Below are positions 1 through 64,000 of a DNA stretch of 64,000 nucleotides, in pieces. Origin of the DNA: Salinigranum rubrum (GTDB lineage Archaea > Halobacteriota > Halobacteria > Halobacteriales > Haloferacaceae); NCBI RefSeq assembly GCF_002906575.1, contig NZ_CP026309.1:2046001-2110000 (forward strand), given 5' to 3'. The notes below the pieces were generated by a model. The model saw only the letters and a program-made list of their open reading frames with translations, had not been told where the DNA came from and searched no databases. The translations under genes were made by a program, and so were the position numbers. Every line of letters starts with the position of its first letter. Positions within the stretch are counted from its first letter, which is position 1.

Positions 1-14
1 CGAGAGTCACGGAT

Positions 15-1249
15 ATGAACCTGACACTCGACCGGGACCGGTTCGTCTCGACGATGAAAGAACAGGCTGAAATCGGCGGTACCGACGGCGGCGGCCTCCA
101 CCGGCTGACGCTCTCCGACGAGGACAAAGCGATCCGCGACTGGTTCGCCGAACGGATGGAAGAGGAGGGACTCGAAACCAGAGTCGACACGTTCGGCAAC
201 ATGTTCGGCCGCCGTGAGGGGACCGACCCCGACGCGAAGCCGGTGATGGTCGGCTCACACCTCGACTCCCAGCCCTTCGGCGGGATTTACGACGGCGCGC
301 TGGGCGTCATCGCGGCGCTGGAGTTCGTCCGTACGCTGAACGACGAGGGAATCGAGACCACCCACCCCATCGAAATCGTCAACTGGACCAACGAGGAGGG
401 GTCGCGCTTCCAGCCGGCGATGCAGGGCAGCGGCGTCTGGGCGGGCGTCCTCGACATCGAGGAGGAGTACGCCAAGACCGACGCCGACGGTGCCGTGTTC
501 GAGGAGGAACTCGAACGAATCGGCTACAAGGGCGACGTCCCCTGCGAACCGCCCGAGGAGTACGAGGCGTACTTCGAACTCCACGTCGAGCAGGGGCCGT
601 ACCTCGAAGAGAACGGAAAGGAGGTCGGCGTCGTCACGGGCGTCGTCGGCTTCACGTGGGGGCGTTCACCTTCTACGGCGACGCGGACCACTCGGGACCG
701 ACGCCGATGCACTACCGGAAGGACGCCCTCGTGGCCGCGGCGGACGTCATCACCCAGATCCGACGCATCCCCTCCACGCTGGGCGAGCGCACCGTCGGGA
801 CGACGGGCTACATGGACGTCAAGCCGAACTCCATCAACATCATCCCCGAGGAGGTGACGTTCACGTGGGGGTTCCGCGACCCCGAAGAGGAAATTATCGA
901 GGAGGCCCGTTCCCGGGTCCTGAAAGAAGCGGAGTGGGCCGCCGAGCGCGAGGGCATCGAGTGGGAGTTCGAAGACCGGATGCGCGTCTCGCCCGTGCAC
1001 TTCGCCGACCGCACGGTCGACGCCGTCCAGACGGCGGCGGACGACCTCGGATACGACAGCATGCGCATCTTCAGCGGCGCCGGCCACGACGCCTCGTACA
1101 TGCACGGAATCTGTGACACCGCGATGGTGTTCGCGGTCAGCGAGAACGGTAAGAGCCACAACGAGGACGAGTACACCTCGTGGGACGACTGTTACACGGC
1201 GGCGCAGACCATCGCGAACGCCGCACTGACTATCGCTGGGAGCGACTGA
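15..1249 (+). pseudogene. M20-family N-carbamoyl-L-amino acid hydrolase, frameshifted as read
   Basis: Zn-dependent amidohydrolase of the M20/allantoate amidohydrolase-carbamoylase family; expected to release the amino acid, CO2 and ammonia from N-carbamoyl amino acids in the cytoplasm. Metal-ligand pattern visible: H82 (GSHLDS), D93 (YDGALG), E127/E128 (NEEGS), H190 (ELHVEQGP), then GAGHDA in the C-terminal half. The frame is lost at the G run 658-662: the first part reads into VVGFTW and the remainder (GAFTFYGDADHSGPTPM) continues one frame over. One extra G gives a continuous 411-residue protein, the usual family length. Its stop lies 1 nt before the next gene, so the two are probably co-transcribed. 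The substrate is inferred from HyuAB and the racemase nearby. Confidence 0.85.
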
Positions 1250-1250
1250 G

Positions 1251-2288
1251 ATGTCCGACCCGACGTTCGACCGCCTCGGCATCTGGAACTGGGAGTCACC
1301 CTCCATCGACGACGAGATTCACTACGCGCAGTACGCCGAGGAGAGGGGGTTCGACACGGTGTGGCAGGGCGAGTCCCGACTCGTCCGCGACGCGATGACC
1401 GTGATGGGCGCGTACACGCAGGTCACCGACCGGATCAAGTTCGCCCCCGGCGTCACCAACTGCTACACGCGCAACGTCGCGCTGATGGCGCAGACGTTCT
1501 CGACGCTGCACGAACTCTCGGGCGGGCGGGCGATGCTCGGTATCGGTGCGTGGTGGGACCCTCTCGCCAGCAAGGTCGGCATCGACCGCGAGAACCCGCT
1601 GCGGTACATGTGGGAGTACTGCACCGTGCTCAGCCGGTTGCTCGACCTCGAAACCGTCACGTACGACGGCCAGTTCATCCAGGTCGAGGGCATCGAACTC
1701 GACCTCGTACGGGCGAACGCCGACCCGCGCGACGTTCCCATCTACATCGGCGCGACGGGGCTGACGATGAACAAGATGACCGGCGAACTCGTCGGCAAGG
1801 GGGTCGTCGACGGCGTCTACATGAACTACCTCATCCCGCCCGAGTACAACGAGAAGGCGATGGAGAAGCTGAAGGAGGGCGTCGAAAAGCAGGGCGGGAG
1901 CATCGACGACGTGGACCGCCCGCAACTCATCGCCGTCTCGATGGACGAGGACCGAGACGTCGCCATCGACAACGCGCGCGGGCTGGTCACGCAGTACATC
2001 GGCCAGCAGCCACACATCACGAAGGCCTCCGGCATCGACCCCGAGGTGGGCGAGCAGGTCGGCGAGGAACTCGGCGGGTGGCCGGCGAAGGCGGAGGACA
2101 TCGAGCGGGCGAGCCGACTCGTCCCCGACGACATCGTGACGAACGTGGTCGCCGCCGGGACGCCCGACGACTGCGTCCAGCGGGTGGCCGACTACTGCGA
2201 CGCCGGCTGTACCGAGCCGTCGCTGTACTCGCTCGGCCCGAACGTCGAGGAGGTCATCGACACGTTCGCGGAGTTCCGCGCGGCGTAA
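1251..2288 (+). CDS. LLM-class (luciferase-like) F420/flavin-dependent oxidoreductase
   Basis: A 345-residue protein of the bacterial luciferase-like fold (TIM barrel). It has the typical N-terminal strand (LGIWNWESP), a substrate/cofactor-loop region (TNCYTRNVALMAQTFSTL) and GGRAMLGIGAW. In haloarchaea many such proteins use coenzyme F420, and methylenetetrahydromethanopterin reductase-like members are common. The ATG follows the upstream hydrolase stop by 1 nt, which indicates an operon. The position inside the hydantoin-type island suggests an oxidoreductive step on a ring or N-substituted substrate. The sequence itself does not show the substrate. Confidence 0.8.
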   Translation: MSDPTFDRLGIWNWESPSIDDEIHYAQYAEERGFDTVWQGESRLVRDAMTVMGAYTQVTDRIKFAPGVTNCYTRNVALMAQTFSTLHELSGGRAMLGIGAWWDPLASKVGIDRENPLRYMWEYCTVLSRLLDLETVTYDGQFIQVEGIELDLVRANADPRDVPIYIGATGLTMNKMTGELVGKGVVDGVYMNYLIPPEYNEKAMEKLKEGVEKQGGSIDDVDRPQLIAVSMDEDRDVAIDNARGLVTQYIGQQPHITKASGIDPEVGEQVGEELGGWPAKAEDIERASRLVPDDIVTNVVAAGTPDDCVQRVADYCDAGCTEPSLYSLGPNVEEVIDTFAEFRAA

Positions 2289-2315
2289 GCGCCCGGCAGA
2301 CGCGGTTTCTTCGTC

Positions 2316-2975
2316 TTATTCGAGGGTGCCAGAGAGGTACTCGGCCACTTCGTCGGTCGGTCGAACGTCGGCGTACTTCGCGTCCATGTCGAAGACGTTC
2401 GACTCGTGCGGTTCGGGCGCCCGGTCGCCGACGGCTTCACCCGGAACGACCGTCCGATACCCGTGTGCGCAGGCGTCGACCACGGTCGCGCGGATACAGC
2501 CGCTCGTGGTACAGCCGGTGACGACGACGGTGTCGACACCCCACGCGACCAGCATCGACCCGAGTTCGGTCTCGTGGAAGGCGCTCGCCTGCCGCTTGTC
2601 GAGGACGTGGTCTCCGTTTTCGAGGGAGAGACGCTCGTCGATGTCGACCCACTTCGAGCCCGCGGTGAGCGTATCGAGGCGGGGTATCTTCTCCTGCCAG
2701 ATGCCGAAGTCGGCGTGGTCGGGATGCGTCGAGACGATGCGGGTGAACACCACGGGCACGTCCGACGCGTGAGCAGCGTCGAGGAGGTCGTTCGTCCGTT
2801 CTATCACGCCCGTGAGGTCGCCGCCGAGGGGGTTCTCGGGGTCGGTGAAGCCCACCTGCAGGTCGACCACGACGAGTACCGGGTCGGAGCCGTAGCCCAC
2901 GCGAGTGTCCATGCTCGCGCGTTCGTACACGGCCTGCGTCGCGTCGGACGCGTGAGAGTCAGCTGAGTCGGCCAT
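2316..2975 (-). CDS. Isochorismatase-family amidase, N-carbamoylsarcosine amidohydrolase-like
   Basis: A 219-residue cysteine hydrolase. The catalytic triad is readable: D38 in VVVDLQVGF, K127 in LDKRQASAF, and C160 in VTGCTTSGCIRATVVDA. The segment around C160 and the downstream GDRAPEPHESNVFDMDAKYADV resemble N-carbamoylsarcosine amidase more than true isochorismatase. That enzyme follows N-methylhydantoinase in creatinine/N-methylhydantoin breakdown, and HyuA/HyuB homologues lie about 7-11 kb away in this window, so the context fits. It is convergent with the upstream LLM gene. Nicotinamidase or another ureido-acid amidase activity cannot be excluded. Confidence 0.82.
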   Translation of the reverse strand: MADSADSHASDATQAVYERASMDTRVGYGSDPVLVVVDLQVGFTDPENPLGGDLTGVIERTNDLLDAAHASDVPVVFTRIVSTHPDHADFGIWQEKIPRLDTLTAGSKWVDIDERLSLENGDHVLDKRQASAFHETELGSMLVAWGVDTVVVTGCTTSGCIRATVVDACAHGYRTVVPGEAVGDRAPEPHESNVFDMDAKYADVRPTDEVAEYLSGTLE

Positions 2976-3064
2976 ACCCCCGAGTCCACGCCGAGGGCGA
3001 TAACTGTTTCAGCCCCGTTCACGCTCGGAGCTACACTTTTCGTGGTCGACTGCGAGCGGATGGC

Positions 3065-3820
3065 ATGGTATCACTCGACGGCAAGACGGCGCTAGTGACG
3101 GGTGCGAGCAGCGGCATCGGGCGCGGAATCGCCATCGGCCTCGCCGAGGCGGGCGCGGCGGTCGGCGTGAGCCACCCGCCGTTCGAAGGAGAGTCGGAAC
3201 GGGCCGCGGCCGTCGTCAGCGAGATAGAAGCGGGCGGCGGGACGGCGCTCGCGCTCGAAGGCGACGTGCGCAGCGCCGAGAGCATCGAGTCGATGGTCGC
3301 GGCGTTCGAGGAACGCTTCGGTGCTCCCGACGTCCTCTGTAACAACGCGGGCATCGTCACGCAGTCGGAACTCGCGGAGATGCCGGTCGAGATGTGGGAC
3401 GGAATGATCGAGGTGAACCTCCGCGGGGTGTTCCTCACGACCCGGTTCGCGTTGCCGGGAATGCTCGACGCGGGGCGGGGCAGCATCGTCAACACCGCCT
3501 CGCAACTGGGCATCAAGGGGGCCCCGGAACTCGTCCACTACTCGGCGGCGAAGGGCGGCGTCATCGCGTTCACGCGCGCGCTCGCCCGAGAGGTGTCGCC
3601 GACGGTGCGGGTGAACGCCATCGCGCCCGGTCCCATCGAGACGGACCTCCTCGCCGACATCTCCGAGGAGTGGCGCGCCGCGAAGGAGGCCGAACTCCCG
3701 ATGGGACGGCTGGGACAGGTCGACGACGTCGTGCCGACGGTGGTGTTTCTCGCCTCGGACGAGAGCGGCTACTACACGGGACAGACGCTGAGCCCCGACG
3801 GCGGCGACGCGATGCACTGA
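3065..3820 (+). CDS. SDR-family NAD(P)-dependent oxidoreductase
   Basis: Classical short-chain dehydrogenase of 251 residues. It has the cofactor motif TGASSGIG (12-19), NNAG (93-96), a Ser-Tyr-Lys active site (S146, Y159, K163 in YSAAK) and the C-terminal PDGG typical of 3-oxoacyl-ACP reductase/glucose dehydrogenase-like members. It lies divergently from the amidase (start to start about 90 bp). A second SDR is encoded at 5455-6219 on the other strand. The substrate is unknown; within the island it probably oxidises a hydroxyl intermediate or product. Confidence 0.85.
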   Translation: MVSLDGKTALVTGASSGIGRGIAIGLAEAGAAVGVSHPPFEGESERAAAVVSEIEAGGGTALALEGDVRSAESIESMVAAFEERFGAPDVLCNNAGIVTQSELAEMPVEMWDGMIEVNLRGVFLTTRFALPGMLDAGRGSIVNTASQLGIKGAPELVHYSAAKGGVIAFTRALAREVSPTVRVNAIAPGPIETDLLADISEEWRAAKEAELPMGRLGQVDDVVPTVVFLASDESGYYTGQTLSPDGGDAMH

Positions 3821-3841
3821 GTATTACCTCCGAACTGAGGA

Positions 3842-3849
3842 TTTATATC
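3842..3849 (+). promoter_or_regulatory. TATA box of the PotC-like permease gene
   Basis: TTTATATC lies 25-32 nt before the ATG at 3874, as expected for a leaderless haloarchaeal transcript. GTGGTA at 3867-3872, directly before the start codon, repeats one half of the palindrome seen before the lipoprotein gene at 7401-7416. No matching left half is present here. Confidence 0.5.
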
Positions 3850-3873
3850 CTCCCCCGGGAATCTCCGTGGTAG

Positions 3874-4722
3874 ATGGCAACGAAAACCGTGAGCGAGAGT
3901 GGCGCGACGGAGACGTCCGCGCTGAGCTCTCTCGTCGAACGAATCAGCGTCAAACACGTTCTTCTCGTCTACACCGCGCTCATCGCGCTGTACATCTACG
4001 CGCCCATCCTCTCGGTCATCGGCTTCTCGTTCAACTCCGGCGGGCTGACGTTCCCCTTCGTCTCCTTTACGACCGAGTGGTACGTCGAACTCATCAACAC
4101 CGAATCGATGGTCGAGGCGGTGAGCCGGTCGCTCCAACTCGCCATCGTCGTGATGGTCATCACGACGCTCCTGGCGACGGCGACGGCGCTCGCGTACCGC
4201 CGCGAGTTCCTCGGCGGTCGGGCGCTACTCTTCTTGCTCATCCTCGGCATCATCACCCCCGGCATCACCTACGGCGTCGGGGCGACGCTCTTTCTGAACG
4301 AACTCCTGGGGCTGGACAAGGGTCTGTGGCTCGCCGTGCCCGTCCACGTGGTCTGGGCGCTCCCCTTCGCCGTCATCGTTCTCCTCGCGGGGTTCCCGCC
4401 GAACCTCGCGGAGAACGAGGAGGCCGCCCGCGTGATGGGTGCCGACCGGGTGACCGTGTTCCGCCAGATCATCCTCCCCCAGATCGCGCCGACCGTTCTC
4501 GGTGCCGCGGTGTTCGCCTTTACGCTCTCGTACAACGAGGCCACCCGCAGCCTGCTCCTCCTCGGCGACCAGAACACCATGCCGCTGGAAGTGTTCTCTA
4601 TCGCCTCTGCGACCCGCGCGACGCCCGTCCTGTTCGCTCTGGGCAGCATCACCACCATCGCCTCGACGGTGTTGCTCGGGTTCGCGGGGCTGATGGTGTT
4701 TTACGGCGCGAAGAACCGCTAG
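3874..4722 (+). CDS. ABC transporter permease, spermidine/putrescine type (PotC-like)
   Basis: A 282-residue inner-membrane permease with about six hydrophobic segments. It carries the EAA-type ATPase-docking loop EEAARVMGADRVTVFRQIILP (about residues 188-208, shown by its key residues E, G and P). It fits the PotC half of a polyamine/amino-acid type importer. The partner lipoprotein (7419-8855) and PotB-like permease (8902-9809) are on the same strand but separated by a minus-strand block. No transporter ATPase is visible in this block. The substrate is unknown; a hydantoin, carbamoyl amino acid or polyamine is plausible from context. Confidence 0.88.
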   Translation: MATKTVSESGATETSALSSLVERISVKHVLLVYTALIALYIYAPILSVIGFSFNSGGLTFPFVSFTTEWYVELINTESMVEAVSRSLQLAIVVMVITTLLATATALAYRREFLGGRALLFLLILGIITPGITYGVGATLFLNELLGLDKGLWLAVPVHVVWALPFAVIVLLAGFPPNLAENEEAARVMGADRVTVFRQIILPQIAPTVLGAAVFAFTLSYNEATRSLLLLGDQNTMPLEVFSIASATRATPVLFALGSITTIASTVLLGFAGLMVFYGAKNR

Positions 4723-4940
4723 ACGGACTGTCTTTCTGATTCGTTCGGTGCGTGTTCGGTTACTCGTTCTCCCGGGTCCGAGGAGCGTCTGACGACATCG
4801 GGAAGCCGAGCACAGTGCGAGCGGTCGCCAGGGCGCTGATGCCACGAGCCTCCCCAACCCGATTCGCTCTTTCCCTGCGTCTGCGGCGCGGCCGAGCCCG
4901 CGCCGCACGGCTCGCGGGACGCGTCGCGTCCCGCGGTGGT

Positions 4941-5003
4941 CAGTCGCTGATCCCTCGCGCGCGGGTCGCGCGGATCATAAACCGCGCGACGCCACGCGCC
5001 ACC
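4941..5003. repeat. Dispersed hairpin element, copy 1
   Basis: A perfect 9-bp stem GTCGCGCGG/CCGCGCGAC (4965-4973 and 4982-4990) closes an ATCATAAA loop. It is flanked by ATCCCTCGCGCGCG on the left and GCCACGCGCCACC on the right. A second copy with the same flanks but a different stem end lies at 15002-15057. Both copies sit 28-36 nt past the stop codon of a minus-strand gene. The rest of the gap 4723-4940 is GC-rich, contains a CCTCCCCAACCCGATTCGCT segment shared with the 14.9-kb copy, and shows no supported gene. Confidence 0.65.
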
Positions 5004-5017
5004 GCACCGACCGGTGT

Positions 5018-5458
5018 TCAGTCCTCCGTGAGCCGAATCGTCACCGGTTGCACGCCCGCTTCCAGCGTCTTCACCTCCAGCGTCGCCAGTTCCTCTCTGG
5101 AGGCGTCGAGCGTTGCGACGTGATTGCCCGCCAGTTCCCCGGCGGGGCTCTTGAAACAGGTCGGCCCGCAGGCGAGAAGCACCTCCTGTTCGTTTCTGTA
5201 GCCGGGGTAGAGCAGTACGTCGCCCCGCGAGGGGTAGACCGTGTGGTTCTCCCGGGGGACCTCACCCAACTCGACCTCGTCGATGTTCACCCAGACGGCG
5301 TAGCCGCTCCAGCGGACGTGCATCAACTCCGACTCGTGCGGGAGGAACGACCGCAGCGCCTCGACCGACGCGGGTGCCTCCTCGACGAGCAGGTCGCCCG
5401 AAAACGTCTCGCGCTCGTCGCCGGCACCGACAGTGAATTCCAGCCGTTCGGTCGTCAT
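5018..5458 (-). CDS. DUF3830-like (cyclophilin-fold) protein
   Basis: A 146-residue protein with an acidic, beta-rich N-terminal part, a central HVRWSGYAVWVNI stretch, and NHTVYPSRGDVLLYPGY, which resembles the DUF3830 family. DUF3830 members are small cyclophilin-like domains of unknown activity; from memory they often accompany amidohydrolase and ABC-transporter genes. The ATG overlaps the stop of the upstream SDR by 4 nt, so translation is probably coupled. The family assignment is by recall of the pattern and should be confirmed by an HMM. Confidence 0.6.
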   Translation of the reverse strand: MTTERLEFTVGAGDERETFSGDLLVEEAPASVEALRSFLPHESELMHVRWSGYAVWVNIDEVELGEVPRENHTVYPSRGDVLLYPGYRNEQEVLLACGPTCFKSPAGELAGNHVATLDASREELATLEVKTLEAGVQPVTIRLTED

Positions 5459-6219
5459 TGGGCGGTCCACCCCCCGTCGACGCTCAGTATCGTGCCGGTG
5501 ACGAAGTCCGACTCGTCGCTCGCGAGAAAGAGCGCCGCGTTCGCGACGTCCTCCGGCGTGCCGAACCGCGGCCACGGCGTCCGCCGCTGCCAGTCCTCGA
5601 GGAGAACGGGGTCGGTCTCGCGCCACTCGGCGTTCTGTGCCGTCTCGATGATGCCGGGGGCGAGGGCGTTGACGTTCACCTCGTCCTCGGCGTAGTCCAG
5701 CGCCATCTGGCGGGTGAGGTTGGCGACGGCACCCTTCGAGGCGCAGTAGGCCGCGCTCTGTCCCCCGCCGACCAGGCCGTAGATGGACGCGAGGTTGACG
5801 ATCTTCCCCTTGCGCGCCCGGAGGTGCGGCAGCGCGTGTTTCGAGCAGAGGAACACCCCGCGGACGTTGACGTCCATGATGGCGTCGTAGTCGTCCATCG
5901 GGGCCTCCTCGGCGGGGGCCTGGTAGTAGATGCCGGCGTTGTTCACCAGGACGTCGAGGCCGCCGAACTCCGAGACGGCCGTGTCGACGGCGTTCTCGAC
6001 CTGACCCTCGTCGGTGACGTCCGTCTCGACGAAGGTGTACTCGGCGTCGGTGGCGTCGAGTCGGTCGAACACTGATTCCTCCTCGGTGAGTTTGGGGTCG
6101 CGTCTCACGTCCGCGAGGACGACGTTCGCTCCTTCCCTTCCGAAGGTGGATGCGATGGCGTTTCCGATGCCCGAACTGGCGCCCGTGACGAGCGCGACGC
6201 TCTCGGCGAGGCGTGTCAT
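5455..6219 (-). CDS. SDR-family oxidoreductase
   Basis: A 254-residue short-chain dehydrogenase: TGASSGIG near the N-terminus (residues 12-19), LVNNAG, catalytic Tyr-Lys in AAYCASKG and a C-terminal SVDGGW. Typical length for 3-oxoacyl-ACP reductase/glucose 1-dehydrogenase-like enzymes. It overlaps the DUF3830-like gene by 4 nt and lies about 50 bp from the asparaginase stop in the same orientation. The asparaginase-SDR-DUF3830 set is probably one operon transcribed from near 7.26 kb. Substrate unknown. Confidence 0.86.
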   Translation of the reverse strand: MTRLAESVALVTGASSGIGNAIASTFGREGANVVLADVRRDPKLTEEESVFDRLDATDAEYTFVETDVTDEGQVENAVDTAVSEFGGLDVLVNNAGIYYQAPAEEAPMDDYDAIMDVNVRGVFLCSKHALPHLRARKGKIVNLASIYGLVGGGQSAAYCASKGAVANLTRQMALDYAEDEVNVNALAPGIIETAQNAEWRETDPVLLEDWQRRTPWPRFGTPEDVANAALFLASDESDFVTGTILSVDGGWTAQ

Positions 6220-6272
6220 GAGCGTATCTCACAGGGGTGGGAGATGTAGTTATCGCCGGGGGATGGGAGGGG

Positions 6273-7253
6273 TCAGGCGGGGAAGTACGCGGCCACCGCC
6301 TCGGCGTTTTCGACCCGGTCGACGGCCGTGAGCGCCAGCGCGAGCGTGATGCGCGCCTTCTGCGCGGGGAGGTCCCCGCCCGAGATGGCGCCGTGGTCGG
6401 CCAGCGTCGCCCCGCCGCCGGGCGTGCCGTACACGGGTGCCACGCCGCCGGCGCCACAGCGGGAGGTGACGACGACGGGGACGCCCGCGTCGACGGCGCG
6501 ACCGACCGCGTCTCCCAGGGCGCTCGTCGTGTTCCCGAGGCCGGTCCCTTCGAGGACGAGGCCGTCCACGCCGGCGTCGAGCGCCCTGTCGAGAGCCTGC
6601 GAGTCGACGCCGATGCCGGTCGTCACGACTTCGACGCGTGCGGTCGGTTCGCGCACGGGGACGTGTGAGCAGCGGCGGCCTGGTTCGCGGTAAAAGCGAG
6701 CGCCGTCAGGCGGGAACGTGGCGACCGGGCCGCTGTTGGGAGACGCGAACGTCTCCAGCGCGCTCGTGTGGGTCTTCGTGACGTCGCGTGCGGCGTGCAG
6801 TTCCTCGTTGAACGCGACGTAGACGCCCCCTTGCCCCGACAGTCGGTCGTGAACGGCCGCCCGAACAGCGGTAAGTAGGTTCGACGGACCGTCGGGACTC
6901 ACCTGGTCGGGGCGACGCTGCGCCCCGGTGAACACGACGGGCGCGTCGATGTCGAGCGTCGAATCGAGGAGGTACGCCGACTCCTCCATCGTGTCGGTGC
7001 CGTGGGTGACGACGACGCCCGTTGCCCCGTCGTCGACCGCACCTTCGGCCGCTTCCCCCACCCGAGCGACGGTCGAGAAGTCCATGTCGAAACTCGGGAC
7101 CTGTGCGACTTCCCTGACCGAGAGCGTCGCGTACGTTTCGAGCGCCGGGACGGCGTCGACGAGGTCCTCACCCGAGAGTTCGGGCGTCGCCCCCGACTCC
7201 TTCGACGTGCTCGCGATGGTTCCACCGGTCCCGAGTACCGTGACGTGTGCCAT
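6273..7253 (-). CDS. Type I/II L-asparaginase (amidohydrolase)
   Basis: A 326-residue asparaginase/glutaminase-family enzyme hydrolysing a side-chain amide to the acid plus ammonia. The first nucleophile motif is GTGGTIAS (T12) and the second is HGTDTMEE (T86-D87); the catalytic Lys probably lies in DVTKTHTS. It starts the minus-strand operon with the SDR and DUF3830-like genes and diverges from the substrate-binding lipoprotein across a 165-bp regulatory gap. A weak TATA-like AACTAATC lies about 30 nt upstream of the ATG. Given the neighbours, it may act on an amide other than asparagine. Confidence 0.88.
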   Translation of the reverse strand: MAHVTVLGTGGTIASTSKESGATPELSGEDLVDAVPALETYATLSVREVAQVPSFDMDFSTVARVGEAAEGAVDDGATGVVVTHGTDTMEESAYLLDSTLDIDAPVVFTGAQRRPDQVSPDGPSNLLTAVRAAVHDRLSGQGGVYVAFNEELHAARDVTKTHTSALETFASPNSGPVATFPPDGARFYREPGRRCSHVPVREPTARVEVVTTGIGVDSQALDRALDAGVDGLVLEGTGLGNTTSALGDAVGRAVDAGVPVVVTSRCGAGGVAPVYGTPGGGATLADHGAISGGDLPAQKARITLALALTAVDRVENAEAVAAYFPA

Positions 7254-7362
7254 ACCGAGGAGACTCCGAAGCGGGGATTAGTTCTTTCGCCCGGTTTTCG
7301 GACGCGCGTCGTTTCTCTCTCGAATCGGTTCGGATTGTATCGAGTATTAAGACGTGTATACC

Positions 7363-7416
7363 GTGTATATACACAAACCCACATGAAGTTATATATACCC
7401 TACCACGAATGTGGTA
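7363..7416 (+). promoter_or_regulatory. Promoter and palindromic operator candidates before the lipoprotein gene
   Basis: The 165-bp gap between the divergent asparaginase and lipoprotein genes holds three elements. GTGTATATACAC (7363-7374) is a perfect 12-bp palindrome. TTATATATAC (about 7389-7398) is a TATA box 21-30 nt before the ATG at 7419. TACCACGAATGTGGTA (7401-7416) is a perfect 6+6 inverted repeat between the TATA box and the start codon. The last position would block a leaderless transcript if a repressor bound it. The IclR regulator at 18931 is a candidate binder by context only. Confidence 0.55.
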
Positions 7417-7418
7417 CC

Positions 7419-8855
7419 ATGTCCCGTGGCATTAGCAGACGCAACTTCATGTTGCACGCAGGAGTGACCGCCGGTGCAGTCGGACTCGCCGGCTGTACCG
7501 GTGGCGGTAACGACGGTGGAAACGGCGGCAGCGGCGGTGGTGGTGGCGGCGGTGGGAGCGGTGGAAACGGCGGCGATGGTGGCGGTGGGAACGGCGGCGG
7601 CGACGCCAGCAGCGGGTCGCGCCCCCTGAAGTGGATGGGCCCGGCGTGGGCCGTCCGCGGTGGACAGGGCGACAAGTTCACCGAGATGACGGGGAACGAG
7701 ATAGATATCACGACCGCCGACATCCCGACCACTCAGCAGAAACTCCTCAGTGGCGACCGCGAGACGTTCGACGCCTTCTCGCTCGACACCTCCGGGGCGG
7801 GTGCGCTCACCCAGGACAACGACGCGAGCCTCACCGTTCCGACGAGCGCGCTCGACAAGTGGGACGAGAGCACCATCACGCCGCTGTTCACCGACCCCGG
7901 AGAGCGGGTCGGATACCTCGGCGCGCAGACCGACACCCTGTTGAACGAACTGTGGGCCAACGAGGACCGGACCGAACTCCTGTTCCCGCCGCACGTGTAC
8001 AACTTCGACGCCATCGGGCTGAACCCCAAACTGGTCGACGTCGACGCCGTCACGAAGTGGTCGGCGCTGTTCGACGACCAGTACTCCGGACAGGTCGCGA
8101 TGGGAGCGACCTCCGCCATCTCCATCCCCGAGGCGCTCATGCACCTGCTCGACAACGGCATGATCGACGCCGACGTGGGTGACCTGAACGACCCGACGGA
8201 GGACCAACTCGACGCCGCCGTCGACTTCCTCATCAAGGAGAAGGAGGCCGGCCAGTTCCGGTCGACGTGGGTCGCATACGGCAACTCCGTGAACCTCATG
8301 TCCTCCGAGGAGGCCATCCTCGGCGACATCTGGCAGCCCGCCTGCCTCGACGTCCGCCGCGCGGGAACACCGTGTACCTACGCCACCATGAGCGACGGGG
8401 TCCAGGGGTACCGTTACTGGTACGGCGGTATCGCGCCCGCGAGCCCCGGTGCCTCCTCGAGGAACAACGTCGACGAGGTCCACACCCTCATCAACGACGT
8501 TCACTACGGCGCGTGGTTCCCCGGTTTCATTCAGGGCTGGGGCTACTCGGTCCCGCACTACCCGAACACGGAACTCGTCCGCGACGGCTCCGACGAGTCC
8601 GGACAGGGCATGGGCCCCGAGTACTACGACTGGGCGTACGAGGGCACGGCGACCTACCAGTCGGTCGCCGAACCCGGCCTGTTCGACCCACAGACGTACG
8701 AGTGGTCGATGGAGGAAGGTTCGCCAGCCTCCGACGGCAAGGTTCGTGACTCCGGGCCCATCGAGCAGCGCATCGACCGCCTGGGCTTCTTCCAGATCTG
8801 GCCGAGCAACGCGGACTACATGCTCAACCGCTGGCAGGAGTTCACCAGCGCCTGA
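7419..8855 (+). CDS. Substrate-binding lipoprotein, spermidine/putrescine-type ABC importer (PotD-like)
   Basis: A 478-residue extracytoplasmic solute-binding protein. The Tat signal ISRRNFM with a lipobox (AGC, Cys26) predicts export folded and anchoring through a lipid. A Gly-rich tether of about 45 residues follows, as in many haloarchaeal lipoproteins. The body is a PotD/polyamine-type binding fold (MGPAWAVRGGQGDKF, DITTADIPTTQQK). The ATG was chosen for the Tat motif and the TATA spacing. The PotB-like permease starts about 45 bp downstream, so the two form one operon. Ligand unknown. Confidence 0.88.
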   Translation: MSRGISRRNFMLHAGVTAGAVGLAGCTGGGNDGGNGGSGGGGGGGGSGGNGGDGGGGNGGGDASSGSRPLKWMGPAWAVRGGQGDKFTEMTGNEIDITTADIPTTQQKLLSGDRETFDAFSLDTSGAGALTQDNDASLTVPTSALDKWDESTITPLFTDPGERVGYLGAQTDTLLNELWANEDRTELLFPPHVYNFDAIGLNPKLVDVDAVTKWSALFDDQYSGQVAMGATSAISIPEALMHLLDNGMIDADVGDLNDPTEDQLDAAVDFLIKEKEAGQFRSTWVAYGNSVNLMSSEEAILGDIWQPACLDVRRAGTPCTYATMSDGVQGYRYWYGGIAPASPGASSRNNVDEVHTLINDVHYGAWFPGFIQGWGYSVPHYPNTELVRDGSDESGQGMGPEYYDWAYEGTATYQSVAEPGLFDPQTYEWSMEEGSPASDGKVRDSGPIEQRIDRLGFFQIWPSNADYMLNRWQEFTSA

Positions 8856-8901
8856 ATCGGCTGACAATAACTTTTTGAGAGTACCTCACATGCCGGATAC
8901 T

Positions 8902-9809
8902 ATGGCAACCGACTCGGCGAGTAGCGAGCAGAACGACCCGGCCAGTGCCGGGGTCCGAAGTCGACTCGGGTTCGGCGAGGTCGCCGGCCTCGTCACGCCC
9001 ACGGTCGCGTGGTTCGTCGTGTTCCTCCTCGCACCCCTCGTGGTCATCCTCTACTACAGCTTCCTGACGTACTCCAGCTTCAACGTCATCAACGAGTTCA
9101 CGCTGAACGCGTGGCTCTCGGTGTTCGAGCCGACCATCTACGACGTGTTCCTCCGGTCGCTGCTCATCGGCGTCGCCGTCACCGCCGTGACGCTCGTCTT
9201 CGGCTACCCGCTCGCGTACTACCTCCGCTTCTACACGACGCAGAACGGCGGTATCCTCCTGCTCTTGTTCCTCGTCATCCCCTTCTGGACCTCCGCCGTC
9301 GTGCGGACCATCGGCTGGTACCCCATCCTCGGCCGGACGGGCATCATCAACCAACTCCTCATTCAGGTCGGGGTGATCGGGGGCCGCTCGACTTCCTCCT
9401 GTTCTCGCCGTTCTCACAGATCGTCGGCTACCTCGCCGCCTACGTGGTGTTCATGGCCGCACCCATCTACATCTCGCTGTCACAGATCGACGAGGACCTC
9501 CTGGACGCGTCGGAGACGCTTCGCGGCGGCCCCATCGAGACGTTCAGACACATCACCCTCCCGCTGTCGATGCCCGGCGTCGCCATCGGCGTCATCTTCG
9601 TGTTCGTCCTCTCCATCGGTGACTTCACCGTCCCGCAGTTCCTCTCCGGCGGGAAAGGGACCATCACGACGCTCATCTACCTCGCGGTGAACAACGGTCT
9701 GAACTACCCGAACGCCGCGGCGCTCTCCATCTCGCTGCTCGTCATCATCTTCGCCATCGTCTACGTCCTGACCCGGTTCGTCGACATCAGCAAGATCGCT
9801 CGCAGCTGA
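8902..9809 (+). pseudogene. ABC transporter permease (PotB-like), frameshifted as read
   Basis: Permease partner of the preceding lipoprotein, with about six membrane segments. The first part starts at ATG 8902 (an in-frame ATG at 8890 is possible) and runs to IQVGVIGG. The reading frame then shifts at the run GGGGGCC (9379-9385) and continues as PLDFLLFSPFSQIVGYLAAY to the stop at 9809. One added G gives 302 residues, a normal PotB length. The EAA loop (SETLRGGPIETFRHITLP) is in the second part. It is probably an intact gene hit by a base-calling error. Confidence 0.85.
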
Positions 9810-9905
9810 GCGACGGATCGCGTGCTACCGTTATACGTTACCATTCGACTAATCCCATCCTCAGTTTCTGATAAAAAAATCGCCTCGCGGCCGTTCGGCT
9901 CGCGG

Positions 9906-11972
9906 TCAGTCCTCGACGGTCAGTTCGTAGACGCCCGCGTCGTCGAGGCGCGCCCGCCACCCGGGGTTGACGACCATCGTGGTCGTGGTCTCCTCGACGA
10001 TGGCCGGCCCGACGAGTTCCGAACCCGCGGGTATCCGTGCCCCGTCGTACACCGGCGTCTCGGCGAAGCCGCCTTCGGACTCGAAGTACGCTTCGCGGCT
10101 GCCGGCGCGGGCGTCTTCGACGCTCCCCTCGGTCGGGAGGCCACCGCTGATCTCCGGCGGGGTCACGTGTCCGTAGGCGACGCTCTCGATGTTGATGACG
10201 TCCACCGGCGTCTCGGGCTCGGCGTAGGTGTACAGCTCCTCGTGTCTGCGGTCGAACGCCTCTCTGAGGGTCGCGAGCCACTCCTCGGTTATCTCGACCG
10301 CCGGCATCGTCACCTCACACTCCTTGATCTGGTTGCGGTAGCGCATCTCGAACACCCGCTGGAGTTCGACGTCGTCCGCGGCGATGCCCTCCGTCGCGAG
10401 TCGCTCGCGCGCCTCGGCTTCGAGGGCGGCGAATCGGCCCTCCAGGTCGGCGGCGTCGACCGCCTCGATGCGTGAGGGGTACGACGCCAACTGGTTGTGC
10501 TTGTAGTTCGAGACGACTTCGCCGTACGCACAGAGCACGCTCGCCGTCTTCGGGACGAGCACGCGCCCGACGCCGAGTTCGTCGGCCAGCGCGGTCGCGT
10601 GGGCGGGCCCGGCGCCGCCGCCACAGACCATCGTGAAGTCGCGCGGGTCGTGGCCCTTCTCGATGCTCACCTGCCGGATGCCGTCGACCATGTTCTTCGT
10701 GACGATTTCGAGGATGCCCGCCGCGGCCGTCTCGACGTCGAGTTGCGAGGCGCTCGCGATGTGCTCCTCGATGGCTCGGGTGGAGGCGTCGCTGTCGATG
10801 GGCATTCTCCCACCCAGGAGTTCCTCCTGGTTCAGATAACCGAGCACCATCAGCGCGTCCGTCACGGTCGGCCGCGTCCCGCCGCGGTCGTAGCAGGCGG
10901 GACCGGGTTCGGCGCCCGCGCTCTGCGGGCCGACCTGGAGGACGCCTCTGTCGAGAGAGGCGATGGAACCGCCGCCGGCACCGATGGTCTCGACGTGTAA
11001 CATGGGGAGGCCCATCCGGTAGCGCATCAGGTCGAAGTCCTTCCGGACCTCGGTGCTTCCGTCGCGCGTGAGGCTCACGTCGAAGCTCGTCCCGCCCATG
11101 TCGACGGTGATGACGTCCTCGGAGCCGAACGTCCGGGCGAGGTGTAAGCCGGCAGCGGGTCCGCCGGCCGGTCCGGAGTTGATGGCGTACGCCGGTCGCC
11201 GCCGAAGGGAGTCGCTGCTCGCGATACCGCCGTTCGCCTGGATGTACCGTATCTCGCCCGAGAAACCGTTCTCGTCGAGATACGCGTCGACGCGTGCGAC
11301 GTACCGGTCGAGCGTCGGCTTGACGTACGCGTTGACGACGGTGGTGCTCGTCCGGGTGTACTCGCGCACCTGCGGGAGGACGTCCGTCGAGAAGGAGGTG
11401 AACACGTCGGGGAGTTCCTCGTCGAGAATCGCCCGAATCCGCTCCTCGTGTGCGGGGTTCTCGAACGACCAGACGAGCGAGACGGCGACGGCGTCGACGC
11501 CCTCCTCGCGGAAGCGTTCGACCGCTTCGTAGACGTCGTCCTCGTTCAGGTGCGCGTACTCGGAGCCGTCGGAGAGGACCCGCCCGCGGACGGGCATCCT
11601 GAGGTGCCGGGGCACGAGCATCTCGGCCATCGGGTAGTTCATGTCGTAGCGGTGGCCGTCCTCCTTGTGGCCGAGTCTGATTTCGAGAGAGTCCTCGTGA
11701 CCCGCGGTGCAGATGAGGCCCGTCTTCGCGCCCGTGTGTTCGATGAGCGCGTTCGTCGCCACCGTCGTCCCGTGGATGATGATATCTATCTCGTCTAAGA
11801 GCCCCGAGACGTCGGTGTCGTGCTCGCGGGCGACGAGTTCGAGGCCGTCGCGGACGGCCTGGGAGGGGTCCGACGGCGTCGACGGCGTCTTGTGGACCTC
11901 CACGGTGCCGTCACCGGCGAGCACGAAGTCGGTGAACGTGCCGCCCGAGTCGATGCCGAGTCGGTACGTCAC
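9906..11972 (-). CDS. hyuA: Hydantoinase/oxoprolinase subunit A (HyuA)
   Basis: A 688-residue member of the HyuA/N-methylhydantoinase A/5-oxoprolinase N-half family, an ASKHA-fold ATPase subunit. It has the N-terminal phosphate motif DSGGTFTDFV (from residue 8), the second phosphate motif VDMGGTSFDVSL and the adenosine region GGGAGPAH. With HyuB it would open a hydantoin, N-methylhydantoin or oxoproline ring using ATP. The start overlaps the hyuB stop by 4 nt, so the pair is translationally coupled. Acetone/acetophenone carboxylase subunits are related, but the carbamoylases and racemase nearby favour a hydantoinase. Confidence 0.9.
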   Translation of the reverse strand: MTYRLGIDSGGTFTDFVLAGDGTVEVHKTPSTPSDPSQAVRDGLELVAREHDTDVSGLLDEIDIIIHGTTVATNALIEHTGAKTGLICTAGHEDSLEIRLGHKEDGHRYDMNYPMAEMLVPRHLRMPVRGRVLSDGSEYAHLNEDDVYEAVERFREEGVDAVAVSLVWSFENPAHEERIRAILDEELPDVFTSFSTDVLPQVREYTRTSTTVVNAYVKPTLDRYVARVDAYLDENGFSGEIRYIQANGGIASSDSLRRRPAYAINSGPAGGPAAGLHLARTFGSEDVITVDMGGTSFDVSLTRDGSTEVRKDFDLMRYRMGLPMLHVETIGAGGGSIASLDRGVLQVGPQSAGAEPGPACYDRGGTRPTVTDALMVLGYLNQEELLGGRMPIDSDASTRAIEEHIASASQLDVETAAAGILEIVTKNMVDGIRQVSIEKGHDPRDFTMVCGGGAGPAHATALADELGVGRVLVPKTASVLCAYGEVVSNYKHNQLASYPSRIEAVDAADLEGRFAALEAEARERLATEGIAADDVELQRVFEMRYRNQIKECEVTMPAVEITEEWLATLREAFDRRHEELYTYAEPETPVDVINIESVAYGHVTPPEISGGLPTEGSVEDARAGSREAYFESEGGFAETPVYDGARIPAGSELVGPAIVEETTTTMVVNPGWRARLDDAGVYELTVED

Positions 11973-13792
11973 CGTTCCGCCTCCTCGTCCGCGTCGGCCT
12001 CACCCGGTTCACCCGGTGGCGTGGCGGTCGTTCCCCCGTCGGTGCGGGCCGCACGCGCCTCCTCCGTGGCACGCTCGTCGACTTCGCCGTCGACGACGAC
12101 GACGCCGTACTCCTGCTCCGCGCCCTCGTGGGTGACGACGCCGTTCTTCACGTCTTCGAGGACGGCGTCGACCGGCCGCGTCATCGGGTCGCCGACGCCG
12201 CCGCCCCCGGGGTTGTAGTTGCGGGCGCGGTCGCCCGGGCCGACGGTGACGATGGCGTTCTCGCGGAACTCCTCTCTCGCCCCGTCCGCACGCTCGACTT
12301 CGACGGAGCCGAGTTTCGGCTCCGAGAGGGTGTTGTACGACCCCAGCGCGTTGGGCGTCTCGTTCTTTCTCCCTTCTCCCCACATGATGACCTGCATGTC
12401 GTGGTCGCGGGGCTCGACCTCCCAGACGGTGCCGCAACCGCCGCGCTGGCGGCCCGCACCGCCGCTGTCGGGCCTGAGCGAGTACCGGTGGAGGACGATG
12501 GGGTACATGTGTTCCATCACCTCCACGTCACCCGAGGAGAGCGCGCCGAAACAACAGAGCGGCCCGCGCGAGTGCCAGCCGTCCATGTCGTGGGAAGCGC
12601 CGGCCCCGCTGATGATAGAGGCGAGCACCATCGTCGTGTACGTGTTTCCGCTGTCGGGACGCTCCCCGGCGATGTTGACGCCGCTGGTGTGGCCCCACGA
12701 GGCGACCGCGCGCTCGGGTTCGGCCTTCTCCAGGGCGGTTCGGACGGCGTCGGTGATTGTTTCGGAGGGCGTCGTCGTGCAGTTGACGTGCGGAGCCGGT
12801 TCCTCGGCGTTGGTCATCGTCCCCGACTCGCCCACGTCTACCGAGATGGGTCGGTAGAGCCCCTCGTTGTACGGCGGGTCGAGTTGCATGAACATCATGA
12901 AGCCGAGGTACACGCCCGACACCGAGTTCGCCGCGTAGGAGTTGATGTAGTACGGCAGTTGCTCGGGCGAGTCGAGTTCGACGTGCGCCTCGTCGCCATC
13001 GATAGTGACCCGTGCGGTGATGTCGACCTCGCCGAGGCCGTGGCCCGAGTCCTCCAAGGGGACGGTCCCCTCGTAGGTGCCGTCGGGAATCGTCGAAATC
13101 TCATCGCGCATCGCCTCCTCCGCCCGGTCGAGCAGACGGTCGAAACAGGTGCTCACCGTGTCGAGCCCGTATCTGTCCACGAGTCGGTGGAGGTGGCGTT
13201 CGCCGATCTGGACGGCGCCGTGCTGTGCGTTCAAATCCCCCTTCCAGTCGTCGGCGGAGCGGACGTTCGCGAGGAGGAGGTCGCGGACGTCCTCGCGGAG
13301 GTCGCCACCCTCCCAGAGCTTGATCGGGGGGATGCGAAGCCCCTCGGCGTAAATCTCGGTCGCCTCGGGGTTGTAGCCCGAAGGAACGGGGCCGCCGATG
13401 TCGGTCATGTGGCCCTTCGAGACCGTCCAGAACTCCAGGGAGCCCTGGATGAAGACGGGCTTGTACATACAGCAGTCGAGGATGTGACTGCCACTCCACG
13501 CGGGGTCGTTGTGGTACATGACGTCGCCGGGTTCGACGTCGTCGCGGAAGCGTTCGATGACGGCCTTCGTCGCGGGCATGAGACTCCCCAGGTGGATGGG
13601 GATGTCCTGTCCCTGGATGAGCATCTGCCCGTCCTTGTCGAAGAGGGCGTTCGAGTAGTCGCGGGCGATGTTGAGAACCGAAGAGCGCGCCGTGTGCATC
13701 ATCGTCGTCGTCATCTCCCGCTGGGCCGTCTCCAGCCCACCCTGGACGACCGACAGGGTGATCGGGTCGATGTCTCTCGTATCGGGCATCAC
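11969..13792 (-). CDS. hyuB: Hydantoinase subunit B (HyuB)
   Basis: A 607-residue HyuB/N-methylhydantoinase B-family protein: IDPITLSVVQGGLETAQREM at the start, HIGSLMP-like (HLGSLMPA), GDVMYHNDPAWSGSH, and a C-terminal NPGGGGVGDP. It partners HyuA for ATP-dependent cyclic amide hydrolysis; typical HyuB length is 550-600. The last ~40 residues are an acidic haloarchaeal tail. Two adjacent ATGs (13792, 13789) are possible starts. A TATA-like AACTAATAG lies about 32 nt upstream on the minus strand. Confidence 0.9.
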   Translation of the reverse strand: MMPDTRDIDPITLSVVQGGLETAQREMTTTMMHTARSSVLNIARDYSNALFDKDGQMLIQGQDIPIHLGSLMPATKAVIERFRDDVEPGDVMYHNDPAWSGSHILDCCMYKPVFIQGSLEFWTVSKGHMTDIGGPVPSGYNPEATEIYAEGLRIPPIKLWEGGDLREDVRDLLLANVRSADDWKGDLNAQHGAVQIGERHLHRLVDRYGLDTVSTCFDRLLDRAEEAMRDEISTIPDGTYEGTVPLEDSGHGLGEVDITARVTIDGDEAHVELDSPEQLPYYINSYAANSVSGVYLGFMMFMQLDPPYNEGLYRPISVDVGESGTMTNAEEPAPHVNCTTTPSETITDAVRTALEKAEPERAVASWGHTSGVNIAGERPDSGNTYTTMVLASIISGAGASHDMDGWHSRGPLCCFGALSSGDVEVMEHMYPIVLHRYSLRPDSGGAGRQRGGCGTVWEVEPRDHDMQVIMWGEGRKNETPNALGSYNTLSEPKLGSVEVERADGAREEFRENAIVTVGPGDRARNYNPGGGGVGDPMTRPVDAVLEDVKNGVVTHEGAEQEYGVVVVDGEVDERATEEARAARTDGGTTATPPGEPGEADADEEAER

Positions 13793-13882
13793 TGAGAATC
13801 ACACACAGGGGGCTATTAGTTGTAGCGCTCGGTTCGGCAGCGGGGGCGTGTCAGTCAGGCGTCTCGGGGCGGCGGACGCGTC

Positions 13883-13978
13883 TGGTCGGATCGGTCCAGG
13901 TGCTTCTGGTCGGATCGGTCCAGGTGCTTCTGGTCGGATCGGTCCAGGTGCTTCTGGTCGGATCGGTCCAGGCGCGTC
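13883..13978. repeat. Tandem 24-bp repeat, four units
   Basis: Four head-to-tail copies of a 24-bp unit beginning TGGTCGGATCGGTCCAGG occupy 13883-13906, 13907-13930, 13931-13954 and 13955-13978. The first three are identical; the fourth differs only in its last bases. The array ends 3 nt before the stop of the racemase gene, in the gap between it and hyuB. It is a minisatellite in non-coding DNA. The period is a multiple of three, so a Ser-Gly-Arg-Ile-Gly-Pro-Gly-Ala repeat appears in one frame without any gene start or context. Confidence 0.9.
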
Positions 13979-13981
13979 GGG

Positions 13982-14761
13982 TCAGTCGTCCGCCGCGGGC
14001 GTGTCGGCGCGGAACTGGTAGATTTCGTCGTACCCCTTCTGCTCTTTCGGTTCCGGGGGGCGGTAGGTCATGACCTTGCTCGTCGTCTTTCCGAGTTGGA
14101 CCAGCGACTCCGCGAGGACGGCGGCGGCCCCGACGCTGTCGACGACGGGGACCGGAAGCTCCTCCTCCAGTCGCTCGGCGAGGCCGCCCATCCCGGCACA
14201 GCCGAGGCAGATGGCCTCCGCGCCGTCCTCCTCGATGGCGAGTCGGCTCACCGCCAGCAGGCCCTCGAACGTCGCGTCACGGGCTTCCTCCGTCTCGACG
14301 ACGGTCAGGTCGGTACAGCGGACCGACGCGCAGCGGTCGGAGAGACCGGTCTTGATCACGGCGGCCTCGATGAAGTGCTTCGCGCGGGGGAGGATGGTCG
14401 CGACGGACCATCGTGCCCCAAGCATGTTGGCGACGTACATCGACGCCTCGGCGATGCCGACGACGGGTTTCTCGGTCACTTCGCGGCAGGCTTCGAGGCC
14501 GGGGTCGCCCCAGCAGGCGACGATGAACGCGTCGTACGCGTCGTCGTCTTTCATGATCTCTTCGAGGAGTCCGGGAACCGCGAGGTAGTCGTCGTAGTAC
14601 GACTCGATACTCACGGGGCCGCGAGCGGGCGAGACCGCAGTGACACTGGTCGAATCGGCGGTGTACCTGTTCGCTTGTCGTCCGATGTTCTCGGTCATCG
14701 CCTGCGTGGTGTTCGGATTGATGGCTTTGATTCGGATGGCTGGGGAGTGGTCGTCGGTCAT
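13982..14761 (-). CDS. Hydantoin racemase / Asp-Glu racemase family protein
   Basis: A 259-residue member of the Asp/Glu/hydantoin racemase superfamily, cofactor-independent two-cysteine racemases. The N-terminal KAINPNTTQAMT is typical of HyuE; the two catalytic cysteines lie in VACWGDPGLEA and CLGCAGMGG. Racemisation of 5-substituted hydantoins would let stereospecific HyuAB/carbamoylase steps consume both isomers. It is the first gene of the minus-strand racemase-hyuB-hyuA set, separated from hyuB by the 24-bp repeats. TATA-like CTTTATCC is visible upstream. Confidence 0.85.
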   Translation of the reverse strand: MTDDHSPAIRIKAINPNTTQAMTENIGRQANRYTADSTSVTAVSPARGPVSIESYYDDYLAVPGLLEEIMKDDDAYDAFIVACWGDPGLEACREVTEKPVVGIAEASMYVANMLGARWSVATILPRAKHFIEAAVIKTGLSDRCASVRCTDLTVVETEEARDATFEGLLAVSRLAIEEDGAEAICLGCAGMGGLAERLEEELPVPVVDSVGAAAVLAESLVQLGKTTSKVMTYRPPEPKEQKGYDEIYQFRADTPAADD

Positions 14762-14924
14762 CTGTGTTCCTCGGTGGCAGGTCGCGTGGCGGGGATAAAG
14801 CAGTTCGCTCGGATGAGAGTGCGTGTTCTGCGGTGGTGGTCATTCGCGTGTAGTGTCCATCGAGCGACGGTGTCGAAGGAGAGTGACATCGAGCGACAGT
14901 GCCGAAGAGACGACGGTCGACCCG

Positions 14925-15057
14925 CGACACACGGGCGCGGTGGACCGCGGCCACACCCTCCCCAGCCGATTCCTTCGTTCGCTCACTTCCGTTCGCTCAC
15001 TCAGTCATCCCTCGCGCGCGGGTCGCGCTCACAGGGAGCGCGACGCCACGCGCCACC
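14925..15057. repeat. Dispersed hairpin element, copy 2, with left module
   Basis: Copy 2 of the element at 4941-5003. The stem GTCGCGCTC/GAGCGCGAC (15022-15030, 15036-15044; 9 bp, perfect) closes ACAGG, with flanks ATCCCTCGCGCGCG and GCCACGCGCCACC as in copy 1. To its left lie CACGGGCGCGGTGGACCGCG and CCACACCCTCCCCAGCCGATTC, also found near 54.3 kb, and short TTCGTTCGCTCACT repeats. It occupies most of the 318-bp gap 14762-15079, downstream of the MaoC-like gene. No gene is seen in the gap. Confidence 0.65.
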
Positions 15058-15079
15058 CCCGGAACCGAGGTGTGGCGAC

Positions 15080-15640
15080 CTACTCCAACTCCTCCGGTTG
15101 CGTCCCGATTCCCTCCGGCCACCCGGTCGGCTTCGCCGCCGAGGGCTGGGCGTGCTCGCGTTTGAGCACCATCGGGGTGCGCTTCAGCGAGATGACCTTG
15201 GTGTCCTCTTGGTTGTACGCTCGCAGTTCTGTGGTGACGATGCCGACGTGCTCTCTCGACGAGGACTCGCGCTTCTCCAGCACCTCGCTCTCGGCGAAGA
15301 GGGTGTCGCCGTGGTAGACGGGCGCGTGGTGGCGGATATCGTCGTACCCCAGGTTCGCCGTCGCGTTGGCGGAGATGTCGATGACGCTCATCCCCACCAC
15401 GAGGGCGATGACGAACGTGCCGTCGACGAGGCGCTCGCCGAATTCAGTCTCGGCGGCGTACGCCTCGTTGAAGTGCATCGGGTTGAGGTTCATCGTCACG
15501 TTCGTGAACCACACGTTGTCCGTCTCGGTGACGGTCCTCCCGTAGGGGTGTTTGTAGATATCCCCGACCTGGAAGTCCTCGTAGTACCGCCCTTGCCACC
15601 CGCTCACGAGCCGTCGCTTCGAACTCTCGTCGTCGGTCAT
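15080..15640 (-). CDS. MaoC-like hotdog-fold dehydratase/hydratase
   Basis: A 186-residue single hotdog domain of the MaoC/(R)-specific enoyl-CoA hydratase group. The hydratase signature region reads MNLNPMHFNEAYA, with a conserved His, but the usual catalytic Asp position (D-x-N-P-x-H) is Asn. This variant occurs in MaoC-like mesaconyl/itaconyl-type hydratases, so activity is not excluded. It probably hydrates an enoyl-CoA made by the acyl-CoA dehydrogenase at 17355. It follows the CoA-transferase gene on the same strand after a 66-bp gap. Confidence 0.8.
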   Translation of the reverse strand: MTDDESSKRRLVSGWQGRYYEDFQVGDIYKHPYGRTVTETDNVWFTNVTMNLNPMHFNEAYAAETEFGERLVDGTFVIALVVGMSVIDISANATANLGYDDIRHHAPVYHGDTLFAESEVLEKRESSSREHVGIVTTELRAYNQEDTKVISLKRTPMVLKREHAQPSAAKPTGWPEGIGTQPEELE

Positions 15641-15706
15641 CTTCGAACGGGGTGACGCCGTCGAGTTATAGGAAGGTTTGGGTCCGGTCCCCGCTCACCT
15701 GTGCGC

Positions 15707-17170
15707 TCACCCACGCTGCCAGTCGAACGCCGTGTCGAGGTCGTGGGGGACGTTTCCGCTCCCCTCCGCGGCCCGGTCGAGATACGCGTTCAGGTCGGCG
15801 CGGTAGTCCGGGTGCGCGCAGTGGTCGACGAGTCGGGCGGCCCGCTCGCGCGGGGAACAGCCGCGGAGGTCCGCGACGCCCTGTTCGGTGACCACGACGT
15901 TCACGTCGTGTTCCGTGTGGTCGACGTGCGGGACCATCGGGACGATTCGTGGGATGGTCCCGTTCTTGGCCGTCGAGCCGAGCGCGATGACCGACAGCGT
16001 GCTGGTCCGGGTGAAGTCGCCGCTCCCGCCGATGCCGTTGACGACGTGGGTGCCGCCGAGATGCGTCGAGTTGACGTGGCCGTAGAGGTCGACTTCGAGG
16101 GCGCTGTTCACGCCCACGACGCCGAAGCGGTCGATGAGCGTCGGGTTGTTCGAGACGTCGGCGTTGCGGACGACGACCCGCTCGGCGTAGCCTTCCAGGT
16201 CGGCGAACAACCGGCGCTGCCCCTCCGCGGAGAGCGCGAGCGAGGCGGCGCTGGCGTTTTCGAGCCGCCCCGCGTCGAGCATGTCGAGGAGGCCGTCCTG
16301 GATGACCTCGCCGTAGTACGAGACGACCCGGTCGCCGAAGTCGGCGTCGGCGAACGCCCCCATCAGCGCGTTCCCGAGGCTGCCGACGCCGAACTGGAGG
16401 TTCAGCGCCTCTTCGAACGTCGGGCTCTCCTCCAGTTCACGAGCGAGGAACGAGACGAGGTTGTCGGCGATGCGCCGGTCGACCGCCGTCGGCTCCCTGA
16501 AGGAGTACGGCGCGTCGGGGCGGTCGGTCTCGACCACCGCGAGGAGCTTGTCCGGGTCGAACGCGATGTGTGGCGAGCCGATGCGTTCCCCCGGGTTCGA
16601 GAGGGGAATCGGGGGACGCGTCGGCGGCATCCCGCGGTCGTACACGTCGTGGAGGTGCTGGAGGGAGAGCGGCTGGGCGTGGTTCACCTCGACGACGAGT
16701 CGCTCAGCAGAAGCGACGTACGTCGGCGTGTGCCCGATAGAGGTTGTCGGCACGAGCCAGTCGTCGCCGACGGCGACCGCCTCGACGAGCGCCACGTCGG
16801 GCGTGCCGTAGTGACCGAACGCCACCTCGTCGCCGAGTCGGGAGATGTGACGGTCGTGGAACGCGACCCTCCCCTCGTTGATCGCGGACCGGGCGGCCGC
16901 CGTCGCCTGGAACGGGAACCGCCGGGCGACGGCGTCAGCCTCGACGAGCGCGGTGTCGACCTCGTCCCCGACGCTCCCGCCGCTGATGACCGTCAGCGAG
17001 AGGTCCCGGCCGCTCTCGGCGAGCGCGAGCGGGACGGCCTTCGGGTAGCCCGCGCGTCCGAACCCGCTGAGGACGAGCGTCGCGTCGTCGGGTATCTCGG
17101 CAGCGGCCCGTTCCGGGGAGACCGGTTCGAGACCGTCGGCGACCCGCGTCGTGACCGTGTGGTCAACCAT
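15707..17170 (-). CDS. Acetyl-CoA hydrolase/CoA-transferase family protein
   Basis: A 487-residue class I CoA-transferase of the Cat1/AarC/4-hydroxybutyrate CoA-transferase type. The covalent catalytic Glu is expected in YYGEVIQDGLLDML (about residue 268), and the CoA-binding GIGGSGDFTRTS motif is in the C-terminal half. It would activate a carboxylate by CoA transfer, for example from acetyl- or succinyl-CoA. It diverges from the acyl-CoA dehydrogenase (184-bp gap) and precedes the MaoC-like hydratase, which suggests a short acyl-CoA oxidation branch. Hydrolase versus transferase activity cannot be told from the sequence. Confidence 0.85.
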   Translation of the reverse strand: MVDHTVTTRVADGLEPVSPERAAAEIPDDATLVLSGFGRAGYPKAVPLALAESGRDLSLTVISGGSVGDEVDTALVEADAVARRFPFQATAAARSAINEGRVAFHDRHISRLGDEVAFGHYGTPDVALVEAVAVGDDWLVPTTSIGHTPTYVASAERLVVEVNHAQPLSLQHLHDVYDRGMPPTRPPIPLSNPGERIGSPHIAFDPDKLLAVVETDRPDAPYSFREPTAVDRRIADNLVSFLARELEESPTFEEALNLQFGVGSLGNALMGAFADADFGDRVVSYYGEVIQDGLLDMLDAGRLENASAASLALSAEGQRRLFADLEGYAERVVVRNADVSNNPTLIDRFGVVGVNSALEVDLYGHVNSTHLGGTHVVNGIGGSGDFTRTSTLSVIALGSTAKNGTIPRIVPMVPHVDHTEHDVNVVVTEQGVADLRGCSPRERAARLVDHCAHPDYRADLNAYLDRAAEGSGNVPHDLDTAFDWQRG

Positions 17171-17323
17171 CGACGGGGTGAGTCGATTGTCCCCGCCACG
17201 GTGCCGTCTCGGATTGCTCTCTGCGGTTCCGTTTCACGAGGTGAGTAACACCGAACGAGGTGTTAAGCGTTGTGTGGCGTCTGTCCGCGCGGCGTCATGT
17301 TCGGGGCGGGCGAGGGGTATACG

Positions 17324-17330
17324 TTTATCT
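17324..17330 (+). promoter_or_regulatory. TATA box of the acyl-CoA dehydrogenase gene
   Basis: TTTATCT starts 31 nt before the ATG at 17355, consistent with a leaderless transcript. No clear palindrome overlaps it. Confidence 0.45.
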
Positions 17331-17354
17331 CACCGACCCTCTTACTCGGAGCGA

Positions 17355-18557
17355 ATGACCCGAGCGACGGACATCGTCGAGCTGTCCGACCAGCAGCGGC
17401 TGGTCCGAGACAGCGTTCGAGAGATCTGTGAAGGGTACGACGACGAGTACTGGCGCGAACGGGACCGCGAGGAGTCGTATCCGACGGCGTTCGTCGACGA
17501 ACTCGGCGAACACGGCTGGTTCGGCATCCTCGTCCCCGAGGAGTACGGCGGCGCCGGGATGGGGACGCCAGAGACGGTCGTCATGATGGAGGAAATCGCC
17601 CGATCCGGCGGGGGGTTCACCGCCTCGCAGGCCGTCCACGGCGGCATCTACAACTCCGTCCCCATCGTCCGGTACGGGAGCGAGGCGTTGAAGCGAGAGG
17701 TCCTCCCGGCGGTCGCGGCGGGGGAGGAAGCCATCCAGGCGTTCGGGTTGACCGAGCCGAACGCGGGTTCGAACTCGACCGCCATCGAGACGTTCGCCGA
17801 GCGCGACGGCGACGACTACGTGGTGAACGGCCAGAAGATCTGGACCTCCCGCGTCGACGCGAGCGACTACATCCTCCTCGTGGCCCGGACGACGCCTCTG
17901 GACGAGGTGGAGAAACGGACGCGGGGCATCTCGATGTTCCTCGTCGACATCGACGAGGCGGTCGAGGCCGAGAGCTTGGAAATGAAGTCCATCCCGAAAT
18001 CGGCGAGCACCGCGGTCCACGCCTTCGAGCTCTGGTTCGAGGACCTCAGAGTCCCGGCGAACCGTCTCGTCGGCGAGGAGGGGGCCGGGTTCTACCAGGT
18101 GCTCGACGGGCTCAACGAGGAACGGCTCGTCATCGCTGCCGAGTGCGTCGGCCTCGGCGAACTCGCCATCGACCGGGCCGTCGCGTACGCCAACGAGCGC
18201 GAGGTGTTCGACCGCCCCATCGGACAGCATCAGGCCATCCAACACCCACTGGCGAAAGCGTACGCGCAGGTCCAGGCCGCGAAACAGCTCACCTACAGCG
18301 CCGCGGCGGTCGTCGACGCCCAGACCGGAACCGACGTGGGCGCCCGAGCGAACATGGCGAAGTACCTCGCGAGCGAGGCGGCGTTCGCCGCGGCGGACGC
18401 CGCCGTCCAGACGCACGGCGGGTTCGGCGTCGCCACCGAGTACGACGTCGAGCGCTACTTCCGCGAAGCGCGGCTGACACGCCTCGTCCCGATCACGCAG
18501 GAGCTGGTGCTCAACTACCTCGGAGAGAAGGTGCTCGGACTCCCGCGGTCGTACTGA
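17355..18557 (+). CDS. Acyl-CoA dehydrogenase
   Basis: A 400-residue FAD-dependent acyl-CoA dehydrogenase introducing an alpha-beta double bond. Signature 1 region: AFGLTEPNAGSNS (about residues 134-146). Flavin segment: GQKIWTSR. C-terminal signature: QTHGGFGVATEYDVERYFRE. The usual GTSE-type catalytic Glu region reads VPITQELV, so Glu is kept in a variant context. The ATG was chosen over an upstream in-frame GTG for family length and TATA spacing. It is divergent from the CoA-transferase and sits in the same acyl-CoA branch. Chain specificity unknown. Confidence 0.9.
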   Translation: MTRATDIVELSDQQRLVRDSVREICEGYDDEYWRERDREESYPTAFVDELGEHGWFGILVPEEYGGAGMGTPETVVMMEEIARSGGGFTASQAVHGGIYNSVPIVRYGSEALKREVLPAVAAGEEAIQAFGLTEPNAGSNSTAIETFAERDGDDYVVNGQKIWTSRVDASDYILLVARTTPLDEVEKRTRGISMFLVDIDEAVEAESLEMKSIPKSASTAVHAFELWFEDLRVPANRLVGEEGAGFYQVLDGLNEERLVIAAECVGLGELAIDRAVAYANEREVFDRPIGQHQAIQHPLAKAYAQVQAAKQLTYSAAAVVDAQTGTDVGARANMAKYLASEAAFAAADAAVQTHGGFGVATEYDVERYFREARLTRLVPITQELVLNYLGEKVLGLPRSY

Positions 18558-18930
18558 CGAGCCGCTTCGAGTGCTCGTGCTGACACCGTCAGAGCCTCTC
18601 CCGCCAGACGTGTCCGTGTGTCGAGCGGTCGCGGAGGCGGTCCATCCGTTCGTGACTGACGAACGGTCGTCCCTCGATTTACTCGGGCGAGAGTCACGTG
18701 AACAATACACATGAGAAGGTCGAAACCACCACACCGAGTCGGGGTGTCGCTCGTGGGAGGGAGAACGGCGGTCCGTCTGCTCCGGAGACGCGAGGCCGTC
18801 GACGCGGCCACCAGCGTGTTCGGCAGGGCTGAACCCCCCGCTACCGGGAGCGCGCCGACGTCCGTGGCTTTCATCCGCATCGGCCGGAGGTAGAGTTAAG
18901 ATTCGCGGCGGACTACCTTCGCTCAAACCC
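18558..18930. other. Intergenic gap before the IclR gene
   Basis: A 373-bp gap. A TATA-like GATTTACTC (about 18676-18684) precedes an ATG at 18711 that opens a 60-codon frame. That product is Arg-rich and basic, unlike haloarchaeal proteins, so I do not call a gene. GAGTTAAGA near 18893-18901 lies about 30 nt before the IclR start and is its likely TATA region. Nothing else recognisable. Confidence 0.4.
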
Positions 18931-19704
18931 ATGGACCCCATCGCTCACTCGGACGACAACATCCGTTCGGTGGAGCTATCGTTCGGCATCATCGAGCGTA
19001 TTCGGGAGAGCCGAACGGCGAGCCTGGCGGAGTTAACCACCCAGACCGGGCTGGCGAAGAGCACGGTCCACGCGCACCTGACGACGCTGACGAATCTCGG
19101 CTTTATCGTCCGCGAAGGTGACAACTACCGGCTCGGGCTGCGCTTTCTCGAACTCGGAGAAGAGGTCCGAAACCACCGTTCTGAGTTCCGACTCATCCAG
19201 GGACACGTGAAGACGCTCGCGGAGCGCTTCGACGAGCGGGCGCAGTTCATCGTCGAGGAGAACGGCGAGGGCGTCTACATCTACCGGGAGACGGGAAGCC
19301 ACGCGGTCCAGACCGACTCGGGCATCGGACGCCGCATCCACCTCCACTCGACGGCCGCGGGCAAAGCCATCCTCGCGAACCTCCCCGACGAGCGCGTTCG
19401 CGAGATCGTCGACCAGCACGGCCTCGCCGCCGTCACGGATATGACGATCACGGACGAGGAGGAACTCCTCGCCGAACTCGCCGCCGTCCGCGAGCGCGGG
19501 TTCTCGTTCAACCGCGAGGAGAACCTCCGCGGCCTCAACGCCGTCGGCGTCCCGGTGCACGATGCGAGCGGGGACGTCCTCGGGGCGCTGAGCGTCTCGG
19601 GACCCTCTCACCGGATGAAAGGCCAGAAGCTCGAAGTGGACGTCCCCGACCTGATGCTCGGCATGGCGAACGAGATAGAACTCAACCTGGCGTATCCACA
19701 GTGA
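18931..19704 (+). CDS. IclR-family transcriptional regulator
   Basis: A 257-residue IclR regulator: N-terminal winged helix (RSVELSFGIIERIRESRTAS, then LAELTTQTGLAKSTVHAHLTTL, about residues 11-56) and a C-terminal effector-binding domain with HLHSTAAGKAIL and GLNAVGVPVHDASG. IclR proteins bind small organic effectors and commonly control adjacent catabolic genes. It sits at the right edge of the catabolic island, so it is the obvious candidate regulator of the acyl-CoA and perhaps hydantoin genes. Its operator was not identified with certainty; the palindromes at 7363-7416 are candidates. Confidence 0.9.
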   Translation: MDPIAHSDDNIRSVELSFGIIERIRESRTASLAELTTQTGLAKSTVHAHLTTLTNLGFIVREGDNYRLGLRFLELGEEVRNHRSEFRLIQGHVKTLAERFDERAQFIVEENGEGVYIYRETGSHAVQTDSGIGRRIHLHSTAAGKAILANLPDERVREIVDQHGLAAVTDMTITDEEELLAELAAVRERGFSFNREENLRGLNAVGVPVHDASGDVLGALSVSGPSHRMKGQKLEVDVPDLMLGMANEIELNLAYPQ

Positions 19705-20136
19705 GACCCGGCTGTCGAGCCGACGACTGACCGACGGTCCGACCGGTTCAGTGCCACACCGAGAGTGTCGGTACAGGCAGCGCGATTTTACATTACTCAT
19801 ATAGTGTTGTAACGTAACGTGCGGATAACGGGCTACCACAATGGTTGGTAAACATATTAAATTAAACTTCGATCACTGAGTTCGATATTATTCTCTATTT
19901 TAATTTTGAAACATTGTAAAATGGGCCCTAAAACAAAAATAATATCGACTAGAGTCGCATACATCGAATATTCTACTCTTCGTAGAGCATCTCTCGAAAT
20001 TGTCATCCAAATTATTTTGTTTTAGCGGTCGTCAATTCGTGGTTCCGACACGCGGACCGACGACGATCCGTCCGGTCGTCGTCTGCCGGCGGAGACAGTC
20101 ACCACGTTTAACCACACCGACCCCTTCCCACCCGAC
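19705..20136. other. AT-rich intergenic gap closing the catabolic island
   Basis: A 432-bp gap. About 19790-20035 is strongly AT-rich against a GC-rich background, and no coding frame is supported. It includes TACCACAATGGTTGGTA (19834-19850), an imperfect inverted repeat whose left half matches the TACCAC half of the 7401-7416 palindrome. GTTTA at 20106 lies 31 nt before the GTG start of the next gene and is its probable TATA box. The composition break may mark an island boundary. Confidence 0.6.
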
Positions 20137-21855
20137 GTGTCAGGGTACACGGAGGCGGGCGTCGACCCACCGTCGGGACTCCGCGTGACGCTGCGTTCGT
20201 ACCGGCGGTTCGTGGTCGTGGTGTGGTCGTTCCTCCCGCTCGTCCTCGCACACGCACGCGACAGGCGTCGGTTCCTCCTCTTCGGTTCGTCCCGTACCGT
20301 TACGGAGGCCGACCGACGGCGACGCGCCGAGTACCTCCTGGAGGCGCTGTTAGACCTCGGCCCGACGTTCATCAAGATCGGGCAGATCCTCTCGACCCGG
20401 CCGGACGTGCTCCCGCCGGCGTACATCGACGTGCTCTCTCGGCTGCAGGACCGCGTCCCGCCGGACCCCTGGGAGGAGGTACGTCCGGTCGTCGAGACCG
20501 ACCTCGGCCCCGTGAACGAGACGTTCGACGAGTTCGACACCGACCCCATCAGCGGGGCGTCGCTCGGGCAGGTGTACACCGCCGTGGCTGACGGCGAACG
20601 GGTCGCGGTCAAAGTCCGCCGACCGGGCATCGTCGAGCGGGTCGAGGCGGACCTGCGCGTGGTGCAGACGCTCCTCCCGCTCGTCCTCAGCGTGGCGCCC
20701 CCGGGGCAGGCGTTCACGATGGAGAACCTCGCCGACGAGTTCGAGACGACGATCAGAGAGGAACTCGACTACGAACACGAGGCCGAGATGCTGGCGGCCG
20801 TCGGCGAGAACTTCACCGACGAGCCGAGAGTGAAAATCCCCCGTGCGCTCCCCGAGTACTCCACCGGTCGCGTGCTGACCATGGAGTTCGTCGACGGGGT
20901 AAAGATCGACGACGTCGAGGCCATCGACGCGATGGGGCTCGACCGGGAGGCGCTCGTCCGCCGCCTCGAAGAGACCTACATCGACATGATCATCGACCAC
21001 GGCCTCTTCCAGGCGGACCCCCACCCCGGGAACATCGCCGTCCAGCCCGACGGCACCATCGTCTTCTACGACTTCGGGGTGACCGGCCGGCTCGACGCGT
21101 ACACCCAGGAGAAACTGTTCGACTTCTACGTCGCCGTCGCGAACGACGACGTCGAGCGGGTCATCGACACGTTCATCGAACTCGGGGCGCTCGACCCGAG
21201 CGTCGACCGCGGGTGGATGCGCGAGGTGTTCGAACTCGTCTTCGAGAGCCTCCGAGGCGGCGGCGTCGAGGTGTACGAGGTCCGTCAGATCGTCTCGGAG
21301 TTCCAGGGAACCCTTTATGAGTTCCCGCTCCGACTCCCGCAGAACCTCGCGCTCATCGTCCGAGTTTCGACCGTTCTCGAAGGGGTGTGTCGCACCCTCG
21401 ACGACGAGTTCGACTTCATCGCCGTCGTCAACGACTACGTCCGCGAACAGGGGAGGAGCGAGGAGAACGTCCAGGCCCTCGTCGACCGGTTCCAGGGGAG
21501 CCTGAGCGAAATCGTGAGCGGCATCGTCGGCGCTCCGGTCGGCATCGACGAGGTGCTCGCCGACGTCGACCGCGAACGCGTCACCGTCGAGGTGGACCTC
21601 GTCGAGCGCAACGAAGCGATCGACCACCTCGCGAGTCGGGTCGTCTGGGGGCTGCTCTTCGCCGCCGGCGCGCTCTCGACGACCGTCCTTCTCGCGTTCT
21701 CCGACATCGTCGCCGCCCAGGCGACCGCCGCCGGAACCGTCGCCGTCGGCCTCTTCTTCGTCCGGGCGATGCGCCGCCGACGGCGGGGGCTCAGCGTCAG
21801 GCCGCAGTTCACGCGACAGAGTATGCGTCAGCGGCAGGGCCGTGGCGGCGAGTAG
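20137..21855 (+). CDS. ABC1/UbiB-family protein kinase-like protein
   Basis: A 572-residue UbiB/AarF/ABC1 atypical kinase. It has the invariant KxGQ motif (FIKIGQILSTRPD, K80-Q83), an Ala-rich nucleotide-loop equivalent (SGASLGQVY), lysine in VAVKVRRPG, the catalytic QADPHPGN and the metal-binding YDFG. Two hydrophobic segments at the C-terminus (about residues 500-545) predict a membrane anchor. In bacteria and eukaryotes this family supports ubiquinone synthesis; in haloarchaea, which use menaquinone, the role is unproven. It starts at GTG with TATA spacing of about 30 nt. Confidence 0.9.
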   Translation: MSGYTEAGVDPPSGLRVTLRSYRRFVVVVWSFLPLVLAHARDRRRFLLFGSSRTVTEADRRRRAEYLLEALLDLGPTFIKIGQILSTRPDVLPPAYIDVLSRLQDRVPPDPWEEVRPVVETDLGPVNETFDEFDTDPISGASLGQVYTAVADGERVAVKVRRPGIVERVEADLRVVQTLLPLVLSVAPPGQAFTMENLADEFETTIREELDYEHEAEMLAAVGENFTDEPRVKIPRALPEYSTGRVLTMEFVDGVKIDDVEAIDAMGLDREALVRRLEETYIDMIIDHGLFQADPHPGNIAVQPDGTIVFYDFGVTGRLDAYTQEKLFDFYVAVANDDVERVIDTFIELGALDPSVDRGWMREVFELVFESLRGGGVEVYEVRQIVSEFQGTLYEFPLRLPQNLALIVRVSTVLEGVCRTLDDEFDFIAVVNDYVREQGRSEENVQALVDRFQGSLSEIVSGIVGAPVGIDEVLADVDRERVTVEVDLVERNEAIDHLASRVVWGLLFAAGALSTTVLLAFSDIVAAQATAAGTVAVGLFFVRAMRRRRRGLSVRPQFTRQSMRQRQGRGGE

Positions 21856-21868
21856 CGGGTCAGGGCAC

Positions 21869-22879
21869 TTACGAGACCTTCACGACCTGCTTGCCGACGT
21901 TCTCGCCCTCGAACAGCCCCAGGAACGCCTCGGGTGCCCGTTCGAGGCCCTCCGTCACCGTCTCGCGGTACGAGAGGTCGCCGTCCGTCACCCATCGGCG
22001 GAGGTCCGCGGTCGCCGCCTCGAACCGGGCCGAGAAGTCGCTGACGAGAAAGCCCTCGACGCGCGCTCGCGTCTCGACGAGTTTCCCGAGCTTTCGGGGG
22101 CCAGTGGGTCGTTCCTCGGCGTTGTAGAGCGCTATCTGCCCGCAGACGGCGACGCGGGCGTCGGTGTTCAGGTGGTCGAAGACGGCGTCGGTGATCGGTC
22201 CACCGACGTTGTCGAAGTAGACGTCGACGCCCTCGGGCGCGACGTCGGCGAGCGCGGCGTCGTAGTCGTCCTGTGCGCGGTAGTTGATTGCCGCGTCGAA
22301 CCCCAGGTCATGGAGCCACTCGACCTTCTCCTCGGAGCCGGCGGTGCCGACGACGCGCGCGCCGGCCATCTTCGCCAGTTGCCCGACGACGGAGCCAACC
22401 GCGCCCGCGGCGGCGCTCACCACCATCGTATCGCCCGGTTGTGGCTTTGCGACCTCCCGCGTGCCGAAGTAGGCGGTCCGTCCCGGCATGCCGAGGGCGC
22501 CGAGCGCCGTCGAGACCGGCAGGTCGCCAACGTCGACGGGAGTCAGTTCGTGGGCCGGGGCGGCGGCGTAGTCCGCCCACGCCAGATTGCCGACGACGAG
22601 GTCGCCGGTCTCGAACGCGGTCCCGTTCGGTTCGGCGACTTCGCCGACGACACCGCCCTGGAGCGGCGCGCCGACCTCCCACGGCTCCGCGTACGACTCG
22701 CCCGCGCGCATCCGGCCGCGCATGTACGGGTCGACGGAGAGATAGCGCGCCCGGACGAGCGCTTCGCCGGCGGCAGGGGTCGGAATCGTGCGCGTCTCCA
22801 GTTCGAAGCAGTCGTCGTCGGGCGTTCCGGTCGGTCGCTGCGCGAGCGTCCACACGCGGTTCTCAGAGTCGTCGGCCAT
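21869..22879 (-). CDS. MDR-family NADP-dependent oxidoreductase (zinc-free)
   Basis: A 336-residue medium-chain reductase of the curcumin/prostaglandin/leukotriene reductase type. It has LSVDPYMRGRM at the N-terminus, the cofactor-binding AAAGAVGSVVGQLAK and the substrate-side FDNVGG. The alcohol-dehydrogenase zinc ligands are absent. It probably reduces an enone or quinone with NADPH. It is convergent with the UbiB-family gene (13 bp apart). No operon partner is evident and the physiological substrate is unknown. Confidence 0.87.
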   Translation of the reverse strand: MADDSENRVWTLAQRPTGTPDDDCFELETRTIPTPAAGEALVRARYLSVDPYMRGRMRAGESYAEPWEVGAPLQGGVVGEVAEPNGTAFETGDLVVGNLAWADYAAAPAHELTPVDVGDLPVSTALGALGMPGRTAYFGTREVAKPQPGDTMVVSAAAGAVGSVVGQLAKMAGARVVGTAGSEEKVEWLHDLGFDAAINYRAQDDYDAALADVAPEGVDVYFDNVGGPITDAVFDHLNTDARVAVCGQIALYNAEERPTGPRKLGKLVETRARVEGFLVSDFSARFEAATADLRRWVTDGDLSYRETVTEGLERAPEAFLGLFEGENVGKQVVKVS

Positions 22880-22961
22880 ACACCAGCCACGGGACTGGGA
22901 AGTGAGGGCCTTTCGCCTCCGGCGGTTCGGAGCGGGTACCGCTTTTTCCCCAGTCGACCCG

Positions 22962-23858
22962 TCAGACGACTAACCGCGTCTCGTCGGTCGGTGCGGAGAG
23001 CAGTTCCTTCGCCTCGTCCTCCGCAGTGGTCGTCTCGGCCCGGTTCTCCATCAGGACCGTCTCGCTGGGGAAGAGGTGGTCGCCGAGGACGAGTCCGTGT
23101 TCGCGGGCGGTCGACCCCGTAACCGTGAGGTAGACGCCGAGGCCCGCCTCGGCGATGGCGGCCTCCTCCTCCGCCGACTCCGTTGGGTAGACGAAGTCGA
23201 CGCCGTCGAGGACGCCCGTCCCGAGGACGGCCTCGACCAGACGTTCGTACCGGGGGGAGATACAGAGCGGTCCCTCGTAGCCGCGGACGAAGTCTCGGTC
23301 GAGGTCGGCCTTCGGGGGCAGGGTCTCGGGCGTCGCCATCAGCGTGTGGTACACCGTGTCGCCGAGGCCGGAGACGACCCGGACGTCGGACTCCATCGGG
23401 TCGATACGCGCGTTCACGTCCGCGAGGTCCGCGATGCCCTCCTCGTCGAGGGAGACGACCTCCTCTAAGACGAGGTCGGCGCTGTCGAAGCCGAGCGCGA
23501 ACTCGTGGGTCCGGAGCGCGCGGAACGGTTCCTCGCGCCCCACGAGGTGGAGGCGGACGTCGCCGGCGTCGACCTCGACGGAGTCGAAGACGACCCGCCG
23601 CGGCATCCCGTCGCGGTCGTCACGCAGGAGGGTGAACTCCGGCCGCGTCGGGTCGGAGAGGTCGCTGTACTCTGCCAGCCGTTCGTACACGTCGTGTTCG
23701 GGGTCGGTCCGTCCCTTGGTGACGCTCTTCTCGTACCGGAGCGTCGAGGAGATTTCGTCGGCCAGGTCGTCGACGCCGACGTTCGTCGCGAGGCGTTCCA
23801 GCACCGCCTCGAGCGGCCGTCCCTTGCGCGGGACGGCGACGCGGACCGTCAGAGTCAT
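22962..23858 (-). CDS. HisG-like (ATP phosphoribosyltransferase-fold) protein
   Basis: A 298-residue acidic protein. The N-terminus TVRVAVPRKGRPLEAVLERL resembles HisG, and the C-terminal part contains TVTGSTAREHGLVLGD followed by AVLMEN-like ETVLMENRAE, which parallels the HisG phosphate-binding and terminal strands. A degenerate middle region and no other his genes nearby argue against the ordinary histidine enzyme. I read it as a divergent two-lobed binding-fold paralogue. Function unknown; it could be a ligand-binding or regulatory relative. Confidence 0.5.
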   Translation of the reverse strand: MTLTVRVAVPRKGRPLEAVLERLATNVGVDDLADEISSTLRYEKSVTKGRTDPEHDVYERLAEYSDLSDPTRPEFTLLRDDRDGMPRRVVFDSVEVDAGDVRLHLVGREEPFRALRTHEFALGFDSADLVLEEVVSLDEEGIADLADVNARIDPMESDVRVVSGLGDTVYHTLMATPETLPPKADLDRDFVRGYEGPLCISPRYERLVEAVLGTGVLDGVDFVYPTESAEEEAAIAEAGLGVYLTVTGSTAREHGLVLGDHLFPSETVLMENRAETTTAEDEAKELLSAPTDETRLVV

Positions 23859-23956
23859 TGTCTGAGTGTGGACGAGCGGTCATAAACCGGTTGCGCTTCG
23901 CCGCTGTCGCTCGATTATGCGCTACGAAAACGTTCCACAGGCTAACGAGCCACAGA

Positions 23957-25885
23957 CTAGGCGTTCTCTTCCTCGTCGCCGTCGTCCGCGTGCTCGTCCG
24001 CGTCCGCACCGTCTCCCGCGTCCATCTCGTCCTCGACGTCCTCCGCGGTCGCTTCGCCCCCCGCACCGGCGGCGGCGCCCGCGCTTCCACCGACCATCGG
24101 CCCGAGCGCGTTGCTCAGCCGGTCGCGGAACGCTCGGAACTCCTCGACGGTGTCGTCGAGGTCCGCGACGTCCTCTCGGAGCGCCGAGACGTCCTCGCGC
24201 ACCGGTGCGGCCTCCTCTTCGACGGTTTCGCGGAGCGCTTCCATCTCCGTTTCGAGCGCCTCGCGCGCGTCGGCGATGTCGCCGTCGAGTTCCGCGAGTT
24301 CCTCGCGCACCTCGCCCATCTCGTCGTCGAGCCGCTCGGCGGTGTCGTCGGCGCTCTCGGCCCGGTCGGCCACCTCGTCGAGTCGCTCGTCGACCGCGTC
24401 GAATCGGCTCTCGACGCCGTCGAGTCGCTCGGCCGTCTCGTCGAGGCGGTCGGTCGTCTCTCCGAGCCGGTCGTCGACGGCCTCCAGCCGCCCTGCGGTC
24501 TCGTCGAACCTGTCGTCGACGGCGTCGAGGCGGTCGTCGAGGGCGTCGAACCGGTCGTCGACCCCGTCCAGCCGCTCGGTCGCCCCCTCGACGCGGTCCT
24601 CGACGGCTTCGAGCTGGTCGTCCAGTCCGGACAGCTCCGACCGGAGGTCGCCCACGTCCTCGTGGAGGCGGCCGCGGTCGTCCTCAGCGTCGGCGACGTC
24701 CGCCGACAGCTCGTCGAGCTCCTCGGTGAGGTCAGCGACGTCCGCGCGGAAGCCCTCGATGAGCTCCTCTGCGGTTCCCTCCTCGTCGAGGAACGCTTCC
24801 AGCCCCGTCGAGTACGCCGCGAGGTCCTCTACTTGATTCTGGAGCCGCTTGATGCGGAGGTCGACGCTCCGGGGAACTCCCGTGTCGCTCTCCCCCGCGC
24901 TCGCGCCGAGCGCGTCCCTGAGCGCGTCCACGTCGTCGGGGTCGGCGTCCTCGCGTTGGAGCTCCGTCGCGAGCGCCGCGAGGACGCTTCCGGCGGTCAC
25001 GCGCGGACCGCTCGGCGCCTCGCGCTCCTCGGCGTCGACAGACACGTCCGCGTCCGTTTCCGGCACCTCCTCGACCGCCGGCTCCTCCTCGTGCTCGTCC
25101 AGGTTGAGTTCGAGTTCGAGGTCCTCCTGCGGCGTGACGCTGTCCCCGTCTTCCGCCGCGTCGTCGTCGTCGGCCCCGCTCGCATCGACCGCCGCGACGA
25201 CGGCGTGGCCGGCGGGTTCGGTCGCGGACTCGCCCGAGTCGTCGAACGCGTCGGGTCGTGGCGATTCGGCCGCGTCGTCGCCCTCGCTCTCGGCTTCGAC
25301 CGCGTCCGCGTCGTCGTCCAGTTCCAGCGTGACGTCCTCGGGATGGGGGTCGCCGCCGCCGGACGTGTCCGCCGTGAGGTCGGGGGCGTCGACGCCGTCG
25401 TCGGCTCCCAGGCCGGGCAGCGCGTCGCGTTCGCCCGAGAGGACGTCACGGACGAGTTGGTTCGAGTCCTCGCCGAGGACGTCGCCGATGGCGTCGTCGG
25501 CCGAACCGACGTCCTCGGCGTCCAGGATAGACAGGGACGGGTCGGCCAGGAACGCGTCGGGCGTCAAGCCCGTGTCGTCGAGTCGGATGCCGTACACCGT
25601 CGTCGCCGACTCGCCGGGGTCGAGCGTGCGGTCGTACTCGACGCGGTGGCTCTTGTACGCGGTCCAGTTGTCCTTCTCGAAGTCGGGGTGGAAGCCGACG
25701 TTCTCCATCGGGAACGACTCCGGGATGGAGTCGACCAGTCTGATGCTCACGGGCTCGGAGGCGTCCGATTCGATTACGAACTTGACTGCGGGAACGGGGA
25801 ACTCGTCGGCCTCGAACGACTTCGTCACCGTCACCGCCCCCTCCGTGATCGAACGTGCCCCCTCGACGCTGGGGTCGGAACTCAT
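23957..25885 (-). CDS. Long acidic coiled-coil protein, function unknown
   Basis: 642 residues in three parts. The N-terminal ~110 residues form a compact, possibly beta-sandwich domain (VTVTKSFEADEFPVPAVKF, then LDPGESATTVYGIRL). A disordered, Asp/Glu-rich linker spans about 150-310. A coiled coil at about 340-600 is built on heptads such as RLDxVDDRFDxLDDRL and ends in a Gly/Ala/Asp-rich tail. There is no signal peptide or membrane segment. The repeat pattern suggests a rod-like scaffold or a chemotaxis/polarity-type adaptor. I do not recognise a named family for the N-terminal domain. Confidence 0.75.
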   Translation of the reverse strand: MSSDPSVEGARSITEGAVTVTKSFEADEFPVPAVKFVIESDASEPVSIRLVDSIPESFPMENVGFHPDFEKDNWTAYKSHRVEYDRTLDPGESATTVYGIRLDDTGLTPDAFLADPSLSILDAEDVGSADDAIGDVLGEDSNQLVRDVLSGERDALPGLGADDGVDAPDLTADTSGGGDPHPEDVTLELDDDADAVEAESEGDDAAESPRPDAFDDSGESATEPAGHAVVAAVDASGADDDDAAEDGDSVTPQEDLELELNLDEHEEEPAVEEVPETDADVSVDAEEREAPSGPRVTAGSVLAALATELQREDADPDDVDALRDALGASAGESDTGVPRSVDLRIKRLQNQVEDLAAYSTGLEAFLDEEGTAEELIEGFRADVADLTEELDELSADVADAEDDRGRLHEDVGDLRSELSGLDDQLEAVEDRVEGATERLDGVDDRFDALDDRLDAVDDRFDETAGRLEAVDDRLGETTDRLDETAERLDGVESRFDAVDERLDEVADRAESADDTAERLDDEMGEVREELAELDGDIADAREALETEMEALRETVEEEAAPVREDVSALREDVADLDDTVEEFRAFRDRLSNALGPMVGGSAGAAAGAGGEATAEDVEDEMDAGDGADADEHADDGDEEENA

Positions 25886-26020
25886 GGCAAGGGGTACCGC
25901 TAGCGCTTACATAAAATGCGTGGGGGCCTCTATCAAACGAGAGAATTTCAACGCGCCGAGAACGTTCCCGCCCGGGCGTTCTGCGACGCCGTTTCGACGC
26001 CTTCGTGGGTGGGTGCCGAA

Positions 26021-26854
26021 TCAGAGGTCGACGCGGTCGCCGATTTCGACGATTTCGAGCCGCTCGGGGTACGCGAAGGAGGCCGCGTGGTGGTGGAGGA
26101 CGGTCGGGTCCGCCGTCATTCCCTTCCACATGTCCCAGTGAGAGGGGAGACAGCGGGTGAGCCGGAGGTCCTTCGCCGCGCGGACGAGTTCGTTCTCGTT
26201 CGCGTACCACTTGGTGTGGACGGGTTCGCCCGTCTCCTTGTCCGGGATGTTGCCCTCGGCACCGAACGCCAACACGCCGAGGTCGATGTCGTACCGCTCG
26301 CCGATGTCGGAGAACTCCTCGGCGGGCTTGGTGTCGCCGCCGTGGAAGAACGTCCCGCTCGCGTGTTCGACGACGTACGTCACCGGGTGCGTCGAGTCGG
26401 GGTCGTTGGAGGGTTCGACGTGGACGGTGAACTCGCCCACCTCGAACGTGTCGCCCTCTTCGACCTCCGAGAACTGGTCGGCGGCGACGTCCCAGTCGTC
26501 GGCCCACGCCTCCTCCTCGCGGGCGACGGCGATGGCGTCGTCCGGTCCGAAGAGCGTCGCCCCCGTGTTGGCCAGAATCGGCGCCTGGCTCGGCCCGTGG
26601 ACGTGGTCGGTGTGTTCGTGCGTCGCCAGCAGCGCGTCCATCTCCTCGACGTCGTCGGGGTCGAACGGCACCGGAACCATCCGAACGGTCCGCGGTGGGT
26701 CGCCGAGACCGACGTACGGGTCGATGGCGAGCGTCGTCCCCTCGTGTCCTTTCAGGAAGAAGCCGTTACAGCCGAGGTACCAGACGGCGACGGTGTCGGG
26801 CTCCGCGTCCGCGACGGCGCGGGGAAGCCAGTCGCTCCAGTCGGATGTCGACAT
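26021..26854 (-). CDS. Metallo-beta-lactamase-fold hydrolase (UlaG/UPF0173-like)
   Basis: A 277-residue MBL-fold protein with the metal motif THEHTDHVHG (residues 78-87), a downstream HP (TSTHP-like DSTHPVTY), FFHGGDTK with the bridging Asp, and a late SHWDMW. The pattern matches the L-ascorbate-6-phosphate lactonase/UPF0173 branch; most such archaeal proteins have no known substrate. The ATG at 26854 was taken because the earlier in-frame ATG would add unrelated basic sequence that shadows the neighbouring gene. It is followed on the same strand by the coiled-coil gene. Confidence 0.85.
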   Translation of the reverse strand: MSTSDWSDWLPRAVADAEPDTVAVWYLGCNGFFLKGHEGTTLAIDPYVGLGDPPRTVRMVPVPFDPDDVEEMDALLATHEHTDHVHGPSQAPILANTGATLFGPDDAIAVAREEEAWADDWDVAADQFSEVEEGDTFEVGEFTVHVEPSNDPDSTHPVTYVVEHASGTFFHGGDTKPAEEFSDIGERYDIDLGVLAFGAEGNIPDKETGEPVHTKWYANENELVRAAKDLRLTRCLPSHWDMWKGMTADPTVLHHHAASFAYPERLEIVEIGDRVDL

Positions 26855-26930
26855 GCGAGCACGTTCGACGGGGGCCGGTCTAAGCGTTGTGGATGTGTTC
26901 TCACTCCCGAACTCCACTCCCGAACGCGAG

Positions 26931-27629
26931 TCACGAACGCGAGAGCGCCCGCGTCGCTGTCGCCTTGAACGAGACGACGACCTGCGCGCCCTCGTCGAGC
27001 GCCATCCGGTCGAGGCTGTCGATGGTGAGGAGCGCCCACAGCGGCGTCTCGGTGCCGACATCGACGACGACGCGTCCGATCGACTCGCCTCTGACGACCT
27101 CCGACACCCGCCCCTCGAACCGGTTCCGGGCGCTGGTCGCGTCGGGCGCAGGCGCTTCATCGGGGAGTTCGATGGTCACCGCGTCGGCGCGGACGGACAC
27201 CTCGACGTCCGCTCCCTCCTCGACACCGCTCGGCACGAGCGTCAGCACGCGCCCGGGCGCCGCCTCGACCGTCGCGAGTTCGCCGTCCACCGCGACGACC
27301 CTCCCGGGGAACACCGAAAGCGTGGCGTCGGCGACGCCGGCGAACTCGGCGCCGAGGCGGTCGAACCGCGCGAGCAGGTCCCGCGCGCGCTCGGTGAGTT
27401 CGCTCCCGCCACCACCGGCGCCGCCGCGCCGCCGTTCGACCAGCGAGCCGAACACCTCCTCCAGTTCGACCACGCGCCGCTGGGCGTGGGCGAACGACCG
27501 TCCGAGCGCATCCGCCGCGGCGTTCAGCGACCCGTGGTCGTCGACGGCTCTGAGCAGTGCGGCGTCGCGGGCGTCGAAGGCGACGTCACCGGATTCGATG
27601 CGGACTGTGGCGTCCGGGATTCCCTCCAC
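26931..27629 (-). CDS. ModE-like LysR-HTH/TOBE molybdate-tungstate regulator
   Basis: 232 residues. An N-terminal LysR/ModE-type winged helix (ALLRAVDDHGSLNAAADALGR, about 23-43, then AHAQRRVVELEE) is joined to two Mop/TOBE-like oxyanion-binding domains (LSVFPGRVVAVDG and NRFEGRVSEVVRGES). ModE proteins sense molybdate or tungstate and repress the uptake operon. It diverges from the tupABC genes at 27844. An imperfect palindrome at 27808-27821 overlaps the tupA TATA region and is a natural operator candidate. Confidence 0.85.
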   Translation of the reverse strand: MEGIPDATVRIESGDVAFDARDAALLRAVDDHGSLNAAADALGRSFAHAQRRVVELEEVFGSLVERRRGGAGGGGSELTERARDLLARFDRLGAEFAGVADATLSVFPGRVVAVDGELATVEAAPGRVLTLVPSGVEEGADVEVSVRADAVTIELPDEAPAPDATSARNRFEGRVSEVVRGESIGRVVVDVGTETPLWALLTIDSLDRMALDEGAQVVVSFKATATRALSRS

Positions 27630-27807
27630 ACCCGAGAGGGAGAGCGGCGTCGAATAAAGCTATCGCGGCCGCCGGCGTCCGCTGCGCGGACGGACACGAC
27701 GTTCGGCCCTCGCATCGACTGGCCGCTGTGGACGTCCCTCGCGACGACGTCGCGCTTCGGCGCCCGCTCGATGAGCCTCCGGTACGACGGCGTGACGCGG
27801 TGACAGC

Positions 27808-27821
27808 GTAACGTACTTTAC
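27808..27821 (+). promoter_or_regulatory. Candidate ModE-type operator over the tupA TATA box
   Basis: GTAACGTACTTTAC is a 14-bp near-palindrome (GTAA, central GTAC, TTAC; one mismatched pair). Its right half is the TATA-like CTTTAC lying about 23-28 nt before the tupA ATG at 27844. A regulator bound here would block promoter recognition. Assignment to the divergent ModE-like gene is inference. Confidence 0.45.
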
Positions 27822-27843
27822 GGGGCGCCCAGTCGATATATCT

Positions 27844-28782
27844 ATGACGATACAACGTCGGGGCTTCATCAAGGCGGTCGGTGTCGGGGTGGTCGCGAGC
27901 CTGGCTGGCTGTACAGGGAACGACGGAACGGGACAGCAGCAACAACAGCAACAGGCGGGCGTGGCCGGCGAGACGCTGACGCTCACGACGACGACGAGCA
28001 CGTACGACACGGGGCTGCTCGACGAGATTCACCCGGACTTCGAGGAGATGTACGGCGTGACCGTCGACGCGGTCGCACAGGGGACGGGTGCGGCCCTCGA
28101 GTCGGCTCGCAACGGGGACTCGGACGTGGTGATGGTCCACGCCCGCGGGCTCGAGAACGAGTTCATGCGGAACGGCTACGGCGTCAACCGCCGCGACCTC
28201 ATGTTCAACGACTTCGTCATCGTCGGACCCGAGAGCGACCCGGCGGGGATCGAAGGCATGGGCTCGGCGACCGAGGCGCTCACCGCCATCGCCGAGTCGG
28301 AGGCGACGTTCGTCTCTCGCGGAGACAACTCGGGCACCCACACCAAGGAACTCAACCTCTGGGAGGCCGCGGGGACCGACCCCGGCGGCGACTGGTACCA
28401 AGAGACCGGAACGGGGATGGGCGAGGCGCTGAACGTCGCCAACCAGCAGGGCGCGTACACCCTCTCGGACCGGGGAACGTTCATCTCCCAGCGGTCGGAG
28501 ATCGACCTCGTCATCCTCGTGCAGGGCCCCATCGAGGGCGGTCCGGAGATCCTCGCGAACCCGTACGGTATCATGGCCGTCAACCCCGGCGTCCACGACA
28601 ACGCGAACTACGACCTCGCGATGGCGTACATCGGCTGGATCACCAGTCCTGGTGCGCAGGACGCGATTTCGAGCTACCAGGTCAACGGGGAACAGCTGTT
28701 CTTCCCCGAGGCGGTCTCGGAGAACCCAGACTTCCAGCAGTACGTCCCGCAGGGGTGGAGTAGCGACTCCTCCGACGAGTGA
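27844..28782 (+). CDS. tupA: Tungstate/molybdate ABC transporter, substrate-binding lipoprotein
   Basis: A 312-residue oxyanion-binding protein. Tat motif QRRGFIK and lipobox LAGC (Cys23) predict a lipid-anchored exoprotein. After a Gln-rich tether comes the TupA hallmark [15 protein letters not shown], then [16 protein letters not shown], which supplies anion ligands. TupA/WtpA proteins select tungstate and molybdate. It is first in an operon with tupB (overlap of 4 nt) and tupC. A ModE-TOBE regulator lies divergently upstream. Sulfate or phosphate transport is less likely because the TTTST motif is Tup-type. Confidence 0.9.
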
Positions 28783-29501
28783 GCGTGTCGCTCGAAGCGG
28801 TCACACAGCTGCCGGTCGTGGTCGACCTCCCGTTCCGGGAGGGGTACGTCTCGAGTATCATCTACGTCTCGCTGTACGTGAGCGTCCTCGCCGTCACCCT
28901 GAGCACGCTGTTCAGCATCCCGGTCGCCATCGCGATGGGTTTCACCGAGTTCCCCGGCAAGCAGTTCGTGAAGTCGGTCATCAACACGGGGATGGGCTTT
29001 CCGAGCGTCGTCGTCGGCCTGCTCGTGCTCTTTGCCGTCTCCAATCAGGGGCCGCTCGGGCCGCTGGAGCTCATCTTCACCAAGGAGGCGATGATCATCT
29101 CACAGTTCGTGCTCGCGACGCCGCCCATCACGGCGATCAGCCTCGCCGCGATCACCAGCGTGAACGAGAACGTCCACGACGCCGCACACGTCCTCGGCGG
29201 GACGCGCCTCGACGTGGCGCTGGTCGTCATCAAGGAGGCGCGCTACGGCATCGCGACGGCGATCCTGGCCGGGTTCGGCCGCGCCATCAGCGAGGTCGGC
29301 TCCGTCCTCATCGTCGGCGGGAACATCACGGGGTCGGACGGAATCTCGAAGACGCGGACGTTGACGACGGCGATTCAGCTCGAAGCCCGGCAGGGGCAGT
29401 ACGAGACCGCGATGGTGCTCGGGGCGGTGTTGGTCGCGCTCGTGCTGACGGTCAACGCCATCGTCGTTCGCATCGGCGACACGGGGGCGATGAACCGATG
29501 A
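28779..29501 (+). CDS. tupB: Tungstate/molybdate ABC transporter permease
   Basis: A 240-residue permease with about five membrane segments. The ATPase-contact loop reads [20 protein letters not shown] (about residues 140-160). The GTG start overlaps the tupA stop (GTGA), and the stop overlaps the tupC start (ATGA), so the three genes are translationally coupled. Length and motif fit TupB. A second GTG 6 nt downstream is an alternative start. Confidence 0.9.
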
Positions 29502-30262
29502 TCCGGCTCTCCGACGTTTCCCTCACGTTCGGCGACGAGCCCGTCCTCAGGGACGTTTCCCTTTCGGTCGAACCCGGCGAGGTGGTCGCCGTCATCGGCC
29601 CCTCGGGCGTCGGGAAGACGACGCTGCTTCGGGTCTTCGCGCTGTTCCTCCGGCCGAGCGAGGGCACGGTCGAACTGGACGGCGAGGACGTGTGGGCCGC
29701 CGACGAGAGCCGCCGACTGGCGCTCCGTCGGCGGATCGGGATGGTGTTTCAGGAGGCAAGCCTGTTCGACGCCACGGTCGCTCGGAACGTCGAGTACGGA
29801 CTGCGGGTGCGGCAGTCCTGGGGCGAACGGCTCTCCGACCAACTGTGGTCGGTTCTCGGGTCGAACGGGACGCCCGAGGCGGTTGCGGAGGCGCTCGACG
29901 TCGTCGGCCTCGACGACAAACTCGGGCAGGAGGCCCGCTCGCTCTCGGGCGGCGAGGCACAGCGCGTCTCGTTCGCCCGCGCGCTCGCGTACGAGCCGAC
30001 CTACCTCCTGCTCGACGAACCGACGTCGGACCTCGACCCGCGCAACACGGGACTGATCGAGGAGGCCGTTTCGGAGGCACGCGACCGCGACATCGGCGTC
30101 GTCGTCGCCACGCACGACATGCACCAGGCCGAACGCATCGCCGACCGAGTCGGCGTCCTCCTGGGCGACGGCTTCAGTGAGGTCGGAGCCACCGAGACGG
30201 TCTTCGAGGACCCGACGGACGAACGGACGCGCAAGTTCATCTCCGGGGAACTGGTCTACTGA
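29498..30262 (+). CDS. tupC: Tungstate/molybdate ABC transporter ATP-binding protein
   Basis: A 254-residue ABC ATPase: Walker [10 protein letters not shown] (about 33-41), Q-loop FQEASLF, signature LSGGEAQR, Walker [13 protein letters not shown] and H-loop ATHDMHQA. There is no C-terminal TOBE domain, which is normal for TupC. It energises uptake through TupB. The start ATG overlaps the tupB stop by 4 nt. Imported Mo/W would supply the pterin-cofactor enzymes common in haloarchaea. Confidence 0.92.
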
Positions 30263-30430
30263 GACCGGGCGAGGGACGCGACGGGTCACCCGGACCGCTC
30301 GTCGACCGTCGGCACGAGGCCGACCGGGTCGTTCCCGCCGCTCTCGCCGCCGCTCGGGTCGTCACGACGACGTTCGTGTGGACGTTCTGGGAGAAAGATA
30401 TTTACTCTCAGCCGATATATAGGAAACACC

Positions 30431-30535
30431 ATGCCATCCGAGCAGCGTCGGACGGCACACTTCGGACAGATGTCCGAAGCCCTGCGGACGCTCGGTGTCG
30501 GCGTCGACGACGACGTGGCGCCGCGGCCCGCCTGA
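30431..30535 (+). CDS. Possible 34-residue protein
   Basis: A short frame, MPSEQRRTAHFGQMSEALRT and so on to a stop at 30535. Two TATA-like boxes precede it: TATTTACT (about 30400-30407, 24-31 nt before the ATG) and GATATATAG closer in. The product is small and hydrophilic, ending DDDVAPRPA. The promoter spacing is the main support; coding is otherwise uncertain. It lies between tupC and the LOG-like gene. Confidence 0.4.
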   Translation: MPSEQRRTAHFGQMSEALRTLGVGVDDDVAPRPA

Positions 30536-30648
30536 CTCAAGTGCGGGCGGCACGTCCGGGGAGGCGTGCGACCGACATCGACAACGGGGGGAGAGCCGCC
30601 GTCGAAGACCGCGAGAACACCGATAGCGACCGCTGGGGACGGACACCG

Positions 30649-31122
30649 ATGCGCGTGAGCGTCGTCGGCGGGAGCGACGTCGACGCCGCGACCGAGGAGG
30701 TCGCGCGGGCGCTCGGCCGCCGACTGGCCGGACGCGGCCACACCGTCGTCTGTGGCGGTCTCGGCGGCGTCATGCGGGCCGTGTGTGAGGGCGCCGTCAG
30801 TGCCGACGGACACACCCTCGGCATCCTGCCCGGCGAGCGGGTCGAAGAGGCGAACGACTTCGTCGAGACGGCGGTCGCAACGGGGATGGGTCACGCGCGC
30901 AACGCGCTCGTCGTGATGAACGGCGACGCGGTCGTGGCCGTCGCCGGCAGCGGCGGAACGCTCTCCGAGATCGGGTTCGCGTTCGTCTTCGGCAGGCCCG
31001 TCGCGGGGCTCGGGACGCACGCGGTCGACGGTGTCCACGCCTGCGAGACACCCGCCGAAGCGGTCGACTACGTCGAGCAGGCGTCGAGCGGACGGGAGGG
31101 ACGCGGGGGACGCGAACCGTAG
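30649..31122 (+). CDS. LOG/TIGR00725-family Rossmann protein
   Basis: 157 residues of the SLOG superfamily (TIGR00725-like, related to lysine-decarboxylase-like nucleotide hydrolases). Nucleotide-binding features: VVGGSDVD near the N-terminus, CGGLGGVMRAVCEGA and AVAGSGGTLSEIGFA. The second motif corresponds to PGGxGT(x)xE in LOG proteins, here AGSGGTLSE with the Glu kept. A nucleotide or nucleotide-derived ligand is expected; the substrate is unknown. The ATG at 30649 begins the conserved domain; longer in-frame starts add Arg-rich non-conserved sequence. Confidence 0.75.
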   Translation: MRVSVVGGSDVDAATEEVARALGRRLAGRGHTVVCGGLGGVMRAVCEGAVSADGHTLGILPGERVEEANDFVETAVATGMGHARNALVVMNGDAVVAVAGSGGTLSEIGFAFVFGRPVAGLGTHAVDGVHACETPAEAVDYVEQASSGREGRGGREP

Positions 31123-31171
31123 CCCGGTCGTGAGCGGCGCGCGCGAGTCGCGGATTGCGCGCGCGGGCTAC
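31119..31171. terminator. Long inverted repeat at the 3' end of the LOG-like gene
   Basis: GTAGCCCG (31119-31126, containing the TAG stop) pairs perfectly with CGGGCTAC (31164-31171). Inside lie GGCGCGCGCG and GCGCGCGCGG segments that can also pair. The structure could act as a 3'-end hairpin. No U-rich tail is evident, so the terminator label is tentative. Confidence 0.35.
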
Positions 31172-31238
31172 ACACCCCCACGAACCGACCCTTTCAACCG
31201 GTCGCGGGCGGCCCTCGAGAGCCCGATGTCAGCCACAC

Positions 31239-31278
31239 GTCTGACAGCCGTCAGACACATTCGTTCACGGGTTCGTGA
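31239..31278. promoter_or_regulatory. Two inverted repeats upstream of the surface-protein gene
   Basis: GTCTGAC-AGCC-GTCAGAC (31239-31256) is a perfect 7-bp inverted repeat with a 4-nt loop. TCACG-GGTT-CGTGA (31265-31278) is a 5-bp inverted repeat 8 nt further on. They lie 105-145 bp before the ATG at 31383. The spacing and symmetry suggest paired regulator sites or a 5' leader structure; no regulator is assigned. Confidence 0.4.
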
Positions 31279-31382
31279 CATATCCGTGTAGGTCAGAACA
31301 TGTTTTGGTTCCGAAGCGACACCGAAGGAGCACACGGGCTGTCGTGGATGCGTCCGCTGCGTCACGACGGCACGATACGCTC

Positions 31383-33389
31383 ATGAACCGAACCCGTCAC
31401 GTCCTCGCCGTCGTCGGACTCGTGCTGGCACTCCTGTTCGCCCCCGTCGCGTCCGGACCCGTCGGTGCGGCGACGACAGCGACACCCGCGAACGAGACGG
31501 AGACGGCCGGCGCAGCGACGACGGCACAGCAGCAGGAGGCGTCGACTAATTCGACCGTCTCACTCGTCGAGACGAACGTGACGGACGGGTCGAGCTTCGA
31601 GTACGAACTCGGCGCGTACGACCGAATCGAGAACTTCAGCGTCGAGTTGACCGGCTCCGTGACGCGCGAGGACGACGTCGACAGCGGGACCGTCACGAGC
31701 GACGGCGAGGCCCTTCCCGTCTCCATCGCGGGGACGATGGAGCCCACGGGACCGGCGGGCGGGGAGCCCGAACTGACCCTGACGGCGGAGACCCGAACGG
31801 TGTCGAGTGAGTTCGGCGGGGGCGACGAGACGGTCGGCCTCTACGGTCGATGGGACTCCGAGATACGCATCACCCAGCCCCCGTCGACCATCGGTTCGGT
31901 CCGTACGTACCACAGCACGAGCGGTGGGTCCGGCGCGGTGGTGGACGTCTACATCGTCGAGGAGGGACCCGACAGAACGTACGGTGAAGGGACGCTAGTC
32001 AGAGAGGGTTGGGAAGTTCCGAACCGCGAGGGGTGGCAGACCATCGACATTGACGAGTACGCCACCAACAGTTCGACGATCACCGTCGAGTTCGTCACGG
32101 TCGAGCCGATCAACTCGTCGTTCGAGACGTCGGTCGACAGCCGGCAGTGGGACAGCCAGACACGGGCGTCGTGGAGTGGAAACCTCCTGTCCAAGCCGCT
32201 CCCGCTAGAGGTGGTCTCCGCTGGACCGAGAGACGTCTCCGTGACGGCCGACGACGGGACGAACGTGTCGTTCGGGAGCTTCGGGACCGACGAGACGTCG
32301 AAGACCCAGCCCCTCGACCTCTCGACGAACGCGACGGAACTGACCGTGAACTACACCGGTGACAACACGATCGAGTGGTCGCTGGCGTACACGGAGCGAA
32401 CCGGGTCGGTGAACCCTTCGGTCTCGGTGAACGGGAACCGGCTGAACGCCTCCCGGACGCTCGCCGACGGGGAGACGGTCTCGTTCACACCTGACCCGTC
32501 GTGGGTCCGAGAGGGGACGAACACGGTCGCTGTCGACCTCGACGAGTCGGCCCTGTCGGACGACGCGCCGGCCCCAGCGGTCGACCTTCGGTACACCCAC
32601 GACGTCGTGGTCGAACCGACTCCCACGCCGTCTGCCACACCGTCACCCACTCCGGAACTGGACGACTCGGACGACAGTGACGGCGGCGGAGGCGGCGGTG
32701 GAGGCGGCGCACCAGCACCCAATGACGACGAGGACGACGACGGTGATGACGGCGATGACGGCGACAACGACGACGACAGCGATAACGACGCGGTCGACGT
32801 GAGCGACGAGGAGGACGACGGTGACGACGGAAGTAGCGGCGGGGGCGGCGGAGGCGCGGGGAGCAGTGGCGGGGGCGGGAGCGGCGCGAGCCTCGTTGAC
32901 GACGATACCACGGACGCGTCCGCCGCCTCGGCGACGGCAACCGCCACGCCGACACCCGAGGCCGCTGCGACGGCGACTCAGGCGTCGACCCGCACCCCCG
33001 CGGGGACAGTCGTGACCGACGTCTCCTTCGAGCCGAGCCGCATCTCGACGAACGTGCAGGCCGTCGTCGTAGTGACGGTGCGGAACCCGCAGACGGTCTC
33101 GGACACGCACCCGGTCGAACTCGAACTGGAGGGCCAGCTCGTCAAGACTCAGGACGTCACCGTGCCCGCGGAGAGTACCGCCAGCGTCCAGTTCGCCTTC
33201 GAGTTCGCGAACCCCGGAACGTACACCGCGCGGGTCGACGACGAGACGGCCACCGTCACCGTCGTCGAACCCGAAGAGGGAACGCCGACGGCGGCGTCGA
33301 CGTCGACGCAGTTCCCCGGATTCACGCCTCTCACGGTTGTCCTCGCCGTGTGCGTCCTGTCGGCGCTCGCGTGGCGTCGCCGTGACTGA
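31383..33389 (+). CDS. Secreted surface protein with PGF-CTERM sorting tail
   Basis: 668 residues. A Sec signal peptide (basic start, then VLAVVGLVLALLFAPVA) is followed by an extracellular region with about ten N-x-S/T glycosylation sequons. Next come a Thr/Pro linker, Gly- and Asp-rich low-complexity tracts (about 430-520), and a CARDB-like beta domain (about 545-630, VTDVSFEPSRISTNVQAVVV). The C-terminus has PGF, a hydrophobic segment (LTVVLAVCVLSALAW) and RRRD: the tripartite signal processed by archaeosortase ArtA and lipid-anchored in haloarchaea. Adhesion or cell-envelope function is inferred. Confidence 0.82.
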   Translation: MNRTRHVLAVVGLVLALLFAPVASGPVGAATTATPANETETAGAATTAQQQEASTNSTVSLVETNVTDGSSFEYELGAYDRIENFSVELTGSVTREDDVDSGTVTSDGEALPVSIAGTMEPTGPAGGEPELTLTAETRTVSSEFGGGDETVGLYGRWDSEIRITQPPSTIGSVRTYHSTSGGSGAVVDVYIVEEGPDRTYGEGTLVREGWEVPNREGWQTIDIDEYATNSSTITVEFVTVEPINSSFETSVDSRQWDSQTRASWSGNLLSKPLPLEVVSAGPRDVSVTADDGTNVSFGSFGTDETSKTQPLDLSTNATELTVNYTGDNTIEWSLAYTERTGSVNPSVSVNGNRLNASRTLADGETVSFTPDPSWVREGTNTVAVDLDESALSDDAPAPAVDLRYTHDVVVEPTPTPSATPSPTPELDDSDDSDGGGGGGGGGAPAPNDDEDDDGDDGDDGDNDDDSDNDAVDVSDEEDDGDDGSSGGGGGGAGSSGGGGSGASLVDDDTTDASAASATATATPTPEAAATATQASTRTPAGTVVTDVSFEPSRISTNVQAVVVVTVRNPQTVSDTHPVELELEGQLVKTQDVTVPAESTASVQFAFEFANPGTYTARVDDETATVTVVEPEEGTPTAASTSTQFPGFTPLTVVLAVCVLSALAWRRRD

Positions 33390-33394
33390 GGCTC

Positions 33395-33781
33395 TCAGTC
33401 GACCCGTTCGCGGAGCGAGGCCTTCAGGTCGATCACCGGCGATCCGTCCGCCATGTCGACGCCTCGAACCGAAAGACGTCGAGCGTCGAGGTCGACGTCG
33501 ACGACGCGACACTCCGTGAGACAGACCGGGTTCGGCCGCGCGGGCGACCGCGAGGTGAAGACACCTCGGGAGGGGTCGCGGTCGAGCGTCAGCACCGAGC
33601 GGTCGGCGCGGTCGGCCCACCACACGACGACGACCGACTCGGCGTCGAATCCCGAGAGGCCCGCGGCGTACGCCTCGTCGACGTGGACGACGCCCGCGCT
33701 GTCCTCGTGGAACCCCTGTGAGGGGGCGTCGCTGGTCGTTTCGAACGGCGTCGACACCGTGCCGATAGGCTCACACTGCAT
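33395..33781 (-). CDS. trmO: TrmO/TsaA-family tRNA (t6A37 N6) methyltransferase
   Basis: A 128-residue COG1720 protein. Typical features: IGTVSTPF at the N-terminus, GLSGFDAESVVVVWWADR, and the SAM-site signature SRSPARPNPVCLTECRV. TrmO methylates N6 of t6A37 in certain tRNAs using SAM. It starts at ATG 33781; upstream in-frame sequence belongs to the antisense of dph2. It lies just downstream of dph2 (30-bp gap) on the same strand and is probably co-transcribed, so two translation-related modification genes sit together. Confidence 0.85.
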   Translation of the reverse strand: MQCEPIGTVSTPFETTSDAPSQGFHEDSAGVVHVDEAYAAGLSGFDAESVVVVWWADRADRSVLTLDRDPSRGVFTSRSPARPNPVCLTECRVVDVDLDARRLSVRGVDMADGSPVIDLKASLRERVD

Positions 33782-33810
33782 ACGCCCGCTGTGTCGCGGG
33801 AGGACAAAAG

Positions 33811-34842
33811 TCACCAGGTGCCGTGGAAGGTGTCGAACGAGAGCTCTTCGAGGGGTTTGTTCCCGACGGCGATCTCGTACTCGCCGGGGGTGAGCATCGG
33901 CTTGTGGAAGCGCGGGCCGTCGTCGGTCGTGATGCGCGGACAGCCGGTGTTGACGAACGCGTCGAAGTCGAAGTTGCGGAGGCGGTCCGGGGTGACCTCG
34001 TCCATCGTCACGAGATAGGCGTCGTCGTTCTCCGAGAGGATCTTCTCGGCCTGTTCCCACCGGCCCTGTCCGATCTTCGTACAGAAGATGACGCCCCACG
34101 TCCGCGCGTCCATCGCGCGGTGGACGGCCCCGAAGCGCTGTTTCATGAACTTCTCCGTGTCGGCGATGGTCACGACGTTGTTGACCGGGTCGGCGATGAC
34201 GACGGTCTTCTCGGGATGCTCCATCGCCAGCCCCAGCGGGTGGAACTTCCCGCCGCCGACGTACAGCACCTGGTCGGCCGGGAGGTCGGCGGAGGCGTAG
34301 TTACAGCCGAGCACCTGCCCCTCGTGGGTGAGCCGTTCGTCGCCTCTCCGCGTCTGGACCTCGTAGCCCCGCTCTTCGAGCCAGTCGACCATCTCGCCGA
34401 AGCGGTTCATGTGCTGGGCGGTGGTGACGAGGCCGACTTCCCCCTCTTGGAGTTCGTCGACCGCGTCTTCGAGGATGGGGAAGGGATCGACGTTCGAGAA
34501 GAGGGGTACGTAGATGATCTTCTCCGATTCCTTCATCGGCGAGTGGCCGAAGTGGACGAACACGTCCGACCGGCGCATCAAGAAGGTGTCGAGGTCGCAG
34601 GCACCGTAGCAGGGCTGTCCCGATATCATGAACGTCACGTCCTCCGTGAGCGCGCGGAGGTCGTCGGCGACAGCCGGGGCGCGCCGTTTGAGACCCTCGG
34701 GGAACTGGAGCCCGACCGTCGTCGCGTCGCGCTCCTCGATGGCGTCGACGATGCGGTCGAGTTCGTAGTCCCACTCCCGGTCGTGCTTCAGGGCCATCCC
34801 CGTCTTTCGGAGGTCACCCTCGGAGTAGGCGTCGTTGCTCAT
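33811..34842 (-). CDS. dph2: 2-(3-amino-3-carboxypropyl)histidine synthase, diphthamide biosynthesis
   Basis: A 343-residue archaeal Dph2 (Dph1/Dph2 family), a non-canonical radical-SAM enzyme transferring the 3-amino-3-carboxypropyl group to a histidine of elongation factor aEF2. The three cysteines holding the 4Fe-4S cluster are in GQPCYGACDL (C82), VLGCNYA and NTGCPRIT, spaced as in the family. The length is normal. It is followed by trmO. Confidence 0.92.
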   Translation of the reverse strand: MSNDAYSEGDLRKTGMALKHDREWDYELDRIVDAIEERDATTVGLQFPEGLKRRAPAVADDLRALTEDVTFMISGQPCYGACDLDTFLMRRSDVFVHFGHSPMKESEKIIYVPLFSNVDPFPILEDAVDELQEGEVGLVTTAQHMNRFGEMVDWLEERGYEVQTRRGDERLTHEGQVLGCNYASADLPADQVLYVGGGKFHPLGLAMEHPEKTVVIADPVNNVVTIADTEKFMKQRFGAVHRAMDARTWGVIFCTKIGQGRWEQAEKILSENDDAYLVTMDEVTPDRLRNFDFDAFVNTGCPRITTDDGPRFHKPMLTPGEYEIAVGNKPLEELSFDTFHGTW

Positions 34843-34999
34843 TGTGAGCTATTGCGTGTCGACTCGTTTAACGTCGGCGTTTCGCGTCACGCGGTCGACG
34901 GTCTCGACCCTCACCGACCGACTCGCCGGGGGTCGCCCGTCGTGCGTCGCCTCCACACTCGCGTGATGTCGTTAAGTGTTGACGCGACGACGAGAAGCT

Positions 35000-35194
35000 A
35001 TGGCAACGGAGACCATCGACTGCCCCGAGTGCGGTGCGACGATCGAATCGCTCGACGAGATGGACGCGGAGGAGGTGCCCGAGATAGAGACGCGGTCCCG
35101 CGGCGGCATCGGCTACGGCGAGGCCACGCGGAACCTCTACCTCTGTAAGAGCTGTCGGAAACCGCTCGGAATCGGCAGACGCGGGAACGAGTAG
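35000..35194 (+). CDS. Small two-CxxC zinc-ribbon protein
   Basis: 64 residues with CPECGAT near the N-terminus and CKSCRKP near the C-terminus, which would form one four-Cys zinc site. The middle is acidic. It starts at the ATG 35000; GTTAAGTG (34971-34978) lies 22-29 nt upstream as a likely TATA box. It is divergent from dph2. Haloarchaea encode many such micro zinc proteins with unknown roles. Confidence 0.7.
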   Translation: MATETIDCPECGATIESLDEMDAEEVPEIETRSRGGIGYGEATRNLYLCKSCRKPLGIGRRGNE

Positions 35195-35242
35195 CGCCGA
35201 CCCGCACACCGTTACGGGATTACTCTTCGCCGACGACTCCCG

Positions 35243-35869
35243 TCAGGCGATGTCGCGGCTCGTGTCGACGTCGACCTCTTCGGTGAGGCGGAGTTTGATC
35301 GTCTCGTCGAGCGCGCGCCCGCCGCGGAACTTCGGAATCGCCAGCCGGTTCTCGATTTCGGAGCCCTTGACGTTCGTTTCGAGGTCGAAGACGATGTCGG
35401 CCATGTGCTCCGTGAGTCCGCGGTTCGCCGGCGTCGCGTCCGTCTTCATCCCGTGGAGGACGGTGACTCCCCCGGTGTTTATCATGTGCGTCTGAACCTC
35501 GTTGAGGAACATCCGGTACCGCGAGGGTTCGACCCGTTCGAGCACGTCGACGATGTCGATGATGAGGTTCGCTTCGTCGGGCAGCCCCCGGATGAGCCGG
35601 TGGGCCTGGTCGACGGGGCCGTCGCCGTCGACGTCGCGGACCGTCGGGTTGCCCGTCTGCACCGACGAACGGTCGAGCGCGTCCCTGACCGCCTCCACCG
35701 ACCGGGCCGTCGTCAGATAGAGCGTCCCGCGGGCCGCCGTCAGTTCGTAGAGGATCAACTCCGACTGACTCGCCGGCCGCGCGCCGAGGAAGACGATGCT
35801 TCCTGCCGGTAAGCCGCCGTCGAGTTGCCTGTCGAGGACGGTGATACCGGTGGGAAGCCGTTTCGACAT
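35243..35869 (-). CDS. RecA/KaiC-superfamily protein lacking a canonical Walker A (HTR-like)
   Basis: 208 residues with the layout of KaiC/RadA-type ATPases: LPTGITVLDRQLDGGLPAGS at the start, SELILYELT, ANLIIDIVDVLER as the Walker B strand, and a C-terminal DxxRDIA. The phosphate loop reads LGARPASQSELI, without the GxxGxGKT lysine, so ATP hydrolysis is doubtful. Such haloarchaeal proteins (HTR-like/DUF7504 group, from memory) are often near sensory or signalling genes. An ATG 27 nt upstream is an alternative start. A MinD-like gene precedes it on the same strand. Confidence 0.65.
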   Translation of the reverse strand: MSKRLPTGITVLDRQLDGGLPAGSIVFLGARPASQSELILYELTAARGTLYLTTARSVEAVRDALDRSSVQTGNPTVRDVDGDGPVDQAHRLIRGLPDEANLIIDIVDVLERVEPSRYRMFLNEVQTHMINTGGVTVLHGMKTDATPANRGLTEHMADIVFDLETNVKGSEIENRLAIPKFRGGRALDETIKLRLTEEVDVDTSRDIA

Positions 35870-35959
35870 GGGCGGGTGTTCCGCGTGGGCACACATATGG
35901 GTTGTCCCCGGAATCTCTGTGTTGATATTCGGAATCGTTCACTGCTGCTTTTAACCATC

Positions 35960-36595
35960 TCATGGCCGTTTCTGACGCATTGTCTGCGTTTGGAGAGTAT
36001 CAGATTCGAGCGCTTCGACCACGTCCGCGTACGCGGCTTGCACGGGATTAGCGTCGAGGACGGGTCCGGGGGCGTCCGGCACCGTCCCGAGGACCGGACA
36101 GTCGAAAAGCGCCTCGACGCCGGGCGGTGTCACGCGCGTCCGCGTCAGCACCACTCCCTCGACGTGACAGCCGAGCGCCCGCGCCATCGCGCCGGTCTTC
36201 GTCGCGTCGCGCAGTGCGGGCGCACAGGCGGTCGAGACGAGGACGACCCGCGTCGCCGCCGCGAGCGGAGCGGCCGCATCCGGCCCTGCGCCACCCGGAC
36301 AGTCGACGACGACCCGGGCGTCCGTCCGGTTCGCGACTCCGTCGAGGATGGTCGTCACGGCGGCGTCGCGAGTCGTCGGCGACGGCGCGGGGAGGACCGA
36401 CAGGCCGTCGTCGACCCGCTGCGGCTCAGCCCCGGGGGCGGCCATCGGTTCGCGGTCGACGCCGGCCATCGCGTGGAGGTTCGGCATGTCCCGGTCGGTG
36501 TCGACGACGACCGTCTCCCCGTCGAGGGCGCGGCCGAGTCCGAGGGCCGTCGTCGTCTTTCCGCATCCGCCCTTCCCGCCTGCGACTGCGAGCAT
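35960..36595 (-). CDS. MinD/ParA-family ATPase
   Basis: A 211-residue deviant Walker A ATPase: KGGCGKTT (residues 8-15), VVVDTDRDMPNLHAM (Walker A'-like region), and VVVDCPGG. It is shorter than typical MinD, with no obvious amphipathic membrane helix at the end. Such proteins position cellular machines (archaella, chemosensory arrays, division or chromosome cargo). It is followed on the same strand by the degenerate RecA-like gene, a possible partner. The specific cargo is unknown. Confidence 0.8.
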   Translation of the reverse strand: MLAVAGGKGGCGKTTTALGLGRALDGETVVVDTDRDMPNLHAMAGVDREPMAAPGAEPQRVDDGLSVLPAPSPTTRDAAVTTILDGVANRTDARVVVDCPGGAGPDAAAPLAAATRVVLVSTACAPALRDATKTGAMARALGCHVEGVVLTRTRVTPPGVEALFDCPVLGTVPDAPGPVLDANPVQAAYADVVEALESDTLQTQTMRQKRP

Positions 36596-36642
36596 GGCTA
36601 CCGCTGGCTGCCCGATGGTATTTGAACCTCAGGACGCAGCGT

Positions 36643-37017
36643 TCAGTCCTGACAGCAGCCGCCGGCCTCGCCGCCGAAATCGACCGCGAGCGGCTCGGAG
36701 ATGGCCTCGTTGACGGCTTCGAGCCGCTCTTGGAGTGCCGCTTGCGCCTCCAGATACTCGGCCATCACCGGCAGGCCGTGTAGCTCCTGCTGTTTGGACT
36801 GCAGCTTCTGCATGCCCTCCTGCGTCGCGTTGCCCGTCTGGCGGGCGAGCATGAACTCCTCGCGAAGTTGGTTGAACTCGCGGATGTGCGCCTGCGCCTC
36901 GTCGTCGGCCTCGACGGCCTGCTTCGCCTCCTCGAAACGCTGGTACTCGTCGGTTTCGGCGATAGCCGAACCGAGGTCACGACCCATCCGTTCGAGGCTC
37001 GTCGTCTCGACGCTCAT
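36643..37017 (-). CDS. YlbF/YmcA-family protein
   Basis: A 124-residue, mostly helical acidic protein matching the YlbF/DUF964 pattern: LGSAIAETDEYQRFEEAKQAV, DDEAQAHIREFNQLREEF and a C-terminal helix. In Bacillus these are RNase-Y-associated factors binding an Fe-S cluster; archaeal roles are unknown. The tail ends GGEAGGCCQD with a Cys pair. The start was set at ATG 37017; the longer in-frame form is unsupported. It lies just upstream of the MinD-like gene. Confidence 0.75.
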   Translation of the reverse strand: MSVETTSLERMGRDLGSAIAETDEYQRFEEAKQAVEADDEAQAHIREFNQLREEFMLARQTGNATQEGMQKLQSKQQELHGLPVMAEYLEAQAALQERLEAVNEAISEPLAVDFGGEAGGCCQD

Positions 37018-37092
37018 GTACCCGCTTGGGAGAGCACGTAGTTGAATTTGCCGACTGCGGCGGTCTCTCGCCGTCGACCGGGCGAAAGCTTC

Positions 37093-38519
37093 GTGTGCGT
37101 GCGAGACGTTCACACGGGAGTGGGAACGACTCGGACGGCAGCGCGGGCGGGAGCCGTCACCGAGCGGCTGCGAGCGCTCGACTCGGACGCGTTCGCCGGG
37201 TTCTGCGCGGCGCTCTGGCGCGCCCGCGGATACGAGACGCGGCGGACGGGTGACCGGTTCGTCGCCCGCCGGCGGGGCGAACGCCTGGTCGTGCTCCCCC
37301 GGTCGACACCGGGACGCGTCGCTCGACTCGGCGCCACGCTTCGAGGGCGCCTCCCGCTGGAGCGACCCGCCGCGGGCACTGACGAGAGCGGGGCCGCCGC
37401 CGAACTCACCATCGACACGGACACCGACGTCGACGTCGTCGTCGCGCCCGTCGACGCCCGATGGGCGTCACGTCTCGCCGACCGACACGGCGCACAGTTC
37501 GTCGGGCCGGCGGCGCTCGCGAACCTCCTCCTGTACGGCGTCTCGCGCGCGGACGCCGACGCGCTCACGACCCGGTACTTCGGGGTAACGACGACTGCGC
37601 TCCTCGCCGAGTCGTCGAGACGGTCCGACGGGGTGGAGTCGAAACTGGCGACGCCGACCGCTCTCGCGGCTGTCGTCGGCGTGGTCTGTCTCGTCCTCGC
37701 GGCGGGCGCTGCGGGGGTCTGGGGACCGTCCGGTCCCGAACCCGAACCGCTGGCGGACGCGGCACCGCCGCTTCTGACCGGGGCGGGCGTCCAGCCGGCG
37801 GGCACCGCCGAGTCGTCGGGGGGTATCCACCGGGCGTCGGTGAGGACTCCCTCGACGCGGTGGCTCTCTCGCGTGCACACGCCGACTCCGTTTCGAGACA
37901 GTCGTACCGGCTCATCGTCCGACAGTCCGACACCGACGCGCTCGACGGGAACCGCCGCTGGGACGGCGTCTGGCAGCACACCGTCGTCGAGGACGAGCAC
38001 ACGTGGCTGCACACCGTCGTCGGCTACGAGTCGCGGGAGAACGACTCCGACCTCGTCCAGTACACGCTCTACACGGAGGGCGAGTTCGTCTACCGCCGCG
38101 CCGACACCCGGAACGGGACGCGGTACGACCGGTATCCGCTCCGCGCAGCGGACGACGGGTTCGGGACGCACACCGACCGGAGCCGTCGGTACGTCGTCCG
38201 GTATCTCACGACGACCGACGTCGAGGTCGACCGCGTCTCGTGGCGTCCCGACGAGTACCGAATCGTCGCGACGGGCCGACCGACCGCCATCGAGGGGGAA
38301 GTCTCGAACTACACCGCGACGGCGTTCGTCGACGAGTCGGGCTTCGTCTCGGAACTGACCGTCGAGTTCACGCGGGAAGCGGGCTTAGACGAGGACGACC
38401 GGTCGGCCCGCTTCCGTCTGGAGTACGCGGCCGTCGGCGACACAACGGCTCGACCCCCCGGCTGGTACGACGAGGCGACGAACGCGACGGCGACGAACGC
38501 GACCCGGGAGCGACGGTGA
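37093..38519 (+). pseudogene. Mrr-like nuclease-fold/TM/extracellular-domain protein, frameshifted as read
   Basis: Two frames join at the six-G run 37818-37823. The N-terminal half (LDSDAFAGFCAALWRARGYE) resembles a restriction-endonuclease-like (Mrr) fold, but the catalytic Lys pattern is not clear and it may be inactive. It is followed by a membrane segment (LAAVVGVVCLVLAAGAA). The second part (from YPPGVGEDSLDAVALSRAHA) is an extracellular beta-rich domain of haloarchaeal lipoprotein type. One added G makes a single protein of about 475 residues. Start uncertain: GTG at 37093, 37099 or 37120. Confidence 0.6.
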
Positions 38520-38542
38520 AGCGACGGCCGGTGGCCGATGGG

Positions 38543-39195
38543 CTACCGCGCTTCGACGAACGCGACCACGTCCGCGAGTTCGTCGCCTCCGATGCCGTGG
38601 CCGACGTCGTACGCCTCGTAGGTGACGGTCGCGCCCATCTCGCGCAGGCGCTCTGCGGCCGCGGCGACGCGCGACTCGGGGATGATCTGATCCGCCCGCC
38701 CCGCGCCGAGGAACACCGGAGCTCCGTCGAGATTTACGTCCAAATCGGCGTGTGACGCCGCCAGATACCCGTGGAGCCCGACGACCCAGTCGTAGTCGGC
38801 CGGCGACTCGACCAGGAGCGCCGTGCTGGTGATCGACCCCTGCGAGAAGCCGAGGAGGCCGACCGTGTCGACCGCGAGCGCCTCGCGGGCGGTCGCCACC
38901 GTCTCGGCGGCGAGGTCGAGGCTCCGACGGAACTCCCCCGCGTGGGGCTGGCTCCGGTGGAGGTCGCCGTCGGGCATGTCGAGTTCGTACCACGTGTACC
39001 CGCCCATGAGACGGTCGGGTGCGCGGAGGCTGAGCACGTGCGCCGGCGGGAGGCGGTCGGCGACGGGGAGGAGGTCAGTCTCGTCCGCGCCCCTGCCGTG
39101 GAGGACGACGACGAGCGCGTCGTCGCCGGCGTCGTCCCCCGGGGGCGGTAGACGTGTTCGAGCGGGAGGTCGACGTCGAGCGTCTGTCCTGACAT
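38543..39195 (-). pseudogene. Carboxylesterase/phospholipase (alpha/beta hydrolase), frameshifted as read
   Basis: The minus-strand gene starts at ATG 39195 (SGQTLDVDLPLEHVYRP) and changes frame at the CCCCCGGGGG run 39136-39145; the rest reads GDDAGDDALVVVLHGRGADE and continues to 38543. One added C/G base gives about 217 residues, the usual YpfH/carboxylesterase size. Active site: nucleophile Ser in GFSQGS, Asp in GRADQIIPE, His in DVGHGIGG. It probably hydrolyses a short-chain ester. The error-type frameshift suggests the gene is intact in the organism. Confidence 0.8.
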
Positions 39196-39341
39196 CACCC
39201 GTCGTAGGGCCGCGATCCGCAAGAACCCCCGAGTGACACCGGTGTCACCACATGGGGGCCCGGGGGTCCGAACGGACGTCCGCGGTCGAGAGAGCCGGTC
39301 AGTCACAGTCGGGAGGCGGCGGAGGCGTGCCCGGAGACCGC

Positions 39342-39599
39342 TCACGTGGAGAGGTAGACGAACGTCAGAAGCGTCACGACGACCGTCGCACCGATCCAGT
39401 CGAGCGGCGAGAGCGTCGACAGCGGTCCGCTCCGCTTCGAGAACAGGTAACCGAAGTACGGGACCAGCGGCGAGAGTCGCGGGAGCAGCGGCGGCTGCAC
39501 GCCGGCACCGAACCGTAACGAGACGGTGAGCGCGACGGTGCACCCCGCCGCGACGAGGGCGACGAGGAGGTCGTCACGGACGCTCTCGGGAAGCTCCAT
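39342..39599 (-). CDS. Small two-TM membrane protein
   Basis: 85 residues: hydrophobic segments at about 11-29 (LLVALVAAGCTVALTVSL) and 66-84 (WIGATVVVTLLTFVYLS), joined by a Pro-rich loop. The earlier in-frame codons shadow the antisense of the FKBP gene, so the ATG at 39599 is preferred. It follows the FKBP gene in the same direction (55-bp gap). Family not recognised. Confidence 0.6.
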   Translation of the reverse strand: MELPESVRDDLLVALVAAGCTVALTVSLRFGAGVQPPLLPRLSPLVPYFGYLFSKRSGPLSTLSPLDWIGATVVVTLLTFVYLST

Positions 39600-39654
39600 A
39601 CGAACGACGGTGTGGGCCACCGGGATAACGGATACGGTACGGAGTCGGGGAGAA

Positions 39655-40698
39655 CTACTCCTCGTCGAGGTCGGCGTCGAGTTCCTCGGCGATCTCGTCG
39701 GCGTCGACGTCGACGTCGTCGAGGTCCACGTCGTCCATGGCCTCTTCGAGGTCTTCGGGCGCGGCACCGCCCATTCCACCCATCATCCCGCCCATTCCAC
39801 CCATCATCCCGCCCATCCCGTCGATGGTCTCCTGGACGATGACGCGGTCGAGGTCGAGGCGGTTCATCACGTCCTGGGCGATCTGCTGCTTCGAGAAGAG
39901 CCACTGCTGGTTCATCGTCATCTGCGGCGTGGCCTCGATGTACAGCGTCTCCTTCTCGACCGTCTTGGTCTCGGTTTCCGTCTCTGTCTCTCCGTCCTCG
40001 TCCTCGTCGTCGTCGTCGGATTCGACCTCGACCTCGACCTCCTCTTCGACCTCGTCGGTCTGGATCCAGAGGTCGGGCGTCTGCTGGAGGTAGAGTCCGA
40101 AGAGCCCCTTCGCCTGCTCCGTGCGGTCGTCGACGACTTCGAGGATCTCGTACTCGTACTCGAGGTCCTCGCCTGCGAGCGGGTGGTTGAAGTTGACGCG
40201 GGCGCGGCCGCCGATGATCGTCTCGATGCGGCCCTGTTCGCCGTCGATCTGGACCTGCGCGCCGGGGTAACGGTCGTCCTCGTCGATCTTCGAGGCGCTC
40301 ACGGTGCGAATCTCGTCCTCGTCGACCTCGCCGAACGCCTCGGCCGCGGGGATGGTGACGGTGCCCGAATCGCCCGCTTCGGAGCCCACGAGCGCCTCGT
40401 CGACGGCCTCGAACACGTGGCCCTCGCCGAGGATGATGATGCGCGGCTCGAACTCGTACTCGTCGGTGTCGATGTCGGCCTCCTCGGCGACTTCGGGGTC
40501 GGTGGTGTCGACGACCATCCCCTCTTCCTCGTCGTCGTCATCGTCGGGGATGGTGCGCATCGTGTACGCGATGCGGACGAAGTCGCCCTGCTGGAGGCCG
40601 CTCTCCTCCTCGACTTCCTCGGTGTCAGTCGCTTCCGGTTCCTCGGTTTCGGCGGCGTCCGGTTCGTCCACCGACTCCGCCTGCTGGTCATCGGTCAT
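39655..40698 (-). CDS. FKBP-type peptidyl-prolyl isomerase with Met-Gly tract
   Basis: 347 residues. An acidic N-terminal extension is followed by an SlyD-like FKBP domain (QGDFVRIAYTMRT, ILGEGHVFEAVDEALVGSEAG, then an insert-in-flap segment with GGRARVNFNHPLAGEDLEYE). An acidic Asp/Glu stretch comes next, then a C-terminal helical domain (TMNQQWLFSKQQIAQDVMNR). Unusually, a GMGGMMGGMGG tract (about residues 293-312) resembles the GGM tails of thermosome/GroEL chaperonins. It catalyses proline isomerisation and probably binds unfolded chains in the cytoplasm. Confidence 0.9.
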   Translation of the reverse strand: MTDDQQAESVDEPDAAETEEPEATDTEEVEEESGLQQGDFVRIAYTMRTIPDDDDDEEEGMVVDTTDPEVAEEADIDTDEYEFEPRIIILGEGHVFEAVDEALVGSEAGDSGTVTIPAAEAFGEVDEDEIRTVSASKIDEDDRYPGAQVQIDGEQGRIETIIGGRARVNFNHPLAGEDLEYEYEILEVVDDRTEQAKGLFGLYLQQTPDLWIQTDEVEEEVEVEVESDDDDEDEDGETETETETKTVEKETLYIEATPQMTMNQQWLFSKQQIAQDVMNRLDLDRVIVQETIDGMGGMMGGMGGMMGGMGGAAPEDLEEAMDDVDLDDVDVDADEIAEELDADLDEE

Positions 40699-40845
40699 AC
40701 CCCAAGGTGAGTCGTCCGACTCTTAAGAATCACGTTTCAGGCCGCAGACCGGATCGGAGACAGGTCACCGATGGGCACTCGGCCCCTCGTGCCCCTCTGA
40801 CGGGAGACGGCCACGCTTTTCACCGGCCTCGCCGTGGCTCTCAGT

Positions 40846-41433
40846 ATGTACGAGGTGGAGGTCAAGGTGCCCACCGACCACGCGGCGGTTCGGGCGCGAC
40901 TCTCGGACGTGGACGCGGACGCGCTGGGGACCGTCGTCCAGCGCGACACCTACTACGACGCCCCCCACCGTCGGTTCGCCGAGACGGACGAGGCGCTTCG
41001 TATCCGTCGGACCGAGGCCGAGAACGGCGACCGAGAGACACACGTCACCTACAAGGGACCGCTCGTCGACAGCGCGTCGAAGACCCGGCGTGAGCACGAA
41101 ACGGGGGTCGACGACGGCGAGACGATGGATTCGATCCTCCGGGCGCTCGGCTTCGAGCCAGCGGCCGTCGTCGAGAAGGAGCGCGCGCGCTTCCGCGTCG
41201 GCGAGTACACCGTCACGCTGGACGACGTGACCGACGTCGGCACGTTCGTCGAAGTCGAGACCGACGCCGCGGACGTCGACGCGGCGCGCGAGGGGGCCTT
41301 CGAACTCCTCGAAACCATCGGGCTCGACCCCGACGACCAGATCAGGACCTCGTATCTCGGGTTGCTCCTCGACGGGGCCGACGACGGAGCGCGCGTCACG
41401 GCCGACAGAGCGCCCTCGTCGGGGGATTCCTGA
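40846..41433 (+). CDS. CYTH-domain protein, class IV adenylyl cyclase/triphosphatase type
   Basis: A 195-residue CYTH protein. The diagnostic ExExK motif (EVEVKV) is at residues 3-8. Further conserved charged strands follow: TYYDAP, ALRIRRTE, VTYKGP, and EVETD near the end. CyaB-type proteins form an eight-stranded barrel acting on triphosphates; archaeal members may be inorganic triphosphatase, thiamine-triphosphatase-like or adenylyl cyclase. The ATG at 40846 is chosen over a GTG 12 nt earlier. TATA-like CTTTTCAC lies about 30 nt upstream. Independent of its neighbours. Confidence 0.85.
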   Translation: MYEVEVKVPTDHAAVRARLSDVDADALGTVVQRDTYYDAPHRRFAETDEALRIRRTEAENGDRETHVTYKGPLVDSASKTRREHETGVDDGETMDSILRALGFEPAAVVEKERARFRVGEYTVTLDDVTDVGTFVEVETDAADVDAAREGAFELLETIGLDPDDQIRTSYLGLLLDGADDGARVTADRAPSSGDS

Positions 41434-41499
41434 GAGTAATACACACACCCGGGAAACTTTCCGCAAGTTATAGGCGAGGGCCGAGTCTACCGGGAGACA

Positions 41500-42717
41500 A
41501 TGACCGAGCGGAACATCCAGATCGAGTCCGTCGGCCGACTCGCCGTGGAAGACCAGGGGGTAGAGATCGTCGAGCGAAAAGGGCTCGGACATCCCGACTC
41601 CATCTGCGACGGCATCGCCGAGAGCGTCTCCCGCGTGCTCTCGAACCTCTACCGCGAGCGCGTCGGCGACGTCCTCCACTACAACACCGACGAGACGCAA
41701 CTGGTGGCCGGTTCGGCCGCGCCCGCGTTCGGCGGCGGCGAGATGCTCGAACCCATCTACGTGCTCATCGTCGGTCGGGCGACCAAACACTACGTCACCG
41801 ACGACGGCATCGAGCACGACCTCCCGGTCGACTCCGTCGCCCTCGAAGCCGCCCGCGACTACCTCCGCGAGACCATCCCCGAACTCGAGGTCGGGACGGA
41901 CATCGTCATCGACGTCCGCCTCGGCGAGGGGTCGGGCGACCTCAAGGACGTCTTCGGCGAGGACGGGCAGGTGCCGATGGCGAACGACACGAGCTTCGGC
42001 GTCGGTCACGCCCCGCTCACGGAGACCGAACGCATCGTGCTCGAGGCCGAACAGGCGCTCAACGGTCGCTACGCCGCGAAGAACCCCGAGGTCGGCCCCG
42101 ACATCAAGATCATGGGAAAGCGCGAGGGCGACCGCATCGACCTCACCGTCGCCGTCGCGATGGTCGACGCTTACGTCGAGGACATGGCGGCCTACCAGCG
42201 CGCGGTCGACGACGTCCAGACGTTCGTCACCGACCTCGCCGAGGGGTACACCGACCGCGAGGTCCACGTCGAGGTCAACACCGCCGACGACTACGACGAG
42301 GGCGCCATCTACCTCACGACCACGGGGACGTCGGCCGAGATGGGCGACGACGGCTCCGTCGGTCGGGGGAACCGCTCGAACGGGCTCATCACCCCGAACC
42401 GCCCGATGTCGATGGAGGCCACCTCGGGGAAGAACCCGGTCAACCACATCGGGAAGATCTACAACCTCCTCTCGACCGAAATCGCCCACACGGTCGTCGA
42501 CGAGGTCGACGGTATCCGTGACCTCCGGGTGCGCCTCCTGAGTCAGATCGGCCGCCCCATCGACCAGCCGCACGTCGCCGACGTCGAACTCGTCACGGAA
42601 TCAGAGGTGGAGGTCGGCGACATCGAGGAGGACATCGCGGCCATCGTCGACCGGGAACTCGCCGCCGTCACCGACATCACCGACCGCGTCATCGACGGCG
42701 AACTCCGGACGTTCTGA
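41500..42717 (+). CDS. mat: Archaeal S-adenosylmethionine synthetase
   Basis: A 405-residue methionine adenosyltransferase of the archaeal type, unrelated in sequence to the bacterial MetK arrangement. Marks: [15 protein letters not shown] (about residues 29-43), [24 protein letters not shown], and [20 protein letters not shown]. It makes SAM from methionine and ATP for methylation and radical-SAM reactions, including Dph2 and TrmO encoded nearby. A conserved core gene with normal length. Confidence 0.93.
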
Positions 42718-42843
42718 TCGCTCAATAGGGCTCACGAGCGATCCGGTGCATCGTGTGTTTCTCACCCGCTCTCGATACAATATTCACACCTTATACGCGA
42801 TGGTAGACAACGTTTAACACCCAGTCGCGTTTCATAGTTGACA

Positions 42844-43002
42844 ATGTCAGCAGACGACGCAACCCACGCCGACACGCTCGCATCCGACGCGGAACCCGCC
42901 CCCGGCCCCGCCGTCGACCACAGCACGAGAGACCGCTCGACGCACACGCGCCAGACGGCCGCCTACTGGTCGATGACGCGGACGATGTCCGACTTCTCCT
43001 AG
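42844..43002 (+). CDS. Possible 52-residue protein
   Basis: A short frame MSADDATHADTLASDAEPAP ending SMTRTMSDFS and stopping at 43002. TTTAA (42813-42817) lies 27-31 nt upstream, the expected position of a TATA box for a leaderless transcript. The composition is acidic, then has a TRDRSTHTRQTAAYWSM segment. It lies between mat and ppk1 (convergent). No family recognised. The promoter makes it more credible than a random frame. Confidence 0.5.
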   Translation: MSADDATHADTLASDAEPAPGPAVDHSTRDRSTHTRQTAAYWSMTRTMSDFS

Positions 43003-43038
43003 CTCTCGACACCGCGTCGTCTCTTTTCTGACCGGGTC

Positions 43039-45546
43039 TCACTCCTCGCCCGCCCAGTACCGCTCGACCAGCGCCGCTGCCGCGTCCACCGTCTTGCGGT
43101 ACGTGCGGTCCCCGTCCGGCGTTCGGACCGCGAAACTGTACCGCTGGCTGTCGGGGACGTACCACCGGTCGGGGTGTGCGTCGAGGACCGCCGGCAGTTC
43201 GTCGGTCGACCCGGTCGTCGGCTCGCTGTCGCCGTCGCGTTCGCCGGGACTGTCGGCCCCCTCCTGGTGTGCCGACGCGCCGTCCGTCCGCGTGGGCGTC
43301 GGCGTTCCGTCGAGGAGGAGGTCCGTCTCGACCGCGGGGTGTTCGGGGACGATGCCGCGGTCGTCACCCGTCTCGTGGGCGGCGCGGCTACACGCCATCA
43401 GGACGTCCTGGGTGTTGACGGTCGGTTCGTTCTCCTCGGGGACGCGCTGATCGTACGTCCCGTCCGGGTTCATCGTCCACGCCGAGCGGTTGTCGCGGAG
43501 GCAGAGTTCGAGGACGAACCGGAGCTGTTCGCGGACGGCGGGGTCGTCGACCGGCGCGACAGCTTCGACGCGGTTGTCGAGGTTGCGCGTCATCCAGTCC
43601 GCGCTCCCGAGGTAGTACTCGGGGTCGCCCGCGTTCTCGAAGTAGAAGATCCGCGAGTGTTCGAGGAAGCGGTCGACGATGCTGTAGACGTCGACCGTCT
43701 CGCTGAGGCCCTCGATGCCCGGACGGAGCCGACAGATGTCGCGGATGACGAGGTCGATGTCGACGCCGGCCATCGACGCGCGGTACAGTTCTTCGACCAT
43801 CTCGGGGTCTTCGAGGGCGTTCGCCTTCACGACGATACGGGCGCGGCGGCCCTCGCGGGCGTGGTCGGCCTCGCGGCGGACCATCGCCGTCAGCCGCTCG
43901 CGCATGGTCACCGGAGAGATGAGCAGTTTGCGGAACTCCTCGTCCAGCGAGGGGCCGGTGAAGAAGTTGAACACCTTCACGAGGTCCTGGCCGATGTCGC
44001 GGTCGGCGGTGAGGAGGCCGAGGTCGACGTAGCCCTTCGCCGTCTCGGAGTGGTAGTTGCCGGTGGCGACGTGCGAGTACAGTTGGACGCCGTCGTCCTC
44101 CTCTCGCACCACGAGTGCCGTCTTCGTGTGCGTTTTCAGCCCGACGGTGCCGTACGCGACGTGGATACCCTCCTCTTCGAGGGTCCGCACCCATTCGAGG
44201 TTGTTCTGCTCGTCGAATCTGGCCTTCAGTTCGACCATCACCGCGACCTGCTTGCCGTTGTCGGCGGCGTCGATGAGCGACTGGATGACCTTCGAGTCCG
44301 ACGCGGTCCGGTAGATGGCCGCCTTGATGGCGAGGACGTCGGGGTCGTTGGCCGCCTCGTCGAGGAACCGCTGGACCGTGTCGGTGAAGGAGTGGTACGG
44401 GTGGTGGAGGAGGATGTCGTCGCGGCGAATCGCGTCGAACACTGTCTCGTCGTGGCTTTCGGCCGACTCGGGGAGTCCACCGTCGACCGACAGTCGCGGG
44501 TGCGGAAGCGGCGACCAGTCGTCGAGTTTCAGGTCCGGGCGGTCGTGGCCGGTGAGGTCCATGAACTCGCGGTAGTCGATGGGACCTTCCAGGTCGTACA
44601 CCTCCCGTTCCGAGAGGTCGAGTTCCTCCATCAGGAGGTCGCGGACGGTGTCCGGCGTACCCGCTTCGAGTTCCATCCTGACCGCGGAGGCGAACCGTCG
44701 CTGTTCGAGCACCTCCTGGATAGCCTCGATGAGGTCCTCGGCGACTTCCTCGTTCCGCCGGACTTCGGCGTTCCGCGTGAGGCGAAACAGCGCGGTGTCG
44801 ACGATGTCGACGTTCGGGAGCAGCAGGTCGAGGTTGGCGCGGACGACCTCTTCGAGGAGGACGAACCGCCGACCGCTCCCGCGCGTCTCGACCTCGACCA
44901 GTCGCGGGCGGTTCTGTGGGATCTTCACCCGGGTGAACGTCGGGTCGGTCTCGCCGCGCTTCCGGGTGAGGACCGCGAGCGAGAGCGAGCGGTTGGAGAT
45001 GAACGGGAACGGGTGCGCCGGGTCGAACGACAGCGGGGTGAGCGTGGGCAACACCGACTCCTCGAAGTACGAGCGCATCTTTCGCTCCTGCGTCTCCGTG
45101 AGGTCGTCGTAGTCCGCGACTTCGATGCCCGCCTCGGCCAGTGCCGGTCTGAGCACGTCGCGGTAGCACGCGGCCTGCCGCTCGAACATCGGTCCGGCCG
45201 CCTCGTGGACGGCTTCCCACTGCTCTCTGGGGGTGCGGCCGTCGACCGCCCGCTCGGTCACGCCCGCGTCCATCTGCTGTTTCAGCCCCCCGACGCGTTT
45301 CATGAAGAACTCGTCGAGGTTCTTCGTGACGATAGCGAGAAAGCGGATCCGTTCCAAGAGGGGGTTACGCTCGTCGAGCACCTCGTTCAGGACGCGGCGC
45401 TGGAAGGCGAGTTCGGAGAGTTCGCGGTTGAGATACAGGTCGGTGTCGTCGAGGTCGACCGCCCGCTCGTCGTCGTCGCCATCGAAGTCGAGGTCGACTG
45501 GTGGGGCGGCGGCGTGGGCGTGTGAACCGTCGGTCAGGTCAGACAT
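43039..45546 (-). CDS. ppk1: Polyphosphate kinase (PPK1)
   Basis: An 835-residue PPK1. Elements: N-terminal helical domain (YLNRELSELAFQRRVLNEVL, 38-57), head domain, catalytic LHHPYHSF (380-387), phosphorylated His H473 in VGLKTHTKTAL, second His in SHVATGNYH, and the C-terminal domain NFFTGPSLDEEFRKLL. It reversibly makes polyphosphate from ATP. Beyond the normal core (about residue 735) a tail of about 100 residues adds a disordered acidic linker and a small domain (WYVPDSQRYSFAVRTPDGDR) not usual for bacterial PPK1. It is convergent with the short gene at 42844. Confidence 0.93.
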   Translation of the reverse strand: MSDLTDGSHAHAAAPPVDLDFDGDDDERAVDLDDTDLYLNRELSELAFQRRVLNEVLDERNPLLERIRFLAIVTKNLDEFFMKRVGGLKQQMDAGVTERAVDGRTPREQWEAVHEAAGPMFERQAACYRDVLRPALAEAGIEVADYDDLTETQERKMRSYFEESVLPTLTPLSFDPAHPFPFISNRSLSLAVLTRKRGETDPTFTRVKIPQNRPRLVEVETRGSGRRFVLLEEVVRANLDLLLPNVDIVDTALFRLTRNAEVRRNEEVAEDLIEAIQEVLEQRRFASAVRMELEAGTPDTVRDLLMEELDLSEREVYDLEGPIDYREFMDLTGHDRPDLKLDDWSPLPHPRLSVDGGLPESAESHDETVFDAIRRDDILLHHPYHSFTDTVQRFLDEAANDPDVLAIKAAIYRTASDSKVIQSLIDAADNGKQVAVMVELKARFDEQNNLEWVRTLEEEGIHVAYGTVGLKTHTKTALVVREEDDGVQLYSHVATGNYHSETAKGYVDLGLLTADRDIGQDLVKVFNFFTGPSLDEEFRKLLISPVTMRERLTAMVRREADHAREGRRARIVVKANALEDPEMVEELYRASMAGVDIDLVIRDICRLRPGIEGLSETVDVYSIVDRFLEHSRIFYFENAGDPEYYLGSADWMTRNLDNRVEAVAPVDDPAVREQLRFVLELCLRDNRSAWTMNPDGTYDQRVPEENEPTVNTQDVLMACSRAAHETGDDRGIVPEHPAVETDLLLDGTPTPTRTDGASAHQEGADSPGERDGDSEPTTGSTDELPAVLDAHPDRWYVPDSQRYSFAVRTPDGDRTYRKTVDAAAALVERYWAGEE

Positions 45547-45719
45547 TGGGGAAGGATGGAGGTTCGGTCGGCGAAATCGGTCGCTGGTGCACTCTCGCCC
45601 GAGACGTACAAAGCGGTTTATATTAATTCTCCCGTGGGCTCAATATTCGAGACCAGGAGTACGGACCACACGACGCGCGCGGCCGGAAACGCAAAGCCCG
45701 CCGAGCAGATAGAGAGAGT

Positions 45720-46898
45720 GTGGCTCACGCGGCCGACGTCGTCGTAGTCGGATACGGGGAGATCGGAACGAAGAGCAGCGCCGTCCGGAGACGGATGCTC
45801 GACCGACTCGCGGAAAACCTCGACGCCGTGCTCGCCGACCGCGGCCTCGACGCGACCGTCGAGCGGTCGTGGGCGCGGCTCTACGTCGACGGCGACGACC
45901 CCGACCGCTGTGCGCGGGCGGCCGGCGAGGTGCCCGGCGCCGTCTGGGCCCGGCCGGCGCGACGCTGTGAGCCGACGATCGGCGCGGTCGTCGAGGCGCT
46001 GTGTGGCCTGGCGCTCGCACGGCCACCCGAGGAGACGTTCGCCGTCCGCGCCTCGGTCGCCGGCGAGGACAGGACGTTCAGCGGGAGCGACGTCGAACGC
46101 GTCGGGGGAAGGGAGATACTCGACCGGGTCGGCGGACGCGTCGACCTCGACGACCCGGACCGGGTGTACCGCGCCGAGTGCCGGGAGGAAGCGTACGTGA
46201 GCGCCATCCAGTACGACGGACCGGGCGGCCTCCCGGTCGGAACGCAGGGGACCGTCGTCGCGCTCGTGAGCGGTGGCATCGACTCCCCGGTCGCGGCGTG
46301 GCACCTCCTCCGGCGGGGGTGTCGGGTCGTTCCCCTCTACGTGGATTTGGGCGCGTACGGCGGCGTCGACCACCGCGAGCGCGCCGTCGAAACCGTCGAA
46401 CGGCTCCGCCGGCGCGCGCCCAACGTCGACGGACGACTACGAATCGTCCACGGCGGACCGGTCGTCGAGCGCGTCGTGCAGGAAATCGACGACACGCGGA
46501 TGCTCTCGCTCCGGCGGGCGATGCTTCGGATGGCGAGCGTCGTCGCCGAGCGCGAGGGGGCCCAGGCGCTCGCAACGGGCGAGGCCGTCGGGCAGAAGTC
46601 GAGCCAGACCGGTCCGAACCTCGCCGTGACCGACGCCGCGGTCGGCTATCCAGTCCACCGTCCGCTTTTGACCCGGGACAAGCCGGACATCGTCGCCTGC
46701 GCCCGCGAACTGGGGACGTTCGACGACGCCACCCTTCCCGTCGGCTGTGAGCGGATCGCTCCGGCGCACCCCGAGACGGCGGCGACGCGCGCGGCGGTCG
46801 AGGCCGCCGAACCTGACGACCTGCTCGACCACGCCGCCCGCGTCGCCCGCGACGTGGTAGTCGTCGAGAGCGCCGAAGAGACCGAACGCGTCGACTGA
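45720..46898 (+). CDS. thiI: tRNA 4-thiouridine/thiazole sulfurtransferase ThiI
   Basis: 392 residues: N-terminal ferredoxin-like/THUMP RNA-binding region (ERSWARLYVDGDD, VRASVAGEDRTFSG), then the adenylation P-loop ALVSGGIDSPVAAW (about residues 180-193) and EAVGQKSSQT. ThiI activates U8 of tRNA for thiolation. There is no C-terminal rhodanese domain, as is common in archaea; VGCERIAPAHPET near the end carries the remaining candidate Cys. It starts at GTG 45720. TTTATATTAATTC near 45615 is TATA-like but about 100 nt upstream. Confidence 0.87.
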   Translation: MAHAADVVVVGYGEIGTKSSAVRRRMLDRLAENLDAVLADRGLDATVERSWARLYVDGDDPDRCARAAGEVPGAVWARPARRCEPTIGAVVEALCGLALARPPEETFAVRASVAGEDRTFSGSDVERVGGREILDRVGGRVDLDDPDRVYRAECREEAYVSAIQYDGPGGLPVGTQGTVVALVSGGIDSPVAAWHLLRRGCRVVPLYVDLGAYGGVDHRERAVETVERLRRRAPNVDGRLRIVHGGPVVERVVQEIDDTRMLSLRRAMLRMASVVAEREGAQALATGEAVGQKSSQTGPNLAVTDAAVGYPVHRPLLTRDKPDIVACARELGTFDDATLPVGCERIAPAHPETAATRAAVEAAEPDDLLDHAARVARDVVVVESAEETERVD

Positions 46899-46995
46899 CG
46901 GGACACGAGTCGACGCACGGGAACCGAACCGGACGACAGACACGCAGAACCACATTTGGAACACGGATTACTCGACATTCAGATAGCCAGATTGC

Positions 46996-47034
46996 ATTGT
47001 TTCACGACGGGTTCGTTGAAACACCGTGAACAAT
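46996..47034. repeat. Interleaved inverted repeats resembling a solitary CRISPR repeat
   Basis: The outer pair ATTGTTTCACG (46996-47006) / CGTGAACAAT (47025-47034) matches with one extra base. The inner pair GTTTCA (46999-47004) / TGAAAC (47017-47022) is perfect. Read on the minus strand, 47022-46999 begins GTTTCAACGAACCCGTCGTG and ends in GAAAC, close to the haloarchaeal type I-B CRISPR repeat pattern (GTTTCAGACGAACCC). Only one copy is present and no spacer array follows. Confidence 0.4.
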
Positions 47035-47078
47035 CACACAAAAATGGATTTAGGTTGCTGGAGTCCGTACGTTCGCCC

Positions 47079-47330
47079 ATGTCCCACACGAAACGCCACG
47101 TCTCCCGACCGCGTCCCGGTCCCGACTGGGTCGTCCACGACGTCAGGGCGTACGCCTACTGGCGCGCGGGGGTCGACGACTGTGCGAACTGCGGGGTCGA
47201 CGTCGCGCTCGACGACGACCACTACGGGATGGAACTCCTCCGCCACCGTCCCACGACAGGAAAGCTCGGGCTGGAGCGCGAGCGGTTCGTCTTCTGCTCC
47301 GAGGAGTGCGTCGACGCCTGGTCGCACTGA
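47079..47330 (+). CDS. Small zinc-finger-like protein
   Basis: 83 residues with DCANCGVDVALDDDHYGMEL and FCSEECVDAWSH: two Cys pairs arranged like a TRASH/MYM-type zinc site, common in haloarchaeal micro-proteins (some called DUF7576-like, from memory). The N-terminal ~35 residues are polar. The ATG at 47079 is favoured by GATTTAGG about 30 nt upstream. A metal-sensing or nucleic-acid role is possible but not shown. Confidence 0.65.
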   Translation: MSHTKRHVSRPRPGPDWVVHDVRAYAYWRAGVDDCANCGVDVALDDDHYGMELLRHRPTTGKLGLERERFVFCSEECVDAWSH

Positions 47331-47375
47331 GCAGCGACCACAACCCCTTTACTCGCCCGTAGCGACTCCGCGGAC

Positions 47376-47831
47376 GTGACGCGGGTCTGCATCGTCGGCT
47401 CCGAGGACGTGAACCTCCGGTACGAACTCCTCTCCAGAGAGACGTCTCGGGCGGCGCTGTCGACGTACGACCTCGACGAACCGTTCACAAACTCGGTTGC
47501 CGTCGACACGGTGAGCCTCGGCGCGGCGGTGTCGCTCCTCAACGACCTGAACTGGTATCTCGTCCGCTTCGCCGACCGGTCGCTCGTGCTCGACCCCTCC
47601 ATCGACCCCGACGAGTGGCTCTCGCGTGACCTCGCGGCGAAGGTCAGAGACGGCCGGCTTGACCCCGACGAGACCGACGAGTACGCGGCCGTCTTCGGCG
47701 TCGTCGACGGCCAGTTGGTCGAGCCGATGTTCGCCTCGCGCGTCGAGGGCGGCCTGCCGGAGTACGACCTCCGCGACGTTCAGCGGACCGTTGTCGTCCG
47801 GTTGACGGCCGCGGAGTTCGACGCCGGGTGA
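47376..47831 (+). CDS. Haloarchaeal hypothetical protein (DUF5804-like)
   Basis: 151 residues beginning MTRVCIVGSEDVNLRYELLS, with SLLNDLNWYLVRFADR in the middle and an acidic C-terminal half. It resembles the haloarchaeal DUF5804 group by recall. It starts at GTG 47376 with CTTTACTC (about 47347-47354) at leaderless TATA spacing. No catalytic motif is seen. The next gene begins 60 nt later in the same direction with its own TATA box. Confidence 0.6.
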   Translation: MTRVCIVGSEDVNLRYELLSRETSRAALSTYDLDEPFTNSVAVDTVSLGAAVSLLNDLNWYLVRFADRSLVLDPSIDPDEWLSRDLAAKVRDGRLDPDETDEYAAVFGVVDGQLVEPMFASRVEGGLPEYDLRDVQRTVVVRLTAAEFDAG

Positions 47832-47891
47832 GAGTACCGCAGCCCCGGCACGGCCCACACTGTTATATCACTTCGTTAACAGTCCAGAGAC

Positions 47892-48374
47892 ATGAGCGAG
47901 ACGTGGACGAAGTACGACGTGATGGTCCAGTCGCTGGGTGCGAAACTCCTCGTCGCCCCCGACGAGAGCGAGAGCGGCGTCGCCGTGGTCGAGCATACGC
48001 TCCCGCCGCAGACGCTCGGGGCGCCCCTCCACCGACACAGCCACGAGGACGAGATATCGTTCGTGCTGGAGGGGACCCTCGGCGTCCAGGAAGGGGAGAC
48101 GGTGTCGACCGTCGAAGCCGGCGAGATTGTCGTCAAGGAACGGGACGTGTGGCACACGTTCTGGAACGACGGCGACGACCCGCTCCGGTTCCTCGAGTTC
48201 ATCTCCCCCGGCGGGTTCGCCGCCTACTTCGAGGAGGTGGCCGACGTCCTCTCGGGGGGACCGCCCGACGAGCAGACGATGGCGCGCGTCGGGGAAATCT
48301 GCGCCCGGCACGACCTGGAGATGGACCCAGAGAGCGTGCCGACGCTGATGGAACGCCACGGCGTCGACCTCTGA
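47892..48374 (+). CDS. Cupin-domain protein
   Basis: A 160-residue single-cupin protein. Motif 1 reads PLHRHSHEDEISFVLEG with metal-binding His/His/Glu; motif 2 reads VWHTFWNDGDDPLRFLEF with the second His. It has the architecture of small metal-dependent isomerases or oxygenases, or a ligand-binding protein. GTTATATCAC is present 20-29 nt upstream of the ATG. The acidic C-terminal extension (EICARHDLEMDPESV) is outside the cupin fold. Substrate unknown. Confidence 0.85.
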   Translation: MSETWTKYDVMVQSLGAKLLVAPDESESGVAVVEHTLPPQTLGAPLHRHSHEDEISFVLEGTLGVQEGETVSTVEAGEIVVKERDVWHTFWNDGDDPLRFLEFISPGGFAAYFEEVADVLSGGPPDEQTMARVGEICARHDLEMDPESVPTLMERHGVDL

Positions 48375-48456
48375 TTCGGGCCGTCGTGACGAGTTACCGG
48401 CGGGCGCCGTCGGCGAGGCTGCCGACCGCCAGTGAGAGACGACAACGGCCTGTCGT

Positions 48457-49365
48457 TCACTCCGTGTCGAACATCCCGGTCGACATGTACCGCTCGCCGC
48501 TGTCCCAGTACACTGTCACGACGAGTGGGTCGTCGACGCCCGCTTCGAGGAGACGCTCGGCGGTCCACTTCGCGGCGAGGTTCGACGCGCCGCTGGACTG
48601 ACCGACGAGGATGCCCTCTTCCCGAGCCAGCCGTCGACATTCGGCCTCGGCCTCGTCGATGGTGACGGTCTCGACGCCGTCGAGGAGGTCGACGTCGAGG
48701 TTCGGCGAGACGAACCCCGGACCCATCCCCTGGAAGTCGTCGATGCCGGGTTCGCCACCCGAGAGAACGGCGTTGTCGGCGGGTTCGACGGCGATTATCT
48801 CCATCTCGGGGAACTCCTCGCGGAGTCTGCGGCCCGTCCCCGTGATGGTGCCGCCGGTGCCGACGCCGGCGACGAGCGCGTCGACCTCCCGCCCGTCGAC
48901 CTGTTCGAGTATCTCGGGGCCGGTCGTCCGGTAGTGCGCCTCGGGGTTCGCGGGGTTCTCGAACTGGCGAAGTTGGTGCATTCCTTCGGCTTCGAGTTCG
49001 TCCGCGCGGTCTTTCGCCGTCGAGATGTCGCCGTCGACCAGTTCGATGGTCGCGCCGTACGCCTTCATGATGCCGCGGCGTTCGGGCGACTTCGACGAGG
49101 GCATGACGACCGTGAGGTCGTACCCCTTCGCCGCGGCGACGACGGCGAGGCCGATGCCCGTGTTGCCGCTCGTCGGTTCCACGAGCGCGTCGCCCGGTTT
49201 GATCTCGCCGGCGTCTTCGGCGGCCTCGATCATCGCCAGCGCCGGGCGGTCCTTCGCCGACCCGCCCGGATTCTTCGACTCGACCTTCGCCGCCACCGTC
49301 GTCCCGTCGGGCGAGGAGACCTGTACCAGTGGAGAGCCGACGGTGCCGAGGATACTCCGGTCCAT
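48457..49365 (-). CDS. cysK: Cysteine synthase (O-acetylserine sulfhydrylase)
   Basis: A 302-residue fold-type II PLP enzyme. The PLP lysine is in NPGGSAKDRPA (about residue 38). Phosphate and substrate loops: TSGNTGIGLA (about 65-74) and GVGTGGTITGTG. It makes cysteine from O-acetylserine or a related acceptor and sulfide. The final TGMFDTE is usual for archaeal CysK. A single gene with a TATA-like AATAAACC region near 49390 on the minus-strand side. Cystathionine beta-synthase activity is unlikely without CBS domains. Confidence 0.92.
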   Translation of the reverse strand: MDRSILGTVGSPLVQVSSPDGTTVAAKVESKNPGGSAKDRPALAMIEAAEDAGEIKPGDALVEPTSGNTGIGLAVVAAAKGYDLTVVMPSSKSPERRGIMKAYGATIELVDGDISTAKDRADELEAEGMHQLRQFENPANPEAHYRTTGPEILEQVDGREVDALVAGVGTGGTITGTGRRLREEFPEMEIIAVEPADNAVLSGGEPGIDDFQGMGPGFVSPNLDVDLLDGVETVTIDEAEAECRRLAREEGILVGQSSGASNLAAKWTAERLLEAGVDDPLVVTVYWDSGERYMSTGMFDTE

Positions 49366-49465
49366 AACCTCCGGTTACACGGCCGCTAATAAACCGATGA
49401 CGAACCCGGGAGGGGACGTAATCGGTATGTACTTTTATGTCCGGATCACGTCTCAAGCACACAAC

Positions 49466-50005
49466 ATGACCGAGTCGACGGACGGGCCGTTCGCCCTCCA
49501 CGCCGAAGAGTCGTCGGTACTCGTTCACGGGCCCTCCTTCACGCCCCGACCAGCCCTCGATCTGACCGCCCGTCTCGGGGACGAGCGCGTCCCCCGGGTC
49601 GACGTGCGGTTCGGGCGGCTTCCGCCGGGGTTCGATGACGACGACGACACCCGCCTCGTCGCGCCGAACGTCCCCGACAGCTTCGACAGCGACCGCGTCT
49701 ACCGGGTCGGGGGTCCCGACAGCCTCACCGAGTACGGCGTGGCGCTCACCCGCGTGTTCGAGGACGTCGACGGTCCCGTGCTCGTCGAACTGGACTCGTT
49801 GACCGCGCTCTTACAGCACACCACGCTCGACGCCGCGTTCAGATTCGTTCACGTCCTCAGCGGCCGGATCGACCGGGAAGAGGCGGTCCTCGTCGCGACT
49901 ATCGACCCCGGTGCCCACGACGAGCAGACGGTCGCAACGATGACCCAGCCGTTCGACGTCGCCATCACCGGCGAGGAGGGGAACCGACAGGTCCGGCGGC
50001 GGTAA
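49466..50005 (+). CDS. RecA-like HTR/DUF7504-type protein without a P-loop
   Basis: 179 residues. The C-terminal half (VLVELDSLTALLQHTTLDAA, then AVLVATIDPGAHDE) has the strand order of KaiC/RecA-type domains. The N-terminal part has HGPSFTPRPALDLTA in place of a Walker A loop. It resembles the gene at 35243 in fold class and is probably in the same haloarchaeal family. CTTTTATGT lies about 30 nt upstream of the ATG. A protein-interaction or signalling role is likely; no enzymatic activity is predicted. Confidence 0.55.
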   Translation: MTESTDGPFALHAEESSVLVHGPSFTPRPALDLTARLGDERVPRVDVRFGRLPPGFDDDDDTRLVAPNVPDSFDSDRVYRVGGPDSLTEYGVALTRVFEDVDGPVLVELDSLTALLQHTTLDAAFRFVHVLSGRIDREEAVLVATIDPGAHDEQTVATMTQPFDVAITGEEGNRQVRRR

Positions 50006-50084
50006 CGAGGGCCTGACGACCGGACGGTCGGAGTCGTGGCCGGACAGCAGGCAGTATATATCCCTCCGTTTCCAAGCGGGGACA

Positions 50085-50486
50085 ATGAGCGAACCCGAGC
50101 GACTCGAAACGATGCAGCCGAACCCCGCGTGGGACGCCGACTCCTACCCGGAGGTCGTCGAGGCTCTCTCACGAGAGGGCCTCACGTTCAGGGTGTGGGG
50201 CGGCGACTGGTGCAAGGACTGCCGGGCGCGACTGCCCGACTTCGGGGCCGCGCTGGCGGCCGCGGGCGTCCCCGTCGAGCGCGTCCACCACTACCCGGTC
50301 GAGAAGGAAGAGGACGGCTCGAAGGTCGGGCCGCGGGTCGACGAGTACGGCATCGAACTCATCCCGACGGTCGTCGTCGAGCGCGACGGCGAAGAGGTCG
50401 CGCGGTTCGTCGAGAAGGAGGACGTGCCGGTCGCGGTGTACCTCGCGGAGCAACTCGGGGCCGAAGCCGTCGAAGCCGACGACTAA
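50085..50486 (+). CDS. Thioredoxin-family protein
   Basis: A 133-residue thioredoxin fold. The active site reads WGGDWCKDCRARLP (CxxC within WCKDC, near residue 42) and the cis-proline region is LIPTVVVE. It is predicted cytoplasmic with an acidic surface. It probably reduces protein disulfides or acts as a target-specific oxidoreductase. AGTATATATCC (about 50050-50060) gives a leaderless promoter 25-35 nt upstream of the ATG. It is separate from the DUF255 thioredoxin protein encoded downstream. Confidence 0.87.
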   Translation: MSEPERLETMQPNPAWDADSYPEVVEALSREGLTFRVWGGDWCKDCRARLPDFGAALAAAGVPVERVHHYPVEKEEDGSKVGPRVDEYGIELIPTVVVERDGEEVARFVEKEDVPVAVYLAEQLGAEAVEADD

Positions 50487-50675
50487 CCTGCGGACTTTCG
50501 ACGGTCGTTCTCGACGACGACCGCACGGATCAACTGCTCAGCACGGCGTCGTGTGTTTCAGCGAGAGGCGTCGCTGGGGACAGCATCGAGAGAACGCGAG
50601 AGGAGTCAGCGACCGAGCGGTACGTACGCTGCACCCGCCATCCCGACCGCCGACAGCCTGCTCAGGTCGACACGC

Positions 50676-52793
50676 TCACGCCCCGTCTGCTCCGCTTTCG
50701 CCGTCGCCCTCGAACCACGAAAGCGCCTCCTCGACCGAAGACTTCGGCGGCGAGCAGGTGAAGCCCTCACAGGCGTACACCGTCGGTCCGTCGCGCGCCT
50801 CCCGACCGGCCCAGACCGGCGGCGCCTCGTCGATATCGAGCCGTTCGAGCCACGTCCCCAACGCCGCGTCGGTGGCCGGTCGCCGGGTCACGACGGCCGC
50901 CGGGAGGTAGCGCGTGGCGAGCGTCTCGCGCCACGCCTCCGGGAGTTCGTCCGCCGCGAGGGTGAGTTCGAGCACCCCCTGGTGGTACGTGTCGGCCGCG
51001 AGCGCGAGGGTGACGTGCTCCATCGGGTTGCCCTGGATGCGGTTCGCGTGCGTCTCCAGCACCTGCCGGGCCACCTCCGAGAAGTCGGCGTCGGGTGCGA
51101 ACCCGTCGAGGGCGAAGAGGAGGTCGACCGTCACCCCCAGCGACGACGGCGTCGACTGGTCCGACAACTCCTGTGGGCGCGTCACCAGCCCTTCGCCGCT
51201 CGCGGGCGTGAAGTACAGCGTCTTTCCCTCCGGGTCCCAGAACTCCTCCTTGACGGCCCGCGCGAGGTCGAGCGCGAACGCGAGGTGGTCGACGTCGCCC
51301 GACACCTGGTAGAGGTCGAACGCGCCGCGAGCCAGAAAGGCGTAGTCTTCGAGGAAGCCCGGCCCCTTCACGTCCCCGTCCTTGTAGCGGTGGGCGAGCC
51401 GTCTCTCCTCCGCGTCCCACAGGCGTTCACGAACGAACGAGAGCGCCTTCTCGGCGCGCTCGGCGTACGAGTCGTCGAGGACGCGCCCGCCAAGCGCTAG
51501 CGCGGAGACGGTCATCCCGTTCCACGAGGCGAGCACCTTCTCGTCCCGCGCCGGGCGAACGCGCTCTGTGCGGGCTTCGAACAGGCGCTCGCGGGCGCCG
51601 TCGAGTCTGGCGCGCACGTCCTCGACCGAGCGGTCGTACTCGTCGGCGAGGTCCGAGAGGCTCGCCGCGAGGGTCAACACCGTCGACCCGCCCTCGAAGT
51701 TGCCGCCGGGGGTGATGCCGTAGCGGTCGCAGACGAGGTCGACCAGTTCCTCGTCGTCCAGCACGTCGGCTACTCCCTCGGGCGTCCAGACGTAGAACGT
51801 CCCTTCCTCCCCCTCGCTCCGAGCGTCGAGCGTGCTGTAGAAGCCGCCCTCCGGGTGAGAGAGTTCGCGGTCGAGGAACGCGAACGTCTCCCTCGCCACC
51901 TGCGCGTACCGCTCTGTGCCCGTGAGCTGATACGCGCCGAGGTAGATACGAGGGAGCAAGGCGTTGTCGTACAGCATCTTCTCGAAGTGCGGGACGACCC
52001 ACTTTCGATCGGTCGCGTAGCGGTGAAAGCCGCCGCCGAGGTGGTCGTACATCCCCCCGTCGGCCATCGCGTCTAACGTTCGCGTGGCGACCTGGAGGGG
52101 CTCCTCTCGACCCGTCCGGACGTGCGACCGCAGGAGGAGTTCCAGCCGCGAGGGCTGGGGGAACTTCGGTCCGGAAGAGCCGAAGCCGCCGTACTCGCGG
52201 TCGGCGCTCCGGAGCGCGGCGCTCGTCGCGTTCGACAGCGCCTCCGAGGAGACCTCTCCCCCCGTGTCGGGCGTCTCCTCCAGTTCGTTTCTGAGCAGGG
52301 CGCCCCACTGGTCGGCGCGGTTCTCGATCTCGTCTCGGTCCTGTTCCCACGACTCGGCGAGTCGTTCGAGCACGTCCCTGAATCCGGGCATCCCCTGTCG
52401 CGCCGTCGGGGGGAAGTACGTCCCGACGAAGAACGGGCGGCCGTCGGGCGTGAGCCACACCGACAGCGGCCAGCCGCCGCGTCCGGTGGTCCGCTGGCAG
52501 ATGGTCATGTAAATCGAGTCGATGTCGGGTCGCTCCTCGCGGTCGACCTTGATGGGGACGAAGTGCTCGTTGAGGAACTCCGCGACCGACTCGTCGGCGA
52601 ACGACTCCTCCTCCATGACGTGACACCAGTGGCAAGCGGAGTAGCCGACCGAGAGGAAGATGGGGACGTCGCGCTCGCGCGCCTCCGCCAACGCCCGCTC
52701 GTCCCACGGCTGCCAGTGGACGGGGTTGTCGGCGTGCTGGCTGAGGTAGGGACTCTCCTCCTCGTCGAGGCGGTTGCGTCCGGCGTGGTCCAT
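50676..52793 (-). CDS. DUF255 thioredoxin-domain protein (YyaL/SPATA20-like)
   Basis: 705 residues. The N-terminal DUF255 thioredoxin-like domain has SVGYSACHWCHVMEEESF (about residues 46-63, CxxC). A long alpha/alpha barrel follows (FHRYATDRKWVVPHFEKMLYDNALL, glycosyl-hydrolase-like six-hairpin fold). Such proteins occur in bacteria, archaea and animals; the enzymatic role is unsettled, though the barrel resembles N-acylglucosamine epimerases. The start was set at ATG 52793, where the conserved NRLDEEESPYLSQHADNPV begins soon after. It diverges from purD. Confidence 0.88.
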   Translation of the reverse strand: MDHAGRNRLDEEESPYLSQHADNPVHWQPWDERALAEARERDVPIFLSVGYSACHWCHVMEEESFADESVAEFLNEHFVPIKVDREERPDIDSIYMTICQRTTGRGGWPLSVWLTPDGRPFFVGTYFPPTARQGMPGFRDVLERLAESWEQDRDEIENRADQWGALLRNELEETPDTGGEVSSEALSNATSAALRSADREYGGFGSSGPKFPQPSRLELLLRSHVRTGREEPLQVATRTLDAMADGGMYDHLGGGFHRYATDRKWVVPHFEKMLYDNALLPRIYLGAYQLTGTERYAQVARETFAFLDRELSHPEGGFYSTLDARSEGEEGTFYVWTPEGVADVLDDEELVDLVCDRYGITPGGNFEGGSTVLTLAASLSDLADEYDRSVEDVRARLDGARERLFEARTERVRPARDEKVLASWNGMTVSALALGGRVLDDSYAERAEKALSFVRERLWDAEERRLAHRYKDGDVKGPGFLEDYAFLARGAFDLYQVSGDVDHLAFALDLARAVKEEFWDPEGKTLYFTPASGEGLVTRPQELSDQSTPSSLGVTVDLLFALDGFAPDADFSEVARQVLETHANRIQGNPMEHVTLALAADTYHQGVLELTLAADELPEAWRETLATRYLPAAVVTRRPATDAALGTWLERLDIDEAPPVWAGREARDGPTVYACEGFTCSPPKSSVEEALSWFEGDGESGADGA

Positions 52794-52930
52794 AGTCGAG
52801 AATCGGCTCCGCGACGTAAAGACGCCACGCACCGCACGGGTACGGACGGTCGAGGAGGAACACACATCCGTGTACAGATTCCCTCGGACGAAAGGTAACC
52901 TTTACACTCTCGTGATGAACTCCTCCGATA

Positions 52931-54216
52931 ATGACGGAGACCGTACTCTTGGTGGGAGGAGGCGGCCGCGAACACGCCATCGCCCGCGCCGTCGCCGACG
53001 ACTGTGCGCTGTACGCCTGTGCGTCGAACCGGAACCCGGGCATCGCTCGGCTCGCCGAATCGGTCGAGACCATCGACGAAACCGCCGTCGACGACATCGT
53101 CGCTTACGCCGAGGAAATCGGCGCGACGCTGGCCGTGATCGGTCCCGAGTCGGCGCTCGAAGCCGGTGTCGCGGACGGCCTCGACGACGCGGGGGTGTAC
53201 ACGTTCGGTCCCCGAGAAGAAGAAGCGCGCATCGAGACGGACAAGGCGTATCAGCGCCGATTCATGAAAGAGAACGACGTGCCCGGCTGTCCGGCGTTCG
53301 AGGTGTTCGACGACACCGGGGCCGCCTGCGACTACATCGACTCCTTCGAGGGGGACCTCGCGGTGAAGCCCGCGGGGCTGACCGGCGGGAAGGGCGTCAA
53401 GGTCATCGGCGACCAGGTCACCGAAGAGGAGGCGAAGGCGTACCTCCGCGAGGAGGGATACGACCGAGTCGTTCTCGAAGAGCGACTGGTCGGCGAGGAG
53501 TTCACCGTCCAGGCGCTGGTGGCGAACGGGGACGTCCGCGTGACGCCCGCCGTGCAGGACCACAAGCGAGCGTACGAGGGCGACGAGGGTCCCAACACGG
53601 GCGGGATGGGGTCGTACTCGAACGCCTCGCTCGACCTGCCGTTCATGCAGGAGGGCGACTACGCCGCGGCCGTCGAGGTCATCGAAAGCGTCGTCGACGC
53701 GCTGCCCGACTACAAGGGCGTCCTCTACGGACAGTTCATGCTCACCGCGGAGGGCCGAAGGTCGTGGAGTTCAACGCCCGCTTCGGCGACCCCGAGGCGA
53801 TGAATACGCTTCCCGTGCTCCGCACGCCGTTCGTCGACGTGCTGACCGCCGCCCGCGACGGCGAGTCCCTGCCCGACCTCCACTTCGAGAAGCAGGCGAC
53901 CGTCTGCAAGTACGCCGTCCCCGAGGGGTACCCCACCGACCCCGCGTCGGGGGCAAAAATCGAAGTCGACGAGGAGAGCGTCGGGAACGCGCTGCTGTTT
54001 TACGCCTCGGTCGACCAGCGCGAGGACGGCATCTACACCACCACGTCGCGGTCGTTCGCCGTCGTCGGCCTCGGCGACACCATCGAGAAGGCCGAGGGCA
54101 TCGCCGACGGTGCGCTCGCCGCCGCGGGCGCGGGGCTCCGTGTCCGACACGACATCGGCACGCACGACCTGCTCCGCCAGCGCATCGACCACATGAACGA
54201 ACTGCGCGGCGAGTGA
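52931..54216 (+). pseudogene. purD: Phosphoribosylamine-glycine ligase (PurD), frameshifted as read
   Basis: ATP-grasp enzyme of purine synthesis, converting phosphoribosylamine plus glycine to GAR. The first part ([51 protein letters not shown]) runs to MLTAEG; the rest ([20 protein letters not shown]) follows in another frame. The shift is at GGGCC, 53752-53756; one added G or C gives a continuous protein of about 428 residues, normal for PurD. Loss of this step would cause purine auxotrophy, so a sequencing error is the simplest reading. Confidence 0.92.
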
Positions 54217-54287
54217 CGCGAACCGGCGCTGTACGACTCGGTGTGCGTGTAGCTATCGCGCAGTCGCGGTGAGTGCCGACACGACCG

Positions 54288-54350
54288 AGACACGGGCGCG
54301 GTGAGACCGCAGCCACACCCACCCCGGCCGACTCCCTCGCTCGCGTCGTG
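54288..54350. repeat. Left module of the dispersed element, third occurrence
   Basis: ACACGGGCGCGGTGAGACCG followed by CAGCCACACCCACCCCGGCCGACTCC matches, with few changes, the sequence at about 14930-14970 to the left of hairpin copy 2. No GTCGCGC hairpin follows here. It sits in the 221-bp gap between purD and the acetyltransferase. It suggests the 14.9-kb element is composite and that its left part occurs alone. Confidence 0.45.
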
Positions 54351-54437
54351 GGGCCCGGTTCGTCTCCAGCGACCGAGTCCTCCCCCAGCGAGCGGTGGAG
54401 ACAGAGGTTTTTACACATCGCTGTCGAATCCCGTGGC

Positions 54438-55046
54438 GTGACAGACGCCCCAGACGAGGACAGCAGAGACGAGGAGTCGACGACGGGACGCCGCCACGAC
54501 CGCCTCACTCGCCACCCGACTCGGGGGAGAGGCAACTCCCTGATGCGGTGGACCGACGCGAAGTCCCCGCTCGTCGTCTCGCGGAACTACGCGACCGTCC
54601 TCGTCGCCCGGGCGTCGCCGAGCCTTCGGCTGAAGAACCACCTCTTTCGGGCGCTCGGGATGACCGTCGGGGAGGGCGTCGCGTGGGGACTGGAGTCGAC
54701 CCCGGACGTCTTCTGGCCCGAACTCATCACCGTCGAGGACGACGCCATCGTCGGCTACGACGCGACGCTGCTCTGCCACGAGTTCCTCCAGGAGGAGTAC
54801 CGGACGGGCGAGGTTCACGTGGGCGAGCGGGCGATGATCGGTGCCGGCGCGGTGGTCCTCCCGGGCGTACACATCGGTGCGGACGCGCAGGTGGCCGCGA
54901 ACTCGCTAGTGGAGAGAGACGTGCCACCGGGGGCAACCGTCGCGGGCGTCCCTGCGCGCGTCGTTTCCCGGGGCGACGAAGCGGGCGAAGCGGCCGAGGC
55001 GGACGAGGAGGGCGACCGTGGGGAGGGAGACGCGGAAGCGCGGTGA
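54438..55046 (+). CDS. Hexapeptide-repeat (left-handed beta-helix) acyltransferase
   Basis: A 202-residue LbH transferase. Repeats such as VGEGVAWGLE, ITVEDDAIVGYDATLLCHEF, VHVGERAMIGAGAVVLPGV and HIGADAQVAANSLVERDVPPG end with AGVPARVV, the standard CoA-binding exit motif of xenobiotic/serine acetyltransferases. The GTG start (54438) fits TTTTTACAC about 26 nt upstream. Acetyl-CoA is the probable donor; the acceptor is unknown. An acidic tail follows the helix. Confidence 0.82.
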   Translation: MTDAPDEDSRDEESTTGRRHDRLTRHPTRGRGNSLMRWTDAKSPLVVSRNYATVLVARASPSLRLKNHLFRALGMTVGEGVAWGLESTPDVFWPELITVEDDAIVGYDATLLCHEFLQEEYRTGEVHVGERAMIGAGAVVLPGVHIGADAQVAANSLVERDVPPGATVAGVPARVVSRGDEAGEAAEADEEGDRGEGDAEAR

Positions 55047-55055
55047 CGTGGAAGA

Positions 55056-56117
55056 TCAGTCGTCGTCGCACGACCCCGCGGCGTCCTGTCCGATCACGGC
55101 CTCCGAGGCGTGCTGGAGGCGGACGGCGAACACCGCGCCCTCGGGGTCGTTCTCCTCGACCCAGACGGCGCCGTCGTAGTTGTCGACGATGTTGTCGACG
55201 AGGAACAGACCGATCCCCGTCCCGTGGTGGACCACGTCGGTGTCCTCGCGGCCGAAGATGAGGTCGCGCTGTTCGTAGGGGACGCCCGGCCCGTTGTCAC
55301 AGATGCGGATGATGACGTCGGTCTGACGGTCGATGACGTCGACCTCCACCTCGGCGACCGCCTTGTCGTTGTGGACGACCGCGTTCTCTAAGAGCGCGTC
55401 GAGCGCGGCCGGGAGGAGGTCGTCGGCGTACACTCGAACCCCGGGCACCGGTCCGAGCGAGATGTCGGCGTCGGGGAACTGTTTCTGGACGGCTTTCACG
55501 CGCTCTTCGAGCACCTCGGCGAGGCGGACCGGGTCGCTCTCGGCGTCGTACGACTGTTCGAGGAGGTCGCGCAGTTTTCGGACGCGGTCCGCGCGCCCGA
55601 CGACCTGCATCACCTGTGCGCGGGCCTGTTCGAGCGCCTCGAGCACCTCGGTGTCGTCGGCGCTCGCCGCGGCCCGGTCGATGTAACCGTACAGGATGTT
55701 CAGTTCGTTGCGGAGGTCGTGTCGGAGCAGTCGGCTCAGCACGCGCGAGGTGCTCGCGTACCGGCGCTGCTTCGTCGTGTCGACGAAGATGGCGACGTAC
55801 CCCTTCGTCTTGCCGTCGACGACGATCGGTGCCGTCGACCCGCGGCCGTACACGCGCGTGCCGGACTTGGTCTGCAGGGCGAACTCGCCCTGCCAGGGCT
55901 CTCCGCGGATGAGCGTCTCGACGATTTCGTCGACGACGTCGTCGTTGCCGGCGATGACCGAGACGGGTTCGTCGACCAGTTCGTCACGGGTGTAGCCGGT
56001 GAACGCCTGGCCCGCGCGGTTGACGTCGCGAACGAGGAAGTTCAGGTCGAAAACGAGCATCGGCGTATCCGCGCTGTGGAAGGCTTCGACGTAGACCGCG
56101 GGAGACAGCGAGGACAT
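55056..56117 (-). CDS. PAS-domain sensor histidine kinase
   Basis: A 353-residue cytoplasmic kinase. PAS domain at about 5-125 (ADTPMLVFDLNFLVRDVNRA). H-box SRLLRHDLRNELNILYGY with the phosphorylatable His near residue 133. N-box LLENAVVHND, G1 CDNGPGVP and G2 HGTGIGLFLVDNIVDNYDG. No membrane helices or receiver domain, so it senses an intracellular signal and hands phosphate to a regulator encoded elsewhere. The ATG at 56117 is chosen; upstream in-frame codons are Arg/His-rich and not conserved. It is convergent with the acetyltransferase. Confidence 0.9.
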   Translation of the reverse strand: MSSLSPAVYVEAFHSADTPMLVFDLNFLVRDVNRAGQAFTGYTRDELVDEPVSVIAGNDDVVDEIVETLIRGEPWQGEFALQTKSGTRVYGRGSTAPIVVDGKTKGYVAIFVDTTKQRRYASTSRVLSRLLRHDLRNELNILYGYIDRAAASADDTEVLEALEQARAQVMQVVGRADRVRKLRDLLEQSYDAESDPVRLAEVLEERVKAVQKQFPDADISLGPVPGVRVYADDLLPAALDALLENAVVHNDKAVAEVEVDVIDRQTDVIIRICDNGPGVPYEQRDLIFGREDTDVVHHGTGIGLFLVDNIVDNYDGAVWVEENDPEGAVFAVRLQHASEAVIGQDAAGSCDDD

Positions 56118-56392
56118 ATGGGATACCACACGTACTGGCTCAGAGAGCTTAATGCGTGTGCTACATATACGATTCGAAGAAGTTATTTTGAAAATATAAT
56201 TTTGATCCCGGTAACCGTCGTGGTGGATGAGAACGAAAGAGAGCCGCCTCGTCCCGTGCGTGCCAGGCAGGACGCGGCGGCGAGTGAAGACGTAAAGGGT
56301 CTCGTGCGGGTGTCGTGAAGGTGGGTCTCGTGCGGTGGGAGGGTAGAGTGGTGTCGTATATTGTGTGGGTGGGTCTCGTGGGTGTCGGGTGA

Positions 56393-57141
56393 TTATCGCT
56401 CGCGGAGGGTGAACAGTTCGTCGTAGTAGGTGGTGACGAGGCCGACGATGCCGTCGACGGCCTCCACCTCGTCGTCGTCCCACTCGTCGTGGCCGGCGAC
56501 GCCGGCGACGAAGTAGTCGGCGAGGCGAGCAATCTCTGCAGGTGCGGCTTCGGTCCCGTCGAGCATCGACTCGACCTTGATACGGTGGGCGGTCGCCGCC
56601 GCGTCCATCCAGTTCATCTGCTGGCCGTGGAGTTTCCAGAAGCGGGTCTGTGCGCCGGCGTACGCCGCGTCGATGCCCGCGTACTCACAGACCTCTTCGA
56701 GGTACGACTCGACCAGTTCCCAGCGGGGGTCGTCAAGCATCGGGCCGTCGCGGGGTCGGTGTCCGTCAGGAACAGCGCCTCGTCGAGTCCGTCCGCGGCG
56801 GCCGCCGCGAACTCGTCGCGGTTCTCGACCTCGTCCTGGAGGAAGAGCGCCTCCACGAAGCGGACGCCCGCGAGGTGTGCCTGGCCCTCGGGGACGTGGG
56901 GGAACTCCGCGACGAACGCCTCGCCCATCAGGTCGCGGGCGGCGTTCGCCGCGTCGGCCGCACCGGCCGCGTCGCCGGCGCGGATGCAGGCCTCGCGTTC
57001 GTCCTGTGCGTAGAAGGCGCGGAGGAGCGTCTCGGCCACCGTGTCGGCGTCGTAGCCGGTTCGGGGGGTCGTCGTGTCGGTGCTGCGGACCGTCGTCGTC
57101 CGCGTGGGTTCGCGTGCCAGAGAGTTCGAAGATTCGGACAT
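56393..57141 (-). pseudogene. Haloarchaeal protein of unknown function, frameshifted as read
   Basis: Starts at ATG 57141 (MSESSNSLAREPTRTTTVRS). The first part is helical and Ala-rich (TLLRAFYAQDEREACIRAGD). Its frame ends after DTDPATAR at the GGGCC run 56742-56746; the second part begins MLDDPRWELVESYLEEVCEY and ends LFTLRER. One added base yields about 249 residues. The helix-rich, acidic composition and WKLHGQQMNWMDAAATAHRI do not place it in a family I recognise. Confidence 0.6.
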
Positions 57142-57189
57142 GGTGTGTGGTTCGCGTGCCAAGCGACCCCTGCCGCAGGGTCGTCACTT

Positions 57190-57345
57190 TCTCAGTTCGG
57201 GAGGATGTATATAACATCAACTCACCGACTATCACCGCTGAAAATGTGAGAAATACAATATTAAGATGAAATTCAAGATATATTGAATATACTATTTTGC
57301 GTATTTTCTTTATTATTCTCGTATGAAGATACGGCCGCGTCGATT
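57190..57345. other. AT-rich upstream region
   Basis: An abrupt AT-rich stretch of about 150 bp between the unknown helical gene (minus, start 57141) and the end of the MscS gene (57403). It contains GTATATAACA near 57207, a possible TATA box for the minus or plus side, and several A/T runs such as ATATTGAATATACTATTTTG. No coding frame is supported. Composition alone does not show transfer. Confidence 0.4.
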
Positions 57346-57402
57346 AAGCGGACGTGAAACGAGACACGGGGGCGTAATTCGGCCGTCAGAGTACGGACGA
57401 GC

Positions 57403-58176
57403 TTAACGGATGCGAGCGATACCGCGCTCGAACACTTTGTCGTTCGGGAGGATGAGTTCCTCCTCGTCGGACTCGATGTGTGTCACGAACAGGTCCATCT
57501 CGGAAACGATACCCTGCGTTTCGCCGACACGGACCTCGTCACCGATTCCGTACGGCTGGTTGAGGAGGAGGTAGATGCCGGCCGCACCCGACGCCAGCAT
57601 CTGTTTGAACGCGACGACGGTGAGCACGATGAGGGCGAAGAAGTACGCGGCGAGTAACACGATCAGCGCTCCGGTCGCCACGCCGACCTGCGAGAGGGCG
57701 ATGAGCGCCGCCAGGAAGAGGACGCTGTACTTCGCGCCGAGCGGGACCACGTCGACGCGCTCCAGTTTGACCCCGCGGAGAAGTTCGGCTACGAACAGTT
57801 CGACCTTGTCGGCGACGACCAGCCCGACGATGAGGATGAGCACCGCCGCGAACAGCTGAGGGAAGAAGGCCGCGACGGCACTGCCGAACTGGTCGACGTA
57901 GTTGAGACCGACGAGCGAGAGCGCGACCAGGACGCCGAGGACGATGACGAAGTAGCGCGCGAGCCGCGAGACGATGACGACGGTCGAGGTGCCGAAGTCG
58001 CGGGCGGTCCGCTCGAACGACGTCCCCTCGATGGCGTCGGGGACGCCGAGACGCTGGAGGAGGCGCACGAGAAGCAGGCTCGTCAGATACCCCAAGACGA
58101 CGCCGAGAACGACCACACCGAGGGCGAGCCACACGCGTGTCGGGACCGTGTCGAGCAGCTCCACAGCCGTCTGCAT
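57403..58176 (-). CDS. MscS-family mechanosensitive channel
   Basis: 257 residues with four or five membrane segments. The C-terminal MscS pore-lining and beta region reads LASGAAGIYLLLNQPYGIGD, then RVGETQGIVSEMDLFVTHI. It is the short form of small-conductance channels that release solute on osmotic downshift. It begins 2 nt after the end of dacZ on the same strand, so the two form an operon, suggesting co-control of osmotic response and c-di-AMP. Confidence 0.85.
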   Translation of the reverse strand: MQTAVELLDTVPTRVWLALGVVVLGVVLGYLTSLLLVRLLQRLGVPDAIEGTSFERTARDFGTSTVVIVSRLARYFVIVLGVLVALSLVGLNYVDQFGSAVAAFFPQLFAAVLILIVGLVVADKVELFVAELLRGVKLERVDVVPLGAKYSVLFLAALIALSQVGVATGALIVLLAAYFFALIVLTVVAFKQMLASGAAGIYLLLNQPYGIGDEVRVGETQGIVSEMDLFVTHIESDEEELILPNDKVFERGIARIR

Positions 58177-58178
58177 CG

Positions 58179-58994
58179 TCAGTAGTCCTCCGGATCGATC
58201 TCCAAGATGAGCTGCCCGCCCTTGAACGCCCGTACCAGTCCGTCCGACTCCGAGAGCACGATGGCCGTCGCGTTCGTGTCACGGGTGATAGCGCCGCCGG
58301 CCATGTGCCGCGCGCCGAGCCCCTTCGGGATGTCGACACCCTCCGCGGAGGGTTCCAGGTACCGATAGGCGGAGACGATTTTCCCGGAGTCCGAGATGAT
58401 AAAGGCGCCGTCCAGCCGCGAGAACTCCTTCAGCATGACGTTCACGATGGGGTCGCCCACGTGGACGTGGGACTTCTCGAACGGGTTGTACGACAGCGGC
58501 CGCGACTTGTTCATCACCTTGCCGGCGTCGCCGACCACGAACAGCGCGCCGACGGGCTTGCCCTTCTGTCCCTTCTTCCCGAGTTCGATAGCCACCTCGA
58601 AGACGTCGCGGATGACCCCCGGTTCCGCGCGCGAGTGCGTGAAGAGGTCGTACAGCCCCGAGCGCATCGCCTCGTCCACGCGCACGCGTACGACCGAGTC
58701 GGGGTCGCCGTCGAAAATCGCGACGGAGCAGGCGAGGTCGTCCCCTTCGGCGACGAGGCCCCGGTCCATCGCGCCTTCGATGCCGAACCGGATGCGGTCG
58801 CGGACGTTCTTGAACTCCAGGGGGAGTTCGACGTACGACTCCGCTTCGACCGCGTTCTGCGGGGCGACGACCACGACCCTCGTCTCGGCGTCGTTGCCTG
58901 CGACCTGTTCGTAGAACGAACTGTTCGGTGAGAAGAGGAACACACCGTCGACGTCCGTGATGAGGTAATCGAGGAGGTCCGAGAGGGTCGCCAT
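58179..58994 (-). CDS. dacZ: Diadenylate cyclase (DacZ)
   Basis: A 271-residue DAC-domain enzyme that condenses two ATP to c-di-AMP. Substrate motifs: LDGAFIISDSG (DGA, about residues 195-205) and KGLGARHMAGGAITRDT (RHx, about 225-241); the second has RHM where bacterial enzymes often have RHR. The N-terminal ~100 residues form the archaeal pyruvate-kinase-like lobe. In Haloferax, DacZ is the sole, essential cyclase (established for that genus). Coupled with the mscS gene. Confidence 0.92.
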   Translation of the reverse strand: MATLSDLLDYLITDVDGVFLFSPNSSFYEQVAGNDAETRVVVVAPQNAVEAESYVELPLEFKNVRDRIRFGIEGAMDRGLVAEGDDLACSVAIFDGDPDSVVRVRVDEAMRSGLYDLFTHSRAEPGVIRDVFEVAIELGKKGQKGKPVGALFVVGDAGKVMNKSRPLSYNPFEKSHVHVGDPIVNVMLKEFSRLDGAFIISDSGKIVSAYRYLEPSAEGVDIPKGLGARHMAGGAITRDTNATAIVLSESDGLVRAFKGGQLILEIDPEDY

Positions 58995-59137
58995 TGCTCC
59001 GTAACTCGGACGCCTTCGGGATAAGGGTTTACGTCGTCGTCATGCGGTCGTCGGACGGGTTCGGGCTCCGACCGACGGGGCGTTCACCCGAGCCATCGTA
59101 TTGACCAGTTGATGATGCCGAAGGGGCTGGGTGTGTT

Positions 59138-59308
59138 TCAGTCAGTCTCCCGGTCGTCGATTCTCCCCTCGTACTCGGCCTCGGCGAACCGTTCGGATCC
59201 ACAGTTGCATCTGCCGTCGGAGGTCGGGACGAGGACTTCGTCGTCGACGAGACGGGCGGAGTACGGCTGGCCGCAGTTCTCACAGAGCACGGGGATTCGC
59301 TCAGTCAT
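59138..59308 (-). CDS. Small zinc-ribbon protein, paralogue of the 61780 gene
   Basis: 56 residues: CENCGQPYSARLVDDEVLVP then CNCGSERFAEAEY. CxxCGQP plus a later CxC forms a probable zinc site. It resembles the protein at 61780-61962 (CHGCGQP then CPECHSTVFEN) in Cys positions and loop length. It lies downstream of the HTH_10 gene at 59557-60213 on the same strand with a gap of about 250 bp. The ATG at 59308 begins the conserved part. Confidence 0.65.
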   Translation of the reverse strand: MTERIPVLCENCGQPYSARLVDDEVLVPTSDGRCNCGSERFAEAEYEGRIDDRETD

Positions 59309-59556
59309 TCGTTCGGTTGGATCTGACGGGCCGTCCGGAGCAGACGTCGGGACGTTCGCCACCGAGACGGAGCGCCGCCGATAACTCGACAGGGAACTCG
59401 GGACCGTCCGCCGGCGGCGGTATCTCTGCACGCTTGTGGACCGAACCGAGTTCCGTGACGGACCGAAGACGTCGTCGACGTAGGCGAGTGAGCATCCACG
59501 GACGCACTATCACTGGTCGGGTGAGTGGGCTTACTGGTTGTTTTAACAAGCTCGTT

Positions 59557-60213
59557 TCAGTTTCCGTCTCCACGATATCGTGTCAACGTGTCTTCGATCA
59601 GTGCCTTGGTCCCCCGTTGTAAGAGTTGCGAGACGGCCTGTTGTGTGATTCCCAACTCCCGAGCGACGTCCTCGCCGGTCACCCGTTTCGGAGCATCGTA
59701 GTAGCCGCTCTCGTACGCGATGAGGAGGGCTTCACGTTGCTTGGGAGAGACGCGGTAGTGCTCTTGCTCGGGTGTCTCGGGAGCGGTTATTCTGTGAAGC
59801 GTCACCGCTCCGAACTCCTCGAAGTGTTCTCGAAACTCGTGGAAGTGTTCGCGCGAGCCGAAGCGCACCTCGAGTTGCCACCCGGCAGCGGTTCCTCGCG
59901 CTTCGAGAACCACACCGTCGTGGTCGAGGATGACGTGGAGACGGTCGCTCACGACGTCGGCCCAGTAGAAATGGTAGAGGTGTGCGTCCTCGAAGGAGTC
60001 CGTGACTTCCGCGTCTTCGACCGTCGAGTCGTCGGTAACGGCCTCGTCGAACACGTCCCGGTCCGCCTCCAGAATCCACACGAACGGGATGACGTGTTTC
60101 GGACTGTGGGCGACCATGCGGTCCAACTCCGCAGTCGCTGTCGGGACGGCTTCGAGCGCGTCCCCCAGACAGAACGCGTCCGCCGCGACGCTGAACTCCG
60201 CGATGACGCTCAT
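59557..60213 (-). CDS. HTH_10 (Bat/bacterio-opsin-activator-like) transcription regulator
   Basis: 218 residues. The N-terminal ~150 residues form a GAF/PAS-like sensory fold with HLYHFYWADVVSDRLHVILD. The C-terminal HTH_10 motif reads LSPKQ-like YRVSPKQREALLIAYESGYY and ELGITQQAVSQLLQRGTKAL (about 155-205). Such proteins are haloarchaea-specific activators that respond to redox, light or metabolic cues. TATA-like GTTTTTCC is upstream on the minus strand. It diverges from the second HTH_10 gene at 60858. Confidence 0.88.
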   Translation of the reverse strand: MSVIAEFSVAADAFCLGDALEAVPTATAELDRMVAHSPKHVIPFVWILEADRDVFDEAVTDDSTVEDAEVTDSFEDAHLYHFYWADVVSDRLHVILDHDGVVLEARGTAAGWQLEVRFGSREHFHEFREHFEEFGAVTLHRITAPETPEQEHYRVSPKQREALLIAYESGYYDAPKRVTGEDVARELGITQQAVSQLLQRGTKALIEDTLTRYRGDGN

Positions 60214-60857
60214 ACCCGACCCTCTCCGCGTGAACGGAAAAACACCACTCTCCGGTGTGCTGTGCGGAGACGCTGCGAGACGTCGAGCACTTCTGTGGGT
60301 GCTGACTCTGCCGGGACGTGTGACGGGGCGAAGGTAGCTCTTCGCACTCTGATCCGGATCGCACCTACACCCCGAGGAGACGGACTCGGCTTCCCTCGTG
60401 GGGTCCATCGTATCTGCTGGTGAAATAAAGCCGTTAACTACTGGAGCCGAATCATGTTGACCGAGAACGGGGATTCAAAATCGGGGAGGGGAGCCGAGGA
60501 CGCGTCTGCAGTCGCCCGCCGAGGAGGACGTGCGGCGCCGGTGCTCACCCGCCAGCGGCGGACGTCCATACTCGACTTCAGCCCCTCCGCGGGGGTGATA
60601 TCGCCTCCGGTGCGACATCTGACGCCGGCGGTTTCCGCGAGTGACTGAATGTCGCGGCGGAGTGACGACAGTCCGAACCGTCACGTCCCGGGGTCTTTAT
60701 GTCGGAGGCGCGTACGTGTGGGCGGGAACGACATACGCACTGTGTGTCCGTGTCTCGCCGAGAGAGCCGGGTTACCGGTCTGGCGTGCGACGCTCTGTTC
60801 TCTTCGCGTGGTCGTCACGCGGGGCACATCACAGAGTCCCCTATTCCACACACAGAC
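60214..60857. other. Long intergenic gap between two divergent HTH_10 genes
   Basis: A 644-bp gap. No credible gene: the short frames within it are Arg-rich. It holds a TATA-like GTTTTTCC (about 60237-60244, minus side), CCCCTCCGCGGGGG (about 60590-60603, a near-perfect inverted repeat), and CTTTATGTC (about 60694-60702, plus side), which would leave a long leader before 60858. The length suggests a shared regulatory zone for both modules. Confidence 0.45.
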
Positions 60858-61622
60858 ATGAGTGTACCAGACGACACTGAGCGGACGGACCCCCAGTCGA
60901 GCGAGGAACAGCGCGACCGAGGCGACACGGCCGTCGTCCTCGAATGCACTATCCCCGCGTCGGACGTCGCGTTCGAGGGCGTCCTCGAGGCGTTCCCGGA
61001 CGTCGTCGTCGAGGCGGAGCGACTCGTCCCGACGAACCACTCGCCGCTCCCCTACCTCTGGACCGATGACGGATGCGACGAGAGGTTCCGCGAGGTCCTC
61101 GTCTCGGAGCCCGCAGTCGACCGCGTCTGGAAGATCGCGACGTTCTCCGAGGGCGCTCTCTACCGCCTCAGATGGAACGAGGGCCGAGGACGGTTTCTCG
61201 ACTGGCTGGCCGACTCACACGAGAGCATGGCCGTCCTCGAAGCGTCGGCCACGGATGGGGAGTGGACGATAAAGTTCCGATTTCCGGACCGTTCGGCGCT
61301 CAGTGACTTCCGATCGTTCTACCAGTCGAACGGCATCGACGTCCAGATACTCAGGCTCTACGACCTCACGCAGCCGAAGCTCGGGCAGTACAACGTCACG
61401 GAGAAACAGCGGGAGGCGCTCGTCCGTGCGCTGGAGATGGGTCACTTCGACATCCCCCGAGAGGCCACGCAGACCGAGGTCGCCGAGTCCCTCGGCATCA
61501 CCGCCAAGTCCGTCTCCGAACGACTCCGGCGGGGACAGGTGAATCTCATCAGCAACTCCCTGAACATCGGCGGACCGACCGGTGTCGGTATCGACGGGGA
61601 GGACGACCACCGAGACATGTAA
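60858..61622 (+). CDS. HTH_10 (Bat-like) transcription regulator
   Basis: 254 residues with the same architecture as the gene at 59557: acidic start, sensory domain (DDGCDERFREVLVSEPAVDRVWK) and C-terminal HTH_10 (YNVTEKQREALVRALEMGHF, then AESLGITAKSVSERLRRGQV). It diverges from its paralogue and is followed downstream on the same strand by its own zinc-ribbon gene. The in-frame upstream stretch is not conserved, so the ATG at 60858 is taken. Confidence 0.88.
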   Translation: MSVPDDTERTDPQSSEEQRDRGDTAVVLECTIPASDVAFEGVLEAFPDVVVEAERLVPTNHSPLPYLWTDDGCDERFREVLVSEPAVDRVWKIATFSEGALYRLRWNEGRGRFLDWLADSHESMAVLEASATDGEWTIKFRFPDRSALSDFRSFYQSNGIDVQILRLYDLTQPKLGQYNVTEKQREALVRALEMGHFDIPREATQTEVAESLGITAKSVSERLRRGQVNLISNSLNIGGPTGVGIDGEDDHRDM

Positions 61623-61779
61623 AGGGGTCAACTGATGGGGGTCAACAGACTTGTCAGCTCCACGACCACATCTGTTCCATGCGCCGAAACACGAACTGGC
61701 CCTCTCCCCGGCACTGCACCACCAGTCAGTCACGAGCGCAAGGCGTCGCCTCTCGAACGTCGCGGTCACGGGTAGGCCG

Positions 61780-61962
61780 ATGATTCCCGTATCCGTGGTA
61801 CTCCGCTGTCACGGCTGTGGACAACCCATCAGAGCCGTCGAACGCGGCGGGTCCGTGACCGTTCTCTTCGACCGCTGCCCCGAGTGTCACAGCACCGTGT
61901 TCGAGAACACGCAGACCGGGCAGGTCGTCGAGGCGTCGGCCGGATACGCGGCGGTGCGCTGA
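61780..61962 (+). CDS. Small zinc-ribbon protein, paralogue of the 59138 gene
   Basis: 60 residues: IPVSVVLRCHGCGQPIRAVE, then VLFDRCPECHSTVFEN, with two CxxC pairs. CGQP and the S..F tail of the second pair match the 59138 protein. It lies 157 bp after the HTH_10 gene at 60858-61622 on the same strand. The ATG at 61780 begins the conserved part. Function unknown; a metal-sensing cofactor of the adjacent regulator is possible. Confidence 0.65.
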   Translation: MIPVSVVLRCHGCGQPIRAVERGGSVTVLFDRCPECHSTVFENTQTGQVVEASAGYAAVR

Positions 61963-62050
61963 ACACGTCCGTATCCTTTCTCTAACCGGTTGTTCGTGTA
62001 ATACGAGTTTCCAGATTGTGTTGATCCTTGCCGCTCTTTAAATCGACAGG

Positions 62051-62299
62051 GGGACCGGATTTGAACCTCGCCGAGACGTTCCGGGTCGCTCGCTGCGCTC
62101 GTTTCCCGGGTTGTGACTCTTCTGATTCAAATCCACTCGTCACGATTTTCGTCCTCGCTGTCGCTCGGACAGAAAATGCGTGGGACCGGATTTGAACCGG
62201 GGCAAGACGTGCTCGCTCACTTCGTTCGCTGCGCGCGGCTTGCGGGGTTCAAACCGGCCGTCTGCACTTCCCGCTCTCACGTTCGTTCGAGCGGAGAAG
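62051..62299. repeat. Array of tRNA-Leu 3'-end copies with hairpins
   Basis: Downstream of tRNA-Leu (in its direction), copies of its T-arm/acceptor end recur: exact at 62177-62200 (24 bp) and shortened at 62051-62067. Each unit of about 125 bp also holds an inverted T-arm-like segment (62246-62257; 62124-62134) and a hairpin just before the next copy: GCACTTCCCGCTC/GAGCGGAGAAGTGC (62264-62276, 62289-62302) and ATTTTCGTCC/GGACAGAAAAT (62145-62154, 62167-62177). The two hairpins differ in sequence but keep position and length. They look like structured scars of integration or a repeated RNA element. The gap 61963-62050 shows nothing else. Confidence 0.7.
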
Positions 62300-62383
62300 T
62301 GCGTGGGACCGGATTTGAACCGGCGGACTCCTATGAGACAGCGTCCTAAGCGCTGCGCCGTTTCCTGGCTTGGCTACCCACGC
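62300..62383 (-). tRNA. tRNA-Leu(UAG)
   Basis: An 84-nt class II tRNA. The acceptor stem GCGTGGG/CCCACGC with discriminator A, D-arm with GCC/GGC, anticodon stem CAGCG/CGCTG with loop CTTAGGA (anticodon TAG), a variable arm around TCTCATAGGAG and T-arm GCCGG-TTCAAAT-CCGGT all pair (the outer T-stem pair is G-U). CCA is not encoded. It reads CUA leucine codons. The 3' end is duplicated in the adjacent repeat array, which suggests it has been an integration target. Confidence 0.95.
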
Positions 62384-62468
62384 GCGTTTCACGCTTCATC
62401 CCCCGAAAATTCAACCCATCGCTTCGCCCCGACAAACGGTTTTTATCCACGCCCACCGACTCCCGAGT

Positions 62469-62777
62469 ATGTACCGGGCCAGCGACAGGGTCGAAAACGA
62501 GGAGTGGCTGGCTCGCATCGACCGCGCCGCCGACAGCCTCGAACTCGGTTCCGACGCCCGGTCGGTCGCGGTCGACCTCTTCTTATCGCACGTTCCGAGC
62601 GCCGAGCGGTCGAAGCCGGCCGTCGCGGCGGCGAGCCTCTACGCCGGGAGTCTCATCGTCGGCGAGGAACGCTCCCAGTCGCGCGTCGCCGAGACGATGG
62701 AGGTTTCGCGCCTCTCGATCCAGACCCGCTGGAAGGACCTCCTCCGCGACGCGGGGTTTCAGCCGCCGGAGTGGTGA
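62469..62777 (+). CDS. TFB-like single cyclin-fold protein
   Basis: 102 residues. WLARIDRAADSLELGSDARSVAVDLF, then SKPAVAAASLYAGSLIVGEERSQ and ETMEVSRLSIQTRWKDLL resemble one cyclin repeat of transcription factor B, without the zinc ribbon, B-finger or second repeat. Haloarchaea encode several such truncated TFB relatives that could modulate transcription initiation. It starts at ATG 62469 with CGGTTTTTATCC 20-31 nt upstream. It lies 86 bp from the tRNA-Leu gene, divergent. Confidence 0.75.
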   Translation: MYRASDRVENEEWLARIDRAADSLELGSDARSVAVDLFLSHVPSAERSKPAVAAASLYAGSLIVGEERSQSRVAETMEVSRLSIQTRWKDLLRDAGFQPPEW

Positions 62778-62796
62778 GCCGCGAGTCGGTCGCGGA

Positions 62797-63024
62797 TCAG
62801 GCCGTCCGGACGCCGAAGTGCCGCCACAACACGTAGTACGTCACGAGCCCGCTGACGATGGCGGCCGTGACGCCGGCGGGCGCGCCGATGAGCGGGGAGG
62901 CCTCGGTCGTCGCGCCGATGGCGGCCCGCCGAGCGATGAGATGCGTGACGCCGAAGCCGACGAACGCGAAGGTAGCGAGGCCGACGAGGAGGCTCCCGGC
63001 GATGGCCAGCGTCTTCGGGCGCAT
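62797..63024 (-). CDS. Small two-TM membrane protein
   Basis: 75 residues with two hydrophobic segments (TLAIAGSLLVGLATFAFVGF and GAPAGVTAAIVSGLVTYYVL) and short basic ends. The start at ATG 63024 avoids upstream sequence with no support. It is convergent with the TFB-like gene, 19 bp apart, and downstream of coaD on the same strand. Family not recognised. Confidence 0.6.
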   Translation of the reverse strand: MRPKTLAIAGSLLVGLATFAFVGFGVTHLIARRAAIGATTEASPLIGAPAGVTAAIVSGLVTYYVLWRHFGVRTA

Positions 63025-63087
63025 GGAGAGTGATACACCAACGACGTGTGAGAAGGTTTCGCCCACTCGACCGGTCGGCGGGTTCGG

Positions 63088-63591
63088 TCAGCGGTTCGTC
63101 GGGTCGCGTGCGGGCGGGCGCCCGTCGCGGTCGGGCGTGAGGTTCCCGTGTTCGTCGATTTCGCCGCGGACGATGCGCGTCGAGGAGATGCGCTCGCCGT
63201 CGTCGGCCGGGACGTGGTCGACGACGCTGACTTCGAGCGGGTCGAGCCCGCGTTCACGTCTGATTTCGTTCACCGCCTCGGCTCCCGCCTCCGTCTCCGG
63301 AGAGACCACGAGCGCGTCGAAACCGGGTTCGGTCGCGATGCCGGTCGGCTCGTCGAGCCGTCGAACCGTGAACTCGCGGTCGTACCGTTCGGCTAAGGGG
63401 GCGAGTTCCGCTTCGAGGTCGCGCTTTCGCTCCTCGAACGAACGGACGTGTCTGTCGACGTTCCGCGTCTTCGGGGCGAGGTCGTCGCTCGTGAGGCCGA
63501 CGGTGACGTCCCCGATCTCGAACGCCCGCTCGAAGAGGGCACGGTGCCCGTCGTGGACCGGGTCGAACGTCCCGCCCAGCGCGACGTGCAT
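63088..63591 (-). CDS. coaD: Phosphopantetheine adenylyltransferase (archaeal CoaD)
   Basis: A 167-residue nucleotidyltransferase: HVALGGTFDPVHDGHRALF (residues 2-20, HxGH-type motif), VGLTSDDLAPKTR, and the C-terminal ISSTRIVRGEIDEHGN (ISSTxI motif). It adds AMP to 4'-phosphopantetheine in CoA synthesis, which supplies the acyl-CoA enzymes of this window. The ATG at 63591 gives the standard archaeal length. It lies 44 bp after the stop of the winged-helix gene on the same strand and is probably co-transcribed. Confidence 0.92.
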   Translation of the reverse strand: MHVALGGTFDPVHDGHRALFERAFEIGDVTVGLTSDDLAPKTRNVDRHVRSFEERKRDLEAELAPLAERYDREFTVRRLDEPTGIATEPGFDALVVSPETEAGAEAVNEIRRERGLDPLEVSVVDHVPADDGERISSTRIVRGEIDEHGNLTPDRDGRPPARDPTNR

Positions 63592-63635
63592 ACACCGGGC
63601 GTAGTGGCGCCGACTCTTAAAATCGACTGCTTTCC

Positions 63636-64000
63636 TCACTCGGTCCGGCGCTCGTCCTCGACGGTGATGGTGACGGGCGACTCGTCGCCGGCCGCGTCCG
63701 CACCGCCGAGGCGTCGGTCGAGGTTGAACACCGTGTTGAGCTGTCGCTGGACCTGGTCGACGACGCCGTTGACGAGGTCCGAGGGCGCGATGGCCTCGTA
63801 CTCGTAGGGGTTGTTGCCCGCCCCGGCGCTCTCGCGCTTGTCCCGCGTTACCTTCTCCTCCTCGTGGAGTTCCGCGAGCGCTTCCCGAACCGTGCTCGGG
63901 TAGAGACCGGTGCCGTCGGCGACCTCCTCGCTCGTCGACCCCGGGTGCTGGCGGAGGTAGACGTAGATGCGAGCGCGCGTCTCGGTGTCGAGCAGCCACG
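63636..64000 (-). CDS. Winged-helix DNA-binding protein, 5' part outside the window
   Basis: The last ~120 residues of a minus-strand gene whose start lies beyond position 64000; no start codon is visible. The sequence reads TETRARIYVYLRQHPGSTSE, then VADGTGLYPSTVREALAELHEEEKV, a winged helix of the MarR/TrmB-like type, then NNPYEYEAIAP and an acidic C-terminus. It is probably a transcriptional regulator. It precedes coaD on the same strand. Confidence 0.75.
   Translation of the reverse strand, partial: WLLDTETRARIYVYLRQHPGSTSEEVADGTGLYPSTVREALAELHEEEKVTRDKRESAGAGNNPYEYEAIAPSDLVNGVVDQVQRQLNTVFNLDRRLGGADAAGDESPVTITVEDERRTE

Follow-up and report, generated by a model that had tools for sequence, protein, structure and literature searches.

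A covarying leader element upstream of one of two HTH_10–zinc ribbon gene cassettes in Salinigranum rubrum

Computational analysis of a 64,000-nucleotide stretch of the Salinigranum rubrum genome (NZ_CP026309.1, positions 2,046,001 to 2,110,000; hereafter the window) identified two mirror-image pairs of genes, each composed of an HTH_10 regulator gene and a small zinc ribbon gene, with a structured leader element upstream of the regulator in one of them. Both groups, HTH_10 regulators and small zinc proteins, have undergone great expansion in haloarchaea, and little is understood about them. The two pairs, termed cassettes A and B, are not products of a recent duplication. They were probably assembled independently and belong to a regulator network of haloarchaea, with cassette B forming an HTH_10-ribbon operon controlled by a leader RNA, and this reading, taken as a whole, is the explanation we favor. 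The new element is the leader, which connects cassette B with a broader group of regulator genes in haloarchaea; the pairing itself has precedent.

Two cassettes of separate origin

The original prediction had proposed two HTH_10 genes and two zinc ribbon genes in this region, and all four are present with the domains ascribed to them (Table 1). Codon-position GC and protein charge support each gene and its chosen start and indicate that the stretches 5' of them are non-coding; longer starts for ribbons or regulators were ruled out by codon-position GC and basic composition. Pfam searches detected a BAT domain (PF15915) followed by HTH_10 (PF04967) in both regulators, at 45.1 and 58.7 bits respectively in HTH_10 A and 33.8 and 55.2 bits in HTH_10 B, and the shared domain order proposed originally is thus borne out. 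These were the only domains above cut-off in either protein, PAS and GAF domains of the Bat type included in the search. The modeled BAT region of HTH_10 B is an alpha/beta structure resembling Thermoplasma Ta1207 (5m86; Z 10.9, rmsd 3.2, 142 residues). Both ribbons contain CxxCGQP and a second Cys pair, again as anticipated, and both fall below every Pfam and NCBIfam cut-off, that of HVO_0758 included. An AlphaFold model of ribbon A is a small all-beta protein (pLDDT 80, pTM 0.54), with no reliable match among solved structures for the ribbons by sequence or for the model by fold. The HTH_10 start codons are 644 bp apart, the distance given in the original prediction. Each regulator is separated from its ribbon by a gap of 248 bp in cassette A and 157 bp in cassette B, and no TATA-like box was seen in the latter.

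Table 1. Features of the two cassettes and adjoining sequence (window coordinates)
Feature	Coordinates	Strand	Basis or remark
Zinc ribbon A, 56 aa, CxxCGQP...CxCGS	59138..59308	-	Start codon backed by codon-position GC
HTH_10 regulator A, 218 aa, BAT + HTH_10	59557..60213	-	Pfam domain matches
TATA-like box TTTATG, ~40 nt 5' of leader core	60696..60701	+	Promoter inferred, as in most relatives
Structured leader RNA core (putative), ~100 nt	60736..60836	+	R2 model 75 bits, E 2e-16
Leader helix P1, 5' strand	60743..60749	+	Pairs with 60822-60828
Leader helix P4, 5' strand CGCGTG	60805..60810	+	Pairs with 60816-60821
HTH_10 regulator B, 254 aa, BAT + HTH_10	60858..61622	+	Pfam; start 22 nt past leader core
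Zinc ribbon B, 60 aa, CxxCGQP...CPEC	61780..61962	+	Ribbon profile
tRNA-Leu	62299-62383

The mirror-image gene order, the common domain order of the regulators and the CGQP motif in both ribbons had led to the proposal of a recent inverted duplication of one two-gene unit, to which we now attach almost no credence. The identity between HTH_10 A and HTH_10 B is 32% (102 bits), and a paralogue in the same genome (L052) is nearer to both, scoring 124 bits with HTH_10 A and 118 bits with HTH_10 B. In a tree of 109 proteins HTH_10 A groups with a protein from genome G055 and HTH_10 B with one from G241, each clade being separately supported, and constraining A and B as sisters was 95 log units worse (AU p 2.9e-11). 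Ribbon genes are lacking at the closest relatives of HTH_10 A and B (L216 and L246), the closest to HTH_10 A being G055:C2 at 52%. An HTH_10 B homologue with 50% identity (L404) also has the leader, and its HTH_10 gene is followed by a DUF7344 gene. The ribbons belong to different subfamilies: BLAST finds a stretch of 10 residues as all that they share, and profiles assign ribbon A to A2 (80 bits) and ribbon B to A1 (85 bits). The leader is likewise found on the B side only.

The gene 3' of ribbon A is dacZ, whose product (58179-58994) is 96% identical to its Salinigranum salinum counterpart, and with the mechanosensitive channel gene that follows it, it makes a plausible c-di-AMP/osmotic pair (57403-58994). 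A conserved link between dacZ and the cassettes was considered and rejected, since 80 dacZ neighborhoods examined out to 6 kb contained no HTH_10 or ribbon gene of these families. On the other flank, beside tRNA-Leu, repeated fragments resembling tRNA gene ends (62051-62267) were observed; these occur near dacZ in other haloarchaea also, and are possible integration-site remnants.

Linkage of zinc ribbons to HTH_10 and DUF7344 genes

Linkage between HTH_10 and ribbon genes is real but uneven between the two ribbon types. The ribbon A family is large, occurring in 105 of 293 genomes with up to 16 copies per genome, and that of ribbon B is rarer, with 12 places above 45 bits. In the S. rubrum genome (4.97 Mb, 45 HTH_10 matches) the searches found three ribbons of these families, all three directly 3' of an HTH_10 gene, and no such ribbon was found in the other HTH_10 regions examined there. 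Among type-B ribbons, an HTH_10 gene is present within 1.5 kb at 10/11 loci and a DUF7344 gene directly upstream at 10/11, the usual layout being HTH_10, DUF7344 and ribbon on a single strand. Type-A ribbons are mostly apart from HTH_10 genes; 10 of 69 sampled loci have one within 1.5 kb (the same-strand upstream neighbor in eight), against a chance expectation of about 3% estimated from HTH_10 density. The co-occurrence suggested originally is accordingly upheld for type B and, for the most part, fails for type A. Fusions also occur, with the ribbon joined to DUF7344 (PF24035, 50.5 bits) in L155 and to HalOD1 (PF18545, 53.5 bits) in L177, the latter encoded behind an HTH_10 gene. The pairing first noticed in the window is non-random and recurrent, as the three local cases and the fusions attest, but its origin and novelty had been misread. 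DUF7344 is absent from both window cassettes, with no significant degenerate remnant in the two gaps. At the genome's third HTH_10-ribbon pair (L072, G000:C1:3337500-3342700), the open frame ahead of the ribbon matched DUF7344 weakly, at 17.6 bits, and may represent a degenerate fusion.

A putative structured leader 5' of HTH_10 B

A structured element upstream of HTH_10 B had been passed over in the original prediction. BLASTN picked out 112 bp of conserved non-coding sequence that lies 5' of HTH_10 B and also 5' of a ribbon-A-like gene in G070, and a DNA search located the same element ahead of HTH_10, DUF7344 and HalOD1 genes elsewhere. A first covariance model (R1) gave 20 strong matches in 14 of 119 genomes of the family. 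The second (R2), built from 18 sequences, detected the leader in 28 of 273 genomes of the order, or 27 of 272 excluding S. rubrum. These hits span five families, and roughly 100 genomes from beyond the order yielded none. Five plasmid copies were confirmed, in Halorussus halophilus, H. caseinilyticus, H. limi, Halomarina sp. and Haladaptatus halobius; the following gene is an annotated transcriptional regulator in four and hypothetical in H. limi. One further copy (L378, G063:C24:115018-115175) is broken by a Nextera-type adapter and its complement, an assembly artefact. No leader match was obtained at HTH_10 A, nor in the type-B HTH_10-DUF7344-ribbon operons, indicating that the leader is for the most part associated independently of the ribbon. 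None of 4227 Rfam models matched the leader in the window or in five other members up to E 1, and literature searches returned no description of it.

The secondary structure of the leader is conserved, with compensatory changes. The covariation score of the 18-sequence alignment was 0.275 compared with 0.196 for shuffled alignments, and that of a 36-sequence alignment not fitted to the structure, in which 86% of cells pair, was 0.253 compared with 0.184 +/- 0.009; none of 500 shuffles reached the observed value in either case, a result that counts as support and not as proof since shuffling leaves relatedness in place. Slid controls gave at most 0.121 overall and at most 0.117 on the 36-sequence alignment. 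Compensatory change is strongest at a CG/UA column of P1 (22/10) and at UA/CG and GC/AU columns of P4 (22/9 and 24/7). RNAalifold independently recovered P1 and P4 together with an extra stem alternating between GAAC/GUUC and GAAA/UUUC. Single-sequence folding energies are ordinary for this G+C-rich genome, with z about -1 for the window. A GTTCCGC box between motif and ATG complements GCGGAAC of the P4/P1 3' strand and also a CGGAAC box just 5' of the motif, with weak covariation, and competition between these pairings may act as an expression platform. Two further helices, P5 as an alternative at the 3' end and P0 as a closing helix, are plausible though weakly supported.

Across loci the leader keeps a consistent position, 5' of genes that are related in function. 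Most of 39 loci have a CTTATCC-like TATA box approximately 40 nt ahead of the motif, so that transcription would be expected to start just before it; both this box and a GTACGGAAC box are conserved upstream, and no TATA-like box was seen between leader and ATG. Start codons usually lie 20-33 nt 3' of the leader. The next gene is of regulator type at 41 of 42 loci, encoding DUF7344 at 27 (three of them degenerate), HTH_10 at nine, HalOD1 at two, a ribbon at one and weakly identified zinc-finger-like proteins at two (L409 and L416), with one lacking assignment. Several leader-HTH_10 loci continue into DUF7344; the one in the window continues into a ribbon. Short open reading frames of 28-39 codons were noted between leader and HTH_10 at six loci (L373, L374, L390, L392, L393 and L395), and at L377 one lies between leader and ribbon with its stop overlapping the ribbon start codon (ATGA). 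These may encode a leader peptide or small protein, for which Brb/Bp4 of Halobacterium offer a comparison. Tandem HTH_10 genes with one leader copy each were also seen at L395 and L392 (G083:C6 and G063:C24).

Interpretation and comparison with known systems

In the network that we envisage, an HTH_10 DNA-binding protein would be encoded with a small zinc ribbon, often together with a DUF7344 winged-helix protein. For cassette B we infer that the TATA-like box near 60700 directs transcription from a start behind it and that the first ~150 nt fold as a leader RNA closed by P1 with P2-P4 inside. This leader would respond to some ligand or protein and so set expression of HTH_10 B, with ribbon B presumably expressed by read-through; HTH_10 B would then bind target promoters with ribbon B as its protein partner, as has been proposed for Bat and Brz. 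Several observations count against this scheme. The 248 and 157 bp gaps are long for an operon, the nearest HTH_10 relatives are without a ribbon and most type-A ribbons lie away from HTH_10; cassette A has no leader, and the folding energies are unremarkable. With slightly less assurance than for the scheme as a whole, we lean towards regarding the leader as a cis-regulatory RNA of a new haloarchaeal class. Whether riboswitch-like or protein-responsive, it would join HTH_10, DUF7344, HalOD1 and zinc ribbon genes in a single signaling regulon, with CGGAAC/GTTCCG competition as its switch.

The element might instead function as DNA, with inverted repeats serving as an operator or upstream activating sequence to which a shared regulator binds. 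In favor of this, the repeat formed by P4 is inverted and near-perfect, with an almost invariant G+C-rich core, many leader targets are DNA-binding regulators, and leaderless transcripts are frequent in haloarchaea (PMC8241225). Against it stands the covariation in the GAAC/GUUC stem and in P1, the two strands of which are separated by ~75 nt. The TATA-like boxes being 5' of the element with none seen between it and the ATG, and its restriction to one strand with nearly constant spacing to the start codon, also favor RNA, and a DNA operator is in our view unlikely. We judge it improbable, too, that the gene associations reflect neighborhood only, with abundant mobile HTH_10, DUF7344 and ribbon genes meeting by chance or by island hitch-hiking and having no joint function. 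The recurrence of the same-strand HTH_10, DUF7344, ribbon order at short spacing in distant families, the fusions, and the sharing of one leader by HTH_10, DUF7344, HalOD1 and ribbon genes all speak against this, notwithstanding the number of HTH_10 matches in the genome, the location of several leader loci on plasmids and the lack of these genes from all 80 dacZ neighborhoods, that of S. salinum included.

The leader-controlled operon remains our preferred reading of cassette B. The recurrence of zinc ribbons and HTH_10 with DUF7344, sometimes fused, provides testable partners beyond Bat/Brz. Should the covarying leader common to these families prove to be RNA, it would join the very small number of structured regulatory RNAs known from archaea, and the signal of the regulon that it defines could be looked for with simple reporters.

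Haloarchaeal regulators that work with a small zinc partner have been described before, contrary to the original suggestion that no such system was known. Activation of bop in Halobacterium salinarum involves both Bat, an HTH_10 protein, and Brz, a zinc-finger protein of 60 aa; Brz substitutions C11S and H52F are as severe as deletion, the Brz effect is not via bat transcription, and the authors suggested cooperation at the protein level (PMC2253796). Small zinc-finger genes accompany both Bat homologues, boa2 and boa4, the one beside boa4 having a transcription start 134 nt 5' of its start codon (PMC2253796, PMC3184054), and light enhancement of a GFP reporter required brz, brb and bat together (PMC3184054). 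The window cassettes resemble Bat/Brz(/Brb) in having an HTH_10 gene adjacent to a separate gene for a ~60-aa two-knuckle zinc-finger protein, a likeness of size and knuckles. They differ in that Bat has PAS and GAF domains which the window regulators lack, in that the Brz motif is Cys/His whereas the window ribbons have four Cys, and in the DUF7344 association and structured leader, neither of which is described for Bat/Brz. Elsewhere in the S. rubrum genome (L042, G000:C1:254222-255173) the gene for a long HTH_10 protein, with an open frame of 735 aa, directly precedes a rhodopsin gene, likely a true Bat-bop pair, with no ribbon gene seen beside it; ribbon-profile searches of 30 rhodopsin loci likewise gave no match of note.

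The ribbons also resemble the Haloferax volcanii C(P)XCG micro-proteins HVO_0758 and HVO_2753 in size and in having two C(P)XCG-type knuckles (PMC11241148, PMC10716476), but differ from HVO_0758 in scoring below its cut-off. The leader differs from known riboswitches in having no Rfam counterpart, and the fluoride riboswitch of Thermococcus kodakarensis was the only experimentally shown archaeal example in 2021 (PMC8241225). It is nonetheless like natural riboswitches and structured mRNA leaders in being a conserved multi-helix element, placed just 5' of start codons, behind a promoter-like box and ahead of functionally related genes.
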